Shown here in pieces: positions 1 to 64,000 of a DNA stretch of 64,000 nucleotides. Source of the DNA: Microbacterium sp. STN6 (GTDB taxonomy: Bacteria; Actinomycetota; Actinomycetes; Actinomycetales; Microbacteriaceae); NCBI RefSeq assembly GCF_026410545.1, contig NZ_JAPMIT010000004.1, positions 62,001 through 126,000 on the forward strand. The letters run 5' to 3'. Both the position numbers and the translations under genes were made by a program. The notes below the pieces were generated by a model, which saw only the letters and a list, made by a program, of their open reading frames with translations, searched no databases and was not told the DNA's origin. The first letter of the stretch is position 1, and each line of letters begins with the position of its first letter.

Positions 1-317
1 TCGGCGGGATTCGGTGTGGTGAGGTCGTCGGCAACCTGGATGAGCGTGCGATAGGCCCGCCTGATGTTGTTGTGACGCACTGCGTCGGCCAGCGTGGTCG
101 CCGCCTCCGCGACCGATGTCCGGCCGTCGCTCTTGACCGGGATGAGGCGAACGCGTGACGCGCTCGCGATCTTCTCGATCGTGGAGGCGGTGGGATCGCG
201 GCGGCCGTTCTCGATCGCCGCGATATTCGAGCGCTGGATGCCACTGTGCTTTGCGGCGTCAGTGAGGCTGAGGCCGGCGCGAACGCGGGCTTGCTTCAGC
301 GAGCTCTGGATACTCAT
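1..317 (-). CDS. XRE-family helix-turn-helix regulator, 3' end beyond the window
   Basis: The reading frame starts at ATG 317 and runs left off the edge with 105 codons visible. Residues 1-60 look like a lambda-repressor-type helix-turn-helix: KQARVRAGLSLTDAAKHSG, then the recognition segment IQRSNIAAIENGRRDPT. The next 45 residues (TSVAEAATTLADAVRHNNIR) are helical and unassigned. The start is supported by AAAGAGG just upstream of the ATG. It begins inside the last 59 bases of the membrane-protein gene above it, so the two are probably co-transcribed. Small proteins of this build are often antitoxins or autoregulators of a partner gene that would lie left of the window. That role is inferred only. 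Confidence 0.8.
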   Translation of the reverse strand, partial: MSIQSSLKQARVRAGLSLTDAAKHSGIQRSNIAAIENGRRDPTASTIEKIASASRVRLIPVKSDGRTSVAEAATTLADAVRHNNIRRAYRTLIQVADDLTTPNPA

Positions 318-1338
318 CGCTCACCTCTTTGTTAGTGTCGAATTCGATACTACCGCGCAATGCCGCCGAACGGTGGCGCAGGCTCCCGATCGCGAAGAGC
401 CCGATGCCGATGAGCAGCCACCCGACCAGTACGACTACGGGCTCGGCGATGCCGTGGCCGTTGAAGAACGCGACGTCGCGCAGCAGTGTTCCCGTGGCTC
501 CCGGCGGAAGCAGCTGGCCGATTTGGCCCCACGGCTGCGGCAACAGCTCCGGTGCGCTGGTGACTCCGGAGAGCGGGTTTCCGAGCGCGATCAGAAGCAC
601 GCCCGCGATCCCGATGCCGATCCCCTTGAGGGCCCGTTCGAGCCCGAGCACCAGGAGCGCTGTCGCCGCGATCCCGAGCATGGCGGACAGCGACAGCTGC
701 AGATAGTGCTCGTTGAAGGTTCCGACGGCGAAGAGCGTGCCGACCAGGCCGAACCCTCCGAAGATCGTGAAGCCGCCGATCGTGAGGATGCGCCGCCAGA
801 CCCCGAGGATCATGGCCATGATTCCAACAGCGGCGATCCACCCGCCGAGTGCGATCGGGAGTGCGCCGGCCGCAAGCCCGACGCCTTTCGGGTCGCGGTG
901 GGTGAATGGCTGGACATCGGTCGTGGTTACCGCCGTGTGCGCGCCGACGCCGAGATGCTGCGCCGTCTGCTTCAGAATGTTCGCGACGGCGGGGCTGGCT
1001 GCCGTCGCGTAGTCCAGCCGCGTTCCCGTTGTGGTGACCACGAACGCGCCGTAGACGGTGCGGTCCCTGATCTGCGTGATCGCCTCACCCTCTGACGAGG
1101 CGGTGTGGAAGTCCCAGTCCTTTGGTCCTGCCTTGTCGAGCGCGGCCTCCAGCTCAGTTCGTTGCGCCTGCGTCGCGGCGATGGAAATCGGAATATCGTG
1201 CGCGCTCGAGTGGACGTTCGGAAGGGTGAACGCGAGCACCAGCCCGGCCATGATGGCGATGAGAATCACCCCGACCACGAGCATCCGTCGCCAGGTCGAG
1301 ACAGGCGCGGTGGGTGTCGGCGATGCCGTGAGTACCAT
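259..1338 (-). CDS. Multi-pass membrane protein, ABC-2/YhgE-Pip-like
   Basis: 359 residues. One membrane helix at about 19-38 is followed by a long outside domain (about 39-150) and five or so helices between 153 and 320, then a charged tail. This one-helix, large loop, helix-cluster plan is that of YhgE/Pip and DUF3533 proteins and ABC-2 type permeases. No ATPase partner is visible here. ATG 1338 is preferred over TTG 1353 because AAAGAGAAG lies just before it. It is transcribed away from the TetR gene at 1428, with two matching operator-like sites between them, so it is probably that repressor's target. A transport or drug-efflux role is inferred; the substrate is unknown. Confidence 0.75.
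   Translation of the reverse strand: MVLTASPTPTAPVSTWRRMLVVGVILIAIMAGLVLAFTLPNVHSSAHDIPISIAATQAQRTELEAALDKAGPKDWDFHTASSEGEAITQIRDRTVYGAFVVTTTGTRLDYATAASPAVANILKQTAQHLGVGAHTAVTTTDVQPFTHRDPKGVGLAAGALPIALGGWIAAVGIMAMILGVWRRILTIGGFTIFGGFGLVGTLFAVGTFNEHYLQLSLSAMLGIAATALLVLGLERALKGIGIGIAGVLLIALGNPLSGVTSAPELLPQPWGQIGQLLPPGATGTLLRDVAFFNGHGIAEPVVVLVGWLLIGIGLFAIGSLRHRSAALRGSIEFDTNKEVSDEYPELAEASPRSRRPQPH
334..351. promoter_or_regulatory. Candidate operator palindrome of the XRE regulator
   Basis: AGTGTCGAATTCGATACT is an 18-bp inverted repeat with one mismatched pair, centred on GAATTC. It ends 17 bases upstream of the XRE start codon and lies inside the 3' coding end of the membrane-protein gene. Its size and position fit an autoregulatory XRE operator. 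The assignment is inferred. Confidence 0.45.
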
Positions 1339-1357
1339 GATCTTCTCTTTCAATAGA

Positions 1358-1370
1358 ATACGAGCCGTAT
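1358..1370. promoter_or_regulatory. Candidate TetR operator, site 1
   Basis: ATACGAGCCGTAT has 5-bp inverted arms (ATACG and CGTAT). It lies 20 bases upstream of the membrane-protein start. Read on the other strand it shares the core TACGGYTCGTAT with site 2 at 1402-1414. Confidence 0.55.
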
Positions 1371-1401
1371 CTAGTCACTGGCTGCTAGGCTAGCACACTA
1401 A

Positions 1402-1414
1402 GTACGGTTCGTAT
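1402..1414. promoter_or_regulatory. Candidate TetR operator, site 2
   Basis: GTACGGTTCGTAT repeats the site 1 core and lies just before the AGGAGG ribosome binding site of the TetR gene. A site next to each divergent gene is the usual layout for a TetR repressor controlling itself and its neighbour. Confidence 0.55.
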
Positions 1415-1427
1415 CTAGGAGGTTCGA

Positions 1428-2018
1428 ATGGCTCAGGTCCGAACGCGCCGGCGAAACGAGGAGTTGCTCGAGGCGATCCATGCCGCCGTGCTCGATGAAC
1501 TGCATGACCACGGTTACGCCGGCGTCACGTTCGAGGGTGTTGCGCGGCGGGCTCGCACCAGCAAGCCCGTGCTGTACCGCCGCTACCGGTCCCGCGCGCA
1601 CCTGGTCACCGATGCCGTGCTTCAATCCGCGGCGGACCAAACGGCCTGGAAGCAGACCGGGTCACTGCGCGGAGATCTGATCGCACTCCTGAGTGGTCTC
1701 GCCGATCAGTTCGAGCGTTTCGGCGGTGACACCTATCTCGGCCTCCTCTCAGAGGCCGACGAGAACCTGATCGGGGACGCCCTCGAGACCGTCGGCACGG
1801 TGAACCACGAGGCCATGCTCGACCTGTTCGACGCCGCACGGCAGCGTGGTGAACTTGGCCCCGCACCGATCTCCGAGCAGGTGGCCGCGGCGCCGGTGTC
1901 GCTGATCCGGCACGGCGCGCTCCTTGTCCGCGAATTCGGCGCGGAGACAATCGTGACCATCGTCGATGAGGTCGTGATCCCGCTGCTCAAGGCCGTCAGC
2001 GGCACGCCTTCGAGCTAG
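1428..2018 (+). CDS. TetR/AcrR-family transcriptional repressor
   Basis: 196 residues, the usual TetR length. The N-terminal helix-turn-helix is clear: an LLEAIHAAVLDELHDHGYAG helix, then VTFEGVARRARTSKPVLYRRY, with the family's conserved turn before the YRRYRSRAHLV segment. The C-terminal half (about 70-196) is the variable ligand-binding and dimer domain. AGGAGG at 1417-1422 sits 5 bases before ATG 1428. It is divergent from the membrane-protein gene, with paired TACGGYTCGTAT-type sites between them. The ligand is unknown. Confidence 0.9.
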   Translation: MAQVRTRRRNEELLEAIHAAVLDELHDHGYAGVTFEGVARRARTSKPVLYRRYRSRAHLVTDAVLQSAADQTAWKQTGSLRGDLIALLSGLADQFERFGGDTYLGLLSEADENLIGDALETVGTVNHEAMLDLFDAARQRGELGPAPISEQVAAAPVSLIRHGALLVREFGAETIVTIVDEVVIPLLKAVSGTPSS

Positions 2019-2047
2019 CGACGGTCGCGGGCCGTATGTCGCGAGCC

Positions 2048-2680
2048 CTATTTGCTGCGCGCTGCTGTCAAATAGGGCTGGATCAGGGGGAGGAACAGCT
2101 CGTCAACGACCGAGCGTATGCGCTCGGCTGGAACGGGTACGGGGTTCATCAGCATGTCGAGGCGGATGAGGTCGTAAGGCATGGCGAGTATCGCCGGCGG
2201 CACAGTGGCGAGATCGAGTTCGCCGCGGCGTGCTGCGAGCTGGTACACGGGTCGGTTTTCCGATTGCGCTTCCTCGCCCATCGCGCCTTCGTACAGTTGC
2301 ATCGGGGAGAGCCCCGTTGCCACAGAGAGGCCGTTGAAGGTTGCGGCGGCAGCGATGGCGAAGAACGGGGCGCGGGCGTCGCTGCTCGCGGTGAGGTGCT
2401 CGATGAGATCGTCTCGCAGGTCGCCAGTGTCAGGAACGGCGATCGGGTGTGTGTCTCGGTAGTGGGTGAGGATCGCCAAAACTAGTTCGTGTTTGTTGGC
2501 CCAGCGGCGGTAGAGCACAGGTTCGCTGGTGCGGGCGCGGGCACCGACCGATCCGACGGTGAGGCGCTCGTAACCGCGCGCGGCCAGCTCATCCCATCCC
2601 GCATCGAGGATCGCCGCTTCCAACTCGGCTCCGTAGCGTCGCTGCCGTGCCGGGGCGGGCTCTGATTCACCTTTTGTCAC
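2048..2680 (-). CDS. TetR/AcrR-family transcriptional repressor
   Basis: 210 residues with GTG start at 2680; no ATG is available near the N-terminus. The DNA-binding part is residues 18-65 (AILDAGWDELAARGYERLTV, then GSVGARARTSEPVLYRRWANK). The C-terminal part resembles TetR_C domains, with a conserved LDMLMNP segment. It is divergent from the flavin monooxygenase at 2762 and shares an 81-base intergenic region containing two short inverted repeats, so it probably controls that gene. It lies tail to tail with the TetR gene at 1428 but is not a close copy of it. Confidence 0.88.
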   Translation of the reverse strand: MTKGESEPAPARQRRYGAELEAAILDAGWDELAARGYERLTVGSVGARARTSEPVLYRRWANKHELVLAILTHYRDTHPIAVPDTGDLRDDLIEHLTASSDARAPFFAIAAAATFNGLSVATGLSPMQLYEGAMGEEAQSENRPVYQLAARRGELDLATVPPAILAMPYDLIRLDMLMNPVPVPAERIRSVVDELFLPLIQPYLTAARSK

Positions 2681-2691
2681 GCACTCACTAT

Positions 2692-2709
2692 AGAAAGACT
2701 TGACTTTCT
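2692..2709. promoter_or_regulatory. Candidate TetR operator between repressor and monooxygenase
   Basis: AGAAAG-ACTTGA-CTTTCT is an 18-bp inverted repeat with perfect 6-bp arms, 12 bases upstream of the TetR start codon. A second short palindrome, GTCTTCAAGAC, lies at 2725-2735. Confidence 0.45.
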
Positions 2710-2724
2710 TGGCAACTGCTCCTA

Positions 2725-2735
2725 GTCTTCAAGAC
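2725..2735. promoter_or_regulatory. Second palindrome before the monooxygenase
   Basis: GTCTTCAAGAC has 5-bp perfect arms around one central base. It is 27 bases upstream of the monooxygenase start and could overlap its promoter. Operator function is inferred. Confidence 0.35.
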
Positions 2736-2761
2736 AGAAGAACCTATCTTGAGGAGTTGTC

Positions 2762-4357
2762 GTGCAGAAGGACCAGAGGAACGTTGTCGGGCAGGATTCC
2801 ACGGCGGTCTTGGTCGTGGGTGCCGGTCCCACGGGTTTGACAATGGCAGTGTCCCTGGCGCGCAGCGGGATCCCGTTCCGTGTGATCGATGCGGAGCCGG
2901 GCCCGCGCCCGGGTTCGCGTGGCAAGGGCGTGCAGCCGCGCTCTCTGGAAATCTTCGAGGATCTGGGCATCGCGAGCAGGGTCATCGCGAACGGCCAGCT
3001 GGCGATGCCGATGAACTCGACCGGCCCAGACGGCCGCGTTGTCCACGGCGGAGCGATCCCGGAGTCCTTGCGCGACCGGCCAGATATTCCATACGCGGCA
3101 AGCCTCATCACACCCGAGTGGCGTGTCGAAGAGGCGCTGCGGCTCCGTCTGGAAGAGCTGGGCGGCCGGGTGGAGTTCGGCACCGAATTGGTGAGCCTGT
3201 CACAGGATGACGACGGCGTGAAGGCCGAGATCGTCTCCGGCGGAGTGACGTCGACTATTACGTCGCGGTGGCTGGTCGGAGCCGACGGCGGGCACAGCGT
3301 CACCCGCAAGCAGATCGGTGCGACCTTTGTCGGCGAAACGCGTGAGGACGTCAGAGTGACGATCGCGGATCTTCCCGTAACCGGCCTGAGCAGGGAAGCG
3401 TGGGAGACCTGGCGCCATCCGGAGGGGCTCCTGAGCCTGTCCCCTCTGCCGTCCACCGATCTGTTCCAATACATCGCGAGTCTCGCCCCTGGGGCCGAGC
3501 CCCGTCTGGACCTTCCCGGCCTGCAAGCGACTCTGGAGAGGAGAACGGGTCGCAGCGACATTCGCCTGCACGAGCCGGTGTGGACGTCGGTGTGGCGCGC
3601 GAACGTTCGCCTGGTCGAGCACTACCGCGTCGGTAACGTGTTCCTCGCAGGCGACGCCGCGCACATCCACTCGCCGGCTGGCGGACAAGGCATGAACACG
3701 GGCGTCCAGGACGGCTACAACCTGGCCTGGAAGCTCGCCGCCGTTGTAGGCAATAACGCACCGGTGGAGCTGCTGGACACGTACGAGTCGGAGCGGCGGC
3801 CCGTCGCCATGCACGTGCTGGCCCAGTCCAACGCGCGCCTGGCCGAGACGATCAAGACCAACGGTCTCCCCGTGAAGCGGGACGCGAGCACGATCGAACT
3901 CGACGTCGGATATCGGGGCTCGGAGCTCGCCTCGGACGACCGGAATGATCAGAGCTCGCTGCGTGCGGGAGACCGCGCGCCAGACGCGACAGGGCTGACC
4001 ACGACCGGCGGACGTCGCCGGCTATTCGACCTGATCGGCGGCGGCCTGTTCACCCTGCTGTCCTTCGGCCCCACGACGCTGGCCGGCCTCTCGATCCCGG
4101 GACTGCGAATACTTCATGTCGTGCCCGAGCCACAGCGCGAAGGCGAAATAGCGGATGACGGGCGCAATCTCGTCCGCTCTTACGAGGCGGCCCAGAACAC
4201 CCTCGTCGTGATCCGACCTGACGGGTACATCGGCCTCATCTCGGACGCAGGCGACTCCGACACCGTGAGCCGTTACCTCCTCGGGTTCGCATCCGGCGAC
4301 GTGCAGCCGGGAGCCAGCCAGAGCCCAGTGCGGCTACCTGATCTTCAGCGAATATAA
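2762..4357 (+). CDS. FAD-dependent aromatic-ring monooxygenase (class A flavoprotein)
   Basis: 531 residues. It has the three marks of class A flavoprotein hydroxylases: the FAD dinucleotide motif GAGPTG at 20-25, the DG motif in WLVGADGGHSVTR near 175, and the GD motif FLAGDAAHIHSPAGGQGMN near 295-313. The last 130 residues form the thioredoxin-like C-terminal domain typical of the PheA/TfdB branch (phenol, pentachlorophenol, tetracycline and rifampicin hydroxylases). These enzymes use NAD(P)H and oxygen to hydroxylate an aromatic substrate. GTG 2762 is supported by GAGGAG at 2751-2756. The neighbouring TetR suggests induction by the substrate, perhaps an antibiotic or plant phenolic. The exact substrate cannot be read from sequence. 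Confidence 0.88.
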   Translation: MQKDQRNVVGQDSTAVLVVGAGPTGLTMAVSLARSGIPFRVIDAEPGPRPGSRGKGVQPRSLEIFEDLGIASRVIANGQLAMPMNSTGPDGRVVHGGAIPESLRDRPDIPYAASLITPEWRVEEALRLRLEELGGRVEFGTELVSLSQDDDGVKAEIVSGGVTSTITSRWLVGADGGHSVTRKQIGATFVGETREDVRVTIADLPVTGLSREAWETWRHPEGLLSLSPLPSTDLFQYIASLAPGAEPRLDLPGLQATLERRTGRSDIRLHEPVWTSVWRANVRLVEHYRVGNVFLAGDAAHIHSPAGGQGMNTGVQDGYNLAWKLAAVVGNNAPVELLDTYESERRPVAMHVLAQSNARLAETIKTNGLPVKRDASTIELDVGYRGSELASDDRNDQSSLRAGDRAPDATGLTTTGGRRRLFDLIGGGLFTLLSFGPTTLAGLSIPGLRILHVVPEPQREGEIADDGRNLVRSYEAAQNTLVVIRPDGYIGLISDAGDSDTVSRYLLGFASGDVQPGASQSPVRLPDLQRI

Positions 4358-4471
4358 GGGCCGCTGAGCGGCGTCACTCCGGCAGGAGTGCGGTGATGAA
4401 GTCGACCTCGGACGCAGAGACGAACGCCGACGGCTGTGCATACTCCGCGAGCTGTCGCGCGTTGGCCTCAT

Positions 4472-5134
4472 TCAGTTCTGGCGTCGTCGAGACAAGGGCG
4501 CATCCGCGAACTGGTGGTCGACGCGCGGATACCCTTCGTCGATCACGCGCCCACGATAGATGTTGCGCAGCAGATGCGACTCCTCGTACAGGCGCTGCGT
4601 CATATACGGACTGGTCGTGAGCAGGAAGTCGGCCGCGAGGAAGTTGCGGATGACGTTGGCGACGCGCGCCGCCGCATCCCCGATGTCGTAGCCCATGCGC
4701 TTCAGCGGTGTTCCGTGCCAGGTGTTGAGATACACCTGCCCGGCGCGCTTGCTGAACTCGACCGGGAAGGTCGCGTTGTTGACAAGGTAGCCGCTGGTGG
4801 CGAGCGCGCGGTAGTAGCCGCTCGTTCCCGGCTTCACAAAGCGAACGTTGCGCTCGCCGGCGAACTCTGCCACGAACGAGGCGTTGTCGTCGGGATGCTG
4901 CGACAGCACCCATACGTGCGTGAGTCGGGCAAAGTCAGGGTCGGCGCGGAGGCCCCGGAAGATCGCCTCCGGGTTGCAGAGAGCGCCGTTGCCTCCGAAC
5001 GATTCGTAGAGGACCTGATTCGCCACGATGGGCCGCGATCGCCAGAACGCGTAGACCTCGAGCCGACGCGCTCGGGGCACCTTCCACCACGATTCGCGCA
5101 CGCGCGAAGAGAGGCGACGCGCACGGGAGGGCAT
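4472..5134 (-). pseudogene. Truncated CDP-glycerol glycerophosphotransferase family gene
   Basis: The frame from ATG 5134 gives 220 residues matching the N-terminal and central part of the Glyphos_transf family (teichoic-acid backbone enzymes): PIVANQVLYESFGGNGALCN, then LNTWHGTPLKRMG with the family's conserved TWHGTPLK, then FLLTTSPYM and the GxPRxD box as GYPRVDHQF. It stops at 4472, right after GYPRVD, where family members continue for well over 100 residues. In the next frame, translation carries on to a stop at 4374 (ending ANARQLAEYAQPSAFVSASE...), which may be a displaced C-terminus. I read this as a frameshift or deletion remnant. A short active form is possible but unlikely. Confidence 0.65.
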
Positions 5135-5299
5135 GCACAGAAAGTACCAGCTATTGATTTTCTGTGTGCCTTCTCTGCCGCGCACTCGGGTGTGCTTTGA
5201 GTCCGGGCATCCTGTCTGTTCAAGAGGGTATTGACGTGGTACTTGTTTTTTGCAAGTGTAGACGCATCCACAAACTGGACCCACACGAGGGAGATCACA

Positions 5300-5734
5300 A
5301 TGACGTCGATGTTCGTCAACCTGCCGGTAACCGACCTGGAGCGCGCGAAGGCGTTCTATACGGCCATCGGCGGCACTGTCAATCCGCTCTTCACCGATCA
5401 CAACGCTGCCTGCATCGTGGTCGAGGACGATCACAACTACTTCATGCTGCTCACGCGAGACTTCTTCCAGACCTTCACCGACCTGCCGATCGGCGATCCG
5501 AAGACGAATCCCTCGGTGACCGTGGCCATGTTCTTCGACAGCCGCGACGAGGTCGATGCGACCGTTGCCGACGGGCTCGCCGCGGGCGGCACGGAGGCAC
5601 AGCCGGCCTCCGACTACGGCTTCATGTACCAGCGCCAGCTCACCGACCCCGACGGCAACATTCTCGAGTTCGGCTGGATGGATCCTGCCGCCGCCGAACA
5701 GGGCCCCGAGGCGTTCGCCGCGCAGCAGGCCTGA
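5300..5734 (+). CDS. VOC (glyoxalase-fold) family protein
   Basis: 144 residues with the beta-alpha-beta-beta-beta units of the vicinal oxygen chelate fold: VNLPVTDLERAKAFYTAIGG at the N-terminus and YQRQLTDPDGNILEFGWMD at the C-terminus. The closing DPDGNILEF is the usual metal-site strand of these proteins. Members are metal-dependent isomerases, dioxygenases or binding proteins. GAGGGAG at 5287-5293 sits before ATG 5300. The HxlR gene starts 5 bases after its stop, so they form one transcript; an enzyme paired with an electrophile-sensing regulator suggests detoxification. The substrate is unknown. Confidence 0.88.
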   Translation: MTSMFVNLPVTDLERAKAFYTAIGGTVNPLFTDHNAACIVVEDDHNYFMLLTRDFFQTFTDLPIGDPKTNPSVTVAMFFDSRDEVDATVADGLAAGGTEAQPASDYGFMYQRQLTDPDGNILEFGWMDPAAAEQGPEAFAAQQA

Positions 5735-5739
5735 GGCCC

Positions 5740-6381
5740 ATGGCGGCACGCGAGTACGGGCAGTACTGCGGCGTCACGCGCGCCCTGGAACTGGTGGGCG
5801 AGCGCTGGGCGCTGCTCATCGTGCGGGACCTGCTCGTTGGGCCGCGTCGTTATGGAGAGCTCGCCGCGGGGCTGCCGCGCATCCCGAGCAACATTCTGGC
5901 GGCGCGGCTCAAAGAGTTGCAGGCGGCGGGCATTATCAGACGGATGCCGCGCTCACGCGTCATCGTCTACGAGTTGACACCATATGGGCGTGAGCTCGAA
6001 CCCGTCGTGCTCGCCCTCGGCGCCTGGGGATTCAAGGCGATGGGTGAGCCGCGTGACGAGCAGATCGTCACAGCCGATTCGATGACGATGGCCCTGCGCA
6101 CCGCCTTTCGGCCGGACGTTGCGGCGGGTCTGCCGGCGACCGCCTACGCGGCGCACTTCGGGCCGGCCGAACTGCTCGTTCGCGTAGCCGGGTCGGCCCT
6201 CGAGGTGGCGCAGGGAGACGGTCCGGTCGATCTTGCCTTCGCCGCCGGCCCGGGAATACGCCGCGTGATCTCGGGCGAGCTTGCCCCGGCTCGCGCGATC
6301 GCCACCGGCGTGGTCGAGGTGCTGCGCGGGCCGGACGACCTGCTCGACCGCTTCGCGAGCACGTTCCATCTGGCCGCGTGA
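5740..6381 (+). CDS. HxlR-family regulator with C-terminal sterol-carrier-like domain
   Basis: 213 residues. Residues 5-95 are an HxlR winged helix: YCGVTRALELVGERWALLIV, then RDLLVGPRRYGELAAGLPRI, SNILAARLKELQAAGII and the wing RVIVYELTPYGRELEP. Cys10 near the N-terminus is the position used for redox sensing in some HxlR/DUF24 proteins. Residues about 120-213 resemble an SCP2-like fold, a known extension in actinobacterial members. It is co-transcribed with the VOC gene (5-base gap) and may regulate that operon. Confidence 0.87.
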   Translation: MAAREYGQYCGVTRALELVGERWALLIVRDLLVGPRRYGELAAGLPRIPSNILAARLKELQAAGIIRRMPRSRVIVYELTPYGRELEPVVLALGAWGFKAMGEPRDEQIVTADSMTMALRTAFRPDVAAGLPATAYAAHFGPAELLVRVAGSALEVAQGDGPVDLAFAAGPGIRRVISGELAPARAIATGVVEVLRGPDDLLDRFASTFHLAA

Positions 6382-6417
6382 GACTGGCGCGTCAGTGGTT
6401 GTCGGTAGGTTTGGACA

Positions 6418-7272
6418 ATGCGACAAGGGCCTGTGAAGCAGCAGCGAATAGCGGAAGCGCGGGAGGCGGCCAGGACGGCCCGGGAGCTCCGCGAGCGGAA
6501 GGCGCGCCGCCGCAAGGTCCTCATACCGCTCGTGGCGACGCTCGGCGTGCTGGTGGTGGTCGCCGGAATTCTGGTGGTGCTCGCACTTCAGCCGAAGAGC
6601 GCGCCCGCGGCCGCCACGGCGAACGGACCGAAGAACATGATCTCGGGCGGGATCGCCTTCACGGGCAAGAACGGTCAGCTCGCGCCGGTTGAGACGGCGG
6701 CTCTGAAGAAGGCCGAGGAGCCCCGGCCGACGAGCTGGCCGTCGAATGACACACGGGCCCACATCCAGACCTACATCGACTGGACATGCCCCGCATGCCG
6801 GGCTTTCGAGGCGCAGTATGCGGGGACGTTGCAGAGCATGGTCAGCAGCGGGCAGGCAACCCTTGAAGTGTTTCCTGTCGCCATACTCGACCGCAACTAC
6901 ACGACGAACTACTCGACCCGCGCGGCAAACGCCGCGGCATGCGTTGCCAACGACGCCCCCGAGAAGTTTCTCAGCGTGCAGAACGTCATGTACGAGCATC
7001 AGGCCGAGGAGGGGTCTGCGGGCCTCTCGACCGACAACATTCTGAAGCTCGTCCACAGTGCTGGCCTCTCGAGCAGCGATGTCGACTCTTGTATCAGGGG
7101 AACGAGCTTCGCCGCGTGGGTCGCCGCGCAGACGGGGCGGGTCGCGAGCGACGATGCTCTGATGCTGACGACAAACGGACTCAGGGGCTTCTCGACCCCG
7201 ACCATCGTCGTGAACGGCACCGCCTGGGACCGTACGTCAGATCTCGACGCGTTTCTGAAGGGCAACGGCTGA
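6418..7272 (+). CDS. Membrane-anchored DsbA-like thiol-disulfide protein
   Basis: 284 residues. A basic cytoplasmic N-terminus (KARRRKV) leads to one membrane helix at about 34-57, then a low-complexity linker and an outside thioredoxin-fold domain with the motif WTCPACRAF, cysteines at about 124 and 127, and an inserted helical part. The cis-proline loop is seen as GFSTPTIVVNG near the C-terminus. It belongs to the actinobacterial DsbA family (Thioredoxin_4), which forms disulfides in exported proteins. Residue Cys at VDSCIRG could form a second disulfide with the Cys in AAACVAND. It stands alone between HxlR and a convergent YdeI gene. Confidence 0.9.
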   Translation: MRQGPVKQQRIAEAREAARTARELRERKARRRKVLIPLVATLGVLVVVAGILVVLALQPKSAPAAATANGPKNMISGGIAFTGKNGQLAPVETAALKKAEEPRPTSWPSNDTRAHIQTYIDWTCPACRAFEAQYAGTLQSMVSSGQATLEVFPVAILDRNYTTNYSTRAANAAACVANDAPEKFLSVQNVMYEHQAEEGSAGLSTDNILKLVHSAGLSSSDVDSCIRGTSFAAWVAAQTGRVASDDALMLTTNGLRGFSTPTIVVNGTAWDRTSDLDAFLKGNG

Positions 7273-7291
7273 GTCTCGACCTCCACCGGCT

Positions 7292-7876
7292 CTACGAGCG
7301 GGGCCGCTGCGGGTAGATCGTCTCGTGGCGCTCGAGCATCTCGACGTACTGCGCGATCTTGCGGGCCCGAGTCTCGGCGCGCTTCACGGTCCCGATGCGG
7401 AACAGAATCGCGAACCGGTTCTGGCTGCTGAGCGTCGCGAAGAATGCGCTTGCCTCGGCATTCGCCTGCAGAGCGGATGCCAGGTCCGCCGGCACCTCGG
7501 CCGTGCGGGTCGAGCCGTACGCGGAATCCCACCGACCGTTTTCCTTCGCGCGCTGGATCTCGCGGAGACCGGCGGGGCGCATCCGCTCGCTTTCAATGAG
7601 GGCGAGCGCCTTGTCTCGGTTGATCTGCGACCAGATGCTGCGGGCGGTTCGCGGGGTAAAGGTCTGCAGGTAATGGTCGTCGTCGAGCCTGGCCTTCGGG
7701 CCGTCGATCCAGCCGAAGCAGAGGGCCGTCTCGACGGCCTGCGGGTACGTGACGCTGGGGTGGGCGCCGCCCTTCTTGCCGATCGCGAGCCTGATGCCGG
7801 CGGATGCTGCGTGGTTCGCCTCGAGCCAGGATTCCCAGGCGGCGTCGTCGGAGCAGTACAGGATGTCGTAGGTCAC
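7292..7876 (-). CDS. YdeI/OmpD-associated family protein
   Basis: 194 residues, typical length for the family. Recognisable segments are WESWLEANHA, AIGKKGG, VTYPQAVETALCFGWIDG, TFTPRTARSIWSQIN and the C-terminal YVEMLERHETIYPQ. The biochemical function is not established; members have been linked to bacteriocin or peptide resistance. Start GTG 7876 overlaps the stop of the upstream LacI gene in a GTGA arrangement, so the two are translated together. Why a LacI regulator is coupled to it is unclear. Confidence 0.85.
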   Translation of the reverse strand: MTYDILYCSDDAAWESWLEANHAASAGIRLAIGKKGGAHPSVTYPQAVETALCFGWIDGPKARLDDDHYLQTFTPRTARSIWSQINRDKALALIESERMRPAGLREIQRAKENGRWDSAYGSTRTAEVPADLASALQANAEASAFFATLSSQNRFAILFRIGTVKRAETRARKIAQYVEMLERHETIYPQRPRS

Positions 7877-8859
7877 GAGGATTCCCGCACGACGAGGCTG
7901 TGCTGCGCGCGACGGTGCAGGCGCGGGTCGGGTGGGGCGGCGCCGTCGAGCAGGGCGGCAACGAGCTCGAGCGCCTCGTCGGCGAGGGCCGCCTTGTCGA
8001 TCGAGATGCTCGTGAGCTCGGGGGTGACGAGGGTGCCGATGTCGAGCCCGTCGATGCCGACGACGGCGATCTCCTGCGGCACCCGGATGCCGGACCGCGC
8101 GAGGCCCTTCAACACGCCGACCGCCATGACGTCGTTGAAGGCGAGCACAGCATCCGCTTGTCGGTACTGCCGCCGCAGACGGGCCGCCGCGTCGATGCCG
8201 CCGGCGTGGGTGTCGGCGGCGAACAGCTCCGAGGCCGGCGACCAGGGCAGGCGTTGTTCCTCGAGGATGCGGCGATACAGCGTGCGTCGCAGGGAGGGTG
8301 TGTCGCTCGCATCCACCATGGCGATGTGTGAACGACCGGATGCTGCCAGGTGCGTCACTGCGGAGCGAATTCCTGACTCGTAGTCGACCGTGATGACCGC
8401 GTGGGCGTGGTCGTCGGGCGAGCCGTCGAGGATGACGGTGGGGATGCCGGCCAGCGCCTGCGTCCAGTCGCCGGCCGAGAGGTGGCCGACCACGGCATCC
8501 ACGCGGTGAGCGATGGTCTCGAGGCGGCGGCGCGCGTCGGCGGGCTCGGCGCCCAGGTCGCAGAGCACGACGCTCCAGCCGCGGGAGGCCGCTCGTCGGG
8601 TCAGCTCGGAGGCGAGCTCGGGATAGTACGGGTTGCGCAGGTCGCGCACCACGAGGCCGATGGCGATCTGGCGACCGCGCACGAGGCCCTGCGCCGCACG
8701 GTTCGGCCGGTAGTTGAGGGCGCGGGCCGCGTCGATCACGCGCTGCCGGGTGGCCGCGCTCACGTCGGGCAGGTCGTTCAGCGCACGCGTCACGGTCTGG
8801 CGCGAGACGCCGGCGGCGCTCGCGACGTCGTTGATCGTGGGCGCCCGCATACCTTGCAT
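7873..8859 (-). CDS. LacI-family transcriptional regulator
   Basis: 328 residues. The DNA-binding headpiece is textbook: TINDVASAAGVSRQTVTRAL, then NDLPDVSAATRQRVIDAARA and the hinge LNYRPNRAAQGLVRGR. The remainder is a periplasmic-binding-protein-like sugar domain ending VVGIDGLDIGTLVTPELTSI. ATG 8859 is used; ATG 8850 is possible. It is divergent from the Gfo/Idh-AKR fusion, with a perfect 18-bp palindrome between them that is very probably its operator. The effector is presumably a sugar or sugar acid processed by the fusion enzyme. Confidence 0.93.
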   Translation of the reverse strand: MQGMRAPTINDVASAAGVSRQTVTRALNDLPDVSAATRQRVIDAARALNYRPNRAAQGLVRGRQIAIGLVVRDLRNPYYPELASELTRRAASRGWSVVLCDLGAEPADARRRLETIAHRVDAVVGHLSAGDWTQALAGIPTVILDGSPDDHAHAVITVDYESGIRSAVTHLAASGRSHIAMVDASDTPSLRRTLYRRILEEQRLPWSPASELFAADTHAGGIDAAARLRRQYRQADAVLAFNDVMAVGVLKGLARSGIRVPQEIAVVGIDGLDIGTLVTPELTSISIDKAALADEALELVAALLDGAAPPDPRLHRRAQHSLVVRESS

Positions 8860-8890
8860 GGTACTGGGCCGCGCGATGCTGCTACGCTCG

Positions 8891-8908
8891 ACCGTGAACG
8901 TTCACGGT
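8891..8908. promoter_or_regulatory. LacI-type operator, perfect 18-bp palindrome
   Basis: ACCGTGAACGTTCACGGT is a perfect palindrome with the central CG pair typical of LacI/GalR operators. It lies between the divergent LacI (start 8859) and fusion dehydrogenase (start 8980) genes, and could repress both. Confidence 0.85.
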
Positions 8909-8979
8909 GGAATGGCGGTGACGTCGAGAAGGCATGCCCAGTAGACGTAACGGGCAGACGTATCGGGAAGGCAAGAACC

Positions 8980-11013
8980 ATGGCAATGGAGCACGTACGC
9001 TGGGGAATCGTGGGGCCGGGCTCGATCGCCCACCGTTTCGCCGAGCAGCTCGTCCACAGCCGCACCGGTACGCTCGTCGCCGTCGCGAGCCGCTCGCTCG
9101 AGCGGGCCGAGGCGTTCGCCGCGGAGTTCGAGGCGGGCGGCGCTGAGGCGGCGACGGGGGCGGCTACCGGCATCCGCTCGTATGGGTCTTATGCCGAGCT
9201 GTTCGCCGACCCTGCGGTCGACGCCGTCTACATCGCGACCGTGCACACCGAGCATGTGCGCGCCGCCATTCACGCGGTCGAGGCGGGCAAGCACGTCGTC
9301 TGCGAGAAGCCGCTCTCGGTGGACCACGCGGGCGCGATGGCGCTCGTGGAGGCGGCGCGGCGGGCGGGCGTGTATCTGGCGGAAGGGTTCATGTACCGCT
9401 TCCACCCCCAGACGCAGCGGCTCGCGCGGCTCGTGGCCGAGGGTGCGATCGGCGAGGTACAGCACATCGACGCGGCGTTCTCGTTCGCCGCCGACCTGCC
9501 TGCCGAGCACCGGCTCAAGAACCCGGCGCTCGCGGGCGGCGGCATCCTCGACGTGGGCGGCTATCCGGCTTCGGCCGCGCGCCTGATCGCCGGAGCCGCG
9601 ATCGGCGCGCCCTTCGCCGACCCGGTCTCGCTCACCGCACGCGGCACGATCGGGGCGAGCGGCGTGGACGAGTGGGCGAGCGCATCCGTCGTCTTCGGTT
9701 CTGGCATCACCGCTCACCTCACCTGCGGCGTCGGCCTCGCCGAGGAGAGCCGCGTGGTCGTGTACGGGTCAGCCGGGCGCATCACGGTGCGCGAGCCGTG
9801 GCTGCCGAGCGTCACGGAACCCTCGACGATCGAGGTGCAGCGCGCGGGCGAGCCGCTCGAGACGGTCACGATCGAGCCGGCGTGGCAGTACGCCATCCAG
9901 GCGGATGCCCTCGCCGAGTTCGCCGACGCCGGTCAGAGCCCGCTGCTCAGCTGGGCCGACAGCCTCGGCAACGCGCGCACGCTCGACCGCTGGCGCGAGG
10001 CGATCGGGCTCGAGTACCCGTTCGAGGCGGCGACGGCGAACATTCCGACGGCGAGCGGGCGCTCCCTCGCACGACGAGACGACTCACGGATGCCGTACGG
10101 CACCATCGCGGGAATCGAGAAGCCGGTCTCGCGTCTCGTGCTCGGGTGCGACAACCAGCTCACGCTCGGCCACGCGTCGGCCATGTTCGACGACTTCGTG
10201 GAGCGTGGCGGAAACGCGTTCGACACCGCGTACATCTACGGGGGCGGGCTCATGGAGCGCCTTCTCGGCCAGTGGGTCGCCAACCGCGGGGTGCGCGAGA
10301 GCGTCGTGATCATCGGCAAGGGAGCGCACACACCGTATTGCGACCCCGAATCGCTCGTGCGCCAGCTCGGCGAATCCCTCGACCGGCTGCAGAGCGACCA
10401 CCTCGATCTGTACCTGATGCACCGGGACAACCCCGAGGTTCCCGTCGGCGAGTTCGTGGACGTGCTCGACGCCGAGGCGCGAGCCGGGCGCATCCGTGCC
10501 TTCGGCGGCTCGAACTGGAGCATCGCGCGCTTCGAGGAGGCGCAGTCGTACGCGAAGGCGAACGGCAGGCAGGCGTTCTCGGCTCTGAGCGACCACTTCG
10601 GCCTCGCCCGCGCGCTCGACGTGCCGTGGGCGGGCTGCGAGCACGTCACCGACCCGGCCGACCGCGAGTGGCTCGAGCGCACGAACACGCCGCTGCTGCC
10701 GTGGTCGTCGCAGGCGCGCGGCTTCTTCGCGCGTGCCGACCGTGCCGACACCTCGGATGCGGAGTTGGTGCGCTGCTACTACAGCGACGACAACTTCGAG
10801 CGGCTCGCGCGGGCGCGCTCGCTCGCGGAGGAGCTGGGGGTCGCGCCGACCGCCGTCGCGCTGGCATACGTTCTTGCGCAGTCGTTCCCCACGTTCCCGC
10901 TGATCGGGCCGCGTTCGATCGAGGAGACCCGCACGTCGATGGCCGGCCTCGACATCGTGCTCAGCGACCAGCAGGTGCGCTGGCTCGACCTGCGCGCCGA
11001 GCGCCGCGACTGA
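8980..11013 (+). CDS. Gfo/Idh/MocA oxidoreductase fused to aldo/keto reductase
   Basis: 677 residues in one frame. Residues 1-365 are a Gfo/Idh/MocA dehydrogenase: the Rossmann start GIVGPGSIAHRF, the EKP motif in VVCEKPLSVD, and LDVGGYPASAAR. Residues about 370-677 are an aldo/keto reductase with its tetrad visible: Asp and Tyr in FDTAYIYGG, Lys in IIGKGAH, His in LYLMHRDNP. Both parts bind NAD(P) and act on sugars, so the chain could oxidise and then reduce a sugar, an epimerisation-like sequence. GGGAAGG at 8966-8972 supports ATG 8980. Control by the divergent LacI is likely. Domain assignments are firm; the joint reaction is inferred. Confidence 0.92.
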   Translation: MAMEHVRWGIVGPGSIAHRFAEQLVHSRTGTLVAVASRSLERAEAFAAEFEAGGAEAATGAATGIRSYGSYAELFADPAVDAVYIATVHTEHVRAAIHAVEAGKHVVCEKPLSVDHAGAMALVEAARRAGVYLAEGFMYRFHPQTQRLARLVAEGAIGEVQHIDAAFSFAADLPAEHRLKNPALAGGGILDVGGYPASAARLIAGAAIGAPFADPVSLTARGTIGASGVDEWASASVVFGSGITAHLTCGVGLAEESRVVVYGSAGRITVREPWLPSVTEPSTIEVQRAGEPLETVTIEPAWQYAIQADALAEFADAGQSPLLSWADSLGNARTLDRWREAIGLEYPFEAATANIPTASGRSLARRDDSRMPYGTIAGIEKPVSRLVLGCDNQLTLGHASAMFDDFVERGGNAFDTAYIYGGGLMERLLGQWVANRGVRESVVIIGKGAHTPYCDPESLVRQLGESLDRLQSDHLDLYLMHRDNPEVPVGEFVDVLDAEARAGRIRAFGGSNWSIARFEEAQSYAKANGRQAFSALSDHFGLARALDVPWAGCEHVTDPADREWLERTNTPLLPWSSQARGFFARADRADTSDAELVRCYYSDDNFERLARARSLAEELGVAPTAVALAYVLAQSFPTFPLIGPRSIEETRTSMAGLDIVLSDQQVRWLDLRAERRD

Positions 11014-11044
11014 CCGCACTCACGGAAGGCGTCGCTCGACGCAC

Positions 11045-11857
11045 TCAGCCGGCGACGACCACGACCTCGACGCCCGCGGCGCGGATTCGGTCGAGCTCGG
11101 CGGGGTCGGCAGTGTCGTCCGTGATGATCATGGCCACCTCATCGATGTCGGCGAGGCGGGCGAGCGCGACGGCGCCGATCTTGGAGCCGTCGGCCACCAC
11201 GACCGCCCGCTGCGCTTTCGCCACCATCGCGTGGTTGGTGCGCGCCTCGGTCTCGTCATGCGTGGTGATGCCCGCGGTCGCGCTGATGCCGTCGGCGCCG
11301 ACGATGGCCGTGCCCACGTTGACCGAGTTGAAGGTGCTCTCTGCCAGTGCGCCGACGAGCTCGAGCGACTGCGGGCGCAGGAATCCGCCCGTCATCACGA
11401 CACGCACGCCCGCGTAGCCGGCCAGCAGGTCGGCGATGGTGAGCGAGTTGGTCACGACGGCGATGTCGGCGTGGTTCGCGAGGGCGCGCGCGACGCTTGC
11501 CGTGGTGGTACCGCCGCCGAGCGCGACGACGTGCCGCTGGGCGGGCAGGCGCTCCACCATGGCGCGCGCGATGGCTCGCTTGGCGTCGCTGAACCGGCTG
11601 TCGCGCAGCGCCACCGGGATTTCGCGCCCGTGATCCAGCATGGATGCGCCGCCGTGGGTGCGCAGAATGAGCTTTTGATCAGCGAGTTCCGTGAGGTCGC
11701 GCCGCGCGGTGGCGGCCGAGATCGCGAGCGTCTCGGACAGCTCGGTGAGCCCGATCGACCCCCGCTCGGCGATCAGGTCGAGAATCTGCACCAGGCGCTT
11801 CGACCGCCGGCGAGACGTTGTGCGGGCGAGCATCGTCTCCGTGGGCTGCGCAACCAT
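11045..11857 (-). CDS. DeoR/GlpR-family transcriptional regulator
   Basis: 270 residues. The N-terminal helix-turn-helix is SKRLVQILDLIAERGSIGLT, then LSETLAISAATARRDLTELA, followed by the family's RTHGGA turn. The C-terminal DeoRC sugar-phosphate sensor contains VALGGGTTTASVARAL, VVTNSL, VMTGGFLR and IVGADGIS. ATG 11857 is chosen over a TTG at 11887 because GAAGAAGGG precedes it. It is divergent from the GH4 gene and probably represses the sugar locus at 11957-17487, with a phosphorylated sugar as inducer. Confidence 0.92.
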   Translation of the reverse strand: MVAQPTETMLARTTSRRRSKRLVQILDLIAERGSIGLTELSETLAISAATARRDLTELADQKLILRTHGGASMLDHGREIPVALRDSRFSDAKRAIARAMVERLPAQRHVVALGGGTTTASVARALANHADIAVVTNSLTIADLLAGYAGVRVVMTGGFLRPQSLELVGALAESTFNSVNVGTAIVGADGISATAGITTHDETEARTNHAMVAKAQRAVVVADGSKIGAVALARLADIDEVAMIITDDTADPAELDRIRAAGVEVVVVAG

Positions 11858-11956
11858 CCGGGTCCCTTCTTCAAACCACTCATTCAACGTGATCGTTTCG
11901 AGTGCAATTCGCTCATTCTATTGCGCGATCGTCGCTTTGCGTCAGATGATCGCTGC

Positions 11957-13264
11957 ATGCCTCAGATTGTCTTTCTCGGCGCGGGAAGCGTCGTCTTCAC
12001 CCGCCAGTTGCTCTCAGACCTCTTCCGTTTCGACGACCTGCCCGACCTGCGCATCGTTCTGCACGACATCAATCCCGAGCGCCTCGACGTCGCTCACGCG
12101 ACCGCAGACCAGCTGGTCTCCCGCTTCGGCCGCACAGCCGAGATCGTGGCAACGCTCGATCGCCGCGACGCCCTCACCGGCGCCGACTTCGTCATCAACA
12201 TGATCCAGGTGGGCGGAATCGATGCCACTCGCGTCGACCTCGAGCTGCCCGCGGCGGCCGGGCTGCGCCAGACGATCGGCGACACCACCGGCGTCGGCGG
12301 CGTGTTCCGCGCCCTGCGTACGTTCCCCGTGCTCTCGGCCATCGCATCCGATATGCGCGAACTCTGCCCCGACGCCTGGTTCCTCAATTACACCAACCCC
12401 ATGGCAATGAACGTGTGGTGGATGTCGCAGGTCGCCCCCGAGCTGAAGGTCGTCGGCCTCTGCCACAGCGTCTACTGGACCGTGCACGACCTGTGCGAGC
12501 TGATCGGCGTGCCGATGGAAGGCACGCACTACCGCGCGGCCGGTGTGAACCATCAGGCGTGGCTGACCGAGTTGTCGCGCGATGGCAAGGATCTCTACCC
12601 GAAGCTGCGCGCGGCGATCGAGGCCGACCCCGAGCTGCGCCGGCGCGTGCGCGTGGAGATCTTCAGCCGCATCGGCTTCTACCCCACCGAGACGAGCGAA
12701 CACTCTTCCGAGTACCTGCCGTGGTTCCTGCACTCAGACGAGCAGATTGAGCGATACCGCCTGCGGCCGCTCGAGTACATCGGCATCTCGGAGGAGAACG
12801 TGGCCGAGTTCGAGCACGCGAAGGCGACGCTCGCGGCCGGCGGTGAGCTCGAGCTCGAGGAGGGCGCTGCGGAGTACGCGCCCCAGGTGATCCATTCGAT
12901 CCTGACCGGCACCGAGCGGGTCATCCATGCCAACGTCGTGAACCGTGGGCTCATCGGCAACCTGCCAGAGGGCGCGGTCGTCGAGGTGCCGGCTCGCGTT
13001 GACAGCGAGGGCGTGCATCCGCTGCCCTTCGGCGATGTGCCGACCCAGGGCGCAGCGCTGAACCGCAGCTACCTCTCGGTCGCCGAGCTCACGATCGAGG
13101 CCGCGCGCACGGGCAATCCCGAGCGGGTGCGGCAGGCGGTGCTCGCCGACCCCAACGCCGCCTCGTCGCTCACCCCCGAGCAGATCTGGGCGCTGTGCGA
13201 CGACATGACGGCCGCGCACGCGGACCTGCTGCCGGTGTCACTCGGTGGACGCCTCGAGCAGTAG
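11957..13264 (+). CDS. NAD-dependent family GH4 glycosidase, alpha-galactosidase/alpha-glucosidase type
   Basis: 435 residues. GH4 enzymes use NAD and a divalent metal for a redox-elimination hydrolysis. The NAD site is FLGAGSVVFTRQLL at the N-terminus. Metal and catalytic positions appear as Cys169 in LCHSVYWT and His198 in GVNHQAWL, with NYTNPMA before them. MelA-like members act on unphosphorylated alpha-galactosides, AglA-like ones on alpha-glucosides. With an ABC importer rather than a PTS next door, an unphosphorylated substrate is more likely. The start has only a weak ribosome site. It is the first gene of the DeoR-controlled locus. Confidence 0.9.
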   Translation: MPQIVFLGAGSVVFTRQLLSDLFRFDDLPDLRIVLHDINPERLDVAHATADQLVSRFGRTAEIVATLDRRDALTGADFVINMIQVGGIDATRVDLELPAAAGLRQTIGDTTGVGGVFRALRTFPVLSAIASDMRELCPDAWFLNYTNPMAMNVWWMSQVAPELKVVGLCHSVYWTVHDLCELIGVPMEGTHYRAAGVNHQAWLTELSRDGKDLYPKLRAAIEADPELRRRVRVEIFSRIGFYPTETSEHSSEYLPWFLHSDEQIERYRLRPLEYIGISEENVAEFEHAKATLAAGGELELEEGAAEYAPQVIHSILTGTERVIHANVVNRGLIGNLPEGAVVEVPARVDSEGVHPLPFGDVPTQGAALNRSYLSVAELTIEAARTGNPERVRQAVLADPNAASSLTPEQIWALCDDMTAAHADLLPVSLGGRLEQ

Positions 13265-13278
13265 CCGATCAGCCAGAG

Positions 13279-13313
13279 TGAGCGAACCGCGCAGTTCTCT
13301 TGTCAAACGCTCA
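13279..13313. promoter_or_regulatory. Candidate DeoR half-sites before the SIS/ABC genes
   Basis: TGAGCGAA at 13279-13286 faces AACGCTCA at 13306-13313 as an inverted pair; with flanks the arms are GTGAGCG and CGCTCAC. The same TGAGCGAA word occurs inverted at 11908-11915 between the DeoR and GH4 genes. A shared word at both promoters of the locus fits one regulator. This is inferred from words only. Confidence 0.35.
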
Positions 13314-13380
13314 CACCTGCGCCAATGATGAGTCATTACCAACCGTGCATCCGCACTTCTTCTGCCAGGGAGCAACGACC

Positions 13381-14262
13381 GTGTCACTGACATCCGACGA
13401 AATCACCAGCCAGCCCGGGATCTGGCGCGAGGCACTGGCGAGCCATCGCGGCCGCGCGGCAGACCTGCTGCGGATGCCGGGCGCGCGCGTCCTCGTGCTC
13501 GGCTGCGGCACCTCCGCCTTCGTCGCGGAGTCGTTCGCCGCTCTTCGCGAGAGCGCGGGCCTCGGAGTGACGGATGCCGCATACGCATCGGAGCCGTGGC
13601 CCTGGCGCGACTACGACGCCGTCATTGCGCTCAGCCGCTCCGGCACCACGACCGAGGTGATCGCCGCCCTCGACGCACTGCCGAAGGGCGTGCGCACGAT
13701 TGCCGTCACGGGTGTCCCCGATTCGCCGGTCGCCGACCGCGTCGACGACGTGCTGCTGCTGGACTTCGCCGACGAGAAGTCGGTGGTGCAGACGCGGTTC
13801 CCCACCACGTTCCTGCTGCTTGCGCGTGCCGCCTTCGGTGAGGATGTCGACGACCTGCCCGACCGCGCCGAGCGTGCGCTGGGCGAGCCGCTCGGCATCG
13901 ACACCGCGGCGTACTCGCACTTCGTCTACCTCGGCACAGGGTGGACCTACGGGCTCGCCCAGGAGGCAGCGCTGAAGATCCGCGAGGCGGCGCAGGCGTG
14001 GGCCGAGTCGTACCCGCTGCTCGACTACCGGCACGGCCCGCTCGCCGTCGCCGACGAGCGATCGCTCGTCTGGATGATCGGCCGCACCGAGCAGACCCTC
14101 ATCGACGACGTCGAGCGTGTGGGCGCCACCGTCATCGCGCGCGGTGACGACCCGCTGATCGAGCTCGCGAACGCCCAGCGTCTGGCGGTCGACATTGCCG
14201 CACACCGCGGGCTCAACCCCGACGAGCCGCGAAACCTGACACGATCCATCGTTCTCAGCTGA
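13381..14262 (+). CDS. SIS-domain sugar-phosphate isomerase/deaminase
   Basis: 293 residues with two SIS (sugar isomerase) domains: VLVLGCGTSAFVAES and ALSRSGTTTEVIAAL in the first, VYLGTGWTYGLAQEAALKI and YRHGPLAVAD in the second. This is the AgaS/GlmS isomerase-half plan, covering ketose-aldose isomerases of amino or 6-phospho sugars. GTG 13381 has GGGAG 9 bases before it; an upstream TTG at 13300 lacks one. Its place between a glycosidase and an ABC importer suggests it isomerises the released sugar after phosphorylation. No kinase is seen nearby. Confidence 0.88.
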   Translation: MSLTSDEITSQPGIWREALASHRGRAADLLRMPGARVLVLGCGTSAFVAESFAALRESAGLGVTDAAYASEPWPWRDYDAVIALSRSGTTTEVIAALDALPKGVRTIAVTGVPDSPVADRVDDVLLLDFADEKSVVQTRFPTTFLLLARAAFGEDVDDLPDRAERALGEPLGIDTAAYSHFVYLGTGWTYGLAQEAALKIREAAQAWAESYPLLDYRHGPLAVADERSLVWMIGRTEQTLIDDVERVGATVIARGDDPLIELANAQRLAVDIAAHRGLNPDEPRNLTRSIVLS

Positions 14263-14293
14263 GAGGCGACGGCACGCACCACGAGAGGAACCA

Positions 14294-15628
14294 ATGATGA
14301 TTACTCCAGGAAACACAGCACGGCGAGGCCGGCTCGCGCTCCGCGTGGCCGGGCTCGCAACAGCAGCGACCGTCGCCATCACGCTGGCCGGCTGCAGCGG
14401 ATCGCAGGGCGCCTCGATGCTCGACACCAAGGCGAAGGTCACGATCCAGGTGTGGACGGGCCAGGCGGACCAGGCCGAGAACATCATCGAGAAGCTCGGC
14501 AAGGAGTTCGAGAAGGATCACCCGAACGTGAAGATCGACATGTCGCCCGGAGCGTCGTCGACCGACCAGTTGCTGCAGAAGCTCTCGGCCGGGTTCGCCG
14601 GCGACCAGTACCCCGACGTGTCGTACGCGTTCGGTTCATGGGCGGGCCAGCTCGAGGCATCCGGCCGCACGCTCGACATCTCGGACAAGATCAAGAACTC
14701 CGACGTGAAGTGGGATGAGTTCACCGAGGCCGCGAAGGAGACCGCTCAGCCGTCGGGCAAGAAGGTCATCGGATTCCCGGCCGTCGTCGACAACATCGGC
14801 CTCATGTACAACAAGACGCTGTTCGACCGCGCCGGCATCGCCTATCCCACGAACGACTGGAGCTGGGACGACTTCCGGGCCGCGGCCAAGAAGCTGACCG
14901 ACTCGGCCAACCACATCTACGGCTACGGCTACTCGGTCTCGGGCAGTGAGGAGACCACCTGGCAGTTCTGGCCGCACCTGTGGCAGAACGGTGGCTCGAT
15001 CGTGAACGACGATCAGACGAAGGCCGAGTTCGCCTCAGACGCAGGTGTGAAGGCCCTCGAGTTCCTGCGTGGCATGGCCGTCGATGACAAGAGCGTGTTC
15101 CTCGACCAGACCGACGAGAAGTTCGGCCAGCTCTTCGTCAGCAACCGCATCGGCATGATCACCTCGGGACCCTGGGAACTCTCCGACCTGAAGACGGGCG
15201 GCACGAGCTACGGCGTCGTTCAGCTTCCTGGCGTCGACGGCGACCACCAGACGGTATCCGGCCCGGACATCTGGGCACTCTTCGATCACCACGACAAGAA
15301 CCGCGCCTACTGGGCCTACCAGTTCGCGAAGTGGCTCACGTCGTCGGCGCAGGATGAGCGCTTCAACGTGGCGCTCGGCAACTTGCCGCTGCGCACGTCC
15401 GAGAATTCGTCCGCGGCCGTCGAGAAGGAGACCAGCGAATACCCCGGCTATGAGGTCTTCGTGAAGAACTCGGACAACGTCAAGCACGCCCGGCCGACCA
15501 CCAAGGGTTACGCGGCGCTCTCTGTCGCGATCGGCAAGGCCATCTCGCACGTGCTTCAGGGCCAGGGCGACCCGAAGTCCGCGCTCGAGCAGGCCGCGAA
15601 GACCGCGGACGCCCAGCTCTCGAAGTAG
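14294..15628 (+). CDS. Sugar ABC transporter lipoprotein, solute-binding subunit
   Basis: 444 residues. The signal peptide ends in the lipobox LAGC, so the mature protein starts at the Cys near residue 35 and is lipid-anchored outside the membrane. The mature part is a family 1 extracellular solute-binding protein: IQVWTGQADQAENIIEKLGK at the start, FPAVVDNIGLMYNKTLFDRA, and the aromatic sugar contacts WSWDDF and TTWQFWPHLWQNGG. GAGAGGAA precedes ATG 14294. It is followed at 3 bases by its permease genes. No transport ATPase gene lies here; a shared MsiK-type ATPase elsewhere in the genome is usual in actinobacteria. Confidence 0.94.
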   Translation: MMITPGNTARRGRLALRVAGLATAATVAITLAGCSGSQGASMLDTKAKVTIQVWTGQADQAENIIEKLGKEFEKDHPNVKIDMSPGASSTDQLLQKLSAGFAGDQYPDVSYAFGSWAGQLEASGRTLDISDKIKNSDVKWDEFTEAAKETAQPSGKKVIGFPAVVDNIGLMYNKTLFDRAGIAYPTNDWSWDDFRAAAKKLTDSANHIYGYGYSVSGSEETTWQFWPHLWQNGGSIVNDDQTKAEFASDAGVKALEFLRGMAVDDKSVFLDQTDEKFGQLFVSNRIGMITSGPWELSDLKTGGTSYGVVQLPGVDGDHQTVSGPDIWALFDHHDKNRAYWAYQFAKWLTSSAQDERFNVALGNLPLRTSENSSAAVEKETSEYPGYEVFVKNSDNVKHARPTTKGYAALSVAIGKAISHVLQGQGDPKSALEQAAKTADAQLSK

Positions 15629-15631
15629 CAC

Positions 15632-16594
15632 ATGGACGACACCACCACGCTCCCGGCGGCGCCGGGCAGCACACCGGGCAGCACGCCGGACGCGGCGACC
15701 AAGCGTCGCGTTCGGCGTCTGCTCGGCATGAAGTCGGCGGTGACCGGATGGGGATTCGTCGCCCCGGCGACGATCATCATTCTCGGCCTCTCGATCTTCC
15801 CGGCGGGCTGGGCGTTCCTGCTGTCGCTGCAGAGCTGGGACGGCTTCAGTGCGGCCACGTTCGTCGGCGGCGCCAACTACGCCGAGCTCATCACCGACGC
15901 CGACTTCTGGAACGCGGTGCGAAACACGTTCGGCTACACGGTGCTGTTCGTGCCGGCGTCGGTTCTGCTCGGGCTGTTCCTGGCCGTCGCGCTCAACCGG
16001 CGCATCCGGCTCATGGGCTTCTACAGAACGGCCATCTTCGTGCCGTTCGTGGCATCGGCGGCCTCCACCGGCATCCTCTCGACCTACCTTTTCAGCCCGC
16101 AGTTCGGGCTCGTCAACAACGTGCTGCGGGTGCTGCACCTGCCGCAGCAGGGCTGGCTCGACGATCCGCACCAGGCGATGCTCGTCATCGCGATCATGTC
16201 GCTGTGGGGGTCGGCGGCGTTCACGACCGTGATCTACCTGGCCGCGCTGCAGGACATTCCGACCGAGCTGATCGAGGCGGCGCGCATCGACGGTGCGAGC
16301 CCCTGGCAGGCGTTCTGGCGAGTGATCTGGCCGCAGCTTGCGCCCGTGACCATGTTTGTGGCGATCTGGCAGACGATCGAGGCGGTGCAGCTGTTCGACC
16401 TCGTTTACACGACGACGCGAGGCGGGCCGCTCGACGCGACCAAGACCATCGTGTACTTCCTCTACGAGAAGGCGTTCCACACGCTGCAGTTCGGGTACGG
16501 GTCGGCGGCGGCGTACGCGCTGTTCGCGGTCACCCTCATCATCACCATCGGCGTCGTCGTGTACTCGCGACGGAAAGGTCTGGAGGCCTTCTGA
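15632..16594 (+). CDS. Sugar ABC transporter permease (MalF/UgpA type)
   Basis: 320 residues with about six membrane helices and the permease loop EAARIDGASPWQAFWRVIWP, which docks to the ATPase. N-terminal 30 residues are low-complexity and cytoplasmic. The first helix VAPATIIILGLSIFPAGWAF is typical of UgpA-like subunits. It starts 3 bases after the binding-protein gene and its stop overlaps the start of the second permease (TGATG), so the three subunits are co-translated. Confidence 0.94.
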   Translation: MDDTTTLPAAPGSTPGSTPDAATKRRVRRLLGMKSAVTGWGFVAPATIIILGLSIFPAGWAFLLSLQSWDGFSAATFVGGANYAELITDADFWNAVRNTFGYTVLFVPASVLLGLFLAVALNRRIRLMGFYRTAIFVPFVASAASTGILSTYLFSPQFGLVNNVLRVLHLPQQGWLDDPHQAMLVIAIMSLWGSAAFTTVIYLAALQDIPTELIEAARIDGASPWQAFWRVIWPQLAPVTMFVAIWQTIEAVQLFDLVYTTTRGGPLDATKTIVYFLYEKAFHTLQFGYGSAAAYALFAVTLIITIGVVVYSRRKGLEAF

Positions 16595-17487
16595 TGAGCG
16601 CGAACGTTCTGAACGAGGTCGTGACCTCGTCTGAACAGGTCGCGGCGGAGCCGGTCGGCGCGGGCCGTCGTCGACGTCGCCGGCTGAGCGGATGGCACTT
16701 CGTGCTTCTGCCCATCGCGATCCTGTTCCTCATCCCGTTTGCGCAGATGGTGCTGGCCTCGTTCTCGCCGGCGAAGGAGCTGGTGGGCTTCCCGCCGCCG
16801 TTCATCCCCTCGCACCTGACCGTTGACGGCTACGTCAAGCTCTTCAGCCAGACCGACATTCTGCTGTGGCTCGGCAACACCGTGATCGTCTCGCTCGCAG
16901 CGATCGTGTCGAATATCGTGCTGTGCTCACTGGCCGGCTACGGGTTCGCGCGCCTGAAGTTCGCGGGGCGCAACTTCGGGTTCCTCATGATCCTCGCCAC
17001 CATCATGATCCCGACGCAGCTGCTGATGATCCCGACCTACATTCTGTTCTCGAAGCTCGGCCTGCTGAACGGCCTCGGCGCCGCGATCGTGCCGTGGCTC
17101 GCGACCGCGTTCGGCATCTTCCTCATGCGCCAGTTCTTCCTCGCCCTGCCCGCCGAGCTCGAGGAGGCGGGCGCCATCGACGGCTGCAACCGCTGGCAGA
17201 TCTTCTTCCGCATCGTGCTGCCGCTTGCCCGCCCTGCCCTCGCGACCCTCGCGATCTTCACCCTGCTCGGCGCGTGGAACGACCTGGTCTGGCCCCTCAT
17301 CGCCATCAACAACCAGCACGCGTTCACACTGCAGCTCGGCATCGCAAACTTCCAGGGCGCGCACCTCACCGACTGGAGCCTCGTCATGGCCGGCAACGTC
17401 GTGGCGACCATGCCGCTCATCCTGTTCTTCCTGTTCGCGCAGCGGCAGTTCATCGCGACCATGACGTTCTCGGGGCTCAAGGGCTGA
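16594..17487 (+). CDS. Sugar ABC transporter permease (MalG/UgpE type)
   Basis: 297 residues with six predicted helices. The ATPase-docking loop is EEAGAIDGCNRWQIFFRIVL, and the C-terminus ends FIATMTFSGLKG, as in most UgpE/MalG-like subunits where GLTxGAVKG closes the chain. Its start codon overlaps the stop of the first permease. It is the last gene of the sugar locus. Confidence 0.94.
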   Translation: MSANVLNEVVTSSEQVAAEPVGAGRRRRRRLSGWHFVLLPIAILFLIPFAQMVLASFSPAKELVGFPPPFIPSHLTVDGYVKLFSQTDILLWLGNTVIVSLAAIVSNIVLCSLAGYGFARLKFAGRNFGFLMILATIMIPTQLLMIPTYILFSKLGLLNGLGAAIVPWLATAFGIFLMRQFFLALPAELEEAGAIDGCNRWQIFFRIVLPLARPALATLAIFTLLGAWNDLVWPLIAINNQHAFTLQLGIANFQGAHLTDWSLVMAGNVVATMPLILFFLFAQRQFIATMTFSGLKG

Positions 17488-17542
17488 ATTCTCAGCGCAC
17501 ACCCTGTCGCGGCGGCCACTCGCTTGCTACCCTCGAACGGGT

Positions 17543-18313
17543 ATGCAGCCCGCCTCTTCCGCACCTCAGCACGGCCGCCGCTCGGCGGGCCGTCGGGTGA
17601 CGCCACCCGCGGGCGCCCGCGCCTCGGCACCGCGCGTGGCGGCGCTGGCAGGCGACACGAGCCACGCGGTACCGGTGGCGGGCACGCACGCGTCGGCCGC
17701 CCAGGCGTCGATTCGGCTGCACCTCGGCATCGGGCTCGCCGCGCTCGCGCTGGTCGCCGGGTTCATCATTGCGCCGACCGGGCCCGCTGAGGCGTCGACC
17801 GCGCGGCCTCAGCAGGTGGGGCCGGCGCAGGCGTTCACCGTCGACGCCAACGTGGCCGTCGTGCCCGTCTCGCGAGACGACGTGAGCGCGACCGATGGCG
17901 TGCAGGCGCTCGCCGCCAACGCCACGAACGCCGACTGGGCCAAGATGGTGCTCATGTATGGCGGCTGGCCGCAATCGGAGAACAACGTCACCGTCATGCT
18001 GCGCTGGATGCGGCAGGAGAACGGCCCGCGCAGCTGGTGGCTGCGCAACAACCCGCTGAACAACGGCTACGGCTCGGGCGGCGGCGGGGGCCTCGGCAGC
18101 TACCCGAGCCTTGTCTCGGCTGCGGAGTATGCGGCCGCAAACCTGCATCGCGGTTACCCGGCCATCGTCGCCGGTCTCGCTTCGAGCGCCTCGCCCGATG
18201 TCACGGCCAAGGCCATCTGGGCGTCGCCCTGGTCGAGCAGCCACTACGCGAATGGCACGCACTGGAGTTCGGCTCCGGTCGAGATCGTGAAGGCGCCCGC
18301 TTCGGCGTGGTGA
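17543..18313 (+). CDS. Secreted protein with lysozyme-like C-terminal domain
   Basis: 256 residues. A long basic N-terminus (about 55 residues) leads to one hydrophobic segment (LHLGIGLAALALVAGFIIA), so it is membrane-anchored or cleaved late. The last 120 residues (WAKMVLMYGGWPQSENNVTV, MLRWMRQENGPRSWW, NNPLNNGYGSGGGGGLGSYP) resemble phage and actinobacterial lysozyme-like muramidase domains; Glu in RQENGP is in the position of a catalytic acid. A cell-wall hydrolase role is inferred. It follows the sugar operon by 55 bases but reads as a separate gene closed by a strong hairpin at 18346-18390. Confidence 0.65.
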   Translation: MQPASSAPQHGRRSAGRRVTPPAGARASAPRVAALAGDTSHAVPVAGTHASAAQASIRLHLGIGLAALALVAGFIIAPTGPAEASTARPQQVGPAQAFTVDANVAVVPVSRDDVSATDGVQALAANATNADWAKMVLMYGGWPQSENNVTVMLRWMRQENGPRSWWLRNNPLNNGYGSGGGGGLGSYPSLVSAAEYAAANLHRGYPAIVAGLASSASPDVTAKAIWASPWSSSHYANGTHWSSAPVEIVKAPASAW

Positions 18314-18345
18314 GGTGATCGGGAACCGGATCCCGATGCGGAATC

Positions 18346-18390
18346 GGAGTCCGGCTACCGGGCGAAGCCATTCCCGGTAGCCAGAACTCC
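18346..18390. terminator. Stem-loop terminator after the lysozyme-like gene
   Basis: GGCTACCGGG and CCCGGTAGCC form a perfect 10-bp stem with a 10-base loop (18353-18382), extended by GGAGT/ACTCC outside. No T-run follows, as is common in high-GC actinobacteria. The 217 bases from 18391 to the next start show no other feature I can support. Confidence 0.6.
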
Positions 18391-18607
18391 GTGTCACAGA
18401 CCCGTCTTCCCGGCACATTGCTGCCTGACTCATACAGTCCAGCGTGCGAACGTTCTGTGCCAGTAGGGTAACCCGTGCGTTCTACCCCGCGCAAGGGGGT
18501 CGCGCGCACGCAGACGACATCCGTTGGGCAAGAGAGCAGAAATCAAGAAGCGCCCGCGGCCGCCAAACCGTAGATTGGTCGCAGTTCACACACGGAAAGG
18601 GGTCATC

Positions 18608-19021
18608 GTGGCCAGCACATTCAGCAAAGAGGAACGGGCGGCCATGAAGGCTGCCAACGCCGAGCGCAAGGCAGCGCAGGAAGGTGCGGAGGCGGAGGCC
18701 GCGTGCGACGCCGCGATCGACGCGATGACCGGCACCGACAAGGAACTTGCCGAGGGCTTTCACCAGCTGGTCAAAGAGAACACGTCGCTGGCGGCGAAGA
18801 CCTGGTACGGGATGCCTGCATACGCTGATGCCGACGGCAAGGTTGTCGTCGCCTTCAAGCCCGCGTTGAAGTTCAAGACGCGCTACGCGACCCTCGAGTT
18901 TCAGCACGCCGCCCAATTGGACGACGGCAGCCTGTGGCCGGTCGGTTTCGCCCTGACGGCGCTTGGCAGCGCTGAGAAGAAGAGGATCGCGGAGATTCTG
19001 AAGGCCGCGGTCGGCCGCTGA
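18608..19021 (+). CDS. DUF1801 (YdhG-like) family protein
   Basis: 137 residues. The DUF1801 core is visible: LVKENTSLAAKTWYGMPAYA, then GKVVVAFKPALKFKTRYATL and the closing helix AEILKAAVGR. It begins with a lysine- and alanine-rich helix (EERAAMKAANAERKAAQEGA). Family members have been described as iron-chaperone (frataxin-like) or stress proteins; function here is unknown. GTG 18608 is chosen because GAAAGGGG lies just before it. Confidence 0.8.
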   Translation: MASTFSKEERAAMKAANAERKAAQEGAEAEAACDAAIDAMTGTDKELAEGFHQLVKENTSLAAKTWYGMPAYADADGKVVVAFKPALKFKTRYATLEFQHAAQLDDGSLWPVGFALTALGSAEKKRIAEILKAAVGR

Positions 19022-19110
19022 TCACCGCCGAGCGCCCGCCGCTCGCCGCAGAGCGTCGACGCTGATGCGACCGGCTCCTTCGCGCCTCGTCAGACTCCCC
19101 GGCGTGTCGG

Positions 19111-19848
19111 CTATGGCTTCGCGTAGCGGGCCACAAAGTTCGAGAGGATTCGTGCCGGCCACGTGACCGGCGCGGCTGCCCGTGCGGCGGCGATCACCGC
19201 ATCCGTCTCGTCTGGGGCGAAGTAGCCGTGATCCCGGTACGCATGCACCCGCGCGATGAGCCCGTCGAGCTCGAGCTCGGGGTGAAACTGGGTGGCGTAC
19301 ACGTTGCGACCCACCCGGAACGCCTGCACCGGGCAGGCTGCGCCGCTCGCGAGCAGCACCGCGTTCGGCGGGGCCGTGCTGCACGCCTCCTTGTGCCCGA
19401 CGAAGGCATCGAAGGCCGGGGGGATGCCGGCGAAGAGAGGGTCGCTCTGCCCGGCATCCGTCACCGAAATGCGCACCGCACCCACTGCCTCGCCGAAGCG
19501 CCGGTCCACGGTGCCGCCCTGGTGCACGCCGAGGGTTCCGATGCCGTAGCAGGCGCCGAGGAACGGCACGTCGCGGGCGACCACCTCGTCGAGCAGCGCC
19601 GCCATCTCGCGCTCGACGCGCACGTGAACCGGCGACTTCGTCTCAGCCGGGTCGCTCGTGTTGAGCGGACTGCCGCCCACGAACACGCCCGAGTAGTCGG
19701 TCAGCTCGAGCGCCGGCATGGGTTCACGCTCCAGACGGATGCGCCGCAGCTGCCCGCGCTCAAGCCCGGCGAGTCGCAGGAACGCCCCGTACTCGTCGTC
19801 GGCGACCGCGTCTTCGTCGCGGGTGGCGAGCAGCAGGAACGGCTTCAC
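19111..19848 (-). CDS. Class I glutamine amidotransferase (GMP-synthase-like)
   Basis: 245 residues. The amidotransferase nucleophile elbow is FLGACYGIGTLG, Cys near residue 99, and the His/Glu of the triad are in ATQFHPELELDG. The domain stands alone with no synthase part. Stand-alone members include gamma-glutamyl-polyamine hydrolases and uncharacterised amidases. GTG 19848 is the only reasonable start. A TTTCGAGACG-type repeat lies between it and the SDR upstream, so co-transcription is uncertain. Confidence 0.87.
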   Translation of the reverse strand: MKPFLLLATRDEDAVADDEYGAFLRLAGLERGQLRRIRLEREPMPALELTDYSGVFVGGSPLNTSDPAETKSPVHVRVEREMAALLDEVVARDVPFLGACYGIGTLGVHQGGTVDRRFGEAVGAVRISVTDAGQSDPLFAGIPPAFDAFVGHKEACSTAPPNAVLLASGAACPVQAFRVGRNVYATQFHPELELDGLIARVHAYRDHGYFAPDETDAVIAAARAAAPVTWPARILSNFVARYAKP

Positions 19849-19890
19849 GGCACCAGGCTAGCGGGCGGCTGCTCGACCGGCGGGAGCGGA

Positions 19891-19917
19891 GGTTTCGAGA
19901 CGCGCCTTCGGCGCTCC
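19891..19917. repeat. TCGAGACG-type hairpin repeat (family D), intergenic copy
   Basis: GGTTTCGAGACGCGCC-TTC-GGCGCTCC: a short hairpin (GCGCC/GGCGC) after the word TTTCGAGACG. The 30 bases before it (GCTGCTCGACCGGCGGGAG) match the tail of the related copy at 42022-42112. It lies between the SDR stop (19934) and the amidotransferase start (19848). Other copies of this family lie inside reading frames at 25414-25515, 27163-27264 and 42022-42112. Confidence 0.7.
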
Positions 19918-19933
19918 GGGGCCAGCGCCGGGC

Positions 19934-20773
19934 TTACAGAATGGGGCGGCCGCCCGTGACGGCCACGCGGGACCCCGACATGTAGCTGCCGTCGTCCGAG
20001 GCGAGCAGCACGTAGGCGGGCGCGAGCTCGGCTGGCTGGCCGGCGCGGCCGAGCGCGGCGTTGTCGCCGAAGTGCTCAACCTTCTTGTCTGGCATGGTCG
20101 AGGGGATGAGTGGGGTCCACACCGCACCGGGCGCCACGCTGTTCACGCGGATGCCGCGCTTGCCCAGCAGCTGCGCGAGGCTCGCGCTCAGGTTCGCGAT
20201 CGCCGCCTTCGTAGCCGCGTAGGGGGCGAGAGTGGGGCTCGGCGAATCCGAATTGATCGACGAGCTGCCGATGATCGACGATCCCGGCTGCATGTGCGGA
20301 AGCGCCGCCTTGATGAGCCGGAACATCGCACCGATGTTCACGTCGAACGTGTAGTCCCACTCCTCATCGCTGATCTCCTCGATGGTCTCGTGCGTCATCT
20401 GGTACGCCGCGTTGTTGACGAGCACGTCGACGCGCCCGAACTCGCTCACGGCCGTGTCGATGACCTCGCGGCAGTGCTCAGGGCTGGCCAGGTCGCCGGC
20501 CACGAGAACCGCCTTGCGCCCCGCCTCGCGAACCCAGCGCGCGGTCTCTTCGGCATCCTCGTCTTCGTTGAGATAGGCGATGAGAACGTCGGCGCCCTCG
20601 CGCGCGAACGCGATGGCGACCGCGCGGCCGATGCCGCTGTCGGCGCCCGTGATGACGGCGGCCTTGCCCTCGAGCTTGCCGCTGCCCTTGTAGCTCTCTT
20701 CGCCGCAATCGGGAACCGGCGTCATGCGCGACATGTGGCCCGGTGTGTCCTGATGCTGGGGCTGGAATCCCAT
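19934..20773 (-). CDS. SDR oxidoreductase, general-stress-protein-39 type
   Basis: 279 residues. It has the long N-terminus before the Rossmann fold (PQHQDTPGHMSRMTPVPDCG) that marks YdaD/GSP39-like SDRs. Cofactor motif TGADSGIGRAVA, NNAAY, the catalytic Ser in IIGSSSIN and YAATK as YxxxK are all intact. Substrate is unknown; relatives are osmotic and general stress proteins. GGAAAGGACGC precedes ATG 20773. It follows another SDR at 27 bases on the same strand. Confidence 0.9.
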   Translation of the reverse strand: MGFQPQHQDTPGHMSRMTPVPDCGEESYKGSGKLEGKAAVITGADSGIGRAVAIAFAREGADVLIAYLNEDEDAEETARWVREAGRKAVLVAGDLASPEHCREVIDTAVSEFGRVDVLVNNAAYQMTHETIEEISDEEWDYTFDVNIGAMFRLIKAALPHMQPGSSIIGSSSINSDSPSPTLAPYAATKAAIANLSASLAQLLGKRGIRVNSVAPGAVWTPLIPSTMPDKKVEHFGDNAALGRAGQPAELAPAYVLLASDDGSYMSGSRVAVTGGRPIL

Positions 20774-20800
20774 GATGCGTCCTTTCCTGTAGGTCTTTCG

Positions 20801-21601
20801 TTAGATCGTCGCGACCGACCCGCCGTCAACTCGGTAGTTCGAACCGACGACGAAGGATGCGCGGTCGGAACAGAGGAACGCGATGACATTCGCGACCTCC
20901 TCGGGCGCACCCCGGCGCCCGAGCTCGATGAACGGCCGCTTCTCGGCGAGGAACGACGCGATGGCGCCGTCCAGGTCGGTGCCGAGCTTCTCGGCGCGCT
21001 TGTGCATCATGGCGTCGGTCATCGGGGTGTCGATGAACGCGGGCGACACCGCGTTCACGAGCAACCCCTCTGACGCGTATGAGCGCGAGAGGCCCTTCGC
21101 CAGCGCGAGGATTCCCGCCTTGGCCGCGCAGTACGGCAGCTCGTCGTCGTACGGCTGCACCGCGTCTTCCGAGGCGAGGAACACCAGCCGGCCCCACCCG
21201 CCGCTGCGCAGGTCGTCGAGGAACGCGCGAACGAGTCGTACCGGCCCCAGCAGGTCCACGTCGATGGTGTGGGCCCATCCGCTCTGATCGATCTCATGGA
21301 ACAGCCCCTGCGCGCCCGTGATGCCCGCCGATTGCACCAGAATGTCGATCTCGCCCACCGCGTTGTGCGTGTGCTCGGCGAGGGCGGCGACCGAGGCCTC
21401 GTCGGTGATGTCGGCGGCGAACGCGTGCAGCGAGCCAGGCGGGGCGTCGAGGCGCAGGGCGGCCGCGTCGAGCTTCTCGCGATCGATGTCGGTCATGACC
21501 ACCGTGGCGCCCTCGGCGAGCAGACGCCGCGCGGTGTGCCAGCCGATGCCGGAGTCGGCGCCGCTCACCAACGCGACGCGCCCGTCGATGCCGAGATCCA
21601 T
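20801..21601 (-). CDS. SDR-family oxidoreductase
   Basis: 266 residues with a classical SDR fold: VSGADSGIGWHTAR for NAD(P), TDIDREK with Asp after beta-2 (suggesting NAD preference), VQSAGITG, and catalytic YCAAK. The C-terminus VVGSNYRVDGGSVATI is standard. It heads a two-SDR transcript with the gene at 20773. Its substrate is not evident. Confidence 0.9.
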   Translation of the reverse strand: MDLGIDGRVALVSGADSGIGWHTARRLLAEGATVVMTDIDREKLDAAALRLDAPPGSLHAFAADITDEASVAALAEHTHNAVGEIDILVQSAGITGAQGLFHEIDQSGWAHTIDVDLLGPVRLVRAFLDDLRSGGWGRLVFLASEDAVQPYDDELPYCAAKAGILALAKGLSRSYASEGLLVNAVSPAFIDTPMTDAMMHKRAEKLGTDLDGAIASFLAEKRPFIELGRRGAPEEVANVIAFLCSDRASFVVGSNYRVDGGSVATI

Positions 21602-21762
21602 GCCGCCGGTCTACCACCGGCGCCCGCGCCATGCCCGGTTTGCTCAGGGCCCGCTCAGGTGGGCAGGCCCGGTGTGGCGACGGTTCGGCGCGCGGCGGTA
21701 CGGTGCGAGCAGGCGGCCCTTGCGGCTCGTCCACACGCCACCGTGAAGGAAGGGGGCTTGCC

Positions 21763-22734
21763 GTGACCCGTCTGCGCCGCAGCGACCCTTCCGGCCGCGG
21801 TTACCACCGTCTTCGCGCCGGCAGCGGCTTCACCTACCGAGACCCCCAGGGCAACACGGTGACGGATGCCGAGCTGCGCGACCGCTTCGACGCCCTGGTG
21901 ATCCCGCCCGCCTGGACCGACGTGTGGATCGCCCCGTACCCCAACGGCCACATCCAGGCCGTGGGCATCGACGCCGCCGGGCGCAAGCAGTACCTCTACC
22001 ACCCGGTGTGGCGCGAGCGGAAGGACCGCGACAAGTTCGATCGGGCGCTCGCGCTCGCCGAGTCGCTGCCGGGAGCGCGCGGGCAGGTCACCCGGGCGCT
22101 GCGGCAGCGCGAGGACAAGCGGGCCAGGGCGCTCGCCGCCGCGTTTCGGATGCTCGACACCGGTTCCCTGCGGATCGGCAGCGAGCGCTACGCCGAGACG
22201 AACGGCAGCCGGGGCCTTTCGACGCTGCTGTGCACGCACGCTTCGCTGCACGGCAACACCGTGACGCTGCACTTCCCGGCCAAGAGCGGGCAATTGTGGG
22301 AGAGCGACATCGTGGATGCCGACCTCGCCGCGTACGTGCGGGGCCGCCTGCGTCGTGGCGGCGACGGCCCGCTGCTGTCGTGGAGCGAGCGGGGGAGGCG
22401 GCGCTCGCTCTCGCCGGCGGAGATCAACGCGTTCGTCAAGGAGCGCACGGGCGGGGACTTCACCGCGAAGGATTTCCGCACGCTGCACGGCACGGTCGCC
22501 GCCGCCGTCTCGCTCGCCCGCAGCGGGCCGCAGGCGACGAAGAAGGCGCGCACGTCGGCGGTCACCAAGGCCATGCACGACGCCTCTGACGTGCTCGGGA
22601 ACACGCCGACCATTGCGCGCACGAGCTACGTCGACCCGCGGGTCGTCGACCACTACAACGACGGTGAGACCATCGACCCGCACCGTCTGGACGCAGCGGA
22701 AAGCGAGCTGCGCGCCATGCTCGCCGCAGACTGA
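21763..22734 (+). CDS. DNA topoisomerase IB (poxvirus-like)
   Basis: 323 residues, the bacterial TopIB size. The N-terminal part (GFTYRDPQGNTVTDAELRDR, LVIPPAWTDVWIAPYPNGHI) and catalytic domain are complete: Arg in KRARALAAAFRMLDTGSLRI, the TLHG His and the nucleophile Tyr289 in ARTSYVDPRVVDHY. It relaxes DNA supercoils through a 3'-phosphotyrosine intermediate. GTG 21763 follows GGAAGGGGG closely. It is convergent with Ku, 11 bases apart, in a DNA-repair neighbourhood. Confidence 0.93.
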   Translation: MTRLRRSDPSGRGYHRLRAGSGFTYRDPQGNTVTDAELRDRFDALVIPPAWTDVWIAPYPNGHIQAVGIDAAGRKQYLYHPVWRERKDRDKFDRALALAESLPGARGQVTRALRQREDKRARALAAAFRMLDTGSLRIGSERYAETNGSRGLSTLLCTHASLHGNTVTLHFPAKSGQLWESDIVDADLAAYVRGRLRRGGDGPLLSWSERGRRRSLSPAEINAFVKERTGGDFTAKDFRTLHGTVAAAVSLARSGPQATKKARTSAVTKAMHDASDVLGNTPTIARTSYVDPRVVDHYNDGETIDPHRLDAAESELRAMLAAD

Positions 22735-22745
22735 GGGCCGCCGAC

Positions 22746-23774
22746 CTAGGCGGACTTCTTGGCGGCGGGTTTCTTGGGCGCCGATTTCTTCGCGGTCGGC
22801 TTCTTGGCGGTCGGCTTCTTGGCGGCGGCCTTCTTCTTCGGCGCGGGCTTCTTGGCGGCAGGCTTCTTCTTCGGCGCGGGCTTCTTGGCGGCAGGTTTAT
22901 CGGCGGTGGAGCGCTTGGTGGCGGCGGGATTGCCGCCATCCGCTGTCTTCTTCGCCGTTCGCTTCGAGGCCCCGCCGCCACTCGACGTGCCGCGGTTCTT
23001 CTCGACGCTGCGGCGCAGCGCCTCCATGAGGTCGATGACCTCGCCACCCTCGGCCTCCTCGGTCTCTTTGCCGAACGTGGCCTCGGTGTCGACCGCGTCG
23101 CCCTGCTCGAGCTTGGCCTCGATCAACTCGCGCAGCTGCTCCTGGTACTCGTCGGTGAACTTCTCGGGCTCGAAATCGCTGGCGAACGACTCGACGAGCG
23201 AGCCGGACATCTTCAGCTCCTGCGCCGAGATGCGCACGCTCGTCTCGAGCGAGGGGAAGTCGGCCTCGCGCACCTCGTCGTTCCACAGCAGCGACTGCAG
23301 CATGAGCACCTTGCCACGTACACGCAGGGCGCCGAGCCGCGTCTTCTGCCGCAGCGAGAAGTGCACGATGGCGGTGCGGTCGGTCTCCTCGAGGGTGCGG
23401 CGCAGCAGCGTGTACGCCTTGGGCGAGCTGGAATCGGGCTCGAGAAAGTAGCTGCGGTCGAACATGATCGGGTCGAGTTGCTCGTTCGGCACGAACTCGA
23501 CCACCTCGATCTCGCGGCTGCGTTCCTCGGGCAGGGTGCTCAGATCCTCGTCGGTCAGAATGACCGTGCGGTCGTCCTCCTGGTACGCCTTGTCGATGTG
23601 CTCGTAGTCGACGACGCGCCCGCAGATCTCGCAGCGGCGTTGATAGCGGATGCGCCCGCCATCCAGGTCGTGCACCTGGTGCAGCGACACATCGTGATCT
23701 TCGGTCGCGCTGTAGAGCCGCACCGGCACGTTGACCAGGCCGAACGCGATCGATCCCTTCCAGATAGACCTCAT
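22746..23774 (-). CDS. ku: Non-homologous end joining protein Ku
   Basis: 342 residues. The bacterial Ku core (about 1-250) is clear: WKGSIAFGLVNVPVRLYSAT, RCEICGRVVDYEHIDKAYQE, FDRSYFLEPD, and KTRLGALRVRGKVLMLQSLL. Residues about 262-342 are a lysine/alanine/proline tail built of AAKKPAPKK-like repeats; such tails in mycobacterial and Streptomyces Ku bind DNA and strengthen end joining. ATG 23774 starts at the conserved MRSIWKG. It is divergent from ligD across 191 bases. Confidence 0.96.
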   Translation of the reverse strand: MRSIWKGSIAFGLVNVPVRLYSATEDHDVSLHQVHDLDGGRIRYQRRCEICGRVVDYEHIDKAYQEDDRTVILTDEDLSTLPEERSREIEVVEFVPNEQLDPIMFDRSYFLEPDSSSPKAYTLLRRTLEETDRTAIVHFSLRQKTRLGALRVRGKVLMLQSLLWNDEVREADFPSLETSVRISAQELKMSGSLVESFASDFEPEKFTDEYQEQLRELIEAKLEQGDAVDTEATFGKETEEAEGGEVIDLMEALRRSVEKNRGTSSGGGASKRTAKKTADGGNPAATKRSTADKPAAKKPAPKKKPAAKKPAPKKKAAAKKPTAKKPTAKKSAPKKPAAKKSA

Positions 23775-23810
23775 GGCCCCAGTGAACACCCCGCTTGCCT
23801 GCACCACCAT

Positions 23811-23899
23811 CTGCAGTTCTGCAGGACGAATTGTGAGACCCGCCGCTCGAGGCGCGTGCGGTGACGGCGTGTCGTGCGACTTCTCCTGCAGAGCTGCAG
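23811..23899. repeat. Inverted repeat in the Ku/LigD intergenic region (degenerate family B copy)
   Basis: CTGCAGTTCTGCAGG at the left faces CCTGCAGAGCTGCAG at the right, 14 of 15 paired. Inside it the right arm reads GGCGTGTCGTGCGACTTCTC, close to the right arm of the family B hairpins at 33678, 45283, 46847 and 50705. It lies between the two divergent start codons, where it could affect either promoter. Confidence 0.6.
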
Positions 23900-23965
23900 G
23901 CCGGTAGGGGGTGCGGGTTGAGGAAGCGCGAAGCGCTGTCTGGAAACCCGGGGCATGCTGGGGCC

Positions 23966-26527
23966 ATGGCGCAGCCGAAGAAGCAGACGGTGTCGGTCGA
24001 CGGGCACCGCATCACGCTCACCAACCTCGACAAGGTGCTGTACCCCGTCACCGGCACCACGAAGCGCGACGTGCTCGCGTACTACGCCGAGATCGCCGAC
24101 GTGCTCATCCCGCATGCCGCCGACCGCCCCCTCACCCGCAAGCGCTGGGTCAACGGGGTCGGCACGCCCGAGAAGCCGGGCGAGGTCTTCTTCCAGAAGA
24201 ACCTCGACGACTCCGCGCCCTCGTGGGTCAAGCGCCGCAGCCTCGAGCACAAGAGCCGCACGAACGAGTACCCCCTGCTCAACGACCGGGCCACTCTCAC
24301 GTGGCTGGCGCAGATCGCCGCGCTCGAGCTGCACGTGCCGCAGTGGCGCTTCGGCCCGCACGGCAAGCGGCGCAACCCGGACCGGCTCGTGCTCGACCTC
24401 GACCCGGGCGAGGGGGCGACCCTGGCCGACTGTGCCGAGGTCGCGAGGCTGGCCCGCGGCATCCTGAAGGATATGGGCCTCGACCCCATGCCGGTCACGA
24501 GCGGCAGCAAAGGGATCCACCTCTATAGCGCGCTCGACGGGTCGCAGACGAGCGACGCCATCTCGGCGGTCGCGCACGAGCTCGCCCGGGCGCTGGAGGC
24601 GGACCACCCCGACCTGGTCGTGAGCGACATGAAGAAGTCGCTGCGCGTGGGCAAGGTGCTCGTGGACTGGAGCCAGAACAATGGCGCCAAGACCACCATC
24701 ACGCCGTACTCGCTGCGCGGGCGGTTCCGCCCCACGGTTGCGGTGCCACGCACCTGGCGTGAGCTGTCGTCGCCCGACCTCGCCCACCTCGAGTACGACG
24801 AGGTGCTGCGGCGCATGAAGCGGCGCGCAGACCCGCTCGCGGCGCTCAGCGAGGGACACGTCGGCACGCCGGAGGAGGTGCGCGAAAAGGTGCTCGCAAC
24901 CTCGGAGCCCGCGGCGGTCGACCGCCTCATGACGTACCGATCGATGAGGGATGCCGCCAAGACGCCGGAACCCGTGCCGAGCGCGGCGGCATTACCCACG
25001 ACCGGGCAGAGCTTCGTGATTCAGGAGCATCACGCCCGACGCCTGCATTGGGACTTTCGGCTCGAGCACGACGGCGTGCTCGTCTCCTGGGCGCTGCCGA
25101 AGGGCGTGCCGACCGAGCCGAAGAAGAACCACCTGGCCGTGCAGACGGAGGACCACCCGCTGGAGTACGGCAGCTTCGAGGGCACTATTCCGAAGGGTGA
25201 GTACGGCGCGGGCGAGGTGACGATCTGGGATTCCGGGGAATACGAGCTCGAGAAGTGGCGCGATGGCAAAGAGGTGATCGTCACGCTGCATGGGCGGGGC
25301 GACGGCGGGCTGGGCGGGCCGCGCAAGGTGGCGCTGATCCACACCGGAGGCGGTGGGCGCGACGGCGAGAAGAACTGGCTGATCCACCTGATGAAGGACT
25401 CGCCCGGCACCTCCTCCACGCGGACCCCGGAGCCGCAAAGCGGCGTCTCGAAACCCAGCGCCCCCTCCACGCGGGTTGAGGAGCCGCGCAGCGGCGTCTC
25501 GAAACCCAGCGCCCCCTCGGCTTGGAGACGCGCGTCTTCGGCACGGGCATCGGCCCGCGCATCCGCTGCTCTGTCTCCCATGCTCGCGACGCTGGGCCGC
25601 GATTCCGACTTCGCGCACGCCGACGAGGCCGAATGGGCGTTCGAAATGAAGTGGGATGGCATCCGCGCGATCGCGACGGTCGACGATCGCGGAGTGCGGC
25701 TGACCACACGCAACGGCAACGACGTGACGGGCACGTACCCCGAGCTCGTCGAGGCGCTGCCGGAACGCGTCGCAGGCAGCGCGATGCTCGATGGCGAGAT
25801 CGTGGCGGTCAACCGTGCAGGCCGGCCCGACTTCGGGTTGCTGCAGACACGCATGGGCCTCACCCGAGCGGCGGATGTGGCGAAGGCGGCGCCGAAGGCC
25901 CCCGTGCAGTACCTGCTGTTCGACATTCTCGAGCACGAAGGTGAGCGGCTGACGGGCGAGACGTACGACGAGCGCCGGGCGCGGCTGTTCGACACGGTGC
26001 AGCCGGCGGGCGCGATCCAGGTGCCGCCCGAGATCGACGATGGGTTCGACGTCGCCCTGCGCAGCAGTGGCGAGCTGGGTCTCGAGGGCGTCATGGCGAA
26101 GCGCCGCGACAGCACGTACAGCGTCGGCAGGCGGTCGAAGGCGTGGGTGAAGGTGAAGCACCACCGCACGCAGGAGGTGGTCATCGGCGGCTGGAGCCCC
26201 GGCAAGGGGCGCCGCTCGGGCGGCGTCGGCTCGCTGCTGCTCGGCATTCCCGAGGGGCGCTCGCTGCGGTACGTGGGCAAGGTAGGCACCGGCTTCGGCG
26301 ACCGCGAGCTCGACGAGCTGGCGGCGCGGCTCGGCAAGCGGGTTCGCAAGACGTCCCCCTTCGCAGACGTGCCCAGAGCGGATGCTGCCGGGGTCACCTG
26401 GGTCACCCCGAACCTGGTGGGCGAGGTGCAGTTCGCCGAGTGGACATCGACGGGGCGGCTGCGGCAGCCGTCGTGGCGCGGCTGGCGGCCCGACAAGGCG
26501 CCCGACCAGGTGGTCGTCGAGAGCTGA
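23966..26527 (+). CDS. ligD: Multifunctional ATP-dependent DNA ligase D (polymerase-phosphoesterase-ligase)
   Basis: 853 residues in the Pol-PE-Lig order of mycobacterial LigD. The primase-like polymerase (about 10-290) shows ITLTNLDKVLYPVTG and the metal pair in LVLDLDPGEGA. The 3'-phosphoesterase (about 350-475) shows FVIQEHHARRLHWDFRLEHD. The ligase (about 545-853) has the AMP-binding Lys562 in FEMKWDGIRA and ELGLEGVMAKR later. Between PE and ligase is an extra linker with a 17-residue tandem repeat (SGVSKPSAPST) encoded by hairpin repeats at 25414-25515. It seals and fills double-strand breaks with Ku. It is about 90 residues longer than the M. tuberculosis protein, partly from the linker. 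Confidence 0.96.
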   Translation: MAQPKKQTVSVDGHRITLTNLDKVLYPVTGTTKRDVLAYYAEIADVLIPHAADRPLTRKRWVNGVGTPEKPGEVFFQKNLDDSAPSWVKRRSLEHKSRTNEYPLLNDRATLTWLAQIAALELHVPQWRFGPHGKRRNPDRLVLDLDPGEGATLADCAEVARLARGILKDMGLDPMPVTSGSKGIHLYSALDGSQTSDAISAVAHELARALEADHPDLVVSDMKKSLRVGKVLVDWSQNNGAKTTITPYSLRGRFRPTVAVPRTWRELSSPDLAHLEYDEVLRRMKRRADPLAALSEGHVGTPEEVREKVLATSEPAAVDRLMTYRSMRDAAKTPEPVPSAAALPTTGQSFVIQEHHARRLHWDFRLEHDGVLVSWALPKGVPTEPKKNHLAVQTEDHPLEYGSFEGTIPKGEYGAGEVTIWDSGEYELEKWRDGKEVIVTLHGRGDGGLGGPRKVALIHTGGGGRDGEKNWLIHLMKDSPGTSSTRTPEPQSGVSKPSAPSTRVEEPRSGVSKPSAPSAWRRASSARASARASAALSPMLATLGRDSDFAHADEAEWAFEMKWDGIRAIATVDDRGVRLTTRNGNDVTGTYPELVEALPERVAGSAMLDGEIVAVNRAGRPDFGLLQTRMGLTRAADVAKAAPKAPVQYLLFDILEHEGERLTGETYDERRARLFDTVQPAGAIQVPPEIDDGFDVALRSSGELGLEGVMAKRRDSTYSVGRRSKAWVKVKHHRTQEVVIGGWSPGKGRRSGGVGSLLLGIPEGRSLRYVGKVGTGFGDRELDELAARLGKRVRKTSPFADVPRADAAGVTWVTPNLVGEVQFAEWTSTGRLRQPSWRGWRPDKAPDQVVVES
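25414..25515. repeat. Two in-frame tandem copies of the family D hairpin inside ligD
   Basis: Two 51-bp units (25414-25464, 25465-25515). On the complementary strand each contains GGGTTTCGAGACGCCGCT followed by the inverted complement of its hairpin and CTCCTCAACCC or a variant. They are read as STRTPEPQSGVSKPSAP and STRVEEPRSGVSKPSAP. The frame used avoids the TGA in GGTTGAGG. Confidence 0.85.
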
Positions 26528-26617
26528 CCTGCGCACCTTCAAGGACCGCATCGAGGCGAACGGCTTCGAGACCGGCGCGTGGCGTGGTGAGGTTGTCCGG
26601 GGCGCAGACGCAACCGG

Positions 26618-26679
26618 CCGCTGAGTAACGCGGCGCCGAGAGTGGGGGCCGCTGAGCAGCCCGGCGCCGAGAGTGGGGG
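26618..26679. repeat. 31-bp tandem duplication downstream of ligD
   Basis: Two 31-bp units (26618-26648 and 26649-26679) both begin CCGCTGAG and end GGCGCCGAGAGTGGGGG. The second unit runs into the left arm of the hairpin repeat at 26666-26737. Confidence 0.7.
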
Positions 26680-26737
26680 TTCGCGACGAAGTCGGGTGTT
26701 ATACCTGCGCGTCTCGTCGCGAACACCCACTTTCGGC
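26666..26737. repeat. 72-bp inverted repeat, family C, intergenic copy
   Basis: Left arm GAGTGGGGGTTCGCGACGA pairs with right arm TCGTCGCGAACACCCACTTT; 22 of 24 arm positions pair. It lies between the convergent ends of ligD and the DUF72 gene, where it may end transcription. A second copy of the same length lies inside the HAD gene at 52067-52138. Confidence 0.8.
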
Positions 26738-26771
26738 ACGGCCCGAGAGGGTGAGGCGTGCGTGAGAGTGA

Positions 26772-27746
26772 TTATGCGCGCGCGGTAGGCGGTTCGGCGC
26801 ACAGGCGCATGAGCGCCTGCGCGTCGTGCGGGGCATGGCCGCGGGCGTCGTTGTCGAAGTAAAAGAACACGTCACGACGGATGCCGTCCGGCGCTCCCGT
26901 CGACCAGGCATGCGCCTGCTCCGCCATCCGCTCGAGCTCGCCGTCGGTGTAGCCGCTCGCGTAGAGCTCGGGGCCGCCGTGCAGGCGCACGTACGCGAAG
27001 TCGGCGGTGAGACGGCGCATGAGCGGCCAGCGGTCGCCGGAATGCGCGGCCACGAGCGCGATGTTGTGGCGGGCGAGCACGGCGGCGCACGCGTCGGTGT
27101 CGAAGCTCGGGTGGCGGGGCTCGAGCGCGTAGCGGATGGGGGTGTCCGGCGGCGCGGGGGGTGGGTTTCGAGACGGCCGCGGGGCGGCCTCCTCAACCGG
27201 CGTGGGGGCGGAGGCTGGGGTTCGAGACGGCCGCGGGGCGGCCCCCTCAACGGGCGTGGGGGCGTCGTCGTCGAGCCAGGAGGCGTCGACGCGGGCGTCG
27301 TGGCGGGCGGCCAGCTCGCGGGCGGCGGCCAGGGTGCGCGGCAGCTGTGCGCAGAATGCGTCGAGCTGCTCGGCATCGAACGTGTGCCGCTCGGGCAGCT
27401 GCCACAGCACCGGCCCGAGCTTCTCGCCGAGCAGCGGCACCCCGGAGGCGAAGAAGTTCGCGAGTGCCGTCTCCACGCCCCGAAGCCGCAGCATGTGCGT
27501 GATGAACCGCCCACCCTTCACGCCGAACACGAAGCCCGGCGGAGTCTGCGCCGACCACGACAGGTAACTCGCCGGCTTCTGCAGCGAGTAGAACGAGCCG
27601 TTGATCTCGACCGAGTCCAGACGGTCCGCGATGTACGCCAGCTCATCGCGCTGGCGAAGCCCGGCGGGGTAGAAATCGCCGCGCCACGACGGGTAACGCC
27701 ACCCTGAGGTGCCCACGATGATGCGGCCGGCAGCCAACCTGCTCAT
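26772..27746 (-). CDS. DUF72 (YecE) family protein with repeat-derived insert
   Basis: 324 residues from ATG 27746 (ATG 27767 is also possible). The TIM-barrel DUF72 family is recognised by GTSGWRYPSWRGDFYPAG, VEINGSFYSLQK, FVFGVKGGRFITHMLRL, LWQLPER, EPRHPSF and YVRLHGG. Its function is unknown; an HhoA/endonuclease-like role has been proposed without proof. Between WLDDD and the YALEPRHPSF strand there is an extra 40-residue Pro/Ala stretch (APTPVEGAAPRPSR, APTPVEEAAPRPSR) coded by two family D hairpins at 27163-27264. It is convergent with ligD. Confidence 0.88.
   Translation of the reverse strand: MSRLAAGRIIVGTSGWRYPSWRGDFYPAGLRQRDELAYIADRLDSVEINGSFYSLQKPASYLSWSAQTPPGFVFGVKGGRFITHMLRLRGVETALANFFASGVPLLGEKLGPVLWQLPERHTFDAEQLDAFCAQLPRTLAAARELAARHDARVDASWLDDDAPTPVEGAAPRPSRTPASAPTPVEEAAPRPSRNPPPAPPDTPIRYALEPRHPSFDTDACAAVLARHNIALVAAHSGDRWPLMRRLTADFAYVRLHGGPELYASGYTDGELERMAEQAHAWSTGAPDGIRRDVFFYFDNDARGHAPHDAQALMRLCAEPPTARA
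27163..27264. repeat. Two in-frame family D hairpin copies inside the DUF72 gene
   Basis: Units at 27163-27210 and 27217-27264, period 54 bp. Each reads GGTTCGAGACGGCCGCGGGG or GTTTCGAGACGGCCGCGGGG, then CGGCC, CCTCAAC and GGGCGTGGGGGCG or a one-base variant. Relative to the coding strand they lie in the same orientation as the ligD copies and give TPVEE where ligD gives TRVEE. Confidence 0.85.
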
Positions 27747-27882
27747 GACCTGCGAGTCTCGTCGCATCCTTGCGAGGTGGCAAACGGCGAGTATACGTGG
27801 GAGGCAGACCGGCGGCGCGCGAGGCCGGCCCGAGAGGCCCGCGCGCAAGCCAGACCGGCAGTCGGTCGCCGAAGGGAGCGCT

Positions 27883-28353
27883 GTGGCACGGCGGCGAGCG
27901 AAGAAGAGGGCGGCAGAGGCGATCTACGGGGTCGATCGAATGGTGCGCAATGTGCGCACGGGACGGTTCGAGCGCAGCCTCTCGGGGCTCACGGCGATCG
28001 GCTCGCTCATCACCGCGGCCGAGATCTTCTTCGAGCATGACCGCGCGAGCTTCGGCAACAAGCTCATGTGGATTCCCGTGGCGCTCGGGCCTGTGGGCGC
28101 GGCGGCGGGCGTCGGCGGTGTGGTGAGCAAGAGGCTTGCGAAGACGGCGCTTCCCATCGCATCCGCTGTCATTGTGGCCAACGGCCTTCAGGGCACCTGG
28201 CTGCACGTGCGCGGCATCGCCCGCAAGCCCGGCGGCCTACGCAAGAACCTGCTCTACAACATCGAGATGGGGCCGCCCCTGCTGGCGCCGCTGCTGGTGA
28301 CGCTGGTGGGCGGCATGGGGCTGCTTGCCGCCGTGCTGAGGCGAGAGAAGTGA
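27883..28353 (+). CDS. Small membrane protein heading the GMC redox operon
   Basis: 156 residues from GTG 27883 (GAAGGGAG at 27871-27878). A basic start (ARRRAKKRA) and amphipathic stretch precede three or four hydrophobic segments: LTAIGSLITAAEIFF, MWIPVALGPVGAAAGVGGVV, LPIASAVIVANGL, and the last LLAPLLVTLVGGMGLLAAVL. I do not recognise a characterised family. Its stop overlaps the next gene (GTGA), so it is made with the Gad3-like protein; it may anchor the soluble redox subunits to the membrane. That role is inferred from position. Confidence 0.75.
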   Translation: MARRRAKKRAAEAIYGVDRMVRNVRTGRFERSLSGLTAIGSLITAAEIFFEHDRASFGNKLMWIPVALGPVGAAAGVGGVVSKRLAKTALPIASAVIVANGLQGTWLHVRGIARKPGGLRKNLLYNIEMGPPLLAPLLVTLVGGMGLLAAVLRREK

Positions 28354-29015
28354 ACGCCGAGAAGGACTTCGGCAGCCAGCACCGCCACGGCTACGGAGCA
28401 GACCACCCACGCTTCCCGGGCTTCGACGTGCTCGGCCAGGCCGGCGCGTGGGACGACGTCACGCGGGAACTCATCGTGAACCGGCTGAACCCCGACCCGC
28501 ACCTGCGCTTCTTCACCGCCACCGAGTTCCTGACCGCGGCGGCCCTGCTCGACCAGCTCACCGGCCAGATCGACGACCCCATCGTGCCGGTGGCGCAGAT
28601 GATCGACATCCGCATGGCCGACGACAGCACCGACGGCTGGCATTTCGAGGGGATGCCGCGCGACCACGACGTCTGGAAGGCGACTGTGCACGGGCTCGAC
28701 GACGACGCGCACGCCGCCCACGGCAAGGCCTTCGCCGACTGCGACTCCGACCAGCAGCAGGCGATCCTGACGGCCATCCACAAGGCCGACCCGGAAGGCG
28801 AATGGCACGGCATGAACGCGAACCGCACCTGGAACCTCTGGATGCGCTACGCCTGCACCGCCTTCTATTCGCACCCCGCCGCCTGGAACGAGATCGGCTT
28901 CTCGGGCCCGGCGTATCCGCGGGGCTACAAGAACGCGCACGTCGGCACGCTCGAACCGTACGAGGTGCACGACGCAATGCCGAAAGACGACCCGGCGAGG
29001 GAGGGCAGACGATGA
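28350..29015 (+). CDS. Gluconate 2-dehydrogenase subunit 3 family protein
   Basis: 221 residues. It matches the Gluconate_2-dh3 family by FFTATEFLTAAALLDQLTGQ, then DPIVPVAQMIDIRMAD and the C-terminal Trp/Tyr-rich YACTAFYSHPAAWNEIGFSG and PAYPRGYKN. In classical gluconate dehydrogenases the small subunit carries a Tat signal and partners a GMC flavoprotein and a cytochrome c; here there is no signal peptide and no cytochrome gene. Start and stop overlap both neighbours (GTGA, ATGA), showing tight coupling to the GMC subunit. Confidence 0.88.
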   Translation: MNAEKDFGSQHRHGYGADHPRFPGFDVLGQAGAWDDVTRELIVNRLNPDPHLRFFTATEFLTAAALLDQLTGQIDDPIVPVAQMIDIRMADDSTDGWHFEGMPRDHDVWKATVHGLDDDAHAAHGKAFADCDSDQQQAILTAIHKADPEGEWHGMNANRTWNLWMRYACTAFYSHPAAWNEIGFSGPAYPRGYKNAHVGTLEPYEVHDAMPKDDPAREGRR

Positions 29016-30646
29016 GCACGGTGCGCGAACGCAACGAGTCCGCATGGCTGCTGCCCACCGACGGAACGCGCACGAACCAGAGCCTGAGAGACCGGATGCG
29101 GCGCTACGCCGATCAGGACGAGGTCGACCTGGTCGTGGTGGGCTGCGGCGCGGGCGGCTCGACGCTGATTCAGCGCATGGCGCGCGCGGGCTGGAGCGTC
29201 GTCGGCCTCGACGCGGGGCCGTTCTGGGACCCGGACGAGGATTGGGTGAGCGACGAGGCGGGCTCGCACACCCTGTACTGGACCGAGCCCCGCGTGATCA
29301 CGGGCGACGACCCGATCCCGCTCGGCTCGAACAACTCGGGCCGTGGCGTGGGCGGCTCGATGGTGCACTACGCGGGCTACACGCCGCGGTTCCATCCGAG
29401 CGACTTCGAGACGCACACGCGCGACGGCGTCGGCGCCGACTGGCCCATCGAGTACAGCGATCTGGCCGACTACTACGGCCTGATCGAAGAGGAACTGCCG
29501 GTTGCGGGCGAGGACTGGCCGTGGGGCGACCCGCACTCGTACCCGTACTCGCCGCATCCGGTCGGCGGCAACGGTGAGATCTTCCTGCGCGGGGCACTCG
29601 CCGCGGGCATCGGGGCACGTGTTGGCCCGGTCGCCATCACCAACGGAGTCTTCGGCAACCGCCCGCACTGCATCTACCGCGGCTTCTGCCTGCAGGGCTG
29701 CAAGGTGAACGCGAAGGCGTCGCCGCTGATCACGCACGTGCCGGATGCCCTGGCGCACTCGGCCGAGATCCGCCCGGACAGCATGGTCACCCGTGTCGAG
29801 GTCGACGACCGCACCGGCCTCGCCACCGGCGTTCACTACATTCGCGACGGCCGCGAGCACTTTCAGAAGGCGCGCATGGTCGCCATCGCCGGCTACTCGA
29901 TCGAGACGCCGCGGCTGCTGCTGAACTCGGCGAGCAAGCGGTTCCCCGACGGGCTCTGCAACGACTTCGACATGGTCGGCCGCTACCTCATGGTGCAGGG
30001 CGCGCCGCAGACCGGCGGCCGCTTCGACGACGAGGTGCGCATGTTCAAGGCGCCCCCTCCCGAGGTCTCGAGCGAGGAGTTCTACGAGACCGACCCGACG
30101 AAGCCGTACAAACGTGGCTACTCCATTCAGACCGTCTCGCCGCTGCCCATCACTTGGGCGGAGCACGAGGCTGCGCAGGGTCACTGGGGTCACGACCTTC
30201 GCGAGCGGATGACGGACTACGTGCACTGGGCCGTTCTCGGCGCGCTGTGCGAGTTTCTGCCCCAGGCCGACAACCGGGTGACGCTCGCCGACGAGAAGGA
30301 CCGCAACGGCAACCCCGTGGCCCGGTTCAGCTACTCGCAATGCGACAACGACCGCATGCTCGTGGATGCCGCACGGCAGAGTATGGAGACGATTCTGCAG
30401 GCGGCCGGCGCCGACGAGGTCATCACGATCAAGCGCTTCGCCCACCTGGTGGGCGGCGCGCGCATGGCGACAAACGAGAAGGACGGCGTTGTCGACCAGT
30501 ACTGCCGCACGTTCGCGGTGCCCAACCTGCTCATCACGGACGGCAGCGTGCTGCCGACGCAGGGCAGCGCGAATCCGGCCCTCACGATCATGGCCGTTGC
30601 GGCACGGGCCGCCGACCGACTCATCAACGCAGGCACAGAGAGGTAG
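29012..30646 (+). CDS. GMC-family FAD oxidoreductase
   Basis: 544 residues. FAD-binding VVVGCGAGGSTLIQRMARAG at about 41-60, the GMC mid-motif NSGRGVGGSMVHYAGY, the Cys-rich CIYRGFCLQGCKVNAK, and the closing GMC_oxred_C motif TDGSVLPTQGSANPALTIMA are present. It oxidises an alcohol or sugar using FAD, probably passing electrons onward through its Gad3 partner rather than to oxygen. The CxxxxxCxxGC cluster is seen in sugar dehydrogenases of the gluconate/2-keto-gluconate type. No export signal is seen, so it acts in the cytoplasm or at its inner face. Confidence 0.92.
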   Translation: MSTVRERNESAWLLPTDGTRTNQSLRDRMRRYADQDEVDLVVVGCGAGGSTLIQRMARAGWSVVGLDAGPFWDPDEDWVSDEAGSHTLYWTEPRVITGDDPIPLGSNNSGRGVGGSMVHYAGYTPRFHPSDFETHTRDGVGADWPIEYSDLADYYGLIEEELPVAGEDWPWGDPHSYPYSPHPVGGNGEIFLRGALAAGIGARVGPVAITNGVFGNRPHCIYRGFCLQGCKVNAKASPLITHVPDALAHSAEIRPDSMVTRVEVDDRTGLATGVHYIRDGREHFQKARMVAIAGYSIETPRLLLNSASKRFPDGLCNDFDMVGRYLMVQGAPQTGGRFDDEVRMFKAPPPEVSSEEFYETDPTKPYKRGYSIQTVSPLPITWAEHEAAQGHWGHDLRERMTDYVHWAVLGALCEFLPQADNRVTLADEKDRNGNPVARFSYSQCDNDRMLVDAARQSMETILQAAGADEVITIKRFAHLVGGARMATNEKDGVVDQYCRTFAVPNLLITDGSVLPTQGSANPALTIMAVAARAADRLINAGTER

Positions 30647-30651
30647 AAGAG

Positions 30652-32487
30652 ATGACAACCGTCAGCGATTTCCTGATCGACCGAGTGCAGAAGTGGGGGG
30701 TCAGCCGGGTCTTCGGGTTCCCGGGAGACGGCGTTGGCGCGCTCGATGGCGCGCTCGGCAAGGCCGAACGCGAGGGCGAGGGGCTGAGCTACATCCGCCC
30801 GACGCATGAGGAGATCTGCGCGCTGATGGCCACCGCGCACGCGAAGTTCACCGGCGAGGTCGGGGTCTGCATCGCCACCTCGAGCCCGGGCGCGTTCCAC
30901 ATGATCAACGGGCTGTACGACGCGCAGATGGACAACCAGCCGGTCGTCGCCATCGTGGGCCAGCAGGGCCTGAACGCGTTCGGCACGTTCGCGCAGCAGG
31001 AGAGCAACCTGGAGCGGGCGCTCGCCGACGTGGCGGTGTACGTGCAGACCATCGTGTCGCCCGAGCAGGCGCAGGTGGTCATCGACACCGCGTTCCGCAC
31101 TGCGCGCGTTCGCCTCGGCCCGGCCGTGATCGTTCTGCCGCACGATGTGCAGGCCATGAAGATGGCCGAGCCCGCGGTGGCGCACTGGGTGTCGCGCTCG
31201 AGCGCCGTCGCTCCGTCGATTGCGGTGACCCCGCCCGAGAGCGACATTCTGAAGGCTGCGGCGATCATCAACGAGGGCAAGAAGGTCACGTTCATGGTCG
31301 GGCACGGCGCGAACGGCGCCACCGATGAGGTGCTGCGGGCGGCGGAACTCGCGGGCGCCGGCCTCATCACGGCCCTGCGCGGCAAGCAGGTCGTGCCGTC
31401 TGACGTGCCGTACCACTCGCAGCAGCTGGGACTGCTCGGCTCGCTTCCGAGCGCCAAACAGATGCAGGACTGCGACACCCTTGTGCTGCTCGGCACCAAC
31501 TATCCGTACTCCGAGTTCATGCCGAAGACGGGCCAGGCGAAGGCGATCCAAGTCGACCTGAAGCCCGAGCAGATGGGCCTGCGCTACCCCACCGAGCTGA
31601 ACCTGTGGGGCGACGTGAAGGCCACGCTCGAAGCCCTCATCCCGCATCTCGAGCAGAAGACCGACCTCTCGTGGCAGCAGGAGGTCGCCGACGGCATGGT
31701 CGAGTGGGAGAACGAGATGGAGGCCCAGGCCATGCTGCACTACGACGACGGCGTCAACCCGCGCCGCGTCTACTACGAGCTCAACAAGCGCCTGCCACCG
31801 CGGGCGATCGTGACAGCGGATGCCGGATCCACCGCCGATTGGTACGGGCATCACATCCGTCTGCGCCGCGGCATGATGGGTGATCTCTCCGGAAGGCTGG
31901 CGAGCATGCTCGCCGCCATGCCGTATGCGGAGGCGGCGAAGTTCGCGTTCTCGGACCGCAGCGTCATCTGCACGATCGGCGATGGCGCGTTCCAGATGCT
32001 TGGCATGAACGAGCTGATCACCATCAAGAAGTACATGGAGCAGTGGGAGAACAAGCAGCTCATCATCATGGTGCTGCACAACGACGACCTCACACAGGTG
32101 TCGTGGGAGATGCGCACGGAAGACGCGAACCCAGTGTGGAAGACGTCGCAGGTGGTGGAGTCGGTGGACTACGCGGGCTGGGCCGAACTGCTCGGGTTCA
32201 CCGGCATCCGTGTCAGGAGCGATGACGATGTGGCGGCGGCGTGGGACACCGCATTCGCCAACCAGGGCATCACCGTGATCGACGCGTACACGAGCAAGAA
32301 CGTGCCGCCGCTGCCGCCGGATATCACCAAGAAGTTCGCGAAGAACGTGGCCGTGGCGCTGCTCAAGGGCGACCCGTACGGTGCCAACACGATTCGCGAC
32401 TCGGCCGAGGCGCTCGTCTCGGAGGGCATCGAGCGCGTGAAGGGCAAGCTGAACATCGGCCAGGACGACGACGAGAAGAAGGAATGA
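30652..32487 (+). CDS. Thiamine pyrophosphate-dependent enzyme (pyruvate oxidase/acetolactate synthase-like)
   Basis: 611 residues with the three TPP-family domains: N-terminal pyrimidine-binding with the catalytic Glu in RPTHEEICALMA, a central domain, and a C-terminal part with the TPP motif GDGAFQML...VLHNDD (about 440-475). The RPTHEE and SSPGAFHMINGLYDA segments are as in pyruvate oxidases. The C-terminal acidic tail ends DDDEKKE. It starts 5 bases after the GMC gene. Decarboxylation of a 2-keto acid fits downstream of a sugar-acid oxidising complex. The exact substrate is unknown. Confidence 0.9.
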   Translation: MTTVSDFLIDRVQKWGVSRVFGFPGDGVGALDGALGKAEREGEGLSYIRPTHEEICALMATAHAKFTGEVGVCIATSSPGAFHMINGLYDAQMDNQPVVAIVGQQGLNAFGTFAQQESNLERALADVAVYVQTIVSPEQAQVVIDTAFRTARVRLGPAVIVLPHDVQAMKMAEPAVAHWVSRSSAVAPSIAVTPPESDILKAAAIINEGKKVTFMVGHGANGATDEVLRAAELAGAGLITALRGKQVVPSDVPYHSQQLGLLGSLPSAKQMQDCDTLVLLGTNYPYSEFMPKTGQAKAIQVDLKPEQMGLRYPTELNLWGDVKATLEALIPHLEQKTDLSWQQEVADGMVEWENEMEAQAMLHYDDGVNPRRVYYELNKRLPPRAIVTADAGSTADWYGHHIRLRRGMMGDLSGRLASMLAAMPYAEAAKFAFSDRSVICTIGDGAFQMLGMNELITIKKYMEQWENKQLIIMVLHNDDLTQVSWEMRTEDANPVWKTSQVVESVDYAGWAELLGFTGIRVRSDDDVAAAWDTAFANQGITVIDAYTSKNVPPLPPDITKKFAKNVAVALLKGDPYGANTIRDSAEALVSEGIERVKGKLNIGQDDDEKKE

Positions 32488-32494
32488 TGCGCTG

Positions 32495-33604
32495 GTGACC
32501 GCAAGCGAGCCGCGCATCGACGCGCTCGACGCCTCGGTCTACACCGTTCCGACCGACGCGCCCGAGGGCGACGGAACCTACGCCTGGGACAAGACGACCA
32601 TGGTGCTCGTTGAGGTGCGCTCGGGTGACGTCACGGGCCTCGGCTACACCTACGGGCCGCCGGCCTGCGCGTCGGTCGCCCGCGAGACGCTGGCCGATGT
32701 CGTGGTCGGGCTCTCGGCGTTCGACGTGCCGCGCGCGGCGTGGCTCATGGCCGCTGCCGTGCGCAACATGAGTCGCTCCGGCATCGCCGGCTACGCCGTC
32801 TCGGCCGTGGACATCGCGCTGTGGGATCTCAAGGCGAAGCTGCTCGGGCTGCCGCTGCAGTCGCTGCTCGGCGCCGCGCACGAGAGCGTCGACGTGTACG
32901 GCAGCGGCGGATTCACGACGTACAACCCCGGCCAGCTGCGCGACCAGCTCGGCGGCTGGGCGCATGAGCAGGGCATTCCTCGCGTCAAGATCAAGATCGG
33001 CGAATCGTGGGGGCAGCGGGTTTCGCGCGATTTGGAGCGCATGCGGCAGGCGCGCGAGGTGATCGGCAGCGACACCGAGCTGTTCGTCGACGCCAATGGT
33101 GGCTACACCGCGAAGCAGGCCGTCCGGGTGATGCGCGAGGCGGCCGACCTCGAGATCCGCTGGTTCGAGGAGCCGGTGTCGTCAGATGACCTCGTCGGGC
33201 TGGGGCAGGTGCGGGCGGCGGTCGCGGCCGACGTGGCGGCGGGGGAGTACGCCTCCTCGCCCGGCTACGTGCGGCGCATGTGCGAGGCCGGCGCGGTCGA
33301 CTGCATGCAGGCCGACGCCACGCGGTGCGGAGGAATCACGGGTTGGCTGGCTGCGGCGGGCGTTGCGGCATCCTTTCACCTGCAGATCTCGGGGCACTGC
33401 GCGCCGCACGTGCACGTGCAGGCGGCGCTGGCCGCGGCGAACACGCGGCACCTCGAGTGGTTCCACGACCATGTGCGCATCGAGCGCATGTTCTTCGACG
33501 GAACCCTCGACCCACAGGGCGGCAGCGTCGAACCGGATGCCTCGGCCCCCGGCCTCGGTCTCACCCTGCGTCGTGAGGACGCGGACCGCTACCGCGTCGG
33601 CTGA
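32495..33604 (+). CDS. Enolase-superfamily enzyme (mandelate racemase/sugar-acid dehydratase type)
   Basis: 369 residues. The superfamily's catalytic parts are visible: the base KxK in PRVKIKIGES, the metal ligands Asp in LFVDANGGY, Glu in RWFEEPVSSDD and Glu in AAGEYASS, and a His region QISGHCAPHVH. This set is that of mandelate-racemase subgroup sugar-acid dehydratases and racemases. It follows the TPP gene by 7 bases. A dehydratase would make the 2-keto acid that a TPP enzyme could use, which fits one pathway; this link is inferred. Confidence 0.9.
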   Translation: MTASEPRIDALDASVYTVPTDAPEGDGTYAWDKTTMVLVEVRSGDVTGLGYTYGPPACASVARETLADVVVGLSAFDVPRAAWLMAAAVRNMSRSGIAGYAVSAVDIALWDLKAKLLGLPLQSLLGAAHESVDVYGSGGFTTYNPGQLRDQLGGWAHEQGIPRVKIKIGESWGQRVSRDLERMRQAREVIGSDTELFVDANGGYTAKQAVRVMREAADLEIRWFEEPVSSDDLVGLGQVRAAVAADVAAGEYASSPGYVRRMCEAGAVDCMQADATRCGGITGWLAAAGVAASFHLQISGHCAPHVHVQAALAAANTRHLEWFHDHVRIERMFFDGTLDPQGGSVEPDASAPGLGLTLRREDADRYRVG

Positions 33605-33634
33605 CTGCTGCGCGAGTATGGGTCGTCACACCCC

Positions 33635-33676
33635 GCGCTACTGTCACGCCTGCGCTACTGTCACGCGTGCGCTAAC
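33635..33676. repeat. 17-bp tandem repeat after the enolase-superfamily gene
   Basis: GCGCTACTGTCACGCCT at 33635-33651 is followed by GCGCTACTGTCACGCGT at 33652-33668 and a partial third unit. It directly precedes the family B hairpin at 33678. Confidence 0.75.
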
Positions 33677-33677
33677 T

Positions 33678-33744
33678 CAGGAAGAATCGGGCGCCACGCC
33701 GTGTTCGCCACTGCAGGCATCGGCGTGTCGCGAAGTTCCTCCTG
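33678..33744. repeat. Family B hairpin repeat, copy 1
   Basis: 67 bp, opening CAGGAAGAATCGGGCGCC and closing GTGTCGCGAAGTTCCTCCTG, with partly paired arms of about 24 bases. It lies between the convergent ends of the enolase-superfamily and acidic-protein genes and may act as a bidirectional terminator. Same family at 45283, 46847 and 50705. Confidence 0.8.
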
Positions 33745-33802
33745 AATAGCCGCACGCTCGCCGGGGTCTTGCAGCCGATGGGTGGGTACGGATGCTGCTG
33801 CC

Positions 33803-34171
33803 TCAGTCGTTCTCCGGGCTCGGCTCGTCGAGCACCTCGTTGATCACGGCGGCCGCGATCCCGCGCCAATCCGTGCCTTCGCTGTAGGTGTCGAGGCTGC
33901 CGGGCTCGCGCACGCCGTAGACCGGCTCGCCCTCCTCACCGGCGAGGGAGATGATGTAGATCGAGCCCATGGTGCGACCATCGGCGCTGCGGATCACCCA
34001 GTTGTCGTCGTCGATGAGGTGCACGGTGTAGTCGACACCGCGGTGCTCGAACACGGCGCGTTCGCCGAGCTGGAACTCGTCGCCCGGCGGCTGGCTGATA
34101 TGCGGCATCCGCTGGGTGGTGTTCGGCTGGGCGGGCTGTGGTGCAACGGGTTCGACGATGTCGTCTGTCAT
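33803..34171 (-). CDS. Conserved acidic protein of unknown function
   Basis: 122 residues, acidic. The N-terminal 40 residues are Pro/Gln-rich and probably disordered; the rest is a small beta-rich domain (FQLGERAVFEHRGVDYTVHL, NWVIRSADGRTMGSIYIIS) ending in a helix rich in acidic residues (EVLDEPSPEND). No characterised family is recognised. AAAGGAG before ATG 34171 supports the start and real translation. Confidence 0.75.
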   Translation of the reverse strand: MTDDIVEPVAPQPAQPNTTQRMPHISQPPGDEFQLGERAVFEHRGVDYTVHLIDDDNWVIRSADGRTMGSIYIISLAGEEGEPVYGVREPGSLDTYSEGTDWRGIAAAVINEVLDEPSPEND

Positions 34172-34191
34172 TCGAGTGACTCCTTTGCGTC

Positions 34192-34243
34192 GCGCTGGGT
34201 GCTTCTGCGCTGGGCACTTCTGCGCCCGGGCGCTTCTGCGCAC
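34192..34243. repeat. 15-bp tandem repeat upstream of the acidic-protein gene
   Basis: Three units of GCGCTGGGTGCTTCT type (34192, 34207, 34222), the last one base longer, followed by GCGCAC. It lies between the divergent acidic-protein and SDR genes. Confidence 0.65.
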
Positions 34244-34381
34244 AGTGTACGTCTGGTGCGCACATCTGGCAGTCCGCTGGGTGCTGCCCGGCCCGGCATC
34301 CGCTTGTCTTGTCGCCTGCAAAGCCCGCGCGTAGCGTGTGGGCAGATGTGACCGAGACGACGACAACGAGGGGTGAGCGAC

Positions 34382-35437
34382 GTGAACGACCTGCCGACCG
34401 AGGCCATGGTGCGCGAGAACGCGGGAAGCGTGGCGAGGCCGCGGGTGGTGGTCGTCACGGGTGCGAGCGGCGGCGTCGGGCGGGCGAGCGCGATCGCGTT
34501 CGGGCGGCTCGGCGACACGGTCGCGCTGATCGCCCGCGGTGAGGCGGGCCTCGCGGGCGCGGCCGCGGAGGTGGAGGCGGCCGGCGGCAGGGCGCTGACG
34601 ATCCCGCTCGACGTCTCCGACGCCGACGCCGTCGATGCCGCCGCCGAGCGCGTGGAGAACGAGCTCGGCCCCATCGACGTGTGGGTCAACGTGGCGTTCT
34701 CGTCGGTGTTCGCGCCGGTCGCGAAGATCAGTTCAGACGAGTTCAAGCGCACCACCGAGGTGACCTACCTCGGCTTCGTGTACGGCACGCAGGCGGCATT
34801 GAAGCGGATGCGACCGCGCGATCGCGGGGCGATCGTCGAGGTCGGCTCGGCGCTGGCCTACCGGGGAATACCGCTGCAGGCGGCGTACTGCGCGTCGAAG
34901 CACGCCATCCAGGGCTTCACGGAATCGCTGCGCTGCGAGCTGCTGCACGACAGGAGCGGCATCAACGTGACCATGGTGCAGATGCCCGCGCTGAACACGC
35001 CGCAGTTCTCGTGGGTGCTCTCGCGGCTGCCGAACCAGGCGCAGCCGGTGCCGCCCATCTACCAGCCCGAGGTCGCCGCGCGTGCCGTGGTGCACGCGGC
35101 GGCGCATCCGCGCAGGCGCGAATATTGGGTGGGGCGCAGCACCGTGTACACGTTGATCGCCAACAAGATCGTTCCCGGGCTGCTCGACCACTACCTTGCC
35201 CGCACCGGCTACAAGGGGCAGCAGACCGACCAGCCGCGTGACCCCGACCAGCCCGTGAACCTGTGGAATCCGGCCGACCAGGATCGCGACTTCGGCACGC
35301 ACGGGCAGTTCGATTCGCGCTCGGCCTCGTGGAGCGCGCAGGCGTGGCTGGCGCGCCACCGCAACACGCTGGCGCCGCTCGCCGCGCTCGGCGCTGCGAT
35401 GGTGGGGCTGACGGCGCTGCGCGCGGCCCGCCGCTGA
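34382..35437 (+). CDS. SDR oxidoreductase with C-terminal membrane tail
   Basis: 351 residues. SDR motifs TGASGGVGRASA, the Ser in EVGSALAYRG and YCASK are complete. Past the SDR fold (from about residue 265) is an extra region with a basic Trp-rich stretch and a final hydrophobic segment (TLAPLAALGAAMVGLTALRA), suggesting attachment to the membrane. GTG 34382 has GAGGGG at a good distance; GTG 34373 is closer to it. It lies next to the GMC operon, and such SDRs may belong to the same process, though they are transcribed separately here. Confidence 0.88.
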   Translation: MNDLPTEAMVRENAGSVARPRVVVVTGASGGVGRASAIAFGRLGDTVALIARGEAGLAGAAAEVEAAGGRALTIPLDVSDADAVDAAAERVENELGPIDVWVNVAFSSVFAPVAKISSDEFKRTTEVTYLGFVYGTQAALKRMRPRDRGAIVEVGSALAYRGIPLQAAYCASKHAIQGFTESLRCELLHDRSGINVTMVQMPALNTPQFSWVLSRLPNQAQPVPPIYQPEVAARAVVHAAAHPRRREYWVGRSTVYTLIANKIVPGLLDHYLARTGYKGQQTDQPRDPDQPVNLWNPADQDRDFGTHGQFDSRSASWSAQAWLARHRNTLAPLAALGAAMVGLTALRAARR

Positions 35438-35476
35438 GTCAAGGGTTGCTCGCTGAGTCAGGGTTTGCTCGCTGCG

Positions 35477-35527
35477 TCGGGCCATTTTGCGGGTTGCGCG
35501 CGTGGAGACTCGCGATGTGGCCCGACC
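35477..35527. terminator. Hairpin between convergent SDR and DUF5997 genes
   Basis: GTCGGGCCA at 35477-35485 pairs perfectly with TGGCCCGAC at 35519-35527. It follows two direct copies of TTGCTCGCTGAGTCA-like sequence. It could stop transcription from both sides; there is no T-run. Confidence 0.5.
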
Positions 35528-35558
35528 CAGTGACTGTGAGTTGGACGGAGAGCCGGGA

Positions 35559-35957
35559 TTAGCTGTCGGCGCGGGTGCGGGCGCGGCGCTCGGCGTCGCG
35601 CTGCTTGATGCGCACCTTCTCGGCGCGCACCTCGGCCTGCGTGGCACGCTCGCGCACGAGCCACGGGGGCGGGCTCTGCAGCAGCTCGGTGATCTGCGCG
35701 GTGGTGAGCGGCTCGGTGATGCCCGCGCGGGCGAGCCCCGACGTGGAGACGCCCAGCTTGCCCGCGACCACCTGGCGCGGGTGCGGGCCGTCTTGGCGCA
35801 GCTCCTCGAGCCACGCTGGCGGGTTGGCGTTCAGTTCGGTGAGTTCACTGCGCGAGATCGGGCGCGTGCGGAACTCCTCGGGTGCCGCCGCCAGCAGAAT
35901 GCCGAGCTTCTTCGCGGCCGTCTCGGCCTTCATCGTCTGATCGGAGCTCTTCGCCAT
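35559..35957 (-). CDS. DUF5997 family protein
   Basis: 132 residues. Basic, helical, with the family pattern KKLGILLAAAPEEFRTRPIS, TELNANPPAWLEELRQDGPH and PRQVVAGKLGVSTSGLARAG; the last part looks like a helix-turn-helix, so DNA binding is possible. It is divergent from the LysR-effector-domain gene, a pairing common in actinobacteria. Function is not established. Confidence 0.82.
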   Translation of the reverse strand: MAKSSDQTMKAETAAKKLGILLAAAPEEFRTRPISRSELTELNANPPAWLEELRQDGPHPRQVVAGKLGVSTSGLARAGITEPLTTAQITELLQSPPPWLVRERATQAEVRAEKVRIKQRDAERRARTRADS

Positions 35958-35992
35958 CCTCCCAGCGTATCCGCTGCAGTAGCCTGAGCAGC

Positions 35993-36682
35993 ATGGCCGA
36001 CGAATCCTTCCGCGTCGGGTTCGTACCGGGGGTGACCCTCTCGAAATGGCAGCGGGTCTGGCGCGAACGTGTGCCGAGCATCCGTCTCGAGTCGTTCACC
36101 GTGGACCCCACGGTGGCCGTCGACTCGCTCTGGCACGGCGAGGCCGACGCCTGTTTCGTGCGGCTGCCCGTCGCCGCCGAGGGGCTGAGCGTGATCCCGC
36201 TCTACCAGGAGGCCGCGGTCGTCGTCGTGCCGAAGGACCACGCCGTCACCGCGTTCGACGAGGTCGCGCTCGCCGACCTCGACGCCGACGAGATGCTCGA
36301 TGCGAGCGGGCACGTGCCTGCGACCATCGCGCTCGTCGCCTCAGGCCAGGGCGTCGTGATCGTGCCCCAGTCGCTGGCCCGACTGCACGCGCGCAAAGAG
36401 GTCACCTACCGCCCGGTGACGGATGCCGCCCCCACCACGGTCGCGCTTGTCTGGCCCGCGGAACGCACGACCCCGCTCGTTGAGGAGTTCGTGGGCATCG
36501 TGCGCGGACGCACCGCCCGCAGCTCGCGCGGCACGAGAGCGGATGCGCCCGCCGCCGACGGCACCGCGCCCCAAAAGGCGGCCGGCGGCAAGGCGCGCGG
36601 CACGGCCGGCGGCGCGCCCGCCGCGAGGCGCGGCGGCAAGGCCGCCTCTACCGCCCGGTCACGACGCCGGCGCCGCCGCTGA
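35993..36682 (+). CDS. LysR substrate-binding-domain protein without a DNA-binding domain
   Basis: 229 residues. Residues 5-165 match the LysR effector domain (FRVGFVPGVTLSKWQRVWRE, GEADACFVRLPV, LYQEAAVVVVPKDHAVT, ASGQGVVIVPQSLARLHA). No helix-turn-helix precedes it, and the start ATG 35993 leaves no room for one. The C-terminal 65 residues are Ala/Gly/Arg-rich and end RSRRRRRR, which could bind nucleic acid. Only 35 bases separate it from the divergent DUF5997 gene, whose product may supply the missing DNA-binding part. That idea is inference. Confidence 0.82.
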   Translation: MADESFRVGFVPGVTLSKWQRVWRERVPSIRLESFTVDPTVAVDSLWHGEADACFVRLPVAAEGLSVIPLYQEAAVVVVPKDHAVTAFDEVALADLDADEMLDASGHVPATIALVASGQGVVIVPQSLARLHARKEVTYRPVTDAAPTTVALVWPAERTTPLVEEFVGIVRGRTARSSRGTRADAPAADGTAPQKAAGGKARGTAGGAPAARRGGKAASTARSRRRRRR

Positions 36683-36695
36683 CACGCGGGTGCGC

Positions 36696-37592
36696 TCAGT
36701 CGTCGAGCAGCACTTGGGTCAGCGTGTGGGCGCCGATCGCCGCGAGGCGGGGGTTGTCGTCTGAGGCTGCGGCGATCGCCGCGCCCATGTTGAGCGCCCA
36801 GCCCCGGGCGCGCTGCCACGTGTGGGTATCCACGTGGCACAGCTCGTCGATGTGGGCGCGGAAGAGTGCGCGCCCTGCCGGCTCGAACCACATCCAGGCG
36901 GCGGCGAGGTCGGTGGCCGGGTCGCCCGCGGTGATGTCGCCGAAATCGAGGATGGCGGCGAGACGGGGCGCGGCTGCGGCATCCGTGGTCATGATGGCGT
37001 TGCCGGGGTGCGGGTCGCCGTGCAGCCAGACCGGGCGGGCGCCCCAGGGCGGCGTGGTGACGAGACGATTCCACAGCGCGCGCAGGTCGTCGACACGGGG
37101 AAGTGAGCCGGAATCCAGCCGGCCCACCATCGCGGCCGAGCGGGTGGGCAGCGGAACCCCGCGAACGGGATTGAAGGGCGCGCTCGTCGGGGCCTCGTGA
37201 TGCAGCGCGGCCAGGAACTCGGCGAGCTCGATGGCGACCGCGGCGCGTTCGGCCGCGGGCACGAGGTCGGCATCCGTGCCGTCGAACCAGTCGGTGATGC
37301 TCCACGACCAGGGGTAGCCGATGCCGGGCGCACCGCGTCTGACCGGCACGGGCACCGGTACCGGGAGGCGCTTGGTGAGGTCCGGCAGCCAGCGCTGCTC
37401 GTTCACGACGAGCTCGGCCGCGGCTTCCCGGCGTGGCAGCCGCACGGCATGGCGGTCGCCGAGTCGGAACAGGGCGTTGTCCCAGCCGTTCGTGACGAGC
37501 CGCACCGGCGCCGCGAGGTCGGGGTGCTGCGCCTCGATGAGGCGCTCGACCAGCGCGGCGTCGATGTGGACTTCGGCGGCGGGGGCGTCCAT
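36696..37592 (-). CDS. Aminoglycoside phosphotransferase (APH) family kinase
   Basis: 298 residues. The kinase fold is shown by Brenner's motif WLHGDPHPGNAI (catalytic Asp) and the metal motif ILDFGDITAGDPATDLA. N-terminal lobe segments VTNGWDNALFRLGDRHAVRL and RREAAAELVVNEQRWL are as in chromosomal APH-like enzymes. Most such actinobacterial genes are not resistance determinants; they phosphorylate small molecules that are unknown. The 37-base gap before the acyl-CoA synthetase stop suggests a shared transcript. Confidence 0.88.
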   Translation of the reverse strand: MDAPAAEVHIDAALVERLIEAQHPDLAAPVRLVTNGWDNALFRLGDRHAVRLPRREAAAELVVNEQRWLPDLTKRLPVPVPVPVRRGAPGIGYPWSWSITDWFDGTDADLVPAAERAAVAIELAEFLAALHHEAPTSAPFNPVRGVPLPTRSAAMVGRLDSGSLPRVDDLRALWNRLVTTPPWGARPVWLHGDPHPGNAIMTTDAAAAPRLAAILDFGDITAGDPATDLAAAWMWFEPAGRALFRAHIDELCHVDTHTWQRARGWALNMGAAIAAASDDNPRLAAIGAHTLTQVLLDD

Positions 37593-37629
37593 TGCGAGGC
37601 GACTCTCAGTGTTGGCGCTACTCGCGGCG

Positions 37630-39384
37630 CTACGGCTTGGTGAAGAGGCCGGCCTCGTTGTCGGCGGTCGTGCGCTCCTTCATCACGAAGTGCTGCTTCT
37701 TGCCCGTGGCGGTGTAGGGCAGCTCGTCGACGAACGCGTAGCGGCGCGGCTTCTTGTATGCCGCGAGGGCGTCGCTTGCGCGACAGAACGCGTCGAGCGC
37801 CGTCGCGGCCGCCTGCGGGTCGGTGAACTTGCCCGCCCTCGGCTGCACGTACGCGACCACCAGCTGGCCCCACTCCTCGTCCGGCATGCCGACGACGATG
37901 CTGTCGGCCACGTCCGGATGCCCGGAGAGCACCTCTTCGACCTGCACCGGGTGCACGTTCTCGCCGCCCGAGATGATCATGTCGTCCTTGCGGCCGACCA
38001 CCGTCACCATCTCGTTCTCGTCCCACGTGGCCAGGTCGCCCGGGTACAGCCAGCCGTCGTGGAACTTCGCCTTGACCTCCTCGGGATTGTCCATGTAGCC
38101 GTAGCCGCTCTTCACCGAACGCATGATGACCTCGCCGATCTCCTGCCCGTTCTTGGCGGCGTGGTCGTCGGGGGTGGCGATGCGATCGGCATACACCCGC
38201 ACCACGGCGACGTCGTCGTCGAGGCACGCGCGACCGGCCGCACCCGCAGCATCCGGCAGGTCTTCTGGTCTGAGGTATGTGTTCCAGAACGCCTCAGTGG
38301 TGCCGTAACCATTGGCGATGCGCGGCGTCAGCACGCGCTGGTAGCGCAGCGCCGCAGCCCGGTCGAGCGGGGCACCCATGGTGACGATGCCGCTGAGCGA
38401 GCTGAGGTCTCGCGGGTTCGCCTCCTGCGCATCGGCCAGCCGCTCGAGGTTGGTCGGGGCGCCGATCACGTACGTGAGGCCATACTTCTCGACGTTGTCG
38501 AGCACGGCATCCGCGGTGAACTGCGGAAGTGTGACGACCTCGCCGCCGACGAAGAACATGGTGTTCGGGCCGGCGCAGTAGTTGCCTCCGCGGTGGAACC
38601 ACGGCGACATGTTCATGGACTTGTCGTGCGGGCCGAGCGGGAAGTGCATGACAACGTCGTGCGCGCTCAGGGTCTCGTTGAGGCTCGTGAGCGGCACCGC
38701 CTTCGGCATGCCGGTGGTGCCCGAGGTGTAGAGGCGCGAGGTCTCGTCCCACACGGTCGCCCCGTCGGGTGTGCGGAACGTCGGGCCGTCGTTCGCGAGC
38801 AGCTCGTCGAAGCCGATCGCGCCGTCGAGCCGTTCGCCCTCACCCACCGCCACGATCACGTCTGGCGTGAACTCGGCGATGCGCAGCGCCTTCGCCGTCT
38901 CGTCTGCCGCGTTGCTGTCGTAGATGAAGATGCGCGGCCGAGTGGTGTTCAGGATGTGCGCGGTCTCTGCCGGCGCCAGCCTGAAGTTCATGGGCGAGCT
39001 CACCGCGCGCAGCCCCTGCGCGGCAACGTACAGGAACGCGAATTCGGGTACGTTCATGAGCTGGTACGCCACCACGTCGCCGACGCCGACGCCGCGTTCG
39101 GCCAGGCCGGCGACCAGGCGCCCGGTGACCTCACCGAGCTCGCGGTAGGTCCAGGACTCGCCGGTCGTCGAGTGGGTGAGCGCCGTGCGGTTGCCGTAGC
39201 GGTGCGTGTTGCGCTCGAAGGCGGCGGCCCACGTGAAGCGGCTCTCGAAGACGGCACGGAACGCGCTCGGGTCGAAGTCGCTGTTGCGCTCGGGGTGCGC
39301 GGCCTGCGCTGCACGGGCCGTCCGCGTTGCGCTGCCTTCCTGGGACGCGGCTGCCTGCTCCTCGTCCGAAACCTGGATCGTCAT
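37630..39384 (-). CDS. AMP-binding acyl-CoA synthetase
   Basis: 584 residues. The adenylate-forming motifs are intact: the P-loop LYTSGTTGMPKAVPLTS, YGTTEAFWNTYLR, GWLYPGDLATWDENEMVTVV, GRKDDMIISGGENV and the C-terminal catalytic Lys in LPYTATGKKQH. It activates a carboxylic acid to the acyl-AMP and then the CoA thioester; fatty-acyl or aryl substrates are both possible. ATG 39384 is preceded by GAGAGGTTTCC. Nothing in the neighbourhood fixes the substrate. Confidence 0.9.
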   Translation of the reverse strand: MTIQVSDEEQAAASQEGSATRTARAAQAAHPERNSDFDPSAFRAVFESRFTWAAAFERNTHRYGNRTALTHSTTGESWTYRELGEVTGRLVAGLAERGVGVGDVVAYQLMNVPEFAFLYVAAQGLRAVSSPMNFRLAPAETAHILNTTRPRIFIYDSNAADETAKALRIAEFTPDVIVAVGEGERLDGAIGFDELLANDGPTFRTPDGATVWDETSRLYTSGTTGMPKAVPLTSLNETLSAHDVVMHFPLGPHDKSMNMSPWFHRGGNYCAGPNTMFFVGGEVVTLPQFTADAVLDNVEKYGLTYVIGAPTNLERLADAQEANPRDLSSLSGIVTMGAPLDRAAALRYQRVLTPRIANGYGTTEAFWNTYLRPEDLPDAAGAAGRACLDDDVAVVRVYADRIATPDDHAAKNGQEIGEVIMRSVKSGYGYMDNPEEVKAKFHDGWLYPGDLATWDENEMVTVVGRKDDMIISGGENVHPVQVEEVLSGHPDVADSIVVGMPDEEWGQLVVAYVQPRAGKFTDPQAAATALDAFCRASDALAAYKKPRRYAFVDELPYTATGKKQHFVMKERTTADNEAGLFTKP

Positions 39385-39512
39385 GGAAACCTCTCTTCTC
39401 AAAGGCGGCCACGGCCGGCGTCATTGCCGGCTCGGGTCGAAACTGCCGAGCGGTAGCTTACGCTTCGGCACAATTGCTCGCCTTCGCTCGCTTCTTCAAT
39501 CCGCTCGCTTCC

Positions 39513-40289
39513 TCAACTCTGGCAGTGCGGGCAGAAGTATGCATCCCGTTCTTCGCTCGGCGTCGGCCCCAGACGCGAATGACGGATGCGCGTGCCGCAG
39601 CGGCGGCACGCCTCTCCCGCGCGTCCGTACACCCAGAGCCGCCGTCCCCGGCGGTCATCCCCGGTGGTTGTGCGGGAGACGCGGTTGCGATTAGCCACGA
39701 TGAGTCGATGCGCGAGGTCGATGGTGGCCGGCAGGTCGGCGTCGCGTACGGGGCGCGTGGGCAGCATCCCGCGCAGAAAGCACAGTTCGTTCACGTACAC
39801 GTTGCCGAGGCCGGCGAGGTTGCGCTGATCGAGCATGGCCACGGCGATGGGCGCGTCGGCGGCTGCGGCGACGCGGCGCAAGGCTTCGTCGGCATCCCAG
39901 TCGCGGCCGAGAAGATCGGGGCCTAGGTGCCCGACCAGCTGACCCTCGTGACGGCGGGCAACGACGTCGAGCTCGCCGAGGGCGAAGCCGACGGCCTGCC
40001 ACCGCTCGGTTTCGAGCACGAGGCGCGCCTCGTGGGCGGGCCGCTGCCATCGCTCCCCGGGGCGGTAGAGGCGCCAGGTGCCCTCCATCTTGAGGTGGCT
40101 GCGCACGGTGTATTCCCCGATGTGCATGAGAACGTGTTTGCCGCGGCTGACGACCTCGTGCATCGTCTCCCCGCAGAGGTCGACGGTCGCGAACGTCGGC
40201 ACGCGAAAGTCGGATCGGGTGACGACCTCGCCGCGCAACGCCGAGTCGAGGCGTCGGGCGGCCTGGTAGACGGTGTCTCCCTCGGGCAT
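39513..40289 (-). CDS. Fpg/Nei-family DNA glycosylase (Nei2-like)
   Basis: 258 residues. Catalytic N-terminal PEGDTVYQAARRL (Pro2 nucleophile, Glu3), the helix-two-turn-helix segment LDQRNLAGLGNVYVNELCFL and a C-terminal zinc finger (CRRCGTRIRHSRLG...FCPHC) are complete. It removes oxidised bases and nicks DNA. It starts 4 bases after the Lhr helicase stop; the Lhr-Nei2 operon is conserved in many actinobacteria and points to joint work in DNA repair. Confidence 0.92.
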   Translation of the reverse strand: MPEGDTVYQAARRLDSALRGEVVTRSDFRVPTFATVDLCGETMHEVVSRGKHVLMHIGEYTVRSHLKMEGTWRLYRPGERWQRPAHEARLVLETERWQAVGFALGELDVVARRHEGQLVGHLGPDLLGRDWDADEALRRVAAAADAPIAVAMLDQRNLAGLGNVYVNELCFLRGMLPTRPVRDADLPATIDLAHRLIVANRNRVSRTTTGDDRRGRRLWVYGRAGEACRRCGTRIRHSRLGPTPSEERDAYFCPHCQS

Positions 40290-40293
40290 GCGC

Positions 40294-43200
40294 TCAGCGC
40301 CTCATGCGCAGGCCGCGGGGGATGGCGGCGAACCCGGCCACCTCGAGTGCGTCGCCGAGCGCCGTGCCGATCGCGAACTCGCCGTCGATCGTCTCGATGG
40401 TGAGCCGGTCGACGTGCTTGAGGGTGATGAGCCGGGCGAGGGCATGTGCGGCCGCGGCGTAGCTGGCGGGATCGTCGGCGAACGTGAGCACGGTCTTGCC
40501 GCCCCGCTCGACGTACAGGGCGAGGGCGCCGTTCACGAGCACGACGAGGGCGCCCGCCTTTCGCCCGGGGCGGTGGCCGGTCGCCGTTTCGGACGGCCAG
40601 GGAAGAGCGGCGCCGTAGGGGTTCGCAGGGTCAGTGGCGGCGAGAGCGATGGCGCCGAGGCCGGTGCTGCCAGGGCCCGTGCCGGTGCCGTCGTGGTCGG
40701 CACCGGAGCCGCGGTTCGTGCTTTCGGCGGCGAAGCTGCGCAGCCTGTCCACGGTCGCGGCGGTGGCGAACTGTGCGGCGCCGAGGGTCTCGACGAAGTA
40801 GCCGCGGCGCGAGCGCCCGCTCTCTTCGAAGCCCGTGAGCACCTTGTATGCCAGGGCGAAGCCGCCGGGCTCGCCCTCGTTCATGACGGCGCCGCGCGTG
40901 ACCACGCCGTAGCGCTCGAGCAGCGTCTCGGCGTGCGCGTGCGCCCGCACCGTGCCGTCGGTCTCGGCGACCGGCAGGATCGACCAGCGACCGCCTGCGG
41001 TCGGCGGCCCGACCCGGGTCGGCATGGTGGGTCGGGAGTAGCCGCGGCCACGGTACAGCCGGCTGCGGGGCGGCGCGGCGCGGCGCTTGTGTGCTCCGCC
41101 GCCCGTGCCGGTCAGCGCGCGCAGCGGCGCGAACGTGTCGTTCGTGACAAGGCCGGCCCACGCCAGATCCCACAGCGCGGTCACGAGTGCATCATCGTCG
41201 GTGGAGCCCACGGCATCCGAAAGCTGGCGGAAGAAGAAGCCGCCGCCTGCGCCGAGCGCCACCAGAATCTCGCGCTGCAGCTCATCGGTGTCGTGCTCGG
41301 TCGGCAGCGGCAGGGTGAGGGGCGCGGTCTCGGCCAGGTGCAGCGTGACCCAGCCGTCACGGCCCGGCAGCGCCCCGGCGCCGGCCCAGACGACCTCGCC
41401 GGTGGCGGTGAGCTCGTCGAGCATGGCCGGGCTGTAGCCGGCGACGCGGCTGGGCAACACGAGCGACTCCCATGCCGATGCCGGAATACGGGCGCCGGCG
41501 AGCTGCTCGATCACGGAGGCGACCCCGTCGATTCCGCGCAGGGACCCGCCGACGTGCTGCCACGCCGGCAGGAACCGCCCGAGCGTCTGCGGCTCGACAG
41601 GCTCGACCTCGTGCCGCAGCGCGGCAAGCGACAGACGACGGATGCGCCGCAGCACCTCGGCGTCGCACCACTCAGACCCCTGGGCCTCGGCACGGAACTC
41701 GCCCTCGACGACGCGCCTCTCGTGCGCGAGCCGGCGCAGGGCGGCCGCGACCACGGCGACGCCGAGGCCGAGGCGGGCTGCGGCATCCGCTGTCGTGAAG
41801 GGGCCGTGTGTTCTGGCGTAACGGCTCACGAGGTCACCGAGGGGATCGTCGACCGGTTCGATGAACGCCACCGGAACGCCGATGGGCAGGGGAGTGCCGA
41901 GGGCGTCGCGCAGGCGGGCGGCGTCTTCGATGGCGGCATAGCGCTCGTCGCCGGCGATGCCGACCCGCAGCGCGCGCCTCGCCGCGACGAGCCCGTCGAG
42001 CAGCGCCGTCGCCTCTTCCGCTGATTGAGGGGGTGGCGCAGCGGCCGTATCGAGATCCGTCTGCGCGGTCTCGACACGCTCACTACCGCTCGTTGCTCGA
42101 CCGGCGGGGGAGGCAGCGGGGGCGAGGCGGGCGGCCACCTCGGCGCTCGTCAGCGGACCCAGGATTCGCAGCAGGTCGGCGGCCCCCTCGGCGTCGGCGC
42201 GCATCCGCCGCTCGGGGGCCAGGCGCTGCAGCTCGCTCTCGACGGTGTCGATGATGGCGGGGTCGAGCAGTTCGCGAAGCTCGACGCGGCCGAGAAGCTC
42301 GGCGAGCATGCCCGCGTCGAGGGTGAGCGCGGTCGCCCGCCGCTCGGCGAGCGGGTTGTCGCCCTCGTACATGAACGCGGCGACGTAGCCGAACAGCAGC
42401 GTGCGCGCGAAGGGCGAGGCGGTCTGCGTCGTGGTCTCGGTGATGCGGATGCGCCGCTCGCCCAGCTGCCTGGCCAGCGCGATGAGACCCGGCAGGTCAT
42501 AAACGTCACGCAGGCACTCGCGCACCGTCTCGAGGATGATCGGGAAGCTCGGGTACTTGCGCGCCACGTCGAGCAGCTGCGACGCCTTCTGCCGCTGCTG
42601 CCAGAGCGGCGACCGCTTGCCCGGGTTGTACTTGGGCAGCAGCAGAGCCCGGGCCGCGCACTCGCGGAAGCGTGAGGCGAACAGGGCCGAGCCGCCGACC
42701 TCTGCCGTCACGACGGCCTCGAGTTCCTCGGGGGCGAACACGAACAGCTCGGCGCCCGGCGGCTCGGCTTCGGTGTCGGGAATGCGCACGATGATGCCGT
42801 CGTCGCTGGCCACGCAACTGCCGTCGAGCCCGAAGCGCTCGCGCACGCGGGCGCCGACCGCGAGCGCCCACGGCGAATGCACCTGCATGCCGTACGGGGA
42901 ATGTAAGATCACCCGCCAGTCGCCGAGCTCGTCGCGCACGCGTTCCACAACCAGCGTGCGGTCGGTCGGCACGTGGCCCGTGGCCTCCTTCTGCTCGGCG
43001 ACGAAGGCCAGCAGATTAGCGGATGCGCGCTCGTCGAGCCCGGCGGCCTCGCAGCGCGCGATCCCCTCGCTCTCGCCCGCGCCGCTCACCTCGCGCAGGA
43101 ACGCGCCGATCGCTGCGCCCAACTCGGCCGGCCTGCCCTGGCTGTCGCCCTTCCAGAACGGCAGCCGGCCCGGCTCGCCGAAGGCTGGCGTGACGAGCAC

Positions 43201-45129
43201 GCGGTCATGCGTGATCTCCTGGATGCGCCAGCTCGTCGCGCCCAGGGCGAAGACGTCGCCGACGCGGGATTCGTACACCATCTCCTCGTCGAGCTCGCCG
43301 ACCCGTCCGCCGCTGGCCGCCCCCTCGCCCCCGATCATGAAGACGCCGAACAGGCCGCGGTCGGGGATCGTGCCGCCGCTGGTGACGGCGAGCCGCTGGG
43401 CGCCGGGCCTGCCGGTGAGCGTGCCGGTGTCGCGATCCCACACGATGCGCGGCCGCAGCTCGGCGAACTCGTCTGACGGGTAACGGCCGGCGAGCAGGTC
43501 GAGTGTGGCGTCGAAGGCGCTTCGCGGGAGTGTGGCGAACGGGGCGCTGCGGCGCACCGTGTCGAACCACTCGTCGGCGTCGACCTCGTCGAGCGCGACG
43601 GCCGCGATGGTCTGCTGGGCGAGGATGTCGAGGGGGTTCGCGGGCACGGCGAGTTGCTCGATGAGGCCGGCCACCATCCGCTCGGCTGCGACGGTGGTGT
43701 GCACCAGGTCGGCGCGGTGCTTGGGGAAAAGGACGCCGCGCGAGACCTCACCGACCTGGTGGCCGGCGCGGCCTACCCGCTGCAGCCCGCTTGCGACCGA
43801 GGGCGGGGATTCGACCTGCACCACCAGGTCGACCTCGCCCATGTCGATGCCGAGCTCGAGGCTTGATGTCGCCACAACGCAGCGCAGGCGGCCGGTCTTC
43901 AGGTCGTCCTCGATCTGGGCGCGCTGCTCCTTCGAGACGGAGCCGTGGTGCGCGCGGGCCAGGATCGGTGCGTCGGGATTGCTGCCGCCGCTCTGCCCCG
44001 AGCCGCCCATCATCTCGGCCGGCGCGCGGGTTGCCGTCGCGGCGGGCCCGGTTTGGGTCCCGGGACCCCACGTGCGCTCGCCGGACCCCTCTTTTCGGGT
44101 CCCGCCGACCATTTTCGGGTCCCGCGAATGCTCGCCCGACCCGGCAACCGGTGCCGAGTCATGAGGCGGTTCGGTCGAACCCCACGCAAGCCGCCCGGCG
44201 TAGATCTCGTTCAGGCGCGACGTGAGCCGCTCGGCGAGCCTGCGTGAGTTGGCGAACACGATCGTCGAACGATGCTGAAGGATGCGGTCGGTGATGGCCT
44301 CCTCGACGTGCGGCCAGATGGAGCCGGACGTTCTCTCCCCGTCGCCATCCGTCGTCTGGGCGCCCAGCTCGCTCATGTCTTCGACCGGCACGACCACGCG
44401 GAGGTCGAAGCGTTTGGTCGCCGTCGGCGCGACGATCTCGACTGGCGCGCGGCCGCCGAGGAACCGCGCCACCTCCTCGGCGGGGCGCACCGTGGCCGAG
44501 AGGCCGATGCGCTGCGCAGGCCGGGCGAGGAGCGCGTCGAGTCGCTCGAGCGAGACGGCCAGATGCGAGCCGCGCTTCGTGGCGGCGACGGCGTGCACCT
44601 CGTCGACGATCACGGTCTCGACGCCGCGCAGCGTCTCGCGCGCCGCCGAGGTGAGCATGAGAAACAGCGACTCGGGCGTCGTGATGAGGATGTCTGGGGG
44701 GCTCTTCAGCAGCGCGCGCCGGTCTGCGGCGGGGGTGTCGCCCGAGCGCACGCCGACGGTGATGGCGGGCGGTTCGGAGCCGAGCAGCCGTGCCGTCTGG
44801 GTGACGCCGACGAGCGGCGAGCGCAGGTTGCGTTCCACGTCGACGCCGAGCGCTTTGAGGGGCGAGATATAGAGGACTCTTGTGCGCATCACCGCGGAAT
44901 CGTCGCGCGATTCTCCACGCTTCACCGTGCCCGCGGATGCCGCCAGCCGGTCGATCGCCCAGAGAAACGCGGCGAGCGTCTTCCCTGAGCCGGTCGGCGC
45001 GATCACGAGCGCGTGCGACCCGCTCGAGATGGCCTGCCACGCCCCGCGCTGCGCCTCGGTGGGCGCGGCAAACGCCCCGCGGAACCACTGCCGGGTCGCC
45101 GGGGAGAACTGTTCGAGCCCGTCGCTCAC
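40294..45129 (-). CDS. lhr: Lhr-type ATP-dependent DNA helicase, long form, with repeat-derived inserts
   Basis: 1611 residues from GTG 45129. Helicase motifs: ALVIAPTGSGKTLAAF near 45, DEVHAV near 173, LSATVRP, and the second RecA domain with VVATSSLELGIDMGEVDLVV and GRAGHQVGE. A winged-helix and Lhr-specific beta-barrel domain follow, and the long C-terminal extension ends MRR. Mycobacterial Lhr is a 3'-5' translocase that unwinds DNA and RNA:DNA. Two stretches look inserted: about 313-386 (Gly/Thr-rich, coded by GGGTCCCG repeats) between the first and second RecA parts, and about 1005-1036 (coded by the hairpin at 42022-42112). It is co-transcribed with Nei2. Confidence 0.94.
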   Translation of the reverse strand: MSDGLEQFSPATRQWFRGAFAAPTEAQRGAWQAISSGSHALVIAPTGSGKTLAAFLWAIDRLAASAGTVKRGESRDDSAVMRTRVLYISPLKALGVDVERNLRSPLVGVTQTARLLGSEPPAITVGVRSGDTPAADRRALLKSPPDILITTPESLFLMLTSAARETLRGVETVIVDEVHAVAATKRGSHLAVSLERLDALLARPAQRIGLSATVRPAEEVARFLGGRAPVEIVAPTATKRFDLRVVVPVEDMSELGAQTTDGDGERTSGSIWPHVEEAITDRILQHRSTIVFANSRRLAERLTSRLNEIYAGRLAWGSTEPPHDSAPVAGSGEHSRDPKMVGGTRKEGSGERTWGPGTQTGPAATATRAPAEMMGGSGQSGGSNPDAPILARAHHGSVSKEQRAQIEDDLKTGRLRCVVATSSLELGIDMGEVDLVVQVESPPSVASGLQRVGRAGHQVGEVSRGVLFPKHRADLVHTTVAAERMVAGLIEQLAVPANPLDILAQQTIAAVALDEVDADEWFDTVRRSAPFATLPRSAFDATLDLLAGRYPSDEFAELRPRIVWDRDTGTLTGRPGAQRLAVTSGGTIPDRGLFGVFMIGGEGAASGGRVGELDEEMVYESRVGDVFALGATSWRIQEITHDRVLVTPAFGEPGRLPFWKGDSQGRPAELGAAIGAFLREVSGAGESEGIARCEAAGLDERASANLLAFVAEQKEATGHVPTDRTLVVERVRDELGDWRVILHSPYGMQVHSPWALAVGARVRERFGLDGSCVASDDGIIVRIPDTEAEPPGAELFVFAPEELEAVVTAEVGGSALFASRFRECAARALLLPKYNPGKRSPLWQQRQKASQLLDVARKYPSFPIILETVRECLRDVYDLPGLIALARQLGERRIRITETTTQTASPFARTLLFGYVAAFMYEGDNPLAERRATALTLDAGMLAELLGRVELRELLDPAIIDTVESELQRLAPERRMRADAEGAADLLRILGPLTSAEVAARLAPAASPAGRATSGSERVETAQTDLDTAAAPPPQSAEEATALLDGLVAARRALRVGIAGDERYAAIEDAARLRDALGTPLPIGVPVAFIEPVDDPLGDLVSRYARTHGPFTTADAAARLGLGVAVVAAALRRLAHERRVVEGEFRAEAQGSEWCDAEVLRRIRRLSLAALRHEVEPVEPQTLGRFLPAWQHVGGSLRGIDGVASVIEQLAGARIPASAWESLVLPSRVAGYSPAMLDELTATGEVVWAGAGALPGRDGWVTLHLAETAPLTLPLPTEHDTDELQREILVALGAGGGFFFRQLSDAVGSTDDDALVTALWDLAWAGLVTNDTFAPLRALTGTGGGAHKRRAAPPRSRLYRGRGYSRPTMPTRVGPPTAGGRWSILPVAETDGTVRAHAHAETLLERYGVVTRGAVMNEGEPGGFALAYKVLTGFEESGRSRRGYFVETLGAAQFATAATVDRLRSFAAESTNRGSGADHDGTGTGPGSTGLGAIALAATDPANPYGAALPWPSETATGHRPGRKAGALVVLVNGALALYVERGGKTVLTFADDPASYAAAAHALARLITLKHVDRLTIETIDGEFAIGTALGDALEVAGFAAIPRGLRMRR
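42022..42112. repeat. Family D/E hairpin repeats read in frame inside lhr
   Basis: TGATTGAGGGGGTGGCGCAG, then CGGCCGTATCGAGATC, then a second unit CGGTCTCGACACGCTCACTA...GTTGCTCGACCGGCGG. This is the TCGAxACG...CTCrACC hairpin type. It is read on the minus strand as RATSGSERVETAQTDLDTAA followed by a Pro-rich stretch. Confidence 0.75.
44051..44143. repeat. GGGTCCCG-type repeats read in frame inside lhr
   Basis: TTTGGGTCCCGGGACCCC, then CTCTTTTCGGGTCCCGC and CATTTTCGGGTCCCGC follow within 93 bases, with GGACCC/GGGTCC inverted pairs. They code a Gly/Arg/Thr-rich stretch at about residues 329-360 of Lhr, between conserved helicase motifs. Confidence 0.6.
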
Positions 45130-45282
45130 CCGACCATCACAGCACACCCCGCCGACAGTCGCCCGACGCGGTCGCTGCGTGCGGTCGCCCGGTGCCCGGC
45201 GACAGCTGACCGACGCGCGGGCCGGGCCACCGGCATCCGCAGCTCTGAGTGTCGGTGGCCGAGCTGATCTTGTGTCAGTACT

Positions 45283-45348
45283 CAGGAAGAATCGCGCGAC
45301 ACGCCGCGTCGAGCGCTTGGTGATCGGCGTGTCGTGCGATTCCTCCTG
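45283..45348. repeat. Family B hairpin repeat, copy 2
   Basis: 66 bp. The arms begin CAGGAAGAATCGCGCGAC and end CGTGCGATTCCTCCTG; 22 of 24 arm positions pair, the best-preserved copy of the family. Confidence 0.85.
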
Positions 45349-45400
45349 AAAAGGTGCACGTGCGGCTCGGGCAGGCACAGCGACCAGCCCCGGCGCAGGC

Positions 45401-45452
45401 CCTTGCCATATGGCCGCCTGCGCAACCCCCTTGCCATATGGCCGCCCGCGCA
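45401..45452. promoter_or_regulatory. Paired direct repeats, candidate operator of the permease gene
   Basis: CCTTGCCATATGGCCGCC occurs at 45401 and again at 45429; the full 24-bp repeats differ at one base and have a period of 28 bp. Each contains the palindrome GCCATATGGC. They end 52 bases before the permease ATG, a place for a regulator that binds as two dimers. The regulator is not identified. Confidence 0.5.
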
Positions 45453-45504
45453 TATTGTGCAGGCAGAGGATGCCGCGGCGAGCACGCCGCGCGGAAAGGC
45501 CACC

Positions 45505-46845
45505 ATGACCACCGAGACCACACCCGCCGAGCCGGCCTCGAAACTGAGGCAGGGAATCACGGGGCCGCTGCTGTTCCTGTTCATCCTCGGCGATGTGCTC
45601 GGCGCCGGCATCTACGCGCTCATGGGCGTGCTCTCGAAGCAGGTGGGCGGGGTGCTGTGGGCGCCGCTGGTGCTCGCGCTCATCCTTGCGCTCTTCACGG
45701 CCGGTTCATATGCCGAGCTCGTGACCAAGTACCCGAAGGCGGGCGGTGCAGCTGTGTTCGCCGAGCGAGCATATCGGTCGCCGATCATCGCGTTCCTGGT
45801 CGGCTTCTGCATGCTCGCCGCCGGCGTGACGAGCGCGGCAGGGCTTTCGCTCGCCTTCGCCGGGGACTACCTCGCCACCTTCATCGACGTGCCTTCGGTG
45901 CCGGCCGCCATCATCTTTTTGGCGCTCGTCGGCTGCCTGAACGCGCGGGGCATCAAGGAGTCGGTGAAGAGCAACGTGGTCATGACGGTTATCGAGGTCG
46001 GCGGCCTCGTGATCGTGGTGGTCGTCGTCGCGCTCATGATGGGTGGCGGTGGCGGCGACGTGTCGCGCATCGGGCACTTCCCGACCGATTCGGTGCCGGC
46101 GCTGGCCGTTCTCGGCGCTGCCATTGTGGCGTACTACTCGTTCGTCGGCTTCGAGACGTCCGCGAACGTCGCCGAGGAGGTGCGCAACCCGACGCGTGTG
46201 TACCCGAGAGCGCTGTTCGGGGCGCTCATCACCGCGGGCATCGTGTACGTGCTCGTCGGCCTCGCGAGCGCGATCGCGCTGCCCGCTGGCGCGCTCTCGG
46301 ATTCGAGCGGACCGCTTCTGGCCGTCGTTTCAGCGAGCGGCGTGGCCGTGCCCGACTGGGTGTTCAGCCTGATCGCGCTGATCGCCGTGGCCAACGGCGC
46401 CCTGCTCACCATGATTATGTCGAGCCGGCTGGCGTTCGGCATGGCCGAGCACGGCCTGCTGCCGTCGGTGCTCGGGCGCGTGCTGCCGAGACGCAAGACG
46501 CCGTGGGTCGCGATCGTCGCGACCACCATCGTGGCGATGATCCTCACGACGCTCGCCGACCTGCAGACCTTGGCCGAGACCGTCGTGCTCCTCCTGCTCT
46601 TCGTGTTCATCAGCACGAACGTCGCCGTGCTCGTGCTGCGGCGCGACCGCGTGGAACACAAGCACTTCAGGGTCTGGACCGTCGTGCCCGTGCTTGGCAC
46701 AGCATCCTGCATTCTGTTGCTCACCCAGCAGAGCGGCAGGGTGTGGCTCTTCGGGGCGATCCTCGTGGCGTGCGGGGCGGTGCTGTACCTGCTCGCGCGG
46801 TTCGTGGGCCGACGGCGCCGGCGCCGGATGGGTGCGGGTCGTTGA
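45505..46845 (+). CDS. APC-family amino-acid permease
   Basis: 446 residues with about 12 membrane helices. The family start LRQGITGPLLFLFILGDVLG carries the unwound helix-1 glycines (GDVLGAGIYALMG), and helix 6 shows YYSFVGFETSANVAEEVRNP, the substrate-site pattern FxGFE of amino-acid/polyamine/organocation transporters. GGAAAGG lies before ATG 45505. The substrate is probably an amino acid, imported by proton symport. The stop is 2 bases before a family B hairpin that may terminate the transcript. Confidence 0.9.
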   Translation: MTTETTPAEPASKLRQGITGPLLFLFILGDVLGAGIYALMGVLSKQVGGVLWAPLVLALILALFTAGSYAELVTKYPKAGGAAVFAERAYRSPIIAFLVGFCMLAAGVTSAAGLSLAFAGDYLATFIDVPSVPAAIIFLALVGCLNARGIKESVKSNVVMTVIEVGGLVIVVVVVALMMGGGGGDVSRIGHFPTDSVPALAVLGAAIVAYYSFVGFETSANVAEEVRNPTRVYPRALFGALITAGIVYVLVGLASAIALPAGALSDSSGPLLAVVSASGVAVPDWVFSLIALIAVANGALLTMIMSSRLAFGMAEHGLLPSVLGRVLPRRKTPWVAIVATTIVAMILTTLADLQTLAETVVLLLLFVFISTNVAVLVLRRDRVEHKHFRVWTVVPVLGTASCILLLTQQSGRVWLFGAILVACGAVLYLLARFVGRRRRRRMGAGR

Positions 46846-46846
46846 A

Positions 46847-46913
46847 CAGGAGAAATCGGGCGACGCGCCCTCCGGCACGCGCATCCAAGCCGCGTGTCGC
46901 CCACTTCTTCCTG
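46847..46913. repeat. Family B hairpin repeat, copy 3
   Basis: 67 bp, opening CAGGAGAAATCGGGCGAC and closing GTGTCGCCCACTTCTTCCTG, with imperfect arms. It begins right after the permease stop codon and lies between convergent genes. Confidence 0.75.
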
Positions 46914-46977
46914 ATGAAGCGCAGGCTTTGGGGCGAGGGGACCCGCGCACTCGCTCGCGCGGGTTCGGCACTGCTTC

Positions 46978-47730
46978 TCAGCCCAGGTGCACCCGCAGAA
47001 ACGCTGCGACGTCGGTGAGCTCCTGCGGCGAGACCGCGTGCCCCAGCCCCTCGTAGATGCGCGCGTCGAGGTCGGCGTGCTTCGGCAGCCACGCGTCGGT
47101 GCGGGCGATCGCATCGTGCGGGATAACCTCGTCGTCGGTCCCTCTCCCCCAGAAGACCGGCGGATGCCGCCTCGCCAGCTCGTCGTCGCCCTCGGCCGCG
47201 CCCTCGACCACGAACCCCGAAAGGTTCACGGCGCACGCGAAGCGGCCGGGCGCGTGCCGCATCAGCTGCAGCGCCATCGCGCCGCCCTGCGAGAACCCGA
47301 GCAGCCCCACCCGCGGCGCGGGGCCCGTGCCGCCCGCACTCGACCCGACTTGGCCTGACCCACCGGGCTCCGCGCCGCCTGAGCCCGCGGGCGCAACGCC
47401 GTCGAGCCAGGTGAGCATGGCGGCGACGGCGGCATCCGCTATCTCGGCTCTGGGGTTCCCCGGCGGGTTGACCGCAGGCTCGCCCCCGCGCGGGAACCAC
47501 GCGTGCCCGCCTGCCTCGGCAATCGGCGCGCGCACCGAGGCGATCGCCGGCCCGAGCGGCAGGTACGGGGAGAGCCCGAACAGGTCACCCTCGTGCGAGC
47601 CGTACCCGTGCATGAGCACGAGCAGCGGTCTCCCCGCACGGTCGCGCTCGTTGGCCGACCACAGCACCGCCTCGCCGGCAATACGCAGAGCGGATGCCGC
47701 AGGCTCGCCCCGCTCGTCCTCGTTCGCCAT
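46978..47730 (-). CDS. Phospholipase/carboxylesterase-family alpha/beta hydrolase
   Basis: 250 residues. The hydrolase triad is visible: Ser in GLLGFSQGGAMA, Asp in GTDDEVIP and His in GLGHAVSP; the oxyanion loop is LVLMHGYGSHEGDLF. This is the Abhydrolase_2 (carboxylesterase/acyl-protein thioesterase) family. A Gly/Ser-rich stretch before the nucleophile strand (APAGSGGAEPGGSGQVGSS) is longer than usual. GGAGG precedes ATG 47730. It is divergent from the NUDIX gene. Confidence 0.88.
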   Translation of the reverse strand: MANEDERGEPAASALRIAGEAVLWSANERDRAGRPLLVLMHGYGSHEGDLFGLSPYLPLGPAIASVRAPIAEAGGHAWFPRGGEPAVNPPGNPRAEIADAAVAAMLTWLDGVAPAGSGGAEPGGSGQVGSSAGGTGPAPRVGLLGFSQGGAMALQLMRHAPGRFACAVNLSGFVVEGAAEGDDELARRHPPVFWGRGTDDEVIPHDAIARTDAWLPKHADLDARIYEGLGHAVSPQELTDVAAFLRVHLG

Positions 47731-47919
47731 GCCGCGCCTCCCTGGGGTTCGTGGTTGCGGCCGTGAGTGGTTGCCGCAGCGCGTGGTTGCCGCCGTTCGC
47801 GGCACCCCCTCCATCCTGCCCTGCCCGCGTTCGTGAGAGGTCACAAGTCGCCCTCATCCGCACCGATAAGGGCGCGGTGTGACCGCTCGGCTTGCCGGGC
47901 GCATCCGTATGATCAAGGA

Positions 47920-48531
47920 ATGACCGTGCGCACGCCCGACCCCGACCCCGAGGAGGGGCGCGACCCCGACGACCGCCCCGACCCCGACGACCTGCCCGGC
48001 GTCGTTCCGCCGGTAGGGCCGGGCTGGCTCAGCGACATCGAGCTCGAGCAGGTGCGCGAGCGCATGCCGATCCTCTACGTCGAGGCGGTGCCCGTGCAGG
48101 TCGACGGGCTCGGGCGCGTCGTCTCGGTCGGTGTGCTGCTGCGCGCGACCCCCATGGGCGAGATGACGCGCACGCTCGTCTCGGGCCGCGTGCTGTACGG
48201 CGAGACGCTGCGCGACGCGCTCTTCCGCCACCTCGAGAAGGACCTCGGGCCCATGGCGTTCCCGCAGCTGCCCGCCTCGCCCGTGCCGTTCCATGTCGCG
48301 GAGTACTTCCCGATGCCCGGTGTTTCTGCCTTCACGGATGACCGGCAGCACGCCGTCGCCCTCGCCTACGTCGTGCCCGTCACCGGCACCTGCGATCCCC
48401 GGCAGGATGCGCTCGAGCTCACGTGGATGACGCCCCTGGAAGCGGCTTCCGATCAGGTGGCGGCCGAGATGGAAGGCGGCCGCGGGTCGCTGCTGCGGGC
48501 GGCACTTGCGGCGGTCGGCGTGCTGCCGTAA
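47920..48531 (+). CDS. DUF4916 NUDIX-like hydrolase family protein
   Basis: 203 residues. An acidic N-terminus full of DPDD (about 1-32) precedes the domain: MPILYVEAVPVQVDGLGRVV, GVLLRATPMGEMTRTLVSGR, VLYGETLRDALFRHLEKDLG. The last segment takes the place of a NUDIX box but lacks the full GX5EX7REUXEEXGU pattern, so catalysis is uncertain. It then continues to a PGVSAFTDDRQHAVALAYVV strand. CAAGGA precedes ATG 47920. Function is unknown. Confidence 0.8.
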   Translation: MTVRTPDPDPEEGRDPDDRPDPDDLPGVVPPVGPGWLSDIELEQVRERMPILYVEAVPVQVDGLGRVVSVGVLLRATPMGEMTRTLVSGRVLYGETLRDALFRHLEKDLGPMAFPQLPASPVPFHVAEYFPMPGVSAFTDDRQHAVALAYVVPVTGTCDPRQDALELTWMTPLEAASDQVAAEMEGGRGSLLRAALAAVGVLP

Positions 48532-48644
48532 GAGGACAGGCGGCCGAGTAGCGCCCTGCGACCCACCCAATCTCCATCACGCGACGGAACCCTCTCCATC
48601 GCTCTGGGGAGTCGGGCCTCCCCGCCGTCGGCAAGGCTTAATGG

Positions 48645-48842
48645 ATGAAGAAGCCGCTGCTCGTGCTGCTCATGATCGTCGTGCTCGTCGGGGTGGCCTA
48701 TTTGCTCGTTCGCGCGGGAGCCAACGTCGCCGCGCTCATCTCGGTGGGCACGTGCGCCGCCATCGCGATCACCGCCGACGCGGGCAAGGGTTCGCTCGTG
48801 CGACGCCGAGGCAGGCATGACTGCCCAGACCGCGACGAGTGA
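48645..48842 (+). CDS. Small two-helix membrane protein
   Basis: 65 residues: a hydrophobic N-terminal helix (KPLLVLLMIVVLVGVAYLLV), a short Ala-rich second segment (VAALISVGTCAAIAITA) and a basic tail. AAGG lies 9 bases before ATG 48645. It ends 3 bases before the convergent recQ stop. No family recognised. Confidence 0.55.
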   Translation: MKKPLLVLLMIVVLVGVAYLLVRAGANVAALISVGTCAAIAITADAGKGSLVRRRGRHDCPDRDE

Positions 48843-48845
48843 GCC

Positions 48846-50543
48846 TCACGCCTCCTCGAGCAACCCGCGCTCGGCGATGTCGGCGCGCGACAGCACCTTG
48901 TACCCCTCCGACTCGAAGAACACCGTGATCCTGTCCTCCTCGGCGCGCATCACCACACCCTCGCCCCACTCGGAATGCCGCACGGCCGTGTCGAGCGCGA
49001 ACGGGTCCCGGCGCGCCGCGGGCGCGGCGGCATCCGCCTCATAAGCACTGCCGGAGGTGCACGTGTCGCAATTGCCGCAGGGTTCGTCGAGTTCCTCGCC
49101 GAAGTAGCCGAGCAGGAACTGCCTGCGGCACTGCCCGGTCTCGGCGTAGCCGCGCATCATCGCGATGCGGGAGCGGTCGATGCGCTCGCGTGCCTCGACG
49201 GCCTCGCTTGCCCGCTCGGCGGCATCCTCTGGCGTCACGGATGCCGCGGCGACAACCCCGCGCCTGCCGCTGCTGACCACCCGCGCCTGCTGCAGCGGGT
49301 TGAGCAGCCCGGTCGTCTTGCGCGTGGAGAGATCGAGCCGGCGGGCCAACTCGGCGACGCGAAGCGGCCCGTCGGCGGAGCGCAACGCCTCGAACAGCCG
49401 CCGCAGCTCGCCGGCGTCGGGTGTGCTCGAAGCGAAGAAGGTGCGCAGGCCCAGATCCTCTGCGCGATAGTGCAGCGCGGCCAGCGCCTCATCGCCGTCG
49501 CGCCCGGCCCGGCCGATCTCCTGGTAGTAGCTCTCGAGCGAGTCGGTCACCGACGTGTGCACCACGAAGCGCACGTTCGGCTTGTCGATGCCCATGCCGA
49601 ACGCGCTGGTCGCCACCACGACCTCGAGCTCGTCGGCCAGGAACCGCTCGTGCGTCTCGCGCCGCTCGCTCGCCTTCAGCCCGGCGTGGTAGGCCGCTGC
49701 CGTCACGCCCTCCGCGCTCAGCACGTCGGCGTATTCGGTGGTCTCGCGGCGCGTCGCCACGTAAAGCAGGCCGGGCTTCGGCAGGTCGCGCACCTGCTCG
49801 ACGATAGCCTGCCGCTTGCGCTCGGGCTCGGCGTGCCGCCTCACCTCCAGTCGGATGTTCGGCCGGTCGAACCCCCGGGTCAAGACCAGCGGATGCCGCA
49901 TCCCGAGCCGTTCGACGATCTCGTCCCGTACAGGCGGCGACCCCGTCGCGGTCAGCGCCACCGTCGTCGGGTGACCCAGCCGGGCGATCACGTCGCCCAG
50001 GCGCAGGTAGTCGGGGCGGAAGTCGTGGCCCCAGGCGGAGACGCAATGCGCCTCGTCGACGACGAACAGGCGCACGTTCATGCCGCGCAAACGCTCGACG
50101 ACCTCGTCCTTGGCCAGCTGCTCGGGGGCGAGGAAGAGGAACTCGGCGTCGTCGTCGTCGACGGCGTCCCAGGCTCGCTCGTTTGCGCCATCGGACTGGC
50201 TCGAGTTCACGGCGACCGCCTCCGGCGCGTCGTCGGCATCCTCGATGCCCGACACCTGGTCGGACTGCAGCGCGATGAGCGGCGAGACGACCACGGTCGG
50301 GCCCTCGACGAGCAGCGCCGCGACCTGGTAGATCGCCGACTTCCCGTAGCCGGTCGGCATGACGGCGAGCACGTCGGTGCCGTCGACGAGGGCCTCGATG
50401 GCCTCGCGCTGACCGGCGCGCAGGCGCTCCCAGCCGAAGCGGTCGCGGGCGGCGCTGAGCGCGTCGCGCGTGTGCTGTTGTCGTGCCGCAGCGCGCCCGC
50501 TCGTCGTGTTCTGCGTGCTGCCTGGCGTCTGTTCCCTGCCCAC
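48846..50543 (-). CDS. recQ: RecQ-family ATP-dependent DNA helicase
   Basis: 565 residues. Walker A AVMPTGYGKSAIYQVAALL, DEAHCVSAWGHDFRPDYLRL and the arginine-finger motif YYQEIGRAGRDG mark the RecQ core. The zinc domain is CRRQFLLGYFGEELDEPCGNCDTC. There is no HRDC domain; the C-terminal 75 residues form a small unassigned domain (WGEGVVMRAEEDRITVFFES). It unwinds DNA 3'-5' in recombination repair. GTG 50543 has only a weak ribosome site. Confidence 0.93.
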   Translation of the reverse strand: MGREQTPGSTQNTTSGRAAARQQHTRDALSAARDRFGWERLRAGQREAIEALVDGTDVLAVMPTGYGKSAIYQVAALLVEGPTVVVSPLIALQSDQVSGIEDADDAPEAVAVNSSQSDGANERAWDAVDDDDAEFLFLAPEQLAKDEVVERLRGMNVRLFVVDEAHCVSAWGHDFRPDYLRLGDVIARLGHPTTVALTATGSPPVRDEIVERLGMRHPLVLTRGFDRPNIRLEVRRHAEPERKRQAIVEQVRDLPKPGLLYVATRRETTEYADVLSAEGVTAAAYHAGLKASERRETHERFLADELEVVVATSAFGMGIDKPNVRFVVHTSVTDSLESYYQEIGRAGRDGDEALAALHYRAEDLGLRTFFASSTPDAGELRRLFEALRSADGPLRVAELARRLDLSTRKTTGLLNPLQQARVVSSGRRGVVAAASVTPEDAAERASEAVEARERIDRSRIAMMRGYAETGQCRRQFLLGYFGEELDEPCGNCDTCTSGSAYEADAAAPAARRDPFALDTAVRHSEWGEGVVMRAEEDRITVFFESEGYKVLSRADIAERGLLEEA

Positions 50544-50587
50544 TCCCTGAGGTTAGGTCGGGCGGCCCGATATCGCCCGTGCTGCGG

Positions 50588-50679
50588 ACCCCTGCTGCTG
50601 CCTGCTGCTGCCCGCTCGCTGCTGCCCCGCCTGCTGCTGCCCGCTCGCCGCAGCCGGCTCGCTGCCCCGAGCCCCTGTC
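50588..50679. repeat. GCTGCTGCC-rich tandem repeats between recQ and the hairpin
   Basis: CCTGCTGCTGCCCGCTCGCT and CCTGCTGCTGCCCGCTCGCC stand about 40 bases apart within a run of CTGCTGCC words. This is low-complexity sequence, prone to length change. Confidence 0.6.
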
Positions 50680-50704
50680 ATCGCTCCCCGCCGCTGCGCT
50701 TCAG

Positions 50705-50771
50705 CAGGAAGAATCGGCCGACACCCCGCTCCAGGCTCCGATTCCACCAGCGCGTCGCCCAATTCCTCCTG
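50705..50771. repeat. Family B hairpin repeat, copy 4
   Basis: 67 bp, opening CAGGAAGAATCGGCCGAC and closing GCGTCGCCCAATTCCTCCTG. It lies between the peptidase stop (50797) and the recQ start, both on the minus strand. Confidence 0.8.
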
Positions 50772-50796
50772 ATCAGGACTCGCACCAGAGAGCGCG

Positions 50797-51750
50797 TCAT
50801 CCTCGGTGCGTGCCCCCAGTTGCAAAGCCCGCGATCGCGTCTTTCACTTCGCGGTAGATCGAGCCACCGAAGTGGCCCTCGTCGTCGACGACGATCAGTC
50901 TGCTGGCCGGCCACTCTCGGTGCAGCTCCCACGGCACGGAGAGCGTGGAGCTGACGTCGAGGCGACCGTGAACCAGCACCGCCGGGATGTGCGCGATACG
51001 CCCCATGCCCCCGAGAATCCCGGGTGGTTCTATGAAGGCGGCATGCTTCCAGTAGTGGATGACAAGCGTGGCCAGCAGCAGTCGCTGCTGCGGGTCGTCG
51101 TAGCGGGAGTCGTGAGTGTGCGCGTTCTCGAGCGACACGTGCACGTCTTCCCACGCGCACCATGCCCGCGCTGCCGCCTCGCGCACGGCCGGATCGGGGT
51201 CGGTGATCCTGCCGTAGTACGCATCGATGAGGCTCTCACCTTCACGAGCGCCGGACTCGCGCGCGAAGTCGTCCCACTCGCGTGGAAAGAGCCGTCGCAT
51301 GTCCTGCGTGATCCACTCCACCTCGGCGCTGCTCGTGCTGGTCACGGCGCCGAGCACCATCTCGGTGACGCGCTCGGGGTGGGCCTGCGCGTATGCGAGG
51401 GCGAGGGTGGCGCCCCACGACAGTCCAACCACGAGCCAGGAGCCGACCGCGACGTGCTCGCGCAGCGCTTCGATGTCGCGAATGAGAGCCTGCGTGGTGT
51501 TGGCGGGAAGGCCGGCCGGGTCGTCACTGGCGAGCGGCCGGCTGCGCCCGCATCCGCGCTGATCGAGCGAGACGACAAGGTAGTCGTTCGCTTCGAAGTA
51601 GGTGCGATGGTGCGTGCCGATGCCCGAACCGGGCCCGCCGTGCAAAAACAGCGCGGGCTTGCCGTCGGGGTTTCCCCAGCACTCCCAGTAGATCTCGTTG
51701 TCGTGCTCGACGGCGAGCAGGCCGTGCGCGAAGGGTTCGGCAGGAGACAT
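50797..51750 (-). CDS. pip: Proline iminopeptidase (alpha/beta hydrolase)
   Basis: 317 residues, the usual length. The iminopeptidase signature is complete: oxyanion loop ALFLHGGPGSGIG, DQRGCGRSRP, nucleophile in VGLSWGATLALAYAQAHPER, Asp in VHGRLDVSS and His in DDEGHFGG. It releases N-terminal proline from peptides in the cytoplasm. ATG 51750 is preceded by GGAGA in the adjoining sequence. Stand-alone gene. Confidence 0.9.
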   Translation of the reverse strand: MSPAEPFAHGLLAVEHDNEIYWECWGNPDGKPALFLHGGPGSGIGTHHRTYFEANDYLVVSLDQRGCGRSRPLASDDPAGLPANTTQALIRDIEALREHVAVGSWLVVGLSWGATLALAYAQAHPERVTEMVLGAVTSTSSAEVEWITQDMRRLFPREWDDFARESGAREGESLIDAYYGRITDPDPAVREAAARAWCAWEDVHVSLENAHTHDSRYDDPQQRLLLATLVIHYWKHAAFIEPPGILGGMGRIAHIPAVLVHGRLDVSSTLSVPWELHREWPASRLIVVDDEGHFGGSIYREVKDAIAGFATGGTHRG

Positions 51751-51841
51751 CCGCTCAGCTTATGACGCTGTTTGGGTCCCATAGTCGAGCTCGAGGTCCC
51801 GTGGCCCGCGCACAACTCCTGCTTCATGTCACTCTGGGGGC

Positions 51842-52651
51842 ATGCCGAGACCGCCCGCCGCCGTGCTGTTCGACCTCTACGACACCCTCGTGAGCGTCCC
51901 AGCGGATGCGCGGCTGCAGCACCAGCGCCAGCTCGCCTCCCGACTCCGCCTGCCCGTAGAGCGGTTCCTCGCCCTGTGGCAGGAGTCGAGCCCAGCCAGC
52001 AACCTCGGCACGCTCGGTTCGACCGCCGACCGGGTGCGCTGGGTCATGGAGCGCGGCGCCCGCGACGCCGAGCGTGGGCTTTCGCGACGAACGAGGGTGG
52101 TGGAACACGCGCTCTCGTCGCGAACACCCACGTTCGCCGAGGGGCGGAGTGGGCGTGAGGGTGAACTCGCGCTCGCCGGGGAGCCGGGTGAGTCGGGTGG
52201 AGCAGAGGGCGCCCTGGCCGCCGAACTCGCCGACCTCGAGCACGGCTTCCTCGCCCAGGCCACGCGGCCCGTCGACGGCGTTCCCTCCCTACTGCGGGAG
52301 CTGCGCGAGCGCGGCATCCGCACCTGGATTCTCAGCAACTGCTCCCCGAGCGTCGTGCACACCCTCGCCGCCGCCCGCATCGAACACCTCGTCGACGGCA
52401 TGACGCTCTCCTGCGATGTCGGGCTCGCCAAACCCGACCCGGCGATCTACCGCCACGCCCTCGATCAGCTTGGCGTCGACCCACACGACGCGGCCTACGT
52501 CGCAGACGGCGTCGGCGGCGAATTGGATGCGGCGCGCAGGCTCGGCCTGCGCGCCATCCGCGTGACGTGGTCGAATCCATGCGGGGCCGCGCCGACAGGA
52601 ACGCCCGTGGCGGGCAGTGCGCAGGAGTTGCGGGAGCTGCTGGGGTTGTGA
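51842..52651 (+). CDS. HAD-superfamily hydrolase with repeat-derived insert
   Basis: 269 residues. Motif I is FDLYDTLV: the nucleophile Asp is kept but the second Asp of the usual DxD is Tyr, as in haloacid dehalogenases. Motif II SNCSPS, the Lys in GLAKPDPAIYRHALDQL and the motif IV VADGVGGELDAARRLGLRAI are intact. Residues about 76-99 (SRRTRVVEHALSSRTPTFAE) are coded by the family C inverted repeat at 52067-52138, inside the helical cap. Without the insert the protein would be a normal 220-240-residue HAD-IA enzyme. It is convergent with the glycosyltransferase gene. Confidence 0.88.
   Translation: MPRPPAAVLFDLYDTLVSVPADARLQHQRQLASRLRLPVERFLALWQESSPASNLGTLGSTADRVRWVMERGARDAERGLSRRTRVVEHALSSRTPTFAEGRSGREGELALAGEPGESGGAEGALAAELADLEHGFLAQATRPVDGVPSLLRELRERGIRTWILSNCSPSVVHTLAAARIEHLVDGMTLSCDVGLAKPDPAIYRHALDQLGVDPHDAAYVADGVGGELDAARRLGLRAIRVTWSNPCGAAPTGTPVAGSAQELRELLGL
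52067..52138. repeat. Family C inverted repeat inside the HAD gene
   Basis: 72 bp, same length as the intergenic copy at 26666-26737. Left arm GCGTGGGCTTTCGCGACGA and right arm TCGTCGCGAACACCCACG pair over 20 of 24 positions. It is read in frame as ERGLSRRTRVVEHALSSRTP and a few more residues. Confidence 0.85.
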
Positions 52652-52657
52652 GGGGCC

Positions 52658-53830
52658 TCAACCCGCGTCGCGGGTGCCGAACACCACGTCGCGGGCCTCG
52701 ATGCGGCGGTCCTCCACCGTCGTCGGCGATTCCAGGTGCACGGCGCCGCTCGGCAAGATGCCCGCGCCGCCGAAGCGCTCCATGACGCGCCACTCGGCGG
52801 CGACATCCTCGCCCGCGTGCACCGGCGGCAGCTGCGGCCAGAAGTCGAAGCCGCCGCACTCCACGAGCGCCGAGCGCCGATACAGCACGCACGCCCCCAC
52901 CCACGCCACCCGGTACGCGAGCCAGCCGTCGCGCGGCACCGGGTTCTCCGCGGCCACGTGAGCGAGGTTCGCCGCCATGTGCAGGGCGGCGCGTTCGATC
53001 TCGGGCGCATCCGATCGCAGGCGTTCGGGCAGCACCGGTCCCGCCCACCTCTCGAACGCCGTGCGCTGGTGCGGCCGGTCATCGTCGAGGTACGAGAGTC
53101 CAACCGGCGCGCTCCCGACGAAGCCGCAGCCGAGCTCGCCGAGCGCGTCGAGCATGCGCGCCATGGTGCCAGGCTCCAGCCAGATGTCGTCGTCGAGAAA
53201 CAGCACGAACTCGGCGCTCGACTGCTCGAGCAGGAACTGCCGCTGCTCCGCCAGCCCGCGTCGCGGCAGGTGCCGCAGCACCCGAGTGGGCCTGCCCTGC
53301 GCCTCGAGCACCCGCAGCATCGCCTGAACCGACGGGGCGGATGCGACCCCTCCCGCACTCCCGCCCTCGTCGTCGGCCTCCCCGCCTGCGTTGCCGCCCT
53401 CGACCAGCCCCGCACTCCGGCCCTCGTTGTCGGCCTCCGTCTGGTCGCTCACGATCACCCGGAACGGCGGGTCGTCCTGCGCGGCGAGCCCGGCGAGGGT
53501 GACCGCGAGTTCGGCGATGCGCCCGGCGGTCGGGATGAGCACGTCGACGGCTGGGCCAGCATTCGCGACGGTGGCGGCGGCCCCCGAGACGGTGGCGGCG
53601 GCCCCCGCGACGGTGGCGCCGGCATTCGCGACGGTGGCGGCGGCCCCCGCGACGGTGGCGCCGGCACCCGCGACAGTGGCGCCGGCATCCGCTGTCCTGG
53701 GCGTCTGGGCCGAATCGGCCGCACCCGGCGGCTCGCCCGCGCCCAGCCCACTCAGACCGCCCAGCCCACTCAGCCCCCCCAGCACGCTCGCCCCCCACTC
53801 GCCCGACCAGCGGCGCGACGGCTCACTCAC
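52658..53830 (-). CDS. Family 2 glycosyltransferase with repetitive N-terminus
   Basis: 390 residues. The GT-A fold starts at about residue 93 (AVDVLIPTAGRIAELAVTLA) and shows the metal-binding FVLFLDDDIWLEPGTMARML and later GGFDFWPQLPPVHAGEDVA, as in rhamnosyl- and galactofuranosyl-type GT2 enzymes. Residues 1-92 are low complexity, with six 7-residue repeats of ATVAGA type from 53565-53690. A second acidic/Gly repeat (ADNEGRSAG, DDEGGSAG) interrupts the fold at about 130-160. GTG 53830 overlaps the stop of the HldE gene, so the two are co-translated. Confidence 0.85.
   Translation of the reverse strand: MSEPSRRWSGEWGASVLGGLSGLGGLSGLGAGEPPGAADSAQTPRTADAGATVAGAGATVAGAAATVANAGATVAGAAATVSGAAATVANAGPAVDVLIPTAGRIAELAVTLAGLAAQDDPPFRVIVSDQTEADNEGRSAGLVEGGNAGGEADDEGGSAGGVASAPSVQAMLRVLEAQGRPTRVLRHLPRRGLAEQRQFLLEQSSAEFVLFLDDDIWLEPGTMARMLDALGELGCGFVGSAPVGLSYLDDDRPHQRTAFERWAGPVLPERLRSDAPEIERAALHMAANLAHVAAENPVPRDGWLAYRVAWVGACVLYRRSALVECGGFDFWPQLPPVHAGEDVAAEWRVMERFGGAGILPSGAVHLESPTTVEDRRIEARDVVFGTRDAG
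53352..53437. repeat. 30-bp direct repeat inside the glycosyltransferase gene
   Basis: CCCGCACTCCCGCCCTCGTC at 53352 recurs as CCCGCACTCCGGCCCTCGTT at 53408, 26 bases apart end to start. They code the repeated acidic/Gly segments of the enzyme. Confidence 0.65.
53565..53690. repeat. Six 21-bp tandem repeats inside the glycosyltransferase gene
   Basis: Six units of the form GCGACGGTGGCGSCGGC plus four bases, starting at 53565, 53586, 53607, 53628, 53649 and 53670. Each codes seven residues of the ATVAGAA/ATVANAG type. Unit length is a multiple of three, so copy number can vary without breaking the frame. Confidence 0.85.
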
Positions 53831-55383
53831 GCCGACCCCATGGCACGCGAAGGCTCGGCGAACGGGCCGGGTTCCCCATCGACCTGCGCCTCGCGCCCCA
53901 CATCGCCGCGGATCTTGCGCACGACCGCGGTCGTCGAGTGCGACGGCAGGTACTCGAGAATGCGCACCTGGCCGCCGTGCCGGCGCACCACCTCGGCCTC
54001 GGGCAGGTCATCGGCGCTGTAGTCGCCGCCCTTGGCGTAAATGTCGGGCCGCACCCGCTCGAGCAGCGGCACGGGCGTGTCCGTGTCGAACACGGTCACA
54101 TAGTCGACGCACGAGAGGGCCGCGAGCACGCTCGCGCGGTCGCTCGCCGGGTTGATCGGGCGGCTTGAGCCCTTCAGCCGGCGCACGCAGTCGTCGCTGT
54201 TGATGGCGACGACGAGAACGTCGCCGAGCCGCTTCGCCTGATTGAGGCAAGCCGTGTGGCCGCGGTGCAGCACGTCGAAGCAGCCGTTCGTGAAGACGAT
54301 GCGGCGGCCGTTCGCGCGCTCCTGCTCCAGCTGACGCACCAGCTCGTCATGCTCGAGCGCGCTGTCGGCGAACTCCGCGAGCCGGCCGACGAGGTCGCCC
54401 GTGGAACACACGGACGTGCCGAATCGCTCGACCACAACATCCGCCGCCGACTGCGCGAGATCGACGCTCGTCGTCAGTGGCAGGCCGCACGCCCGCCCGA
54501 GCGTGACGGCGGCCACGAACGTGTCGCCCGCGCCCGACGCCTGCTTGTCTGCGGCAGGCCGCGCCCAGGTTCGGTGCAGGATGCCGCCCGGCCCCAGCAG
54601 CACCGTTCCGTCGCGGTCGAGCGTGACCACGGCGTTCGCCGCGCCCGTCGCCTCAAGCAGGTCTGCGGCGCGGGCGCCGACCGTCTCGGTGCGGTCAGAC
54701 TCGCGCTCGAGCCCGCAGCCGAGCAGCCGCGCGGTCTCCTCGGTGTTCGGCGTCACGAGATCGGGGCGCAGCGGCGCCCAGGGCACCGGGTCGTGGGCGT
54801 CGACGATGGTGAAGCCCGGGCGCTCGCGCTGCGACAGCAGTGCCTCGCGCACCGGGCCCACGAGCGTGCCGGTTCCGTAGTCGCAGATCACCTGCGCGGC
54901 GGCACCGTGAGCCGCCCGCGCTGCCTCGTGCGCGAGCGCGCTGAGCGCATCCGCGGGAAAAGCGCCGTGCTGGCCGTCGTCGAGCCGCACCATCACCTGG
55001 TCGCCCACCACAATGCGCGTCTTGGTCACGGTGGTGACCTCGGGGTGCAGCACGAGAGAGTCGACGTTCACCCCAGCGGATGCGAGCAGGTCGCGCAGTC
55101 GGCGGCCCGCGTCGTCGTCTCCTGCCAGACCGACGAAGCGCACGCGCGCGCCGAGCGCCGCGAGGTTCATGGCGGTGTTGGCCGCGCCACCCGGCACATA
55201 CTGCCGGGCGTCGAGCGCGACGATGGGCGCCGGAGCCTCCCGCGCCATGCGGTTGCTGGTGCCCCGCCACCAGCCGTCGAGCATGGGATCGCCGACCACC
55301 GTGACGCGCGGCGAGAGATGCCGCATGGTGAGCGGCAGGTCGGGCGTGAGCGCCTGGTGCGAGGAGAGAATGGTCTTCGTCAT
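53827..55383 (-). CDS. hldE: Bifunctional HldE-like sugar kinase/nucleotidyltransferase
   Basis: 518 residues. Residues 1-325 are a PfkB kinase: VTVVGDPMLDGWWRG, GGAANTAMNLAALGARV and the anion-hole motif ASGAGDTFVAAVTLG. Residues about 355-500 are a cytidylyltransferase-like domain: FTNGCFDVLHRGHTACLNQA and the INSDDCVRRLKGSSRPI loop. This is the HldE plan, which makes ADP-heptose from heptose 7-phosphate in Gram-negatives. In an actinobacterium without LPS it would serve a surface glycan or a secreted nucleotide sugar. GGAAGGACC precedes ATG 55383. It is coupled to the GT2 gene downstream. Confidence 0.88.
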   Translation of the reverse strand: MTKTILSSHQALTPDLPLTMRHLSPRVTVVGDPMLDGWWRGTSNRMAREAPAPIVALDARQYVPGGAANTAMNLAALGARVRFVGLAGDDDAGRRLRDLLASAGVNVDSLVLHPEVTTVTKTRIVVGDQVMVRLDDGQHGAFPADALSALAHEAARAAHGAAAQVICDYGTGTLVGPVREALLSQRERPGFTIVDAHDPVPWAPLRPDLVTPNTEETARLLGCGLERESDRTETVGARAADLLEATGAANAVVTLDRDGTVLLGPGGILHRTWARPAADKQASGAGDTFVAAVTLGRACGLPLTTSVDLAQSAADVVVERFGTSVCSTGDLVGRLAEFADSALEHDELVRQLEQERANGRRIVFTNGCFDVLHRGHTACLNQAKRLGDVLVVAINSDDCVRRLKGSSRPINPASDRASVLAALSCVDYVTVFDTDTPVPLLERVRPDIYAKGGDYSADDLPEAEVVRRHGGQVRILEYLPSHSTTAVVRKIRGDVGREAQVDGEPGPFAEPSRAMGSA

Positions 55384-55420
55384 CGGTTGGTCCTTCCGTG
55401 TCGCCGCGACCGGTTGTGTC

Positions 55421-55519
55421 GTCTGGCCGTCTGGCCGTCGGGCCGTCGGGCCGTCTGGCCGTCTGGCCGTGTGGCTCTGGTTCGTCTGGCCGTCTGGCTC
55501 TGGCTTGTCTGGCGCTGGC
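55421..55519. repeat. 8-bp minisatellite (GTCTGGCC) between ALDH and hldE
   Basis: About ten units of GTCTGGCC with variants GTCGGGCC and GTGTGGCT fill 55421-55519. They lie just upstream of the hldE ribosome binding site and just after the ALDH stop, where a change in number would alter the spacing of the hldE leader. Confidence 0.8.
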
Positions 55520-55528
55520 TCGCCTGCC

Positions 55529-56920
55529 TCAGGCCGGCAGCCCGAGGTGCACGACCTTGGTCGTCGTCATCTCGTCGAGCAGCCGCGGGCCGTAGCCGTA
55601 GCCGGAACCGCTGTCGCGCCGGGGCTCTGCCGAACCGCCCGGTGCGCCGCCGAATACGTCGTTGATCTTCACCGTGCCGAACGGCAGCTCGGAAGCGGCC
55701 CTCTGCGCGTTCTCCATCGACGAGGTCAGCACGGTCGCGGCGAGCCCGTAGCGGTCGCGCCCGGCGAGCTCGAGCGCCTCGTCGAAGCCGCCGACGACCT
55801 GAACGGGCGCGACCGGCCCGAACGTCTCCTCTGTCATGACCGGCATGCCGGGCGCGCACTCCGTGAGCACGGTCGCGGGGTAGTACGAGCCTGCGCCGTC
55901 GGGAACGTAGGCCCCGGCGCGTACCTGAGCGCCCTGGCCGACGGATGCGCTCACCTGGCGATGCACCGCCTCACGAAGGCGGCGATCGACGAGCGGTCCA
56001 AGCTCTCCCGTCTCTTCGCGGTGCCGGGCCTCGGCGACGAGGGCGAGCACGAATGGGTCGGCCACGCGCTCGTGCACGTAGATGCGCTCCACCGAGGTAC
56101 ACAGCTGGCCCGCGTTGGCGAAGGCGCCGAGCGCGGCCTGCTCTGCGGCCCAGACGGGATCGACGCCCTGGTCGACGACGAGCGGATCGTTGCCGCCGTT
56201 CTCGCGGATCACGTGGGCCCCGGTCAGCGCGGCCGCCCGAGCGATGCGTTCGCCGGTTCGGGTGGAGCCGACGTGCGCGATCACATCGACGCCCGGCTGT
56301 TCGACGAGCAGGTTGCCGACGGCCGAGCCGCCCATCGCCGTCTGCACCACGTCGGCGGGGAACGCCTCGGCGAGCACCTCGCCGAGCAGGCTGCCGAGGT
56401 GCGGGCACCGCTCGCTCGGCTTGTGGATGACGGTGTTGCCGCTCACGACGGCCGCGCCGATGAGCCCGGCGGCCACGGCGACCGGGTCGTTCCACGGGGT
56501 GAGCACGAGTACCACGCCACGCGGCTCCGGCACGCTGTAGTCGGTGGCGTCGACCGGGCCCCGCAGGCTCTCGCCTCGGTGCAGCGGGCCGAGCTCGGCG
56601 TACTGCAGCAGGGTCTGCACCGCGGCGTTCACGCCCTCGAGCGCCTGATCCTGCGGGCGGCCCGTCTCGCGCGTGTTCATGCGGGCCAAGGCGGGCGCGC
56701 GGTCGGCCACGAGCGAGGCCGCGTGGCGCAGCATGGCGCCGCGTTCGCCGGGCGGCACTCGCGACCACCACGCGAACGCGTCGCTCGCGCGGCCGACCAG
56801 GGGCGGAATGTCCAGCGGCGTGAGGCTCTCGATCGCGCCGACGGGGCTGCCGTCGCGCGGATCGACGATCGTCATGGGCGCGTCGTGCGCGTCCGTCCCC
56901 ATCAGATGGATGAGCGACAT
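55529..56920 (-). CDS. Aldehyde dehydrogenase family protein
   Basis: 463 residues, slightly short for the family. Catalytic Cys is in FANAGQLCTSVERIYVHE; the substrate/NAD loop VLVLTPWNDPVAVA and the late motif TEETFGPVAPV are present. The general-base motif usually ELGG is ENGG here (VIRENGGNDPLVVD), keeping Glu. Substrates of this succinate-semialdehyde-like branch are short aldehydes. It is upstream of hldE on the same strand, separated by 145 bases of repeat. Confidence 0.9.
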   Translation of the reverse strand: MSLIHLMGTDAHDAPMTIVDPRDGSPVGAIESLTPLDIPPLVGRASDAFAWWSRVPPGERGAMLRHAASLVADRAPALARMNTRETGRPQDQALEGVNAAVQTLLQYAELGPLHRGESLRGPVDATDYSVPEPRGVVLVLTPWNDPVAVAAGLIGAAVVSGNTVIHKPSERCPHLGSLLGEVLAEAFPADVVQTAMGGSAVGNLLVEQPGVDVIAHVGSTRTGERIARAAALTGAHVIRENGGNDPLVVDQGVDPVWAAEQAALGAFANAGQLCTSVERIYVHERVADPFVLALVAEARHREETGELGPLVDRRLREAVHRQVSASVGQGAQVRAGAYVPDGAGSYYPATVLTECAPGMPVMTEETFGPVAPVQVVGGFDEALELAGRDRYGLAATVLTSSMENAQRAASELPFGTVKINDVFGGAPGGSAEPRRDSGSGYGYGPRLLDEMTTTKVVHLGLPA

Positions 56921-57037
56921 GCGTCCTCCCTCAGCTCACGTGACCTGTGCTCTGCAGAGGCAGTACCCGCTTGCGGCGATCTCTACACCTGCCCGCGCCC
57001 GACCTCCTCCGACTGAGCGCGTCGCACCCGCCCGCGC

Positions 57038-57124
57038 GAACGAAAACGACGGTGTTGCTGTCAAAAACGGCGGAAGACTGCGCGGCTGCGCACATCCGCT
57101 CACCTTTCTCCGTCGTTTTCGTTC
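57038..57124. repeat. 87-bp element A, copy 1
   Basis: Perfect 15-bp terminal arms GAACGAAAACGACGG and CCGTCGTTTTCGTTC enclose 57 bases including CTGCGCGGCTGCGCACATCC. It lies upstream of the membrane-protein gene at 57203. Exact 87-bp copies follow at 58259 and 59286. Confidence 0.92.
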
Positions 57125-57202
57125 GTGGCCCTAGACTGTGCCGGTGTCACGGATGCCGGCGGTTGCGCGGGCAGCCGAATGGAACCTGCGCGGAGGCTGA
57201 AC

Positions 57203-58186
57203 TTGACGGAATCGATTGAGACGCAGGCGCCGCAGGCGGCGGGCGACGGAGACGGTGGCGCGGCCCCGCGTCGGCTGAGCGCGTGGGCCTGGCTCGGCAT
57301 CGGCGCGGCGTCTGCGGTCGTCGGGCTGCTGCCATGGCTGGTCACCGGGATGCGGCTGCCGATCCAGAATCTGTGGAACACCGATCCGCTCGCTGCGCCA
57401 GCGCCCCTCGTGCTGCTGCCGTTCAGCCAGTACGAGATCACCCTCATCGCAGCCCTCGTCGTGGTGGGCGCGGCGGCGGCAGGGATCGTCGCACGGGCGA
57501 CGCGGGCGCGGCAGGGCAGGCGAAGCGTCGTCGCGATTCTGTGCGGCGTGCTCGCGGTGCAGTTGTTCGCGCTGGCACAGACCGCGACCGTTGTTGCGAG
57601 CGGGCTGCAGAACCGTGTCGAGTCGGCGCTGTATCTCGTGGTGATCGTCGTCGGTATCGTTCTGGCAATCGCGGTCGGGGCGTTGGTGCTCTGGCTGGTG
57701 GCGCGTGCACCGCGGGCGGGCGCGCTGGTGGGCATGAGCCTGGTGTCGGTTCTCGTGGCGCCGTGGCTGAGCGGGTTCATCTCGCCGATCAACGCGATCC
57801 CTGGAACGGGGCTTGCGGGTGTGACCTGGCTGGTCGACCTGGTGCGATTCGTGCCGGCGATTCTCGTCGGGGCGGCCATCGCGTGGTGCGGCATCGGACG
57901 CATCGGGCGCGTGATCGCCGCCGTTGTTGCCCTGCTGCTTCTGTGGACCGGTCCCGCCCTACTCACCGGCGCCAGCGCGGCGGTCGGCAGCAGGGTGCTC
58001 GGCCCGCGCCCTGCCGACATGGTCGACTTCGCGTCGCGCGTCATCGTGCTTGCGCTGACGACGCCGTCGGTTGCGCTCCCGCCGATCCTCGTCGCCGTGG
58101 CCGTGGCGGCGATCGGCCTCGTCGTGCGCCGCGAGGCCCGCAGACGACGCGCCCTCGCCGACGACCGCGCGGCGACCGTGCGCTGA
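57203..58186 (+). CDS. Multi-pass membrane protein of unknown function
   Basis: 327 residues from TTG 57203, chosen for the GGAGG at 57192-57196; ATG 57179 would add 8 residues but lacks a ribosome site. About eight hydrophobic helices, the first LGIGAASAVVGLLPWLVTG and the last LPPILVAVAVAAIGLVV. No family with known function is recognised. The stop lies inside the first unit of a 21-bp repeat array. The flanking copies of element A frame this gene. Confidence 0.7.
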   Translation: MTESIETQAPQAAGDGDGGAAPRRLSAWAWLGIGAASAVVGLLPWLVTGMRLPIQNLWNTDPLAAPAPLVLLPFSQYEITLIAALVVVGAAAAGIVARATRARQGRRSVVAILCGVLAVQLFALAQTATVVASGLQNRVESALYLVVIVVGIVLAIAVGALVLWLVARAPRAGALVGMSLVSVLVAPWLSGFISPINAIPGTGLAGVTWLVDLVRFVPAILVGAAIAWCGIGRIGRVIAAVVALLLLWTGPALLTGASAAVGSRVLGPRPADMVDFASRVIVLALTTPSVALPPILVAVAVAAIGLVVRREARRRRALADDRAATVR

Positions 58187-58255
58187 GCCGGCCGTAGCGC
58201 CACCGAACTGAGCCAGCCGTAGCGCCACGGTGCGCTGAGCCGGCCGTAGCGCCAC
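58183..58255. repeat. Three 21-bp repeats starting at a stop codon
   Basis: CTGAGCCGGCCGTAGCGCCA at 58183 and 58235, and the variant CTGAGCCAGCCGTAGCGCCA at 58208. The first unit contains the TGA stop of the membrane-protein gene. Confidence 0.8.
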
Positions 58256-58258
58256 CGC

Positions 58259-58345
58259 GAACGAAAACGACGGTGTTGCTGTCGAAAACCGTCGAAGACT
58301 GCGCGGCTGCGCACATCCGCTCGCCTTTCTCCGTCGTTTTCGTTC
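58259..58345. repeat. 87-bp element A, copy 2
   Basis: Same 15-bp terminal arms and length as copy 1; the inside differs at only a few bases (GTCGAAAACCGTCGAAGACT). It lies 31 bases upstream of the small membrane-protein gene at 58377. Confidence 0.92.
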
Positions 58346-58376
58346 AGGGCAGGCGGCCCGGGGTACGGTGGGGGCC

Positions 58377-58565
58377 ATGAGCATGGGAATGGGGCCAGGA
58401 AACCCGGGGCCGGTGACGATGGGAAACGGTGGTGGCCCGACGTCAGGCCTGCCGACGCCGCCCCCGCGCGCTCACGGCCGGCTGCGCTGGTTCGGGCTCG
58501 GCATGACGACAGGGGTGGTCGGCACGCTCGTGGTCGTCATCATCGTGGCGACGCTCACGCACTAA
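58377..58565 (+). CDS. Small single-helix membrane protein
   Basis: 62 residues: a Gly/Pro/Met-rich start (MSMGMGPGNPGPVTMGNGGG), a basic Pro-rich hinge and one membrane helix (GMTTGVVGTLVVVIIVATL). Ends near the helix. GGTGGGGG precedes ATG 58377. No family is recognised. Confidence 0.55.
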   Translation: MSMGMGPGNPGPVTMGNGGGPTSGLPTPPPRAHGRLRWFGLGMTTGVVGTLVVVIIVATLTH

Positions 58566-58655
58566 ACGGTTGTCAACGATCGACCAACATCCCTGGGATC
58601 CGTGCTCGAGGGGTTCCGGCTTGCCGATGCCTTCATTGCACCAAACGCAGGCCGG

Positions 58656-59048
58656 CTACGCCAACGCGGCCACTAGGCAGAGCGCGATGAGTACGACCTG
58701 ACCGACCAGTCTCGGCACAAGCGGCACGGCCAGCGACCCGAACCGGTCACGGCGCCGGGCCGCATACGCGTTGGCGGGGAAGACCGCGACCAGGAACACC
58801 GCGAGGCAGATGCCGGCCGCCAGCCGGGTGGGCGGGTACAGAAGCCCGAGACCTCCCGCGATCTCGCACACCCCCGTGAACGCGACGAGAAGCGCGGGCC
58901 GCAACAGGCCATCGAACCGCAGCCGCGGCGGAATCATCGCCGCCATCGTGCGCCGGGACGCGGGCAGGAAGTGCAGCGCGCCCATGCCAATGAACGCGAG
59001 TGCGAGAAGGATGCGCAGCACCAGCGCTGCGATCGCCCAGCCCGTCAC
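58656..59048 (-). CDS. DoxX-family membrane protein
   Basis: 130 residues with four helices: ALVLRILLALAFIGMGALHF, LLVAFTGVCEIAGGLGLLY, LAAGICLAVFLVAVFPANAY and VGQVVLIALCLVAALA. The F-GxxH-F and CEIxGGLGLL patterns are those of DoxX/DoxD-like quinone-linked proteins. GTG 59048 overlaps the stop of the remnant epimerase in GTGA style, so it was a co-translated partner of that gene. Confidence 0.85.
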   Translation of the reverse strand: MTGWAIAALVLRILLALAFIGMGALHFLPASRRTMAAMIPPRLRFDGLLRPALLVAFTGVCEIAGGLGLLYPPTRLAAGICLAVFLVAVFPANAYAARRRDRFGSLAVPLVPRLVGQVVLIALCLVAALA

Positions 59049-59209
59049 AGCGTCGTGAATCCGTCGCGCCAGGTGGGATGCGCCGGCTCCCAGCCCCGCG
59101 ACGCGGCGAGGGCGCTCGAGACCGCGACGACCTCGTGGCCTGTGGCGAGCAGCATCGGCAGAAGCCGCGTTCCGATCACGCCGGTTGCCCCGGCCAGCAG
59201 AACCCGCAT
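59045..59209 (-). pseudogene. Internally deleted NAD-dependent epimerase remnant
   Basis: A 54-codon frame from ATG 59209. It starts as an extended-SDR epimerase (MRVLLAGATGVIGTRLLPML, with GATGVIG as the nucleotide motif, then ATGHEVVAVS) and, from about residue 33, reads like the family's C-terminus (SRGWEPAHPTWRDGFTTL). A normal member has about 300 residues, so some 250 codons are missing without breaking the frame or the coupling to DoxX. The product cannot be an active epimerase but may still be translated. Confidence 0.75.
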
Positions 59210-59285
59210 TTCCGCGCTCCCTTCGCCGCTCCGTCTGACGAATCTACCGGTCGGCGGGTACCGGGTCGTGCTCGCCGGCGTGACC

Positions 59286-59372
59286 GAACGAAAACGACGG
59301 TGTTGCTGTCACGAGCGGCGGAAGCGCGCGCGTCTGCGCACATCCGCTCGCCTTTCTCCGTCGTTTTCGTTC
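59286..59372. repeat. 87-bp element A, copy 3
   Basis: Same perfect 15-bp arms and length as the copies at 57038 and 58259; the inside is more different (CGAGCGGCGGAAGCGCGCGC). It lies between the epimerase remnant and the alcohol dehydrogenase stop. Confidence 0.92.
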
Positions 59373-59402
59373 GGGCCGCGCGGCTGGAGGAGCGGCGTGG
59401 CC

Positions 59403-60425
59403 TCACACCGTGAGGAGCACCTTGGTGGCGCGACGCTCGTCCATGGCCCTGTAGCCCTCGGCGGCCTCGTCGAGCGGCAGGGTGAGGTCGAACACGACGC
59501 CGGGGTCGATCTGGTCGGTCATGATCAGCTCGATGAGCTCAGGCAGGAAGCGGCGCACCGGGGCAGGCCCGCCAAGCAGATGCACCTCGGAGAAGAACAG
59601 TTCCTGCCCGTCGAGCTCGACACCGTGCGAGACGCCGACGAACCCGACGTGCCCTCCGGCTCGGGTGGCGCGGATGGCCTGCAGCATCGACTCCTGTGTT
59701 CCGACGGCCTCCACCGTCGAGTGCGCCCCGTAGCCGCCGGTCAGCTCCTTGATCTTCGCGACCCCCTCGTCGCCCCGCTCCTCAACGATGTCGGTCGCGC
59801 CGAACGTCTTCGCCAGAGCCTGGCGGTCGGCGTGACGCGACATTGCGATGATGCGCTCGGCACCGAGCCGCTTCGCCGCGAGGATCGCCAGCAGCCCGAC
59901 GGCACCGTCGCCGACGACCGCGACCGTCTTGCCCGGCCCGGCCTCGGCGGCGACGGCCGCGAACCAGCCCGTGCCCAGCACGTCTGAGGCGGCAAGCAGA
60001 CTGCGCGCCTGCTTCTCGTTCGGCTCGCCCGGCACCGTCACGAGAGTGCCGTCGGCCAGCGGAATGCGCGCGTACTCGGACTGCGTGCCGATGCCACCCA
60101 TCATCACGTTGTGGATGCAGCGGGATTGATACCCCGCCTGGCAGATCTCGCAGGTGTTGTCCGACGCGACGAACGAGCCGACCACGTAGTCGCCCACCCG
60201 AATCTCGTGCACCTCGTCGCCGATCTGCTCGACGACACCGATGTACTCGTGGCCCATCTGCATGGGGCGCTTCACGCGCTCGATGCCGCGGTATGGCCAC
60301 AGGTCAGAACCGCAGATGCATGTCGCCGTGACGCGAATGACGGCATCCGTCGGCTCGACAATGCTCGGATTCTCGACGTTCTCGACGCGAACGTCTCCCG
60401 GTGCGTGCATGACAACGGCTCGCAT
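59403..60425 (-). CDS. Zinc-dependent alcohol dehydrogenase family protein
   Basis: 340 residues, MDR superfamily. Catalytic zinc ligands are in CICGSDLWPYRG and GHEYIGVV; the structural zinc site is abbreviated (CEICQAGYQSRC, three Cys visible). The Rossmann motif is VVGDGAVGLLAILAAKRLGA. It oxidises or reduces an alcohol/aldehyde with NAD(P). It lies 92 bases after the thioredoxin gene and may be in the MerR-controlled transcript; that suggests electrophile defence. Confidence 0.91.
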   Translation of the reverse strand: MRAVVMHAPGDVRVENVENPSIVEPTDAVIRVTATCICGSDLWPYRGIERVKRPMQMGHEYIGVVEQIGDEVHEIRVGDYVVGSFVASDNTCEICQAGYQSRCIHNVMMGGIGTQSEYARIPLADGTLVTVPGEPNEKQARSLLAASDVLGTGWFAAVAAEAGPGKTVAVVGDGAVGLLAILAAKRLGAERIIAMSRHADRQALAKTFGATDIVEERGDEGVAKIKELTGGYGAHSTVEAVGTQESMLQAIRATRAGGHVGFVGVSHGVELDGQELFFSEVHLLGGPAPVRRFLPELIELIMTDQIDPGVVFDLTLPLDEAAEGYRAMDERRATKVLLTV

Positions 60426-60517
60426 GGATGCTCCTCAATCTCTCAAAAGTGAGTGCTACCCCTCAACGACACCACGTTTGCCGGCATTGTGGCAGGCCCT
60501 GGCGTGCCAGCCCTCGG

Positions 60518-60865
60518 CTAACGCGCGAGGTAGCGTGCCAGCTCGAACTCGAGCGCGGCCTTCGGCTTCGCCCCCACGATAGTGCGCACCGGCTCCGTGC
60601 CGACGAAGACCTTGAGCGTCGGAACGGCGAGGATCTGGTGGGCGGCCGAGGTGCGGGGGCTGAGGTCCGAGTTGATCTTGATGACCTTGAGCGTCTCGGG
60701 GTGCTCGGCGGCGAGCTGTTGCATGACGGGGCCGAGCATGCGGCACGGCGGGCACCACTCTGCCCAGAAGTAGGCGATGACGGTGCGCGGGTCGTGCAGC
60801 TGGGCCTCGAAGTCGGTGTCGTCGGCGTGAACGACGGCGTCGGTGGCGGTATCCGGTGTGCTCAT
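60518..60865 (-). CDS. trxA: Thioredoxin
   Basis: 115 residues. Thioredoxin fold with active site AEWCPPCRMLGPVMQQL; WCPPC replaces the usual WCGPC. The cis-proline is in ILAVPTLKVF, and the buried Asp of thioredoxins appears as DFEAQL/DPRTVIAYFW. It reduces protein disulfides in the cytoplasm. It starts 15 bases after the MerR gene, so both are transcribed from the MerR-type promoter at 61283-61313. Confidence 0.9.
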   Translation of the reverse strand: MSTPDTATDAVVHADDTDFEAQLHDPRTVIAYFWAEWCPPCRMLGPVMQQLAAEHPETLKVIKINSDLSPRTSAAHQILAVPTLKVFVGTEPVRTIVGAKPKAALEFELARYLAR

Positions 60866-60880
60866 TTTGTGCTCCTCAAC

Positions 60881-61261
60881 TCAACTGAATTCGCAGCGCG
60901 GAACGGCGCCGCGCGTCTCTGCCTCGGTCAGCAGCGCCGCCAATGCGTCGCGCCGTGCGGCGAGCTCAGCGATTCGGCCGTCGAGGTCGGCGATCGCCGA
61001 ACGGTACGCACGCAACGAGTCAGCGCAATCGTCGGCCCGCTCCTTGCCCTCGACGAGGCAGTCGAGGAACGGGCGCGTCGCGTCAAGCCGGATGCCGAGT
61101 GTGCCGAGCAGGTGAGCTTCGGCAACCAGTCGCGCCGACCTCTCGTCGTACTCGCGGTATCCGTTCGCCAGGCGTGTCGAGGCGATCAGCCCCACCGATT
61201 CGTAGTGCCGCACCGTCTTCGTCGACACGCCCGCGCGGGCCGCAACCTCACCGATTCGCAT
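60881..61261 (-). CDS. MerR-family transcriptional regulator
   Basis: 126 residues. The DNA-binding part is RIGEVAARAGVSTKTVRHYE, then SVGLIASTRLANGYREYDER. A long coiled-coil dimer helix follows (about 75-115). Cysteines occur at PFLDCLVEG, DDCAD and the C-terminal PRCEFS; they could bind metal or sense redox change. It is followed at 15 bases by thioredoxin. Its own promoter has the long spacer that MerR proteins correct by twisting DNA. Confidence 0.91.
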   Translation of the reverse strand: MRIGEVAARAGVSTKTVRHYESVGLIASTRLANGYREYDERSARLVAEAHLLGTLGIRLDATRPFLDCLVEGKERADDCADSLRAYRSAIADLDGRIAELAARRDALAALLTEAETRGAVPRCEFS

Positions 61262-61282
61262 TCGCGCACCTCACGCAGGCAA

Positions 61283-61313
61283 CGCTAAACCCTGCCCCAT
61301 GGGTCAAGGTCAA
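61283..61313 (-). promoter_or_regulatory. MerR-type promoter/operator
   Basis: On the minus strand it reads TTGACC, then TTGACCCATGGGGCAGGG (18 bases), then TTTAGC. A -35 of TTGACC with an 18-19-base spacer and a palindromic centre (ACCC...GGG) is the hallmark of MerR-activated promoters. It lies 22 bases upstream of the MerR start. Confidence 0.7.
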
Positions 61314-61392
61314 GCGGCGACGCCTGCGACGGAGTGCGCGTGCGGCCACCCGACGTGGTGGGCACTGCTGGCGCGTGAGTGACGACGTTCTC

Positions 61393-62394
61393 TCACGTTG
61401 TCTCCCGCGCGACGAGATGCGCCTGCATCTCGGGCGTCGCTACAGGCGGGGCGGATTGGTTCACGGTACTCAGAGCGAGCTCAGCAAGGTAGCGACCGAG
61501 GCCTGCTGTGTCGACGCGAATCGTTGAGAGCGCGGGGACGAAGAGCCGGGCGAGCGGGGTGTCGTCGTGGCCTATTACGGCGAGCCGGTCGGGGACCCGT
61601 AGTCTCGTCCGCACCGCGTGCCCGACGATCCGCGCGGCGACGTCGTCGTTGTACGCCACGACGCCATCGACGCCGGCTGAAAGCCATTCGGCTACCGCGG
61701 TTGCGACGGAGCCTTCATCGATGGTCCAGTCGCCTGCCCATGTGATTCCCGGCATCCTCGTGGCGGTCCGCGCGGCGAGGCCGCTCCGTTCGGCCGACAG
61801 CTGGGCCAGGCGTGGGTCTGCCGGTGCTGCAAACGCCAACGTGCGGCGCCCTTGGGCGGCGAGGTGTTCCACCTGCACCCGTGGCCCGTCGGCGAAGAGG
61901 AGCCCTTCCTCGCCGGGAAGCGGGCCTTCGCGCTGAGCGGGAGTCAGCACGTGATTGATGCCGCTGGCGCGGATGTCGGCGATCTCGCGAGGCGAGAACG
62001 GGGTCATCCCCATGACGACGTCCGGGCGCAGAGTCTCCCACAACGGCTGTGCCTGTCCGTCGGGGTGCGGCACCATGGTCACCAGTGCATAGCCGGCCCG
62101 ATCGAGCGTTGCGGAGGCCTCGTCGAGGTGCGTGCGCATGCTGTAGTCCAGGGGCCAGTCCGGGAGGACCAGGAGAACAATGTGACTTCGTCCGCTCGCC
62201 AGGGCGCGCGCCGCGCTGTGCGGGTGGTAGCCCAGGCGCTTCGCCTCGTTCAGGACCCGTTGTCGTGTCGACTCCGGGATGGTCTGGCCCGGCGTGTCAT
62301 TGAGGACGAATCCGACTGTGGCTCGAGAGAGCCCGAGGGAGCGGGCGACATCCACTGCCGTCACCCGCTTTGTCGCAGCTCGGTCCGGACCCAT
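61393..62394 (-). CDS. LacI-family transcriptional regulator
   Basis: 333 residues. Headpiece: TAVDVARSLGLSRATVGFVL, then NDTPGQTIPESTRQRVLNEA and KRLGYHPHSAARALASGR. The effector domain shows NDDVAARIVGHAVRTRLRVP and DDTPLARLFVPALSTIRVD. ATG 62394 follows GAGAG and is preferred over a GTG at 62418. It is divergent from the MFS/GH3 genes, with the palindrome CAACTAGC...GCTAGTTG between them. The inducer is probably a beta-glucoside. Confidence 0.92.
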   Translation of the reverse strand: MGPDRAATKRVTAVDVARSLGLSRATVGFVLNDTPGQTIPESTRQRVLNEAKRLGYHPHSAARALASGRSHIVLLVLPDWPLDYSMRTHLDEASATLDRAGYALVTMVPHPDGQAQPLWETLRPDVVMGMTPFSPREIADIRASGINHVLTPAQREGPLPGEEGLLFADGPRVQVEHLAAQGRRTLAFAAPADPRLAQLSAERSGLAARTATRMPGITWAGDWTIDEGSVATAVAEWLSAGVDGVVAYNDDVAARIVGHAVRTRLRVPDRLAVIGHDDTPLARLFVPALSTIRVDTAGLGRYLAELALSTVNQSAPPVATPEMQAHLVARETT

Positions 62395-62450
62395 GCAACC
62401 AACTCTCACACATCGCACTTGCGCGCGCTAGTCGACTCATCTATGCTCAG

Positions 62451-62470
62451 CAACTAGCCCGCGCTAGTTG
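62451..62470. promoter_or_regulatory. LacI-type operator before the MFS/GH3 genes
   Basis: CAACTAGC-CCGC-GCTAGTTG has perfect 8-bp arms. It lies 15 bases upstream of the MFS start, where binding would block transcription or ribosome access. A half-site GCTAGTCGAC occurs at 62427-62436. Confidence 0.65.
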
Positions 62471-62484
62471 ACAATGGAGTCCAC

Positions 62485-63774
62485 ATGACCAGCCCCATAG
62501 AGCAAGAACCAGACTTCGCCGTCCCGACCGAGCCGATGATTCCCTCCGTGCAGCCGACGAAGAAGAAGGGTGCAGGCTTTCTCATCGTCTTCGGTCTGTT
62601 GAATTTCGGCCTCTATCTGACGGTGATGATGCCGGCCCTGTTCAGCCTGCCGTACAAGGTGCAGCAACTCGCGCCGGGCAACAAGGCCATCGTGCTGGGC
62701 GTCGTCGCGGCCATCGGCGCTGTCGTGACAATCATCTCGGGACCGATGGCCGGCGTCCTCAGCGACCGCACCCGCACCCGTTGGGGCCGGCGCCGCCCAT
62801 GGCTTGTGGGCGGAATCCTCGTGCTCATCGTCGGCTCCGTCATGGTTGCACTCGCCCCAAACGTCCCCGCGCTCATCCTCGGGTGGATGGTCGTCTGCGT
62901 CGGCGGTGCCGGCCCGGCAGCGGCGATCACGCCAGTCGTGGCCGAGCAAGTGCCGGAGTCCCAGCGAGGAACGGTCGGCGCGATTGTCGGCGTCGCAACA
63001 CAGCTGGGCGGGGTCCTCGGCTATACGATCGGCGGCCTGCTGACTTTCAACATCGTGTTGCTCTTCGCTACACCGGTCATCGTGCTCGCGGCCCTCGCGA
63101 TCGTGTACATGGTGGTGGTTTCCGACCCACTGGTGCCGCTGCCGCTCACGACAATCCGACAGACCTTCCGGCTCATGATCTTCAACCCCAGGCGCCACCG
63201 TGATTTCTCCCTGGTGTGGCTTGGCAAGTTCCTCATGCAGGTTGCGCTCGCCCTTCTCACCACCTATCAGCTCTACTATCTGGCGGACCGGCTCGGCTTC
63301 TCCGCCGAGGAGGCAGGCCAAAAGCTTGCGCTTGTCGGGGGCATCGGCATCGTTGTGACGATGGCATTCGCCGTCGTCTCCGGCACGCTGTCTGACAAGC
63401 TCAAGCGGCGCAGAGCCTTCATATTTGTGGCATCGCTCGTCACCGCGGTCGGCCTGGTGCTGATGGCCTTCGCAGACGGCTTCACGCTCTTTTTCGCGGC
63501 TGTGCTCTGCATTCTCGGTGCGGCCGGCATGTTCGGTGCCGTCGACGTCGCGATGGCGAGCGACCTCGTGCCGGAACGAGAGCAGTCCGGCCGGTGGATG
63601 ACCATCTATAATCTCGCTGCGTCGCTCCCAGGCGCCATCGCGCCCCTGCTCGGATCCGGTCTCCTGCTGATCGGTTCCGCCAACGGGACCAACTACACGG
63701 CCCTCTTCCTTGCCGGGGCTGTCATCGCACTCGGCACCGGGATCGTCACGTCATTCATTCGAGGAGTGCGCTGA
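62485..63774 (+). CDS. MFS transporter
   Basis: 429 residues with about 12 helices after a 30-residue soluble start. The MFS loop between helices 2 and 3 is GVLSDRTRTRWGRRRPWLVG, closest to the GPH-like and sugar-porter groups. Central loop SDPLVPLPLTTIRQTFRLM lies between the two six-helix halves. GGAG precedes ATG 62485. It is followed at 2 bases by a GH3 beta-glucosidase, so import of a beta-glucoside or of its sugar is likely. Confidence 0.9.
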   Translation: MTSPIEQEPDFAVPTEPMIPSVQPTKKKGAGFLIVFGLLNFGLYLTVMMPALFSLPYKVQQLAPGNKAIVLGVVAAIGAVVTIISGPMAGVLSDRTRTRWGRRRPWLVGGILVLIVGSVMVALAPNVPALILGWMVVCVGGAGPAAAITPVVAEQVPESQRGTVGAIVGVATQLGGVLGYTIGGLLTFNIVLLFATPVIVLAALAIVYMVVVSDPLVPLPLTTIRQTFRLMIFNPRRHRDFSLVWLGKFLMQVALALLTTYQLYYLADRLGFSAEEAGQKLALVGGIGIVVTMAFAVVSGTLSDKLKRRRAFIFVASLVTAVGLVLMAFADGFTLFFAAVLCILGAAGMFGAVDVAMASDLVPEREQSGRWMTIYNLAASLPGAIAPLLGSGLLLIGSANGTNYTALFLAGAVIALGTGIVTSFIRGVR

Positions 63775-63776
63775 CG

Positions 63777-64000
63777 ATGCGGTCCGGTTCCCTGCGGGCG
63801 CCTCTCGCGGCGGTCGAAGGCCTTGTGGCCGCCATGACGGTCGAAGAGAAGATCCTTCTGCTCGAAGGTGTCGAGTCGTGGAATACCAACGCCATTCCGC
63901 GCTTGGGAATCCCATCATTGTTGGTGACCGACGGCCCGCACGGCGTGCGCAAGGTGCGCAGCAACTCGGGTGCGTTCGCTCTGACGGACACCGAGCACTC
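63777..64000 (+). CDS. GH3-family beta-glucosidase, N-terminal part
   Basis: The frame opens at ATG 63777, 2 bases after the MFS stop, and runs off the right edge. The visible 74 residues include MTVEEKILLLEGVESWNT and IPRLGIPSLLVTDGPHGVRK, the conserved N-terminal GH3 sequence near the substrate site. No signal peptide is present, so hydrolysis is cytoplasmic after uptake by the MFS protein. The catalytic Asp lies beyond the window. Confidence 0.85.
   Translation, partial: MRSGSLRAPLAAVEGLVAAMTVEEKILLLEGVESWNTNAIPRLGIPSLLVTDGPHGVRKVRSNSGAFALTDTEH

Follow-up and report, generated by a model that had tools for sequence, protein, structure and literature searches.

What are the three equally long inverted repeats that lie within 2.4 kb of one another in the window (the whole analysed stretch of 64,000 nucleotides, G000:C4:62001-126000), and what brought them there? 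The initial annotation had described three 87-bp copies with identical ends and partly diverged centres. All three were recovered exactly as described (Table 1), each bounded by inverted arms that match perfectly over 15 bp (GAACGAAAACGACGG / CCGTCGTTTTCGTTC), and the divergence of their centres was borne out, identity to copy 1 across the 87 bp being 94% for copy 2 and 91% for copy 3. An arm scan allowing up to three mismatches returned 11 matches in the window, whereas shuffled sequence gave 2.06 on average and 7 at most; six of the 11 were perfect, and all six lay within the three copies. At window positions 58172-58257, immediately before copy 2, a unit of ~26 bp is present three times in tandem.

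Table 1. Positions of the repeats, of the candidate partner gene and of spacers shared between two genomes; genes named as neighbours of the window copies are predictions of a home-made gene finder.
Feature	Position	Length	Arms	Setting
Element copy 1 (window)	57038..57124	87 bp	57038-57052, 57110-57124	between divergent predicted genes 55529-56920(-) and 57203-58186(+)
Element copy 2 (window)	58259..58345	87 bp	58259-58273, 58331-58345	downstream of predicted gene 57203-58186(+)
Element copy 3 (window)	59286..59372	87 bp	59286-59300, 59358-59372	30 bp from predicted gene 59403-60410(-)
Candidate partner gene	G000 C1:467893-468906			outside the window; AbiEi-like winged helix plus Vsr/EDxHD-type nuclease domain
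G222 copy with third ACGACGGA motif	G222:C1:185031-185101			a further example is L221
Shared spacer, G000 with G298	470979/471199 with 1791248
Shared spacer, G000 with G298	478608/478801 with 1784253
Shared spacer, G000 with G298	480531 with 1782564

A dispersed family of inverted repeats

Local tandem duplication confined to this locus does not account for the trio: elsewhere in the genome, at C1:389076-389162 on a different contig, there is a fourth close copy (86%), and the genome-wide search for arms at fixed separation that the annotation had proposed returned 36 matching places. With up to two mismatches, the 14-bp arm was found at 58 and 66 places on the two strands of G000; the reversed pattern occurred at 10 and 7. 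Among arm pairs in the fetched G000 stretches, 36 of 39 had a span of 77 bp (87 bp once the outer arms are included) when any span from 30 to 140 bp was permitted. The derived pattern, ACGAMGG N55-59 CCKTCGT, matched 36 places in G000, 26 in G001, 20 in G298, 8 in G087, 2 in G207, 29 in G222 and 46 in G047; across these seven genomes the reversed pattern gave 0-2 matches and a shifted spacing 1-3 (0 and 1, respectively, in G000).

For the wider distribution we used R1, a sequence-only profile of fixed length whose element counts were taken under stricter filters. It was positive in 41 of 398 family genomes and, with these strict filters, in 25 of the 85 Microbacteriaceae genera sampled, to which an arm-derived pattern search added three more genera. 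In a collection-wide scan with a free gap of 43-73, most matches fell in Compostimonas suwonensis, with others in Microbacteriaceae FW021_bin.57 and a Herbiconiux MAG, and the spans in these three were almost all 77-78; matches in unrelated taxa had scattered spans and are probably due to chance. The arm-pair finder applied to copies from R1-positive genomes was biased towards spans near 77, whereas the collection-wide and G000 span scans left spans free. In the copies fetched from R1-positive genomes the arms were lineage-specific and the same at both ends (AAAACGACGG, AATTCGACGG, AAAACGAAGG, AAAACGCAGG and others). On viral contigs, 11 stretches fitted a pattern, none of which was confirmed. 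A universal element at ahcY was likewise rejected, R1-negative genera holding other, mostly terminator-like inverted repeats in the ahcY flanks.

Several variants were observed along the way. In genus g11 (G222), where copies form short arrays, ACGACGGA is found a third time within the copy, close to the dyad and ~30 bp from one arm (Table 1). A different, 84-bp inverted repeat in G016 (L266:3981-4064) has an inner GACACGCC motif that also occurs inside the FW021 copies. At L183:1499-1585, L191 and L194, an element-like arm pair with the lineage's own arm variant lies inside a coding sequence, purK-like by eye.

The gene that accompanies the repeats

We asked which gene carries ends that match the repeats. 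The RAYT or transposase gene that the annotation had envisaged was not the one found: the Y1 transposase domain PF01797 was present in 3 of 398 genomes (G011, G250, G281) and in none of the 41 element-positive ones. The gene with matching ends encodes instead a winged-helix, Vsr-like nuclease protein. PADLOC AbiEi models matched all four proteins compared at E 2e-4 or better (best E 4e-6 for the G000 protein). Under curated Pfam cut-offs the G000 protein scored 18.1 of 25 for AbiEi_4 and 18.6 of 20.6 for DUF559, and the AbiEi-type winged helix stayed below its cut-off in three of the four proteins and exceeded it in the G047 paralogue. A profile of the protein family matched the PDB entries 3hrl (endonuclease-like, E 1.7e-6) and 3r3p (a mobile intron protein, E 1.8e-4), the latter of which we take to be I-Bth0305I. 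Residues E201, Q218, D228, E238 and D254 were invariant in 12 sequences, so that both marks of an EDxHD / Vsr-like nuclease are present, the fold by these profile matches and the conserved acidic residues in E201, D228, E238 and D254. The protein alignment held 28 of 30 members (G300 looks misread), and a fold prediction from single sequence was set aside at a mean pLDDT of 33. Judged from these similarities, the partner protein probably both binds and cuts DNA. In Compostimonas, the nuclease reading frame (L075:871-1893, minus strand) enters the adjoining element and stops inside it.

Homologues of the G000 protein were found in 281 of 398 family genomes at E 0.001, and 21 of them scored above 160 bits, a cut that sits at the gap from 167.9 to 139.8 bits and was chosen after the list had been seen. 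R1 was positive in 16 of the 21 genomes with such a close homologue and in 25 of the 377 others (p 1e-13; 14 of 19, p 6e-12, when the window's own genus was left out), statistics to be read with the reservation that the genomes are inter-related and that R1 was trained partly on them. These 25 element-positive genomes thus lack a close homologue at the 160-bit cut.

The gene itself was usually bracketed by inverted repeats of 83-92 bp (loci L280-L309). By score, flanking repeats were found on both sides at 16 of 30 gene loci and on any side at 24 of 30; the corresponding values for ahcY control loci were 2 of 30 (the element-positive G000 and G016) and 7 of 30. Identical 9-mer inverted arms on both sides were present at 16 of 30 gene loci and at 0 of 29 ahcY loci, and the 14 gene loci without them in this strict test included those of G000, G001 and G047. 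In G000 only one element adjoins the gene (467624-467710), the next lying past another gene. Upstream and downstream arms of different genera matched in 53 of 838 pairs, partly because genera share arms. Distant paralogues at L303, L304, L307, L308 and L309 were also bracketed by paired repeats, with other arms and spacings, and are perhaps separate systems. Flanking pairs were seen at none of three homologues on Tsukamurella plasmids; a 74-bp inverted repeat lies upstream of the AbiEi-domain gene at one of the three (L311:1797-1870).

Further evidence for the pairing came from five R1-negative genomes with a close homologue (G043, G385, G059, G062 and G254). Each had, adjoining the gene, 83-92-bp inverted repeats whose arms were foreign to the R1 profile. 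The pattern predicted from gene-side arms of R1-negative genomes (AAASBSAGG N57 CCTSVSTTT) was run on 16 genomes and revealed dispersed families in 5 of 5: 12 places in G043, 8 in G059, 4 in G385, 32 in G254 and 7 in G062, with further matches in G094 (3), G294 (13) and G022 (1). These counts include gene-side copies (two each in G043, G059, G385, G254 and G294, one in G094), and the single G022 copy (G022:C160:443-517) is apparently coding, purK-like by eye. The pattern was absent from eight control genomes without a close homologue (G005 carries weaker paralogues, the other seven no homologue match), and its reversed form from all 16 genomes. Among the places listed, G043 had only AAAGCGAGG, G059 only AAACTGAGG and the others AAACGCAGG, as beside their genes. 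At the level of sequence, then, presence of the gene predicts the elements, and the arm sequence is genome-specific, matching the sites beside the gene. We conclude that the gene-repeat pairing is well supported, and consider it probable (about 60%) that the window copies are dispersed non-autonomous miniature elements whose partner is this AbiEi-like winged-helix, Vsr/EDxHD-type nuclease protein.

Centres, flanks and competing readings

The element, almost invariably 87 bp long, is conserved in its ends and its spacing rather than in its centre. In G000 the centres (positions 26-62) had a median pairwise identity of 38%. A/T content was high at positions 6-9, 18-20, 28-30 and 38-40 and at the mirror positions, and low at the dyad. 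Its period was 10.2 in G000, with a power of 26.9 against 2.9 for the largest of 2000 shuffles (36 copies), and 10.1 in a named set of 63 copies holding at least one probable chance match (L142), with a power of 83.8 against a shuffle maximum of 1.8. With the analysis limited to positions 26-62 in 29 copies whose centres are unrelated, the power was 24.5 against 3.6. G298, G222, G047, G254 and G043 had periods of 9.9-10.5 and the phase of G000; ~10-bp phasing symmetric about the dyad was thus seen in seven sample sets, while five G001 copies gave a weak signal (20.7 vs 20.1). The samples comprised 18 of 20 places in G298, 21 of 29 in G222, 24 of 32 in G254, 12 of 12 in G043 and, among the places listed, 19 of 46 in G047, and omitted coding-looking, off-length and near-identical copies. 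Because A/T is phased symmetrically about the dyad, the element suggests a double-stranded site that would be bent on a protein and read at its ends.

Are the copies mobile? In the G000 quartet (the window trio plus the copy elsewhere) the centres had a mean pairwise identity of 0.80, and the 40-bp flanks 0.38 and 0.36. Similarly, seven copies forming a subfamily in G254 had centres 82-95% identical to a reference copy and flanks that, a few bases out, were no more alike than by chance (comparison of 12 chosen stretches, with 14 of 32 copies). Shared centres within unrelated flanks indicate that units were copied whole, so that the proposal of a unit moved as a whole stands for this minority of copies; most centres are unrelated, and simple recent transposition is therefore no explanation for them. 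Neither excision products nor empty sites were seen.

The positions of the copies add a second aspect. The 38 G000 copies lay in 10 divergent, 17 tandem and 11 convergent spacers, as defined by the home-made gene finder, and in 3 of the 38 the overlap with a predicted gene exceeded 15 nt. In L045, L069 and L108, from different genera, an identical neighbour pair brackets copies with unrelated centres, and L051 and L096 represent another such spacer. (The gene names manA, whiB and ahcY are presumptive assignments from sequence.) One syntenic block of G000 and G298 has copies in three spacers with both neighbours orthologous (Table 1); a fourth shared spacer adjoins the nuclease gene, and one more has one neighbour in common. 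Despite the agreeing positions, the arms are ACGACGG in G000 and ACGAAGG in G298. Unrelated centres at sites shared across genera, with a concerted change of arms, would be more readily expected from selection for a host role than from recent movement.

One competing explanation is that of chromosome architecture, with the elements as selected docking sites for a DNA-bending protein and the nuclease-like protein as a domesticated, non-mobile binder. Gyrase and nucleoid proteins bend DNA at docking sites. The shared intergenic positions with their concerted arms, the indifference to gene orientation, the A/T phased as in wrapped DNA and the uneven density (22 arm pairs in the C1:130-510k region) would all fit. 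However, whole units were copied into unrelated flanks, presence is patchy (41 of 398 genomes) and copy number varies from 2 to 46, and we regard this explanation as unlikely. Gyrase as the wrapping protein is disfavoured by the genome-specific arms.

We hold it to be more doubtful still that the AbiEi-like protein serves chiefly to repress transcription, with the elements as its operators and autoregulation as their origin. AbiEi proteins bind paired inverted repeats, autoregulate and bend DNA (as described in the accessible text of PMC7319586), and in several genomes the element lies just upstream of the gene; but the convergent (11 of 38) and divergent (10 of 38) placements are about those of chance, copies multiply within unrelated flanks, and the AbiEi repeats are 3 bp apart in that account, compared with about 57 bp between the element arms.

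It is very improbable that the copies act as a hairpin in RNA or single-stranded DNA, be it a terminator or a REPIN proper: the inverted repeat is long, FW021 and Herbiconiux copies are strongly palindromic and the mixed named set had some excess of palindromic pairing (p 0.026, 0.0085), but G000 showed no covariation of palindromic pairs (p 0.89, 0.39) and G298, G222 and G047 no excess pairing (p 0.10 to 1.0), the element region had no Rfam match up to E 1, copies sit in divergent spacers and the Y1 transposase is absent (the pairing test omitted copies with similar centres and kept 32 of 36 in G000 and 41 of 63 in the named set). Equally slight are the chances of the MITE that the annotation had offered, the derivative of an unseen transposon of the classical type whose terminal repeats these would be, since its sharp ends and whole-unit copying are set against a length that is fixed although the centre is not needed, genome-specific arms that track the nuclease gene, a search that found no transposase with such ends, and the lack, in agreement with the annotation, of any clear target-site duplication by eye at the copies in the window, G000 and G254.

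Relation to known systems and implications

For the miniature elements with a nuclease partner, the closest parallel is REPIN/RAYT, in which REP doublets are paired with a REP-associated tyrosine transposase and the ends of the GI doublet are 71 bp apart (in the accessible text of PMC3116915). As described there, both have invariant inverted ends at fixed spacing, a less conserved spacer, an extragenic position and many copies, and in both the linked gene is bracketed by identical ends; spread of whole units is common to both as well, with four copies in G000 and seven in G254. The REP-type assignment of the annotation accordingly holds for the architecture, with its inverted ends, constant length, more variable centre and mainly intergenic placement, and fails for the partner, RAYT being absent. 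Unlike in REPIN/RAYT, the partner combines a winged helix with a Vsr-like nuclease and is not an HUH transposase, the element has no compensatory pairing in the four lineages tested (G000, G298, G222 and G047; the mixed named set differs, see above), and the elements show helical phasing of A/T. On the best reading, the family consists of miniature elements resembling REPINs, and their partner is a nuclease with no relation to transposases. Because the system works like REPIN/RAYT but lacks its defining enzyme, we set it apart as new.

Three protein families share single traits with the partner. AbiEi-type antitoxins, which bind two inverted 23-bp repeats 3 bp apart, autoregulate and bend DNA (PMC7319586, in the text accessible), have a related winged-helix domain, paired inverted sites and DNA bending, the last of which is presumed for the element; the partner differs in having a nuclease domain in place of the antitoxin C-terminal domain, and the element from AbiEi operators in having widely separated arms and sites scattered genome-wide. 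Homing endonucleases of the EDxHD / Vsr-related kind, I-Bth0305I among them, dimerise on a target of nearly 60 bp (according to the accessible part of PMC3943268). The partner would share their nuclease fold by the profile matches given above (3r3p and 3hrl), but its gene has dispersed non-autonomous companions. MTES_1575 is a Vsr-type REase domain within giant HEPN-helicase proteins, and the accessible text of PMC3710099 does not mention repeats; the G047 paralogue matched this domain family at E 1e-7, below the family cut-off, and the HEPN-helicase setting sets the two apart.

How might the partner and the elements act together? We infer a mechanism of bending, cleavage and repair copying. 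Two protein subunits would bind the two arms of one double-stranded site, and the protein would bend or wrap the ~60 bp between them; spacing and helically phased A/T would be kept, and sequence would not, because the DNA between the arms is bent or wrapped. Less certainly, the nuclease may nick or cut DNA, after which repair may copy the unit elsewhere, and the gene-side sites may let the gene control its own expression. Somewhat short of even odds, and hence tentatively, we propose a class of miniature mobile DNA spread by a winged-helix, Vsr-like nuclease rather than by a transposase, in which the 87-bp unit would be bent into a nearly one-turn wrap and read only at its ends, and in which each gene lineage would have its own arm code, the code and dozens of sites changing together.

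The repeats and their matching gene appear to represent a new type of small bacterial mobile DNA; no paper describing such a nuclease-repeat pairing was found in the literature searched, which mostly excluded subscription papers. Many bacterial repeat families are without a known enzyme, the CGTC-tagged repeats being an example in the accessible text of PMC3733652. With a nuclease family that has matching repeats of its own, there would be a second route alongside RAYT, and a common unexplained annotation, the AbiEi-domain protein with DUF559, becomes a testable system. If the proposal is true, the gene families of G092, G151, G292, G317 and G328, which have other arms and spacings, would add further systems to this class, each independent of the others.
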